This document shows, one piece after another, positions 1 through 19,843 of a DNA stretch of 19,843 bases (position 1 is the stretch's first letter; every line of letters begins with the position of its first letter). Location: contig JAUYTA010000458.1 of NCBI GenBank assembly GCA_030695265.1, positions 1 to 19,843 on the forward strand. The letters run 5' to 3'. Below the pieces are notes generated by a model, which worked only from the letters and a program-made list of their open reading frames with translations, did not search any database and had not been told where the DNA came from. Source of the stretch: Bacteroidota bacterium (GTDB lineage Bacteria; Bacteroidota; Bacteroidia; Bacteroidales; Prolixibacteraceae). The position numbers were made by a program, and so were the translations under genes.

Positions 1-420
1 GTTGAACACAGGCTCGAACGGTTTCTGAAAGTTCATGGTATCGAATTTATCAACGATTCGAAAGCAACCAACATTAACTCGACCTGGTATGCACTCGAAA
101 GTATGAGCCAGCCAACGGTTTGGATTGTCGGCGGTATTGATAAAGGAAATGACTATGCCCAATTGACCGAATTGGTGAAGAAAAAAGTGAAAGCCATCGT
201 TTGTCTGGGAATAGACAATTCAAAAATCATGGAGGCTTTTAAACACATTGGAATCGACATGGTTGAAACACAATCGATGGCTGATGCCGTTCGTTATGCT
301 TATTATCTGGCCCGAAATGGTGATACCGTGTTATTGTCGCCAGCCTGTGCAAGTTTTGATTTGTTCGAGAATTACGAAGATCGCGGATATCAGTTTAAAA
401 ATGCAGTAAAAGAATTGTAA
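1..420 (+). CDS. murD: MurD, UDP-N-acetylmuramoyl-L-alanine--D-glutamate ligase (3' end only)
   Basis: The gene enters from the left edge; only the last 139 codons are present, in frame from base 1. MurD adds D-glutamate to UDP-MurNAc-L-Ala in the cytoplasm, using ATP. The visible part is the C-terminal Mur ligase domain. It contains the HRLE motif, then FINDSKATN and an ST-x-x-AL stretch, then GGIDKGNDY, all typical of MurD. The C-terminal DLFENYEDRG segment matches the usual MurD end (D-x-F-x-x-[FY]-x-x-RG). The gene stops one base before the ftsW ATG, so the two are almost certainly co-transcribed, as expected in a Bacteroidota dcw operon. No disruption is visible in the part shown. Confidence 0.96.
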   Translation, partial: VEHRLERFLKVHGIEFINDSKATNINSTWYALESMSQPTVWIVGGIDKGNDYAQLTELVKKKVKAIVCLGIDNSKIMEAFKHIGIDMVETQSMADAVRYAYYLARNGDTVLLSPACASFDLFENYEDRGYQFKNAVKEL

Positions 421-421
421 A

Positions 422-1627
422 ATGGCAGGTGTAATGGGTAAAATATTCAAGGGCGACCGGACACTGTGGGTAGTGCTGATTTTCTTATCGCTTGTTTCGC
501 TGGTAATTGTGTACAGTGCCACTGGCAAACTGGCCTACCGCGAAGCCGATGGAAATACAGTCTATTATCTGGTCAGGCAAATCGTATTTATCCTGACGGG
601 TTTTGGGATAATGCTATTCCTTGTCAATATTGTACCGGTGGTCGTCTATTTTAAGATATCGCCTGTACTGATCGGAATTACCATTTTTGCACTAATTCTG
701 GCTTTTGTTCAGTATAAAATGACCGGCAATCCCAGCAAGGAAACTTCCCGTTCGCTCGATCTGGGAATACTAAGTTTTCAACCTTCAGAACTGGCAAAAA
801 TATCGCTGATCATGTTTGCATCACGCATGTTGTCGAAATCGCAAAAATCAGAAGAAGAACTTACAAAAGCTTTCTGGTGGGTAATCGGTGTTTCCGGAGT
901 GGTGTGTTTTCTTATTTTCCTGAGCAATATTTCAACGGCAGCAATCATCTTTTTAAGCATCATGGTTCTGATGCTGATAGCACGTGTGCAGATAAGGTTA
1001 ATTTCAATGGTAGCCGGTGCAGGTGTTTTAATGGCGGTATTGCTGTTTTTTACCGCTGATTTTATGCCAGCCAGCTTTGGCCGTGTACACACTTTTAAGG
1101 AACGTATTGTTGATTTCACCAAAGGCGATGCAAGCGAGGCCGTTGGCACGACCCAGTCAGACTATGCGAAACTGGCAGTTTTCGAAGGTGGCATGTTTGG
1201 GAAAGGGCCAGGAAACAGCGAGGTAAGCAATTACATGGAAGCCGGTTACAACGATTTTATCTATGCCATTTTTATCGAGGAATACGGTTTGGTTGGAGGT
1301 GTATTTCTTGCAATGTTATACCTGATTTTATTGTTCCGGGGGGTTAGTATTGTCCGGCGGTGCGATCGCACCTTTCCGGCTTTTATGGTAGCCGGCTTGA
1401 TCGTTCTGATGGTATTTCAGGCGTTTATAAATATGGCTGTTTCGGTCGGGGCTGCTCCCGTAACCGGACAACCATTGCCATGGGTCAGTATGGGCGGATC
1501 GTCGATGTTGTTTACGGCGGCATCATTCGGGATCATTCTGGCGGTCAGCTCGCAAAATCAGAAAAATAAAGCGCCAACCGAACAGTTGGTGGTTGTTGAT
1601 GTACCAAACGAAGACCAGGCTTTGTGA
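422..1627 (+). CDS. ftsW: FtsW, SEDS-family septal peptidoglycan glycosyltransferase
   Basis: FtsW polymerises lipid II into septal glycan strands with its partner FtsI in the inner membrane. The 401-residue protein has about ten hydrophobic segments, starting at residues 15-31. SEDS landmarks are GPGNS (262-266), the N-D-F-I motif with Asp278, which aligns with the Asp considered catalytic in RodA/FtsW, and PVTGQPLPWVSMGGSS (346-361). The usual PLPFVSYGGSS is PLPWVSMGGSS here, which is tolerable for the phylum. The start is the ATG one base after the murD stop; a second in-frame ATG lies at 434 and cannot be excluded. No Shine-Dalgarno is evident, as is common in Bacteroidota. The gene lies between murD and murG, its normal position. 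Confidence 0.95.
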   Translation: MAGVMGKIFKGDRTLWVVLIFLSLVSLVIVYSATGKLAYREADGNTVYYLVRQIVFILTGFGIMLFLVNIVPVVVYFKISPVLIGITIFALILAFVQYKMTGNPSKETSRSLDLGILSFQPSELAKISLIMFASRMLSKSQKSEEELTKAFWWVIGVSGVVCFLIFLSNISTAAIIFLSIMVLMLIARVQIRLISMVAGAGVLMAVLLFFTADFMPASFGRVHTFKERIVDFTKGDASEAVGTTQSDYAKLAVFEGGMFGKGPGNSEVSNYMEAGYNDFIYAIFIEEYGLVGGVFLAMLYLILLFRGVSIVRRCDRTFPAFMVAGLIVLMVFQAFINMAVSVGAAPVTGQPLPWVSMGGSSMLFTAASFGIILAVSSQNQKNKAPTEQLVVVDVPNEDQAL

Positions 1628-1717
1628 TATGAAACGAGCCATGAGAATTACTTCTTCACACAGGAGAATGATTATTGGCGAGTTCCATCTGGCAATTAAA
1701 AAGCAAATTATGAACAG

Positions 1718-2848
1718 ATGAAAAAATTAAAAGTAATTGTAAGCGGAGGAGGAACCGGAGGACATATTTTCCCGGCCATTTCGATTGCCAACGAGCTGAA
1801 AGAGCGTTATCCCGAAACGGAAATTCTTTTTGTTGGCGCTCTGGGAAAAATGGAAATGGATCGTGTTCCTGCTGCGGGTTACCGAATTATTGGGCTACCG
1901 GTAGTGGGTTTTCCGCGCAAGCCTTCGCTTAAAATGTTCGATTTTTTCCTGAAATTATATAAAAGCATGCGCATTGCCCGAAAAGTAATTGCCGGTTTTA
2001 AACCTGATGTCGTTATTGGAGTGGGCGGATTTGCAAGTGGGCCATTGTTGAAGGCTGCTGTGCGAAGCGGAGTTCCGGCTGTACTTCAGGAACAGAATTC
2101 GTACGCGGGCATGACCAACAAATTATTGTCGTCGAAAGTGAATAAAATATGCGTGGCCTATCCAAATATGGAAAGGTATTTTCCAAAGAATAAAATTGTA
2201 TTGACCGGAAATCCAATTCGTAAAAACCTGCTTGAAACCATCGTTAACAAAAGCAAGGCATTCGAATTTTTCAAACTGTACGATGGAGAACCGGTGGTTC
2301 TGATTATTGGCGGAAGTCTTGGTGCGCGCACCATCAACGAAAGTGTGATGGAGAATCTTCAGCTGATTCGTCAAACGGAGGTGCAGATAATCTGGCAGAC
2401 CGGAAGTTTTTATTACAAGGAAATGCTTGAACGTTTGGGTGGCAATTGCCCTGACAATCTGTTTCCTATGGAATTTGTATCGCGCATGGATTTGGCTTAT
2501 GCGGTCGCCGATGTGGTTATTTCACGTGCCGGTGCCGGAACCATTTCCGAACTATGTTTATTGGCAAAACCCTGCATTCTGGTTCCTTCGCCCAATGTGG
2601 CCGAAGACCATCAAACAAAAAATGCGATGGCACTTGTTGAAAATCAGGCTGCTTTGTTAATAAAAGATGCCGATTCGAAGGATCAGTTGTTGAAAGAAAC
2701 GTTTAGCTTGCTGAACGATAAACAGAGGTTAAAAAGCCTCTCCGAAAACATACAAAAACTGGGGCGACCCAATGCTGCAAAAGATATTGTGGATGTAATA
2801 CTGGAGATGGTTGAGAGTCAGAAGTCAGAAGTCAGAAGTCAGAAGTAA
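1718..2848 (+). CDS. murG: MurG, UDP-GlcNAc:lipid I N-acetylglucosaminyltransferase
   Basis: MurG transfers GlcNAc from UDP-GlcNAc to lipid I at the inner face of the membrane, giving lipid II. The 376-residue protein shows the GT-B family motifs in order: SGGGTGGH glycine loop (9-16), GVGGFASGP (101-109), QEQNSYAG (124-131), TGNPIRKN (163-170), second glycine loop GGSLGAR (198-204), and SRAGAGTISE (269-278) followed by a P-x-P-x-x-x-EDHQ-x-x-NA segment. The ATG overlaps the stop of a 30-codon reading frame in the 90-bp ftsW-murG gap (ATGA). The last ten residues (SQKSEVRSQK) are encoded by a 7-bp tandem repeat that runs through the stop codon, so the C-terminus looks rebuilt at the edge of the accessory insertion that follows. 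The enzyme core is intact. Confidence 0.96.
   Translation: MKKLKVIVSGGGTGGHIFPAISIANELKERYPETEILFVGALGKMEMDRVPAAGYRIIGLPVVGFPRKPSLKMFDFFLKLYKSMRIARKVIAGFKPDVVIGVGGFASGPLLKAAVRSGVPAVLQEQNSYAGMTNKLLSSKVNKICVAYPNMERYFPKNKIVLTGNPIRKNLLETIVNKSKAFEFFKLYDGEPVVLIIGGSLGARTINESVMENLQLIRQTEVQIIWQTGSFYYKEMLERLGGNCPDNLFPMEFVSRMDLAYAVADVVISRAGAGTISELCLLAKPCILVPSPNVAEDHQTKNAMALVENQAALLIKDADSKDQLLKETFSLLNDKQRLKSLSENIQKLGRPNAAKDIVDVILEMVESQKSEVRSQK
2816..2846 (+). repeat. AGTCAGA heptamer tandem repeat at the murG 3' end
   Basis: There are four perfect head-to-tail copies of AGTCAGA (2816-2843) followed by a partial copy, AGT. Because 7 is not a multiple of 3, the copies are read in successive frames and encode the serine-, lysine- and glutamine-rich MurG tail; the partial copy supplies the first T of the TAA stop. 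A change of one copy would shift the frame and alter the MurG terminus. The array sits exactly at the left edge of the accessory segment between murG and murC. Confidence 0.9.
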
Positions 2849-3066
2849 AACGTTCATTGTGATAGGAATATCCTTTGCCGTTGGCTTTAGCGTTCGACAG
2901 AGCTCACGCCGAAGCCCAACAGAATAAAGAATTCCAAATGAAAACCGTCCGAGAGATAAGTATGAAAAAGAACTCAAACGTTATTTCGGACGGAGAAGGA
3001 AACCCCTTCAAAATATAGTTAGAAGAGTTTATAGTCAAAACACAATGAAAAAAGGCGATTAGTTGA
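2849..3066. other. 218-bp non-coding left flank of the accessory insertion, with two inverted repeats
   Basis: No conserved gene is visible. An imperfect inverted repeat spans 2880-2920: arms GTTGGCTTTAGCGT and ACGCCGAAGCCCAAC pair at 13 of 14 positions (one of them G-U), with one mismatch, one bulge and a 12-nt loop. A second, perfect 8-bp inverted repeat, CCGTCCGA (2945-2952) and TCGGACGG (2986-2993), encloses 33 nt. Neither is followed by a T-run, so neither looks like a terminator. A 26-codon reading frame (2938-3018, MKTVREISMKK...) covers the second repeat but has no recognisable product. I see no convincing TAnnTTTG promoter. The segment may be a recombination footprint or a 5' regulatory region for the two genes that follow. 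Confidence 0.6.
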
Positions 3067-3675
3067 ATGAGTAAAAAGATAGCCATACCAAAGTTAAAAG
3101 TAATGGTAGCTTCTACCATTTTTGGTTTTGAAGACCAAATAGAACAGGTATGCTCTACACTGCAAGGGTATGGCTATGAAGTTTGGAATTCACATATAAG
3201 AACCATTCCTGTTCATCCAGGATTATCTAATACTGAAAATTGCCTTTGTGCAGTTGAAAGCTGTGATTTACTTTTTGGAATTATTCGACCGCGTTATGGA
3301 GCTGTACTTAATGGTGAATTATCTATAACACATCAAGAGATGCTAAAAGCTATCAATTTAAAAAGACCAAGATGGTTTATTGCTCATCGGGATATTTCCG
3401 TTGCATGCCAATTGCTAAAGCAATATATGTTTTGGGAAAATGGTGACCGTTCGCCTGCCTTCACTTTTCGAAAAACTGAGGTGTTGGATGATATACGGCT
3501 GATCAATCTATACAATGACACAATATTAAATGATGTGCTTCCTGCTGAACGAATTGGACATTGGGTTGACGAATATTTTCGATTAGGAGATATTCTAAAG
3601 TGTATTGAAACTCAATTTCAAGATAGAAATAGAGTGAGGAATATTGTAGGACAAATGAAACAACAAAAACAATGA
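3067..3675 (+). CDS. DUF4062-like protein, first gene of a two-gene accessory module
   Basis: A 202-residue cytoplasmic protein with no signal peptide or membrane segment. The N-terminal half fits DUF4062: a beta strand then VASTIFGFEDQ (14-24), where the family has an SS-x-x-D-L motif; a G-Y-E-V-W strand (36-40); a C-D-x-L-F-G-I strand (66-71); RPRYG (74-78); and SIT-x-x-E (86-91). DUF4062 is related to TIR- and nucleoside-deoxyribosyltransferase-like Rossmannoid folds and often occurs as a sensor or effector domain in prokaryotic conflict proteins. I do not recognise the C-terminal half (110-202). The start is fixed by an in-frame TGA directly before the ATG. The stop overlaps the next ATG (ATGA), so the two are translationally coupled. 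The sequence is visibly AT-richer than murG and murC. The function is not known; a defence or stress role is inference only. Confidence 0.75.
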   Translation: MSKKIAIPKLKVMVASTIFGFEDQIEQVCSTLQGYGYEVWNSHIRTIPVHPGLSNTENCLCAVESCDLLFGIIRPRYGAVLNGELSITHQEMLKAINLKRPRWFIAHRDISVACQLLKQYMFWENGDRSPAFTFRKTEVLDDIRLINLYNDTILNDVLPAERIGHWVDEYFRLGDILKCIETQFQDRNRVRNIVGQMKQQKQ

Positions 3676-5186
3676 AATCAGAACAACTCATAAAAGACCT
3701 GATAAAACAGGACGAAAGCGGACAGCTTGAGTTTAAAGAAGTTGTTCGTAAAGAGGCCATTGGTAAAACCATTTGCGGGTTTTTAAATAATGAAGGAGGT
3801 CAATTATTAATTGGCATCGCAGATAATAGAGAAATAAAAGGTGTAAAAAACGCTGATAAATTACAAATTGAAATAGAACAATTTCTCTTAAAGGAATTAG
3901 TACCAGAGGCTCCAGTAATGGTGTCTGTTGAAAAATACGGTGATAAACAATTGCTTCTAATCAAAGTCTGGGAAGGGTCAAAGCAACCTTATATTTTTAA
4001 CGGTAGTATTTATTATCGGAGAAAGGATCGCACAATTCAAGCATCGTCCAAAGAAATTTCTGAACTGATACATAAAAGACAGGAAACTGAAATACATTGG
4101 GAACGACAATCTGCTTTAGGTGTCGAATTGGACGATCTGGATTTGGAAGAAATCCAAAAGACAATGGAATTAGCTTTGTCGGACAATAAAATGAAAGACA
4201 TCAGAAAAGAGCCAATTGATTGTCTAACTTATTACGGGCTTTTTCAAAATGGCAATTTTACAAATGCAGCAGTGGTTCTTTTTGCTAAAAAGCCTTCACG
4301 ATTTATTCCACAGGCAAGGGTACGCATTGCTTTTCTTGATCATGGCAAAACAGGTGATATTTTCAAGGATGACCAATTGATAGAAGGCAATCTGTTTAAA
4401 AATATTGAAAGCATTCAATATTTTTTTGAAAAGCATTTATCCTATAGCAGAAAATTTGATGATAAAAATTGGAAACGTACCGATGATTATATTTTTCCTA
4501 TGGCTGCTTTGCGCGAAGGGGTGATGAACGCTTTAGTACATAGAGAGTATGGATTTGTTTCAAGTACCTTATCTATTATTATCTATCCCGACAAATTAGA
4601 GATAACGAATAGCGGCAAATCTCCTTTCAAACAAAGTGAGTTAAAGAAGAACCATCTATCAATGCCTTTTAATCCAGACATTGCACATATTGTTTTTCTT
4701 AGAGGTTATATTGAGAAAATAGGTAGGGGAACGCTAAAGATTATTGATGCATGTAAACAAGCCGGACTTAAAGCGCCTATTTGGGATATTGGGGAACATA
4801 CCGTGAAGCTTACTTTTTATAGCGATGTAATACTTGGCGGAGCTGTTGAAGTTGCCAATAAAGGAGCAGTTAAGGGAGCTATTGAGGGAACAGTTGAGGG
4901 AGCTATTGAGGGAACAATTGAGGGATCTATTGAGGGAGCTGTTGAGGAAGCAGTTGAGGGAGCAACTAGAGGAGTTAAAGAAAAATTGGCAATTTTGTTA
5001 AGTGCCATCGCAGCCAATGAAGGCAACAGAGTTCCTGATTACAAAAAAGCTACTGGATTAACTGACAAGAGTATGGAGCGCTATATTAAACAACTAAAAG
5101 AAGTTGGCCTTATAGAATTTAGAGGAGATGCACTACATACTGGTGGATACTATTTGACAAAGAAAATAAAAGTGAAATTGAAATAA
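3672..5186 (+). CDS. Schlafen/AlbA_2 and RecG-C-like ATP-binding protein with a tetrapeptide-repeat linker
   Basis: A 504-residue protein with four visible parts. (1) A Schlafen AlbA_2 domain, about 16-135: E-S-G-Q-L-E-F-K (15-22), ICGFLNNEGGQLLIGIAD (34-51), and YYRRKDRTI (114-122). (2) A linker region, 140-270. (3) A GHKL-like ATP-binding domain of the RecG-C-related type (HATPase_c_4), about 275-383: REGVMNALVHREY (281-293), ITNSG (311-315), IGRGT (350-354). (4) Ten G-[AST]-[IV]-E-like tetrapeptides (398-437), then a winged-helix segment (440-504). This architecture is common in proteins annotated as transcriptional regulators or ATP-binding proteins. It is coupled by ATGA to the upstream DUF4062-like gene and ends 19 bp before murC. 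AT-rich composition suggests acquisition. Domain assignment is firm; the biological role is unknown. Confidence 0.85.
   Translation: MKSEQLIKDLIKQDESGQLEFKEVVRKEAIGKTICGFLNNEGGQLLIGIADNREIKGVKNADKLQIEIEQFLLKELVPEAPVMVSVEKYGDKQLLLIKVWEGSKQPYIFNGSIYYRRKDRTIQASSKEISELIHKRQETEIHWERQSALGVELDDLDLEEIQKTMELALSDNKMKDIRKEPIDCLTYYGLFQNGNFTNAAVVLFAKKPSRFIPQARVRIAFLDHGKTGDIFKDDQLIEGNLFKNIESIQYFFEKHLSYSRKFDDKNWKRTDDYIFPMAALREGVMNALVHREYGFVSSTLSIIIYPDKLEITNSGKSPFKQSELKKNHLSMPFNPDIAHIVFLRGYIEKIGRGTLKIIDACKQAGLKAPIWDIGEHTVKLTFYSDVILGGAVEVANKGAVKGAIEGTVEGAIEGTIEGSIEGAVEEAVEGATRGVKEKLAILLSAIAANEGNRVPDYKKATGLTDKSMERYIKQLKEVGLIEFRGDALHTGGYYLTKKIKVKLK
4863..4982 (+). repeat. Ten 12-bp in-frame repeats encoding G-[AST]-[IV]-E tetrapeptides
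   Basis: Degenerate 12-bp units of the form GGA-RCW-RTT-GAG encode GAVK, GAIE, GTVE, GAIE, GTIE, GSIE, GAVE, EAVE, GATR and GVKE. The array lies between the ATPase domain and the winged helix of the AlbA_2 protein. Units near the middle are almost identical (GGAGCTATTGAG recurs), while the edges are degenerate, as expected if copy number changes by slippage or unequal exchange. Every change keeps frame, so only linker length would vary. Confidence 0.9.
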
Positions 5187-5205
5187 TTGGTGGTAAAAAC
5201 ATAGA

Positions 5206-6591
5206 ATGCAAAAATTAACCGACATAAAACAAGTGTATTTCCTGGGAATCGGGGGAATCGGGATGAGCGCTCTGGCACGTTATTTTGCGAGTCAGGGCAT
5301 TGCTGTTTCCGGATATGACCGGACTTCCACCGAACTGACACTTCAACTTGAAAGCGAAGGAATTGCAGTGCATTATCAGGACAATCCGGATCAATTGCCT
5401 TCTGATCTGAATATTGACGACTCATTAATCGTTTATACACCGGCAGTTCCGGCCAATCATCAGGAATTAAATGTTCTGATTGACCGTGGCTTTTCCATTC
5501 ACAAACGTTCGGAAGTGCTGGGAATCATTTGCAACAGCCAGCGAACCATCGCTGTTGCCGGAACACATGGAAAAACTTCGGTTTCAACCATGACTGCCCA
5601 TATTTTGAAATCATCGGTTCTTGGGTGCGCAGCATTTCTCGGCGGAATTTCAAAAAATTACCAGACCAACTTGTTGCTCGATAATACCGGCAGTCCATGG
5701 GTGGTGGCAGAAGCCGATGAATTCGACCGATCATTTTTGCAACTCAAACCAGAACTGGCAGTTATCACCTCGATGGATGCCGACCACCTCGACATTTACG
5801 GTTCGCACGAACAAGTCATCGAAAGTTTTCAATTGTTTGCCTCCCAGGTTAAAACGGGTGGCGCCTTGGTATTGAGAAAAGGACTTTCGGTTGGTGCAGA
5901 TCTTCCGAACATTCGGATATTCACGTATTCGATTACCGAAGATGCCGATTTTTGTGTCGAAAATGTAATGTTAAAAGCAGGATTTTACCAGTTCGATCTG
6001 AAAACTCCTGATTTCAGTATTAAAAAACTGGTATTAAATTACCCAGGCCTGCTGAATGTTGAAAATGCGGTGGCAGCTTCAGCCCTCGCAATTCTGGCAG
6101 GCGTTTCTCCGGAAGAAATACGAAAAGCCCTGGCAACCTATTCCGGAGTAAAAAGGCGGTTCGATGTTCAGTTAAATAACGGAATTTTTGTGCTGATCGA
6201 CGATTATGCGCATCATCCGGCAGAATTGAGGGCAACCATTCAATCGGTAAGGGATATTTACAAGGGTCGGAAATTGACAGGCATATTTCAACCACACCTT
6301 TACAGCCGCACAAAAGATTTTGCAACCGGATTCGCAAAAAGCCTGGATTTGCTCGATGAAATTGTACTACTGGATATTTATCCGGCCCGCGAGCTACCAA
6401 TAGAAGGAGTAAGTTCTGAATTGATTTTCAAACAGTTAAAGAATCGTAAAAAAATAATTTGCACCAAAGAAGAGTTGCCCGTGATTTCCGGATTGTTTAA
6501 ACCTGGAATTATCTTGATGATGGGCGCCGGGGATATTGACACTCTGGTTGAACCGGTAAAAAAGCAATTGCTGAAGTATGGAGATAGTTAA
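5206..6591 (+). CDS. murC: MurC, UDP-N-acetylmuramate--L-alanine ligase
   Basis: MurC joins L-alanine to UDP-MurNAc with ATP hydrolysis, the first step of stem-peptide assembly in the cytoplasm. The protein has 461 residues, the usual length. Motifs in order: Rossmann loop GIGGIGMSALA (14-24), ATP P-loop GTHGKTS (119-125), EADEFDRSF (169-177), DADHLDIYG (191-199), DDYAHHPAE (332-340) and FQPHLYSRT (361-369). The ATG lies 19 bp after the accessory AlbA_2 gene instead of directly after murG, so murC transcription now passes through the accessory block or starts inside it. The end overlaps ftsQ by 14 bp. The gene appears fully functional. Confidence 0.97.
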   Translation: MQKLTDIKQVYFLGIGGIGMSALARYFASQGIAVSGYDRTSTELTLQLESEGIAVHYQDNPDQLPSDLNIDDSLIVYTPAVPANHQELNVLIDRGFSIHKRSEVLGIICNSQRTIAVAGTHGKTSVSTMTAHILKSSVLGCAAFLGGISKNYQTNLLLDNTGSPWVVAEADEFDRSFLQLKPELAVITSMDADHLDIYGSHEQVIESFQLFASQVKTGGALVLRKGLSVGADLPNIRIFTYSITEDADFCVENVMLKAGFYQFDLKTPDFSIKKLVLNYPGLLNVENAVAASALAILAGVSPEEIRKALATYSGVKRRFDVQLNNGIFVLIDDYAHHPAELRATIQSVRDIYKGRKLTGIFQPHLYSRTKDFATGFAKSLDLLDEIVLLDIYPARELPIEGVSSELIFKQLKNRKKIICTKEELPVISGLFKPGIILMMGAGDIDTLVEPVKKQLLKYGDS

Positions 6592-7333
6592 AAAGATATT
6601 GGTCATATTAGGTTGGTTTTGTCTGGCAGGGTTTGTCGGATTCACAATTTATTTCACCTACACCCAAATGGAGGCGGTGAGGTGTCAGTCAATTGTGGTC
6701 TTTATCAATCCCAATTCTCCACGATTTCTGGATGAAGCTGAAATAACCGAAATGATCGAAAAATCGGGTGAGCCAATTATCGGGCACCGGCTTTCGGCCA
6801 TTGACATTGAGTCGCTAGAAACAAAACTGACCACTTTTGCAACCCTGACCAATGTGGAGATTTACCGGAAAGTTGAAGCAAAAGGATGGTCATTCAGCGG
6901 GAAACTTGTCATCCATGTTGATGAACGTACACCGATTCTCAGGATAAAAGATGCCAGTGAAGATTATTATCTCGACAGTGAGGGAGTAAAGATTCCGGTT
7001 TCATCTAAATATATTGAACGAATCATGATTGCAAGCGGAACATTTCCTGATGAAACGACAAAAAGTAATTTACTGAAAATGACCGCATTCGTGAACAAGG
7101 ACGATTTCTGGAAAGCACAGATTGAACAGGTATTAATTCAGCCGAACGGAGAATTGTTGCTGTTGCCACAGGTTGGGGATTACCTCATCGAATTTGGCCG
7201 TCCCGATGATTATGAGTTGAAATTCAGAAATTTAAAAGCAGTTTACCAGCAAGGTTTTAAAAATTTTGGTTGGAACAAGTATAAAGCCATCAGTGTGAAA
7301 TATCAGAACCAGGTTGTTTGCACAAAAAAATAG
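6578..7333 (+). CDS. ftsQ: FtsQ/DivIB-like cell division protein
   Basis: A 251-residue bitopic membrane protein. It has a short cytoplasmic start, one transmembrane segment (about 6-27), then an extracytoplasmic part with a POTRA-like region (about 35-115) and the V-x-E-R-x-P-I element (114-120) followed by YYLDSEGVKIP (130-140). The latter two are hallmarks of the FtsQ/DivIB family. FtsQ links FtsL-FtsB and the FtsW-FtsI synthase to the divisome. The start codon lies inside the 3' end of murC (14-bp overlap) and the stop is 3 bp before ftsA, so expression is tightly coupled. Sequence divergence is high in this family; the position between murC and ftsA makes the call secure. Confidence 0.9.
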   Translation: MEIVKKILVILGWFCLAGFVGFTIYFTYTQMEAVRCQSIVVFINPNSPRFLDEAEITEMIEKSGEPIIGHRLSAIDIESLETKLTTFATLTNVEIYRKVEAKGWSFSGKLVIHVDERTPILRIKDASEDYYLDSEGVKIPVSSKYIERIMIASGTFPDETTKSNLLKMTAFVNKDDFWKAQIEQVLIQPNGELLLLPQVGDYLIEFGRPDDYELKFRNLKAVYQQGFKNFGWNKYKAISVKYQNQVVCTKK

Positions 7334-7336
7334 ATT

Positions 7337-8626
7337 ATGGACAAGAACGAAAAAATATTTGCAGCAGTTGACATCGGATCCACGAAAGTGGTAGCTCTCG
7401 CCGGAAAAAAGGTTGACAACAATAAAATCCAGATTGTTGGACTTGGACACAGCCCCTCGCGAGGCATTAAACGGGGTGTTGTGCTAAATGTTGAGGAGGC
7501 ATTTGCTGCCGTGAATGACGCTGTAAATCATGCTGAAAAAGAATGCGGCCAGGTGATTGAAAACGTTTTTGTCAATATATCAGGACAACATCTGACCACG
7601 CTGACCACCAGCATTCAGGGTAATATCGGGCGCGACCATTATGTGACCGAGGCCGATGTCAATCAAATGGCAGAGCAGGCCCGCAAAATTGAACTGCCCG
7701 ATGGAATGTCCGTTTACCACATCAATTCCGAATTCTATACCGTTGACAATGAGACAGGAATTGTCAATCCGGTTGGAGCCATCGGCGATAAAGTCGTAGG
7801 AACTTATAAACTACACATTGCTCCTGAATATTATACAAGGAACATTGCCACTTGTTTCAGGCAAGGCTCAATCAATGTTCAGAAATCAATTCTGGATCCG
7901 ATTGCCTCTTCCGAAGTGGTTCTGACAGAAGATGAAAAGGAAGCCGGTGTTGCCCTGGTTGATATTGGCGGAGGCACCACCAAGATTTCTATTTTCTTCG
8001 ATGGTGTACTTTGCTACACTTCCATGGTTCCGTTTGGAGGCAATGTACTTACACACGACATTAAAGAGGGTTGTTCCATCACTGTCCGTCAGGCCGAATC
8101 GCTGAAAGTTCAGTTTGGTCAGGCCATCGCTGATTTTGCACCGGAAGACAAAGTAGTTACCATTCCGATTCAGGGTTGGGAGCCGCGCCAGATTTCGTTT
8201 AAAAGCCTTGCCAATATTATCCAGGCACGAATGGAAGAAATTGTGGATGGATTTGCATTCCAGATCAGAAAATCAGGATATGCAGATAAATTGGGCGCCG
8301 GAATTGTAATTACCGGAGGAACCTCGCTGTTGCCTAACCTGGGTCAGTTGATTAAGTTTCGCACCGGTTTTGATGTCAGAAAAGGCAGTCCCAATCTGAA
8401 TTATTTTGTGGCTCGCAAAGAAGTGGACGATCCCCGGTTTTCAACCGTTCTTGGCTTGCTAAAAATGGCTGCGGAAGAAGAAGGCCCGGTTGGAAAACGC
8501 AAGAAAGTGAAGGTTCCAAAAGTGAAATCGAATGAACCCGGTTTAATTAAAGTAATGCAAAATAAAATATTTCAGGGTGTTCTCGGATTTTTTGAAGAAA
8601 ACCCTGATGATACTGAAATGTCTTAG
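7337..8626 (+). CDS. ftsA: FtsA, actin-like membrane tether of the Z ring
   Basis: FtsA is an actin-family ATPase that anchors FtsZ to the membrane and recruits the division synthases. The protein has 429 residues. ATP-binding motifs: phosphate 1 AVDIGSTK (10-17), phosphate 2 VDIGGGTTK (208-216) and adenosine motif GIVITGGTSLLPN (322-334). The FtsA-specific 1C domain follows the first motif (VFVNISGQHL, 77-86). The C-terminus carries a basic stretch (KRKKVKVPKVK, 387-397) and then an amphipathic segment, NKIFQGVLGFFEE (409-421), which fits the membrane-targeting helix of the family. It starts 3 bp after ftsQ and precedes two ftsZ genes, so it may have two polymer partners. Confidence 0.97.
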   Translation: MDKNEKIFAAVDIGSTKVVALAGKKVDNNKIQIVGLGHSPSRGIKRGVVLNVEEAFAAVNDAVNHAEKECGQVIENVFVNISGQHLTTLTTSIQGNIGRDHYVTEADVNQMAEQARKIELPDGMSVYHINSEFYTVDNETGIVNPVGAIGDKVVGTYKLHIAPEYYTRNIATCFRQGSINVQKSILDPIASSEVVLTEDEKEAGVALVDIGGGTTKISIFFDGVLCYTSMVPFGGNVLTHDIKEGCSITVRQAESLKVQFGQAIADFAPEDKVVTIPIQGWEPRQISFKSLANIIQARMEEIVDGFAFQIRKSGYADKLGAGIVITGGTSLLPNLGQLIKFRTGFDVRKGSPNLNYFVARKEVDDPRFSTVLGLLKMAAEEEGPVGKRKKVKVPKVKSNEPGLIKVMQNKIFQGVLGFFEENPDDTEMS

Positions 8627-8651
8627 CTATAAATAAAATCATGTCTGCCTT

Positions 8652-9929
8652 ATGATCGACGAGATTCTTAATTTCGGAATAGAGCAAGCAAATTCTTCCA
8701 TCATCAAAGTTATTGGTGTGGGGGGAGGTGGGTGTAATGCCGTCAAACACATGTTTGATGAAGGCATTGTGGGTGTTGACTTTATTATTTGCAACACCGA
8801 TGCGCAGGCGATGCAAAACAATCCGGTGCCCATCCGGATTCAGCTCGGGGTAACCCTTACTGAAGGCCGTGGTGCGGGCAATTTACCTGAACAGGGCGAA
8901 CAGGCTGCCATCGAAAATCTGGACGATATCCGGAATGTTCTGGAAGGTACTACCAAAATGGTGTTTATCACCGCCGGAATGGGAGGTGGAACCGGAACCG
9001 GGGCTGCCCCCGTAATTGCACAACTTGCACGCGATTTGGGAATCCTGACCATTGCGGTGGTTACACTTCCATCTCCGGCAGAAGGAAAACGGAGGTACGA
9101 TCAGGCACGTGCAGGAATTGACAGGCTGAAAGATCATGTGGATAGTATGCTGGTAATCAGCAACGAAAAACTTCATAAAATATACGGAAACCTTCCTGCA
9201 TCGGTGGCATTTAAAAAAGCCGACAACATCATCACAACAGCGGTAAAGGGAGTGGCCGAAATAATTACCCTTCACGGAAACATCAACATCGACTTTGCTG
9301 ATGTGTGCACGGTTATGGCCGGCAGCGAAGTATTTATTATGGGAACCGGCTTTGCAACCGGCGAAGGTCGCGCGATGAAGTCTGTTCAGCAGGCGCTCGA
9401 ATCGCCTTTACTCGATAGCAGCAGTATTAAAGGAACCAAAGATATATTGCTCAATATGATCTCCGGAACACAGGAAATCACGATGGGCGAAATTGGCGAA
9501 ATCATTGATTACTTGCAGGAAGCTGCAGGTCAGGATGCAACAATTATCTGGGGAAATGGTATTGACTTGCGACTTGGCGACCAGATAAGTGTCACAATTA
9601 TTGCAACCGGTTTCGATGTGAACCCGAACCGGATTTTCCAGCGACCATCCGATATTGTTGAATTGGTAATGGAAGACAACGGATTTGAAATCAACCTTGA
9701 AGATGAAAAATCACTCGAAGTGGTTGAAGCGACAACTTCTAAAAGGGAGGTTTTGAAAGAGGTTAAAAACTTTCCGCTTCGGGAAGAAAAGCCCGGGAAA
9801 CAAAAAACGCGACGAAAAAACGAACTGGTTGCCGAGTCAAATTCTGAAGACACAAACAGTTGGTTTTCGCGTCAGTTTTCGAAATTTTTTGAAGACAAAA
9901 ATTCATCAGAATCAGATGAAATGCAATAG
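8652..9929 (+). CDS. ftsZ: FtsZ paralogue 1 (divergent copy lacking the canonical C-terminal peptide)
   Basis: A 425-residue tubulin-fold GTPase. GTP-binding and polymerisation motifs are kept: GVGGGGCNAV (22-31, with Cys28 where Gly is usual), NTDAQA (48-53), GMGGGTGTGAAP (109-120), E144 and R148, F187 and D191, and the T7 loop NIDFAD (212-217) that supplies the catalytic acid. It aligns with the next gene without a gap through residue 218. Differences from that copy include TLPSPAEG (138-145) for TIPFRNEG, and E226 and F228 for G and A. The roughly 105-residue tail has no IPA[FY]-type FtsA-binding peptide; it ends in WFSRQFSKFFED (404-415), which plots as an amphipathic helix. It is probably GTPase-competent and co-expressed with ftsA and the second ftsZ. 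Its exact role is unknown. Confidence 0.93.
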   Translation: MIDEILNFGIEQANSSIIKVIGVGGGGCNAVKHMFDEGIVGVDFIICNTDAQAMQNNPVPIRIQLGVTLTEGRGAGNLPEQGEQAAIENLDDIRNVLEGTTKMVFITAGMGGGTGTGAAPVIAQLARDLGILTIAVVTLPSPAEGKRRYDQARAGIDRLKDHVDSMLVISNEKLHKIYGNLPASVAFKKADNIITTAVKGVAEIITLHGNINIDFADVCTVMAGSEVFIMGTGFATGEGRAMKSVQQALESPLLDSSSIKGTKDILLNMISGTQEITMGEIGEIIDYLQEAAGQDATIIWGNGIDLRLGDQISVTIIATGFDVNPNRIFQRPSDIVELVMEDNGFEINLEDEKSLEVVEATTSKREVLKEVKNFPLREEKPGKQKTRRKNELVAESNSEDTNSWFSRQFSKFFEDKNSSESDEMQ

Positions 9930-9962
9930 ATATCAGAATATTAACAAGAAAAATATAGGATC

Positions 9963-11381
9963 ATGTCAAATGAAATAATGAATTTTGATATTGCCTCGGA
10001 CTCCGGTTCAATCATAAAGGTAATTGGTGTAGGCGGTGGTGGTGGAAATGCGGTAAATCACATGTACCGTCAGGGGATTCGTGATGTGGATTTTATGGTT
10101 TGTAATACCGATTCACAAGCATTGGTAAACAGTCCGGTTCCGTTCAAGGTTCAACTGGGGTCGTCGCTCACCGAAGGGCGCGGCGCCGGAAATAAACCCG
10201 AAACCGGTCGCGATGCTGCCATCGAAAATATTGAAGATGTAAAAAAGATACTGGGCAGCAATACGAAAATGGTTTTCATTACTGCCGGAATGGGAGGTGG
10301 AACAGGTACAGGTGGCGCTCCGGTAATTGCGCAGGCAGCCAAAGAATTGGGCATCCTGACAGTTGGAATTGTGACCATTCCTTTCCGTAACGAAGGTCGC
10401 CGCCGCATCAAGCAAGCCATTGACGGGATTGCAGCCATGGAAACGCATGTTGATTCGCTGCTGGTGATCAACAACGAACGCATCCGCGAAATGTACGGCG
10501 ATTTCAAAATCTCGGACGCCTTTGCAAAAGCCGATAATATTCTGGCTACCGCTGCAAAAGGAATTGCAGAAATCATTACTGTTCCCGGTTACATCAACGT
10601 TGACTTTGCCGATGTTGAAACGGTGATGCGCAACAGTGGTGTCGCCCTCATGGGAACCGGCGTTGCTTCAGGAGTAAACCGCGCGTTGATTGCCGTTGAA
10701 GAAGCTTTGAATTCGCCGTTGCTGAACAACAACGACATTTTGGGTGCACGCAATATTTTGCTGAACATTACTTCAGGATCGGAAGAAATTACCATGGACG
10801 AAATTGGCGAAATCACCGATTTTATTCAGGAAAAAGCCGGAAATTCTGCCGATTTAATCTGGGGAAATGGAGTTGACGAGGAATTGGGCGACAAAATTTC
10901 GGTAACAATTATTGCTACCGGTTTCAGCACCAGCAGTATTCCTGAAATGGCAATGAACCAAAATCAGGAAAAAACCTATCATACACTGAGTGATGAAGTT
11001 CAGGGGAATAATTCTTCAGCCAGGTCGGAAATAAAACCTCCTTTTGAAAATGAATTGTACGGTTCGAAGAATGTGAAGCAAAAAACATTCGAATTTGAAA
11101 TAAACACCAGCGTGTTCGACGAGTTTGAAGAATTGTACGGAAATAATCCAAAAAAGGAAAACTTCAACCAGGTAAACGAGCCGGTTGATTACACCCAAAC
11201 AACTGAAGAAGCGGTAGATGAACTGGAAAACATTCCTGCTTACCGTCGGAAAAATCTTCGGTTTTCAGGGTTTAAAAAAAAAGTTGAAGAAAAATTCTCC
11301 AGATTTTCTATTTCGCCCGATGAAAATAATGATGTAATTTTACGTGACAATAATTCATACCTTCACGACAACGTTGACTAA
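9963..11381 (+). CDS. ftsZ: FtsZ, canonical copy (paralogue 2)
   Basis: The main Z-ring GTPase by sequence. The protein has 472 residues: GVGGGGGNAV (22-31), NTDSQA (48-53), GMGGGTGTGGAP (109-120), TIPFRNEGRRR (138-148) and T7 loop NVDFAD (212-217). A long acidic, Asn-rich linker (about 325-420) leads to ELENIPAYRRKNLRF (420-434), equivalent to the IPAFLRKQ peptide through which FtsZ binds FtsA. A further basic helix follows, and the very end, NNSYLHDNVD, is the Bacteroidota-type FtsZ terminus. This copy therefore looks like the ortholog of the single FtsZ found in most relatives, and the upstream copy like the derived one. It starts 33 bp after the first ftsZ. Confidence 0.97.
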   Translation: MSNEIMNFDIASDSGSIIKVIGVGGGGGNAVNHMYRQGIRDVDFMVCNTDSQALVNSPVPFKVQLGSSLTEGRGAGNKPETGRDAAIENIEDVKKILGSNTKMVFITAGMGGGTGTGGAPVIAQAAKELGILTVGIVTIPFRNEGRRRIKQAIDGIAAMETHVDSLLVINNERIREMYGDFKISDAFAKADNILATAAKGIAEIITVPGYINVDFADVETVMRNSGVALMGTGVASGVNRALIAVEEALNSPLLNNNDILGARNILLNITSGSEEITMDEIGEITDFIQEKAGNSADLIWGNGVDEELGDKISVTIIATGFSTSSIPEMAMNQNQEKTYHTLSDEVQGNNSSARSEIKPPFENELYGSKNVKQKTFEFEINTSVFDEFEELYGNNPKKENFNQVNEPVDYTQTTEEAVDELENIPAYRRKNLRFSGFKKKVEEKFSRFSISPDENNDVILRDNNSYLHDNVD

Positions 11382-11393
11382 TAAAATACGAAT

Positions 11394-11843
11394 ATGAATC
11401 TATTTGATCAGATAAGCAATGACATTTTAACCGCCATGAAAGCCCGTGAAAAGGAAAAACTTGAGGCTTTGCGCGGAATTAAAAAAGTAATGATCGAAGC
11501 GAAATCAGCGGCTGGGGCAACCGGCGAGCTGACAGATCAGGAAGTGCTGAAGATTATCCAGAAACTGGCCAAACAGGGAACTGACTCTGCTACCATCTAC
11601 AAGGAACAGGGCCGCGATAATCTGTATGAACAGGAAATGTTTCAGGTAAAAGTCTTTGAAACCTATCTTCCTGTAAAAATGTCGGATGCTGAGTTAACGG
11701 GCGCCATTCAGGCTATTATTACTGAAGTGGGCGCTACCAGCATTAAGGAGATGGGAAAAGTAATGGGAATCGCTTCAAAAAAGCTGGCTGGTCTGGCCGA
11801 TGGAAAAGATATTTCAGAAAAAGTGAAAGAGCTGTTAAGTTAA
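11394..11843 (+). CDS. yqeY: GatB/YqeY domain protein
   Basis: A 149-residue soluble, helical protein of the YqeY family, which shares the tRNA-binding C-terminal domain of GatB/GatE amidotransferase subunits but is free-standing. Typical features are the N-terminal D-x-x-x-AMKA-R-E-K-x-x-L-x-x-LR segment (about 10-27), an E-x-x-F-x-x-YLP motif (83-91) and the C-terminal GKVMGI...G-x-A-D-G-K-x-I pattern (121-140). The biological role is not settled. It follows ftsZ by 12 bp and is the last gene of the dcw transcript before a strong terminator; its place after ftsZ is common in this phylum. Confidence 0.93.
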   Translation: MNLFDQISNDILTAMKAREKEKLEALRGIKKVMIEAKSAAGATGELTDQEVLKIIQKLAKQGTDSATIYKEQGRDNLYEQEMFQVKVFETYLPVKMSDAELTGAIQAIITEVGATSIKEMGKVMGIASKKLAGLADGKDISEKVKELLS

Positions 11844-11856
11844 AAATATAATGTCT

Positions 11857-11874
11857 AACCTGAAATTTCAGGTT
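11857..11874. other. 18-bp perfect palindrome AACCTGAAATTTCAGGTT after yqeY
   Basis: A perfect self-complementary 18-mer starts 14 bp after the yqeY stop and is followed by TTGTAATT. It can form a 7-bp stem with a 4-nt loop and a short U-run, so it may be a weak first terminator in front of the stronger hairpin at 11886-11926. A protein-binding palindrome is also possible. Confidence 0.5.
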
Positions 11875-11885
11875 TTGTAATTGAT

Positions 11886-11926
11886 AAAAATCGAAAGCGG
11901 GCCTTACAGTCCGCTTTCGATTTTTT
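11886..11926. terminator. Bidirectional rho-independent terminator between yqeY and guaB
   Basis: A perfect 15-bp stem, AAAAATCGAAAGCGG (11886-11900) and CCGCTTTCGATTTTT (11911-11925), has a 10-nt loop and T-runs on both strands. It lies between two convergent genes, 42 bp after yqeY and 12 bp beyond the guaB stop, so it can end both transcripts. Confidence 0.93.
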
Positions 11927-11937
11927 ATAGCAATGTT

Positions 11938-13434
11938 CTAAATATTTGTATCCTTCAAAATCACATCGTGTGCCCCACCCTCGATGATGCTGGTAGAGGA
12001 AACGAGCGTGATTTTTGCATTTTTTTCAAGATCCGGAAGGCTGAGTGCACCGCAGCTGACCATGGTCGAAATGATCTTTCCAACAGTAATATCCAGATTG
12101 TCTTTCAGTTTTCCGGCGTAAGGAACATAGCTGTCAACACCTTCTTCAAATTTAAGGCTTTCATTACCGCCCATGTCGTACCGTTGCCAGTTTCGGGCAC
12201 GGTTTGAACCTTCGCCCCAGTATTCTTTTACGTAGCTATTCCCGATTTTAAGCTTTTTGGTAGGACTTTCGTCGAAACGTGCAAAGTAGCGCCCCATCAT
12301 TATAAAGTCGGCGCCCATTGCCAAAGCCAGTACCATGTGGTAATCCTGCACAATACCGCCGTCAGAACAAATCGGGACATATACGCCGGTTTTTTTAAAG
12401 TATTCATCACGTGCTTCGGCAACTTCAATCAGCGAAGTAGCTTGTCCACGTCCTATACCTTTTTGTTCGCGGGTAATACAGATTGAGCCACCGCCAATAC
12501 CAACTTTCACGAAATCGGCGCCTGCTTCAACCAAATACAAAAAACCTTCTTTATCGACCACGTTTCCGGCGCCAACTTTTACTTTTCCGTTGTATTTTGT
12601 TTTTATGAATTCAATGGTTTCTTTCTGCCATTCTGAAAAACCATCGGAAGAGTCGATGCATAAAATATCGGCGCCAGCTTCAACCAATTGCGGAACCCTT
12701 TCTTTGTAATCACGTGTATTAATTCCTGCTCCAACCAATAATTTTTTATTCGGATCGAGCAACTCGTTCGGATTTTCTTTGTGTTCGTCGTAATCTTTCC
12801 TGAAAACAAAGTATTGCAGGTTCTGGTCTTTGTCGATAATAGGAAGCGTGTTGAGTTTGTGCTCCCAGATGATGTCGTTGGCTTCGGTCAGCGAGATACC
12901 CAACTGTCCGGTTACCACTTTCGAAAACGGTGTCATAAACTCACTGATGCTTGTGCCCAGATTATCTTTTGTTTCGCGGTAATCGCGGCTGGTAACAATG
13001 CCAAGAAACTTTCCGTTAGAAGTTCCGCTATCAGTAATACCAATGGTTGAGTGGCCTGTTCTGGCTTTCAGTGCAATTACGTCGCCAAGTGTGTTATCGG
13101 GTTTCAGGTTTGCATCGCTAACAACAAATCCGGCTTTGAATTTTTTCACTTTCCTGACCATTTCAACTTGCGGTTCGATGGGCTGCGATCCGAAAATAAA
13201 TGACAGTCCTCCGTTTTTGGCCAATGCAATGGCCATTTTATGATCGGATACAGATTGCATGATGGCTGAAACAAATGGAACATTCAGCTCCAATTCAGGA
13301 GTTGATCCTTTGTGGTATCTTACAAGCGGTGTTTTTAACGAAACATTGTCGGGATGACATTCTTTGGTTGTTAATCCCGGAATTAAAAGGTATTCGTTAA
13401 ATGTTCTGGAAACATGGTTGAAATATCGGGCCAT
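11938..13434 (-). CDS. guaB: IMP dehydrogenase, Tritrichomonas foetus-like type
   Basis: IMPDH oxidises IMP to XMP with NAD+, the committed step of GMP synthesis. From the ATG at 13434 the protein has 498 residues: TIM barrel with a CBS-containing insert (about 105-220, including [12 protein letters not shown]), the active-site loop GGGSICITR with Cys319, and the mobile flap [17 protein letters not shown] with Arg418-Tyr419. From memory, the barrel, loop and flap closely resemble the IMPDH of the protist Tritrichomonas foetus, and the catalytic residues carry the same numbers (Cys319, Arg418, Tyr419). This supports the ATG. A TTG ten codons upstream (13464) lies inside the predicted -7 element and is unlikely. 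It is transcribed alone, against the dcw cluster. Confidence 0.94.
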
Positions 13435-13460
13435 ATCGTTTTCTTTAAATGAAAAATTGG

Positions 13461-13494
13461 GCAAATTTAATTAAAATTCATTCGCTTGTTCAAT
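13461..13494 (-). promoter_or_regulatory. guaB promoter (Bacteroidota-type)
   Basis: On the minus strand the -7 element is TAAATTTGC (13469-13461), a full match to TAnnTTTGC. ATTG (13494-13491) lies 21 nt further upstream as the -33 element. Transcription would start near 13454, leaving about 20 nt of leader before the ATG at 13434. This placement argues against translation from the TTG at 13464. Confidence 0.65.
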
Positions 13495-13559
13495 CAGGAT
13501 TTGTTCAATATTCGCCTTTGCGGAAGGCTGTACCTGTGAAATGGGCAATTTACATTAAT

Positions 13560-13590
13560 AAAAAAAGCGGGTTGATAGCCCGCTTTTTTT
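13560..13590 (-). terminator. Rho-independent terminator after the PpiD-like gene
   Basis: A perfect 12-bp stem, AAAAAAAGCGGG (13560-13571) and CCCGCTTTTTTT (13579-13590), has a 7-nt loop. On the minus strand it follows the stop codon by 13 bp and ends in a seven-base U-run. It separates this gene from guaB. Confidence 0.92.
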
Positions 13591-13603
13591 CTGATATTTT
13601 CTA

Positions 13604-15721
13604 TTAATAGAATTTTGATCGTCTGTCTTCGATATCGGCCAGTTTTTTAAGGCTTTCGAAAACCTGCGAGCCAGCCCTGTAATTCAAAGCTTGAGCAAGT
13701 CTGGTTTTTTCACCTTTCAGGTCGTCGCCGGGATTAGTAACAATAGCAGTTACCTTTGCCAGATAAACACCATTAATACCCTGTATCGGTTCTGAAATTT
13801 TGTTTTCAGGAAGACTGGAAACTGTTCCAACTATTGCAGGTTCAAATCCGGCAACCGGAATTGAGTATGTGTCGAAATTTAAGTTCGTAGCTTCATTCAC
13901 AACGACTGATAGTTTTGAAGCGACATTTTCGAGACTGGTTTCTCCTGAAGCTGCCTCTTTCATTTTGGCCGCAAGCAACTGAGCTTTTTTCTCTTTCCGT
14001 ACAGCAAGGTCAACAAGGATTTTAGCTTCTTCAAAAGTTGAAACTCCTTCTTCTGTTGCTTCTGTCAATAAGCTGATCACGAATTTATTTCCAAACTCAA
14101 AAATTGAGGACCCTTCGTTGTTTACCAAAATTTTACCTTTATCTCCAGAGAAAGCAGCGCGAACCAATTGTCTCGATGATTCAAGACCAACAACTTCGCG
14201 ATCATTTTCTTTCAAAGTGGCAATCCGTTTGTTCAGTTTTTGTTCCAGAACAGCTTTGTTAAAACTTTCAGAATCTGGATTTTCACTTGCAAACTTGCTG
14301 GTTTCACCATATATTTTCTGGTAAGTGTCGGTGCTTGGTTCAACATTTCTTGAAAGTGTTGCAATTCGAACGTGATTGATTTCTTTTCCTTTTTTTGTTG
14401 GTTTAATAAGGTGCAATCCAAACTGAGTACCGGCAACGTAAAGTTTATTGACTTCACCATTGAAAGCTGCTTCCTCAAATTCAGGAACCATTTGTTTGCG
14501 TTTAAACCAACCAAGATCGCCGCCTTTTGAAGCCGAGCCCGGATCGCCTGAATATTTCATGGCCAGTTCGCTAAAGCTTGCCCCGTTTTCTATCAGCTTT
14601 TTAAGACTATCAACCAAAGCCTGTGCCTGTGGCGCACCACCAACAGTTTGCGGATTAATTAGTATATGGCTTGCCTGAACTGAGTCGGGTAAAAGTTTAA
14701 ACTGATCAACTTTCGCCAGTTTGTATGCATTGTTTTCAAAATATGGTCCGTAAGTGTCGGCTGGCTGAGCAGCGAAAGCCCATTCAGCCAATTCAGGAGC
14801 CAATTCTTCTTTTTTGAAAAATGACGGGTCAAACCGTGTTTCCGAATTTACATTGATGTATTGTTCGTTGTCCTGAACGGTAGCAAATTCTGCTTTGCTG
14901 TCGGTAATCCATTTTTGGGTAGCAGTATTGTCAGCTGCTGATGGGAGTACATCAAAGGTGATGTATTCTATTTTGCGGGTTTTTTCCTGTTTGTATTGTT
15001 CCTTGTTTTTGTTGTAGTATTCCTTTAATTCGCTGTCGGTAACTTTTACCGCACTATCAGCAACCGAAGAATAGTTTAAAGCGATGAACTGGAAATTAGC
15101 ATTTTTGTTCCTTGCTTCCAGGCTTTTCTTAGCTTCTTCAGAAGTGACATACAAACCTTTTGAAACCAGATTGTTGTATTTTGAACGAAGTTTATCCTGC
15201 ATTATTTGGTTTTCGATATACAACCAATACGATTTTTGCTGTGGAGAAGCATTGATATCAAGCGATTTTAAAAACTGAAGGATACTTGATTTATCAACTT
15301 CACCTGTTTGCTGATTTCTGAAAAGTTGCTGAATGATCTGATGGGGATTGTTTCCCTGAACCATGTCGAATAATTCGTCGGAACCAACTGTGAGGCCCAA
15401 ATTGTCAGATGCCTTTCCCAAAATATTTTCCTGAAGCATTCCCTGCCACACTTGTTCCCTGATTTGTTCCCAGGTAGCTTCATCTATTTGGGTTTGCTGG
15501 GTATTCATCTTGTAAATCTCGGCAAGCTCTTCTACTTTCTTCTGAAATTGCGGATATTGCACTGATTCCCCGTCAATTTCAGCAATTTTCATTTGACTGG
15601 GTTTCATTAAGTTGCTTCCTGAACTCAGCATATCGCCCAGAATAAATGCACCTAAGGCAAGACCGATCACGATCGCTACCATTAAACTTCCCCGATTCCT
15701 TATGTTCTGTAATGTGGCCAT
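13604..15721 (-). CDS. PpiD/SurA-like peptidyl-prolyl cis-trans isomerase, membrane-anchored
   Basis: A 705-residue envelope folding factor. It has one N-terminal transmembrane anchor (about 13-32, after a short basic start) with the remainder in the periplasm. Residues 45-200 look like a SurA/PpiD N-terminal chaperone domain (IAEIDGESVQYPQF, 46-59). A parvulin rotamase domain spans about 349-441: QASHILI (349-355), FSELAMKYSGDPGSASKGGDLGW split over 383-405, and FGLHLIK (434-440). A second, degenerate rotamase-like region and a helical C-terminus follow. The architecture fits Bacteroidota proteins annotated as PpiD or SurA N-terminal domain proteins; I leave the symbol open. It lies 94 bp after the CNNM gene and carries its own terminator. 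Confidence 0.88.
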   Translation of the reverse strand: MATLQNIRNRGSLMVAIVIGLALGAFILGDMLSSGSNLMKPSQMKIAEIDGESVQYPQFQKKVEELAEIYKMNTQQTQIDEATWEQIREQVWQGMLQENILGKASDNLGLTVGSDELFDMVQGNNPHQIIQQLFRNQQTGEVDKSSILQFLKSLDINASPQQKSYWLYIENQIMQDKLRSKYNNLVSKGLYVTSEEAKKSLEARNKNANFQFIALNYSSVADSAVKVTDSELKEYYNKNKEQYKQEKTRKIEYITFDVLPSAADNTATQKWITDSKAEFATVQDNEQYINVNSETRFDPSFFKKEELAPELAEWAFAAQPADTYGPYFENNAYKLAKVDQFKLLPDSVQASHILINPQTVGGAPQAQALVDSLKKLIENGASFSELAMKYSGDPGSASKGGDLGWFKRKQMVPEFEEAAFNGEVNKLYVAGTQFGLHLIKPTKKGKEINHVRIATLSRNVEPSTDTYQKIYGETSKFASENPDSESFNKAVLEQKLNKRIATLKENDREVVGLESSRQLVRAAFSGDKGKILVNNEGSSIFEFGNKFVISLLTEATEEGVSTFEEAKILVDLAVRKEKKAQLLAAKMKEAASGETSLENVASKLSVVVNEATNLNFDTYSIPVAGFEPAIVGTVSSLPENKISEPIQGINGVYLAKVTAIVTNPGDDLKGEKTRLAQALNYRAGSQVFESLKKLADIEDRRSKFY

Positions 15722-15768
15722 TGACTTTAGTTATTTTATAATAATTATTTGTTTGATTTTTCGAGGTA

Positions 15769-15776
15769 CGAAGATA
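15769..15776 (-). promoter_or_regulatory. Possible -7 element of the PpiD-like gene
   Basis: TATCTTCG on the minus strand differs from TAnnTTTG at one base and lies about 48 bp before the ATG. No good -33 TTG at the right distance is visible, so read-through from the CNNM gene may be the main source of transcription. Confidence 0.3.
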
Positions 15777-15815
15777 ATAATTTTCAATATTAAACCTCCG
15801 AATTCAATTTTTATT

Positions 15816-17087
15816 TTAGTTATTGTCCAATATATTAAGGTGTACCAGCTCGATTTTGGTATTGCTCGCCTTTAATATTTTGAAGCGGTACTGACCGATG
15901 GTAATCACGCTGTTTATTTTCGGAATACTTTGATAATTGAAGAGGATAAAACCGGCCAGTGTCTCGAAATTTTCATTTTCAGGAAAATCGAGATTGAACT
16001 TATCGTTTATTTCATCGAGCTCAACACGGCCCGAGAATACGAACTCATTCGGCGAGATTTGCTTTTCAATTAAATAAACGGTATCATGCTCATCTTCAAT
16101 TTCCCCAAATATTTCTTCCAGTATATCTTCGCTTGTCAACATTCCTGAAGTTCCGCCAAATTCATCGACAACAATGGCAATGCTGAGCCGGTGCTGAATA
16201 AATTTGCCCAAAAGTTTGCTGGCAGGCATGGTTTCAGGAACAATAAGTACTTTGCGTAAATTGGATTTGATGGAATCGGGATTGGTGAAAATGACCGAAT
16301 GGTGAATGTAGCCTACAATATTGTCGATGTTATCGTCATAAAATATAATGCGGGAATAGCCTGTTTCAATGAATTTCTGGTGCAATTCGTCCACAGTGGA
16401 GTTGATGTCCAGTGAGACCATTTCTGTGCGTGGCACCATTATCTCGCGCAGTTTGACTTTCGAAAAATCGAGGGCATTGCGAAATAGTTTAACTTCATTG
16501 TCAATTTCTTCCTTGTTCTGCGATACATTGCTGCTGTTTTCCGGCTCATTTACAAAATGGTCAAGATCGATCCGGCTAAAAACAATCTTTTCGTTCACAT
16601 TTTTTATTTCTTCATTCAAAAACACTTTCAAAACTATTTTTGAAATACCCATGGTGAGCTTGGTTACAGGATAAAACAGAAAATAAAAAAATGAGATCGG
16701 AATTGTAAAAAATTTCAGCAGACCGTTTGGATTGATCCTGAAAAACATTTTAGGCAAATATTCTCCTGTTGCCAGAATGATGATGGTTAAAATCAGGGTT
16801 TGCACCATGAGAACTAACGAGTTCGGAAGATACTCGTTCAGTGCAGGTTCGAGCATCCTGGCAAAAGCGATACCGTATATAACCAGTGCAATGTTATTCC
16901 CGATGAGCATTGTGGCAATAAACTGTGCCGGATTTTGCGTGTAAATTGTAATCAATTTTGAATACACGAAGTTTTGATTCTTATCAAGTTCGAGCCTGAG
17001 TTTGTTGGCAGAGATAAAAGCAATTTCCATTCCGGAGAAAAAGGCTGAGAAAATGATGGTAACAATTATAATAAAAAGCAGATCCAT
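15816..17087 (-). CDS. CNNM/CBS-domain membrane protein (HlyC/CorC family)
   Basis: A 423-residue inner-membrane protein of the CNNM transporter family, often annotated as hemolysin. The CNNM (DUF21) membrane part, about 1-155, shows FFSGMEIAFIS (16-26), IGNN (62-65) and TGEYLPK (107-113). A CBS pair follows, about 210-335, with EIMVPRTEM (215-223) and the strongly conserved VDEFGGTSGMLTSEDILEE (307-325). A CorC/HlyC C-terminal domain (about 345-418) completes it. Members are linked to Mg2+ or Co2+ export, and in this phylum a relative (GldE) is associated with gliding; I cannot tell which applies. It starts 8 bp after the LptC-like gene, so the two form an operon. Confidence 0.88.
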   Translation of the reverse strand: MDLLFIIIVTIIFSAFFSGMEIAFISANKLRLELDKNQNFVYSKLITIYTQNPAQFIATMLIGNNIALVIYGIAFARMLEPALNEYLPNSLVLMVQTLILTIIILATGEYLPKMFFRINPNGLLKFFTIPISFFYFLFYPVTKLTMGISKIVLKVFLNEEIKNVNEKIVFSRIDLDHFVNEPENSSNVSQNKEEIDNEVKLFRNALDFSKVKLREIMVPRTEMVSLDINSTVDELHQKFIETGYSRIIFYDDNIDNIVGYIHHSVIFTNPDSIKSNLRKVLIVPETMPASKLLGKFIQHRLSIAIVVDEFGGTSGMLTSEDILEEIFGEIEDEHDTVYLIEKQISPNEFVFSGRVELDEINDKFNLDFPENENFETLAGFILFNYQSIPKINSVITIGQYRFKILKASNTKIELVHLNILDNN

Positions 17088-17095
17088 AGGAAGTT

Positions 17096-17704
17096 TTATT
17101 TATCATCAACATCAACGTACATCTGGCCTTTCAGATTCTTTATCTTATAGGAAGAAAAGTCCTGATCGGATTCAAATCCGACTCCGGTATAAATCTGGTC
17201 TTTCTGAATGATTTTAACAAATTGGTCGGAGAAAATTTTGCCCTTTTTCTGGTCCCAGACCAGGTATTCTGTTTTTAAGGTGTCACCTTTCAAATTGATT
17301 GCCACTACATTGTTCTTTACTTCCCACCGATCATCCGAATCAAAATTCTTGGCATAAAGTGCATTAATACTTGAAATTACATTCATGTTGGCATCGTATT
17401 TAATAATATTTACGCCTAACGGAAATTCGGTATAGGGTTCCTTTTCATTATCGTGCCTTAGGAGCGCCGGAGTTTGAAGCTTAAACCTTATAACAGTTGA
17501 ATCGGAGTAAAGCATTTCATAACCTTCGGCTGTAAGACTTGGCACTATATCGGTAACTGAATAAATTTTAACCTTTTCAATATCGTTTGCACAAGAAATG
17601 AGCAACCCGCTGATTGCAATGATCAGGGATGCAATTTTTATCTTTTGAGAAGAATTATAACTGCCTGGCAAATAAAAAAAATTTAAAACTTTCCTGAAGC
17701 TCAT
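17096..17704 (-). CDS. lptC: LptC-like lipoprotein, LPS export periplasmic component
   Basis: A 202-residue lipoprotein. After a long basic N-region, a hydrophobic segment (23-37) ends in LLISC with the lipobox Cys38. The remainder is a beta-rich domain resembling LptC/YrbK, which passes lipopolysaccharide from the LptBFG ABC transporter to LptA in the periplasm. Segments supporting this are the repeated strand pattern and the closing GTDTLKTEYL-like and F-x-x-DQ-x-x-xY-x-GVGFESD motifs (about 128-180). The N-region (22 residues before the hydrophobic segment) is longer than usual, but no internal ATG gives a shorter form. It is followed by the CNNM gene after 8 bp. The family is weakly conserved, so the call is moderately confident. 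Confidence 0.75.
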   Translation of the reverse strand: MSFRKVLNFFYLPGSYNSSQKIKIASLIIAISGLLISCANDIEKVKIYSVTDIVPSLTAEGYEMLYSDSTVIRFKLQTPALLRHDNEKEPYTEFPLGVNIIKYDANMNVISSINALYAKNFDSDDRWEVKNNVVAINLKGDTLKTEYLVWDQKKGKIFSDQFVKIIQKDQIYTGVGFESDQDFSSYKIKNLKGQMYVDVDDK

Positions 17705-17767
17705 TGTTGTAAAAAAGAAAATCAGAATTAATTAATTCGAATGTGGTTTTTGCTTCTGATTGATGGG

Positions 17768-17776
17768 GCAAAGCTA
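17768..17776 (-). promoter_or_regulatory. -7 element of the lptC-like operon
   Basis: TAGCTTTGC on the minus strand matches TAnnTTTGC at every fixed base. It lies about 64 bp before the ATG at 17704 and just downstream of the preceding gene's terminator. A clear TTG at -33 is missing; only a T-rich stretch is present there. Confidence 0.55.
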
Positions 17777-17798
17777 TGAATAAAAAGGTAATAAAAGA

Positions 17799-17837
17799 AA
17801 AGCATTGCATTTCGGTGAAAAGGAAATGCAATGCTTT
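17799..17837 (-). terminator. Rho-independent terminator after the TPR gene
   Basis: A perfect 14-bp stem, AAAGCATTGCATTT (17799-17812) and AAATGCAATGCTTT (17824-17837), has an 11-nt loop. On the minus strand it is followed by CTTTTATTACC-like T-rich sequence. It begins 26 bp after the TPR stop codon and isolates that gene from the lptC-like operon. Confidence 0.85.
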
Positions 17838-17863
17838 CAATATGTCAGGCAACAATCATGTTG

Positions 17864-19489
17864 CTATCTTTTCTCGCGGATAGTTGTGCTTTCGCCAATC
17901 CAACCGCCAACTGAATAAGATTGACCAACTGTTAAGCCGTTGAAGAAGATATCCTCTTTTGCAGGAAAATATTGTGAATAAAGAGAAATCTTTTCGTTTG
18001 CTTCAGCCTCGACGGAAGAGTCTGCTCTTTTTGCTTTGGCGTAATAATCAACTGCCACCAGAAATACCATCGAACGTTCAAAATCATTGTCTCCATAAGA
18101 TTTGCTGTTATGAGCATAAACATCGCCCAGTAAAAGGTATGGTTTTCCGAAAGAAGGATTGTTTTCGATGGATTTCTTTAAATAAGTCTTTGCCGTTTGC
18201 GGACTGCTTGAGAAATTCAAAGTAGCCAGTTCGTAATAGTATTTTGAAAGGTTCAACGGATCTTTTTCAGCATCGATTGCCAATTTGTAATAATCCTGGG
18301 CTTTACTATGCTGATCAGCTTTTATATACATACGGGCCATGTTATAGGCGGCTTCGGCTGACGGTTCAAGATGATAAAGTTTATCGGCAGCTTTTGCATA
18401 CAATGGGCTCGCATCACATTTCTGACGGTCAAGCAACCTGATCATTTTTTTCAGATCGTCGATATTGGTGGCAACCTGATCGAATTTTGGAGTATAAATA
18501 CTGATCAATGCTTCACAATCAGCAGCTCCGCTCGATTGGAAAACCTGCTCGACATTGTCGCGTGCGATGATGAAATTGTTGTTTGCAGAATCTTTTGCAA
18601 GAGCGCTACTAATAATTTTTGAGGCCAGGTCATAATTCTCGATCACTTTTTCTTTTCCCAGTTCGCCAAGACCAAATAGTCCACGGGTTGATTGCATCAA
18701 CAGAATAAGAACCGGTGCTTCTGATTCAAGTCCCTGAAGTTTAACTGATTCTTCAAGATAATTATAGCCTTTCTTTAGTATTGGTTTTCTCTCTGCATCG
18801 GTCATATCTTCATTGTCAAGATGATATTTTAGATAGTCAGTTCCCTGCCGGCCTAATATGTAACCTTTCTGATCGAAGTATTTAATTCGGCGATCGTAAA
18901 CCTGCATAAGGGTATCAACATATTTATGTTTCAGTTTAGGATCGCTTGTTCCTTCAATCAGGCTTTGATACATGGTAATACCATGCAAATAAATATTGAT
19001 GGTTGATAACGGATAAGTTCTGTAAAGTTTTCTCCACATTCCAAGAGCTGACTTATAGTCTTTTTGGTCGTAAAACTGTTTCTCGAGTGTGTAAAAACTC
19101 ATGAAATCCTTGTCTTTGGCAGCTATCAGTTCGGCGGATGTTTTTAATATCGCACCAGACTCGCTAACTTCTGCAGCATCAGGAATTACTCCATCGAAAC
19201 TGAAATCAATAACATTGCTGGTATTGGTTTCAATGTCAAGCTTCCGTGAATCGTCGATAAAAGTAAATTTCAGGTATTTCGATTTTTCCGGAACTTTAAT
19301 TTCATAAACACCATCAAAGCTAGTCCTAAATACCTCGTTTGACCTGTGAGCTTCAACGGTTACCCCTGCAGCTACTTTGCCTTCCCTGTAAACAGTTCCC
19401 TTAACGACACGTTGTGCAACTGCCGAATATGAAATCAATGCAGCAACAGCCAGTGTAAGGAAAATTGATTTTGATTTGAACGTTTTCAT
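17864..19489 (-). CDS. Exported TPR-repeat protein with a carboxypeptidase-like regulatory domain
   Basis: A 541-residue protein with a clear signal peptide (MKTFKSKSIF... to AVA, cleavage likely after Ala25). Residues 26-95 form a CarbopepD-type beta sandwich (VVKGTVYREGKVAAGVTVEA... T-S-F-D-G-V-Y-E-I), common on Bacteroidota surface and periplasmic proteins. The remainder is helical with several TPR-like units, best seen at 114-150 and 370-450 (AAYNMARMYIKADQHSKAQD, then YYELATLNF). No catalytic motif is visible. It probably acts in the periplasm as a protein-interaction scaffold; the neighbouring beta-barrel and Lpt genes suggest an envelope role, which is inference. It has its own terminator and a candidate promoter. 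Confidence 0.8.
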   Translation of the reverse strand: MKTFKSKSIFLTLAVAALISYSAVAQRVVKGTVYREGKVAAGVTVEAHRSNEVFRTSFDGVYEIKVPEKSKYLKFTFIDDSRKLDIETNTSNVIDFSFDGVIPDAAEVSESGAILKTSAELIAAKDKDFMSFYTLEKQFYDQKDYKSALGMWRKLYRTYPLSTINIYLHGITMYQSLIEGTSDPKLKHKYVDTLMQVYDRRIKYFDQKGYILGRQGTDYLKYHLDNEDMTDAERKPILKKGYNYLEESVKLQGLESEAPVLILLMQSTRGLFGLGELGKEKVIENYDLASKIISSALAKDSANNNFIIARDNVEQVFQSSGAADCEALISIYTPKFDQVATNIDDLKKMIRLLDRQKCDASPLYAKAADKLYHLEPSAEAAYNMARMYIKADQHSKAQDYYKLAIDAEKDPLNLSKYYYELATLNFSSSPQTAKTYLKKSIENNPSFGKPYLLLGDVYAHNSKSYGDNDFERSMVFLVAVDYYAKAKRADSSVEAEANEKISLYSQYFPAKEDIFFNGLTVGQSYSVGGWIGESTTIREKR

Positions 19490-19519
19490 TATAGTAATTT
19501 TTATAAGGTTTCACTTTTT

Positions 19520-19843
19520 CTAGTCAAATTTACGCTTAATGAACCAATAGTCGTAAAAATTTAAATATATACTAAATTTTGCGTAATTGTTTTTTGCAAG
19601 GTCGTAATCAGTAGTTCCCTTTTTACCAAGTTCAAATGCGAAATTTGCGGTCGATTTTGATTTCGGGAACGGTAGTCCTGCTCCAAAACTTATGCCAAAC
19701 TCACTTATCTGATGGTTGTTCAATTTCAGGTATGAATTTTCGTAATGAATCCCGGCCCTGTATTTCACTCTTTTCAAGTAACTCCTGATTGAAAACGCTT
19801 CAGGAATGTACTCAAATCCAGCCGAGAATCTATTCCTGTCAGT
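19520..19843 (-). CDS. Outer-membrane beta-barrel protein (3' end only)
   Basis: The reading frame is open from the right edge of the window (107 codons plus stop); the start lies outside. The sequence shows alternating polar and aromatic residues typical of antiparallel outer-membrane strands: RFSAGFEYIPEAFSIRSYL, YRAGIHYENSYLKLN, ISEFGISFGAGLPF, STANFAFELGKKG, and the closing YAKFSIYLNFYDYWFIKRKFD stretch in parts. It resembles the C-terminal part of Bacteroidota outer-membrane porin/transport-type proteins, but I cannot name the family with certainty. A short in-frame start at 19777 would be a TTG inside the barrel and is not the real start. The stop is 30 bp before the TPR gene. Confidence 0.75.
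   Translation of the reverse strand, partial: TDRNRFSAGFEYIPEAFSIRSYLKRVKYRAGIHYENSYLKLNNHQISEFGISFGAGLPFPKSKSTANFAFELGKKGTTDYDLAKNNYAKFSIYLNFYDYWFIKRKFD
19525..19532 (-). promoter_or_regulatory. -7 element of the TPR gene
   Basis: TAAATTTG on the minus strand fits TAnnTTTG fully and lies about 36 bp before the ATG at 19489. It overlaps the final codons of the upstream beta-barrel gene. The -33 position shows only a T-rich stretch (about 19555-19560), so this is moderate evidence. Confidence 0.45.

Follow-up and report, generated by a model that had tools for sequence, protein, structure and literature searches.

Two FtsZ genes follow each other behind ftsA

What does a bacterium gain from two complete FtsZ proteins encoded side by side, and do both reach the membrane by the same route? 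The question arose from the window—the whole 19,843-nt stretch of Prolixibacteraceae DNA analysed here—in which ftsQ, ftsA, two ftsZ genes and yqeY lie on the same plus strand with successive gaps of 3, 25, 33 and 12 bp. The gene 5' of ftsA (plus strand) is named ftsQ by its position and has no Pfam match, while ftsA itself (7337..8626, plus strand) is an open reading frame with matches to Pfam FtsA (PF14450) and SHS2_FTSA, whose product ends in ...KIFQGVLGFFEENPDDTEMS. The upstream FtsZ paralogue, ftsZ-U (8652..9929, plus strand), starts 25 bp behind ftsA with an ATG and encodes 425 aa; the downstream gene, ftsZ-D (9963..11381, plus strand), likewise starts with an ATG and encodes 472 aa. The next gene of the same-strand run, yqeY (11394..11843, plus strand; Pfam YqeY), begins 12 bp after ftsZ-D and is followed by a terminator-like hairpin (11857-11874). 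A scan for consensus promoter and terminator sites, which covers these types only, found no more of them at the locus than in shuffled sequence, the number of terminator-like hairpins not being above chance.

Both window copies pass the curated Pfam cut-offs for Tubulin and for FtsZ_C, and the window's genome holds exactly two FtsZ_C matches, both at the tandem locus. An initial annotation of this DNA had described two full-length ftsZ genes 33 bp apart after ftsA that align gaplessly through the GTPase core. Reading frames and domains confirm that both genes are intact; in a BLASTP alignment (59% identity over 343 aa), the sole gap, of 9 positions, lies beyond the FtsZ_C domain. A fragmented single gene can be rejected, as both copies are full length with both domains, and so can a recent or near-identical duplicate, given the 59% identity and the separate clade of FtsZ-U described below. 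The near-identity that the annotation had named as speaking against its proposal is thus not what we find.

The two products differ at their ends. FtsA, which normally anchors FtsZ to the membrane, docks onto a conserved peptide at the FtsZ C-terminus (PAYxRR-like). In FtsZ-D this peptide is read directly in the sequence as IPAYRR (11232..11249, plus strand), together with the usual Bacteroidota end; FtsZ-U lacks it.

Elsewhere in the window, a DUF4062 gene and a SLFN_AlbA_2/HATPase_c_4 gene (3067-5186) interrupt the division cluster, flanked by genes that, from the look of their sequences, we take to be murG and murC. The SLFN_AlbA_2/HATPase_c_4 protein matches a PADLOC pAgo model (E 1.3e-19).

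The pair is conserved in Prolixibacteraceae and recurs in Bacteroidales

Across 140 genomes of the window's family, Prolixibacteraceae, we counted two FtsZ matches in 126, three in 5, one in 4 and none in 5, that is, at least two in 131 of the 140. Third matches proved to be split pieces or distant FtsZ-like genes. The match lies at a contig end in two of the four single-match genomes (G013, G128), and four of the five genomes lacking a match are 68-84% complete (the fifth, G065, is 95% complete). The order ftsA-ftsZ-ftsZ was found in 27/27 family loci fetched with ftsA in view, one of them within a single-contig genome of 5.7 Mb (G011), so the tandem is not an assembly artefact—a candidate also rejected by the same gene order in complete and unrelated genomes. 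Incomplete copies occur in two of these 27 loci: the downstream gene of L047 runs off its contig and the upstream gene of L058 contains a masked stretch.

With respect to the order as a whole, an even draw of 295 genomes, 291 of them outside the family, returned more than one FtsZ match in 25 of the latter. Full-length tandem copies were present in 13/291, distributed over families f16, f23, f32, f70, f85, f91 and f106. G222 has two ftsZ copies, each at a contig end; in the remaining multi-match genomes the surplus comes from split or fragmentary genes, from a copy on a separate contig or from distant FtsZ-like genes. For 115 genomes that belong to the class but not to the order, the matches listed, down to a weak E-value limit, include no second full-length FtsZ. 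Five of the 80 titled contigs listed carry the pair (Maribellus luteus, Prolixibacter bellariivorans, a Draconibacterium MAG, a Prolixibacteraceae MAG and a Marinifilum), and three Marinilabiliaceae among these 80 have one FtsZ each. Family f106 looks like Odoribacter, the name given to 3 of the best 120 relatives of its U copy.

Further FtsZ-like proteins or pieces, distant in sequence (23-46% identity), lie away from the main or tandem ftsZ locus, at G142:C150, G117:C602 and G154:C2, and in G219, G322, G410, G289, G366 and G304. At four loci of f32 and f70 (L064, L065, L066, L067) there are three tandem FtsZ genes, of which both upstream copies have hydrophobic tails that are of two different types and fall into separate clades.

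The duplication predates the family, and its number of origins may exceed one

We placed the copies in FtsZ trees whose rows all come from the window's class and hence include no plastid sequences. In a tree of 144 cores, the 32 family upstream copies formed one clade (SH-aLRT 99), apart from the family downstream copies, FtsZ-D of the window included, which group together. A thinned tree of 91 rows, which leaves out L060, L072, L089 and many near relatives, recovered the family U clade with SH-aLRT 100. The duplication therefore predates the radiation of the family, and the predicted separate clade with conserved synteny holds across the family, by both trees and fetched loci.

Outside the family, the upstream copies of f23, of f106 and of f32/f70 (U1) form their own clades (support 100 each), and the second upstream copy (U2) of f32/f70 joins f85 (support 88-89). 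The U clades of different families join each other with poor support in the FtsZ trees, and an AU test on 45 hand-picked rows, 17 of them U, was compatible with one common U clade (p 0.387). In an RpoB tree lacking L232, L233 and L260 (hence G208), as well as G377 and G387, which gave no RpoB match, the tandem families occupy four branches, separated by single-copy families, which implies 3 changes, many deep forks being open. The FtsA tree joins tandem families to some single-copy ones (SH-aLRT 96), although its branches are long and it came with a warning.

FtsZ-U has a predicted amphipathic tail in place of the docking peptide

The docking peptide is absent from 48/49 sampled U copies, L072_U being the one real case (pattern matches in L051_U and L067_U2 are spurious), and present in 42/44 D copies, 20/21 single copies from the order and 27/28 from the class, all with closed ends. 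Rows lacking a closed end were left out of these counts and of the hydrophobic-moment counts below; the masked U copy of L058 was dropped, and its D copy is hence counted as 'single'. Locus L072 (G330, f91) stands apart: the upstream copy of its tandem keeps a docking-like PTYNR and has no FtsA-like tail, and its downstream copy has an altered G-box, GGVVGTG. This pair is another kind of duplication.

The family U copies terminate in approximately NWFxRQFxxFFDD, a conserved WFxRQFxxFF followed by acids. Among 32 family U copies, W404 is conserved in 97%, F405 in 88%, F409 in 94% and F413 in 94%, and in the linker before the tail the most frequent residue has a mean share of 0.29. In the window, this predicted amphipathic membrane-targeting tail covers FtsZ-U residues 402-416, NSWFSRQFSKFFEDK (9855..9899, plus strand), as called from its conservation, a shuffle test, its similarity to FtsA tails and an AlphaFold helix. 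Odoribacter-type U copies end in WLKRKIGTLFSDEE, one f23 U copy in FVGSLFDDKDDQLV, and extra f32 copies in stretches such as FLINFFDDLEE and WIQTTFDVLFNADEE. The E. coli K-12 FtsA tail, taken from the genome, is of similar make (GSWIKRLNSWLRKEF).

Three of four measures suggested the U tails to resemble FtsA tails and not those of other FtsZs. The best hydrophobic moment over 11 residues had a median of 0.638 in U copies and 0.638 in FtsA, against 0.334-0.378 in other FtsZs; it exceeded shuffled sequences at p<0.05 in 21/49 U, 32/89 FtsA and 0/93 other FtsZ tails, leaving 28/49 U and 57/89 FtsA tails short of that level. The most hydrophobic 11-mer was amphipathic in 41/49 U, 62/82 FtsA and 4/95 other FtsZ sequences. 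Local similarity to FtsA tails, scored over each tail's own shuffles, had a median z of 3.41 for U. Of the 49 U copies 84% had z above 2, as did 95% of 41 held-out FtsA tails, but only 2% of 45 D copies and 2% of 50 single ones. A HeliQuest-type D factor disagreed, being above threshold in 24/49 U, 24/45 D, 4/50 single-copy and 76/82 FtsA tails, and it therefore gives U no edge over D in lipid binding. The known lipid binder E. coli FtsA reaches the D-factor threshold but is not scored as amphipathic by its most hydrophobic 11-mer, so that this last measure is imperfect.

The tail motif recurred in 109 of the best 120 of 8000 U homologues and in 114 of the best 120 of 8000 homologues of the Odoribacter type, with the docking pattern in none of either. 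The 11 U homologues without the motif look shortened, with ends such as WFSRMFSRKPETKDS. AlphaFold modeled one helix in the C-terminal extension of the window's FtsZ-U, at residues 404-414 and with low confidence (pLDDT about 36-40), besides a four-residue turn at 325-328; the Odoribacter U model was poor. A terminal amphipathic helix is thus predicted for FtsZ-U by its sequence and by this low-confidence model, with the D factor not separating U from D.

That the downstream copy keeps the Bacteroidota-type C-terminus and the upstream copy has changed, as initially annotated, is borne out by a docking peptide in the one and an FtsA-like tail in the other; the amphipathic, FtsA-like nature of that tail was missing from the annotation. 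Its proposal of a duplication with later divergence, rather than a fusion or fragment, stands for the core, but the tail is possibly an acquisition. The proposed subfunctionalisation takes a concrete form, a docking peptide swapped for an FtsA-like amphipathic tail, with a co-polymer and self-anchor role as its likely content.

Because an FtsA-like tail replaces the docking peptide, FtsZ-U most likely binds the membrane directly. We propose, with a probability of roughly 60%, that FtsZ-U is a self-anchoring FtsZ that would co-polymerise with FtsZ-D and serve as an anchor of the ring besides FtsA.

FtsA may evolve faster in genomes with the pair

SepF was found in 0/41 genomes of relatives, the window's included, in a search to which 7/14 control genomes were positive; FtsA is therefore the only FtsZ anchor identified, SepF being the one alternative looked for. 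The ratio of FtsA to RpoB distances to outgroups had a median of 2.99 in 21 tandem genomes vs 2.04 in 19 single-copy ones (Mann-Whitney p 2.3e-4), a contrast that reduces to no more than 1-3 independent pairs on the RpoB tree. Its 'single-copy' set also counts three fast genomes, the tandem but tailless G330 among them. FtsZ-D or single-copy FtsZ showed no rate difference between tandem and single-copy genomes (p 0.39). Tails of U and FtsA from the same genome were more alike than shuffled pairs, with p 0.0025 across 26 family loci and 0/2000 shuffles reaching the observed match in a subset of 20, D controls giving p 0.5-0.6; with one locus per clade, the match was no longer significant (p 0.095, n=12). 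Evidence for co-evolution of U and FtsA is accordingly weak. In the Odoribacter-type f106 (L069, L070, L071), FtsA is extremely divergent, with a branch length of 4.2 in the FtsA tree, short (385-389 aa) and of odd amino-acid make-up.

These data bear on an alternative in which the U tail binds protein and makes no lipid contact, being a modified docking motif recognised by FtsA or by some other component of the divisome. Faster FtsA in tandem genomes could then mean a changed FtsA-FtsZ interface; the tryptophan and three phenylalanines (W404 and its partners, 88-97%) are kept more strictly than simple lipid binding requires, and by the D factor U cannot be told from D. However, U tails match those of FtsA in residue order and hydrophobic moment, and the small number of independent pairs (1-3) limits what the FtsA rates can say about an interface. 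We consider this alternative unlikely, though one to be kept in mind.

A broader form of the self-anchoring proposal, to which we give somewhat less than even odds, would have such an FtsZ made perhaps several times in Bacteroidales, yielding a mixed ring in which one tubulin is lipid-bound and the other FtsA-bound. FtsA, no longer the sole tether, would drift fast, most of all in Odoribacter, and f32 and f70 would have two such tails among their three tandem FtsZs.

The FtsZ-U core is intact and under purifying selection

The G-box and the T7-loop N-x-D-x-x-D are catalytic across the subunit interface. The G-box GGGTGTG and the relaxed T7 pattern N-x-D-x-x-D were each present in 49/49 U copies, and a stricter T7 pattern fitted 39/49 U, 43/45 D and 46/50 single copies. 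Core dN/dS for six pairs ranged from 0.016 to 0.051 in U and from 0.017 to 0.032 in D, some pairs being near silent-site saturation. A pseudogene is ruled out by this purifying selection, and the decay of the upstream copy that the annotation had entertained as a counter-finding is not observed. C-terminal extensions had a median length of about 104 aa in U vs 150 in D, with dN over six pairs of 0.13-0.35 in U vs 0.05-0.14 in D.

In two f23 genomes (L061, L062), the docking-peptide copy has the G-box GKGTGTG and the tailed copy a canonical one; in a third (L063), both are canonical. The change is possibly a further division of labour.

Could FtsZ-U be no anchor but a regulator of FtsZ-D polymers, capping, slowing or loosening them, with a tail that mainly sets its local concentration? 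An extension shorter and faster-changing than that of D, on a core that keeps both catalytic motifs, would suit such a protein, but the active site is complete and the motifs checked reveal no capping-type loss of one face, which makes a pure regulator improbable. That FtsZ-U is a redundant or decaying duplicate lacking a role of its own is strongly disfavoured: the eroded-looking tails of 11 of the best 120 homologues and the one stop codon in each of four U matches (G107, G131, G132, G161) could hint at it, but the stop is the natural gene end in both cases fetched (G107, G132), and at least two FtsZ matches in 131/140 family genomes, a core dN/dS of 0.016-0.051 and a separate conserved tail speak against it.

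To return to the self-anchoring FtsZ, the simplest mechanism on offer, its history may be pictured as follows. An old tandem duplication of ftsZ beside ftsA would have produced two division tubulins with different routes to the membrane. FtsZ-D, having kept the docking peptide, is presumably held by FtsA. FtsZ-U would have lost that peptide, and its putatively disordered linker now runs out into a short amphipathic segment and then acidic residues, by which it probably touches the membrane itself. Through its intact GTP-binding and T7 faces, FtsZ-U probably enters the same filaments as FtsZ-D, and could so both tether the mixed ring and tune its dynamics. What the computation shows is the pair itself and how old it is within the family, a core that is intact, a docking peptide that is lost and an amphipathic, FtsA-like tail that is conserved.

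Comparison with known systems

The tandem FtsZ pair at this locus is genuine, old and conserved, with its C-terminal module exchanged in one copy; dual FtsZs and direct anchoring are each already known. A search of the open-licence literature found no published report of the tandem FtsZ-U/FtsZ-D pair. The nearest likeness is man-made. According to PMC7320174, the laboratory chimera FtsZ-YFP-mts[FtsA-E. coli] binds membrane and forms rotating rings in a minimal in vitro system and, compared with a chimera carrying the MinD tail, covers the membrane more densely and rotates its rings more slowly. An FtsZ with an FtsA-type tail can therefore work. The chimeras share with FtsZ-U an FtsZ core and a linker ending in an FtsA-type amphipathic tail, but they are built from one FtsZ with YFP fused, whereas FtsZ-U has a natural, predicted tail and a second FtsZ with docking peptide beside it.

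Chloroplast FtsZ2 keeps the docking peptide, which chloroplast FtsZ1 lacks. The C-terminus of FtsZ1 binds membrane (Liu 2022 and An 2024, as cited in passages of PMC12583498). Like the window pair as we propose it, these are, on that account, two co-existing FtsZs of which one is membrane-binding; but they belong to a plastid and presumably to an independent duplication, and the tail of the bacterial FtsZ-U resembles that of FtsA. Mycoplasma has no cell wall. Its FtsZ binds the membrane by its own N- or C-terminal motif (Dutta 2025, as cited in PMC12583498) and is thus, like FtsZ-U as proposed, a bacterial FtsZ with direct membrane binding, the cited passages mentioning no tandem partner. Odinarchaeota FtsZ1 binds the membrane directly by its own amphipathic helix (PMC12583498). 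As there described, one FtsZ is tethered by a helix and the other by an anchor protein, which is the arrangement suggested for the window pair, but in the archaea the helix lies at the N-terminus, SepF serves as the anchor and the duplication is separate from the bacterial one.

Second ftsZ copies in other bacteria likewise reflect duplication with possible subfunctionalisation, as a 2023 survey has it (PMC9871819). The additional copies described there lie outside the dcw cluster, whereas the window pair is inside it and in tandem.

If the self-anchoring reading is true, FtsZ-U would be a natural counterpart of the FtsZ-mts chimeras that have been used to ask whether FtsZ alone shapes membranes. 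It would be found in walled bacteria, including Prolixibacter bellariivorans ATCC BAA-1284, Maribellus luteus, a Marinifilum and, by protein names, Odoribacter. With the pair one could ask why a single tubulin tether does not always suffice, and whether a self-anchored FtsZ next to an adaptor-anchored one, as in chloroplasts and archaea, may be a recurrent design.
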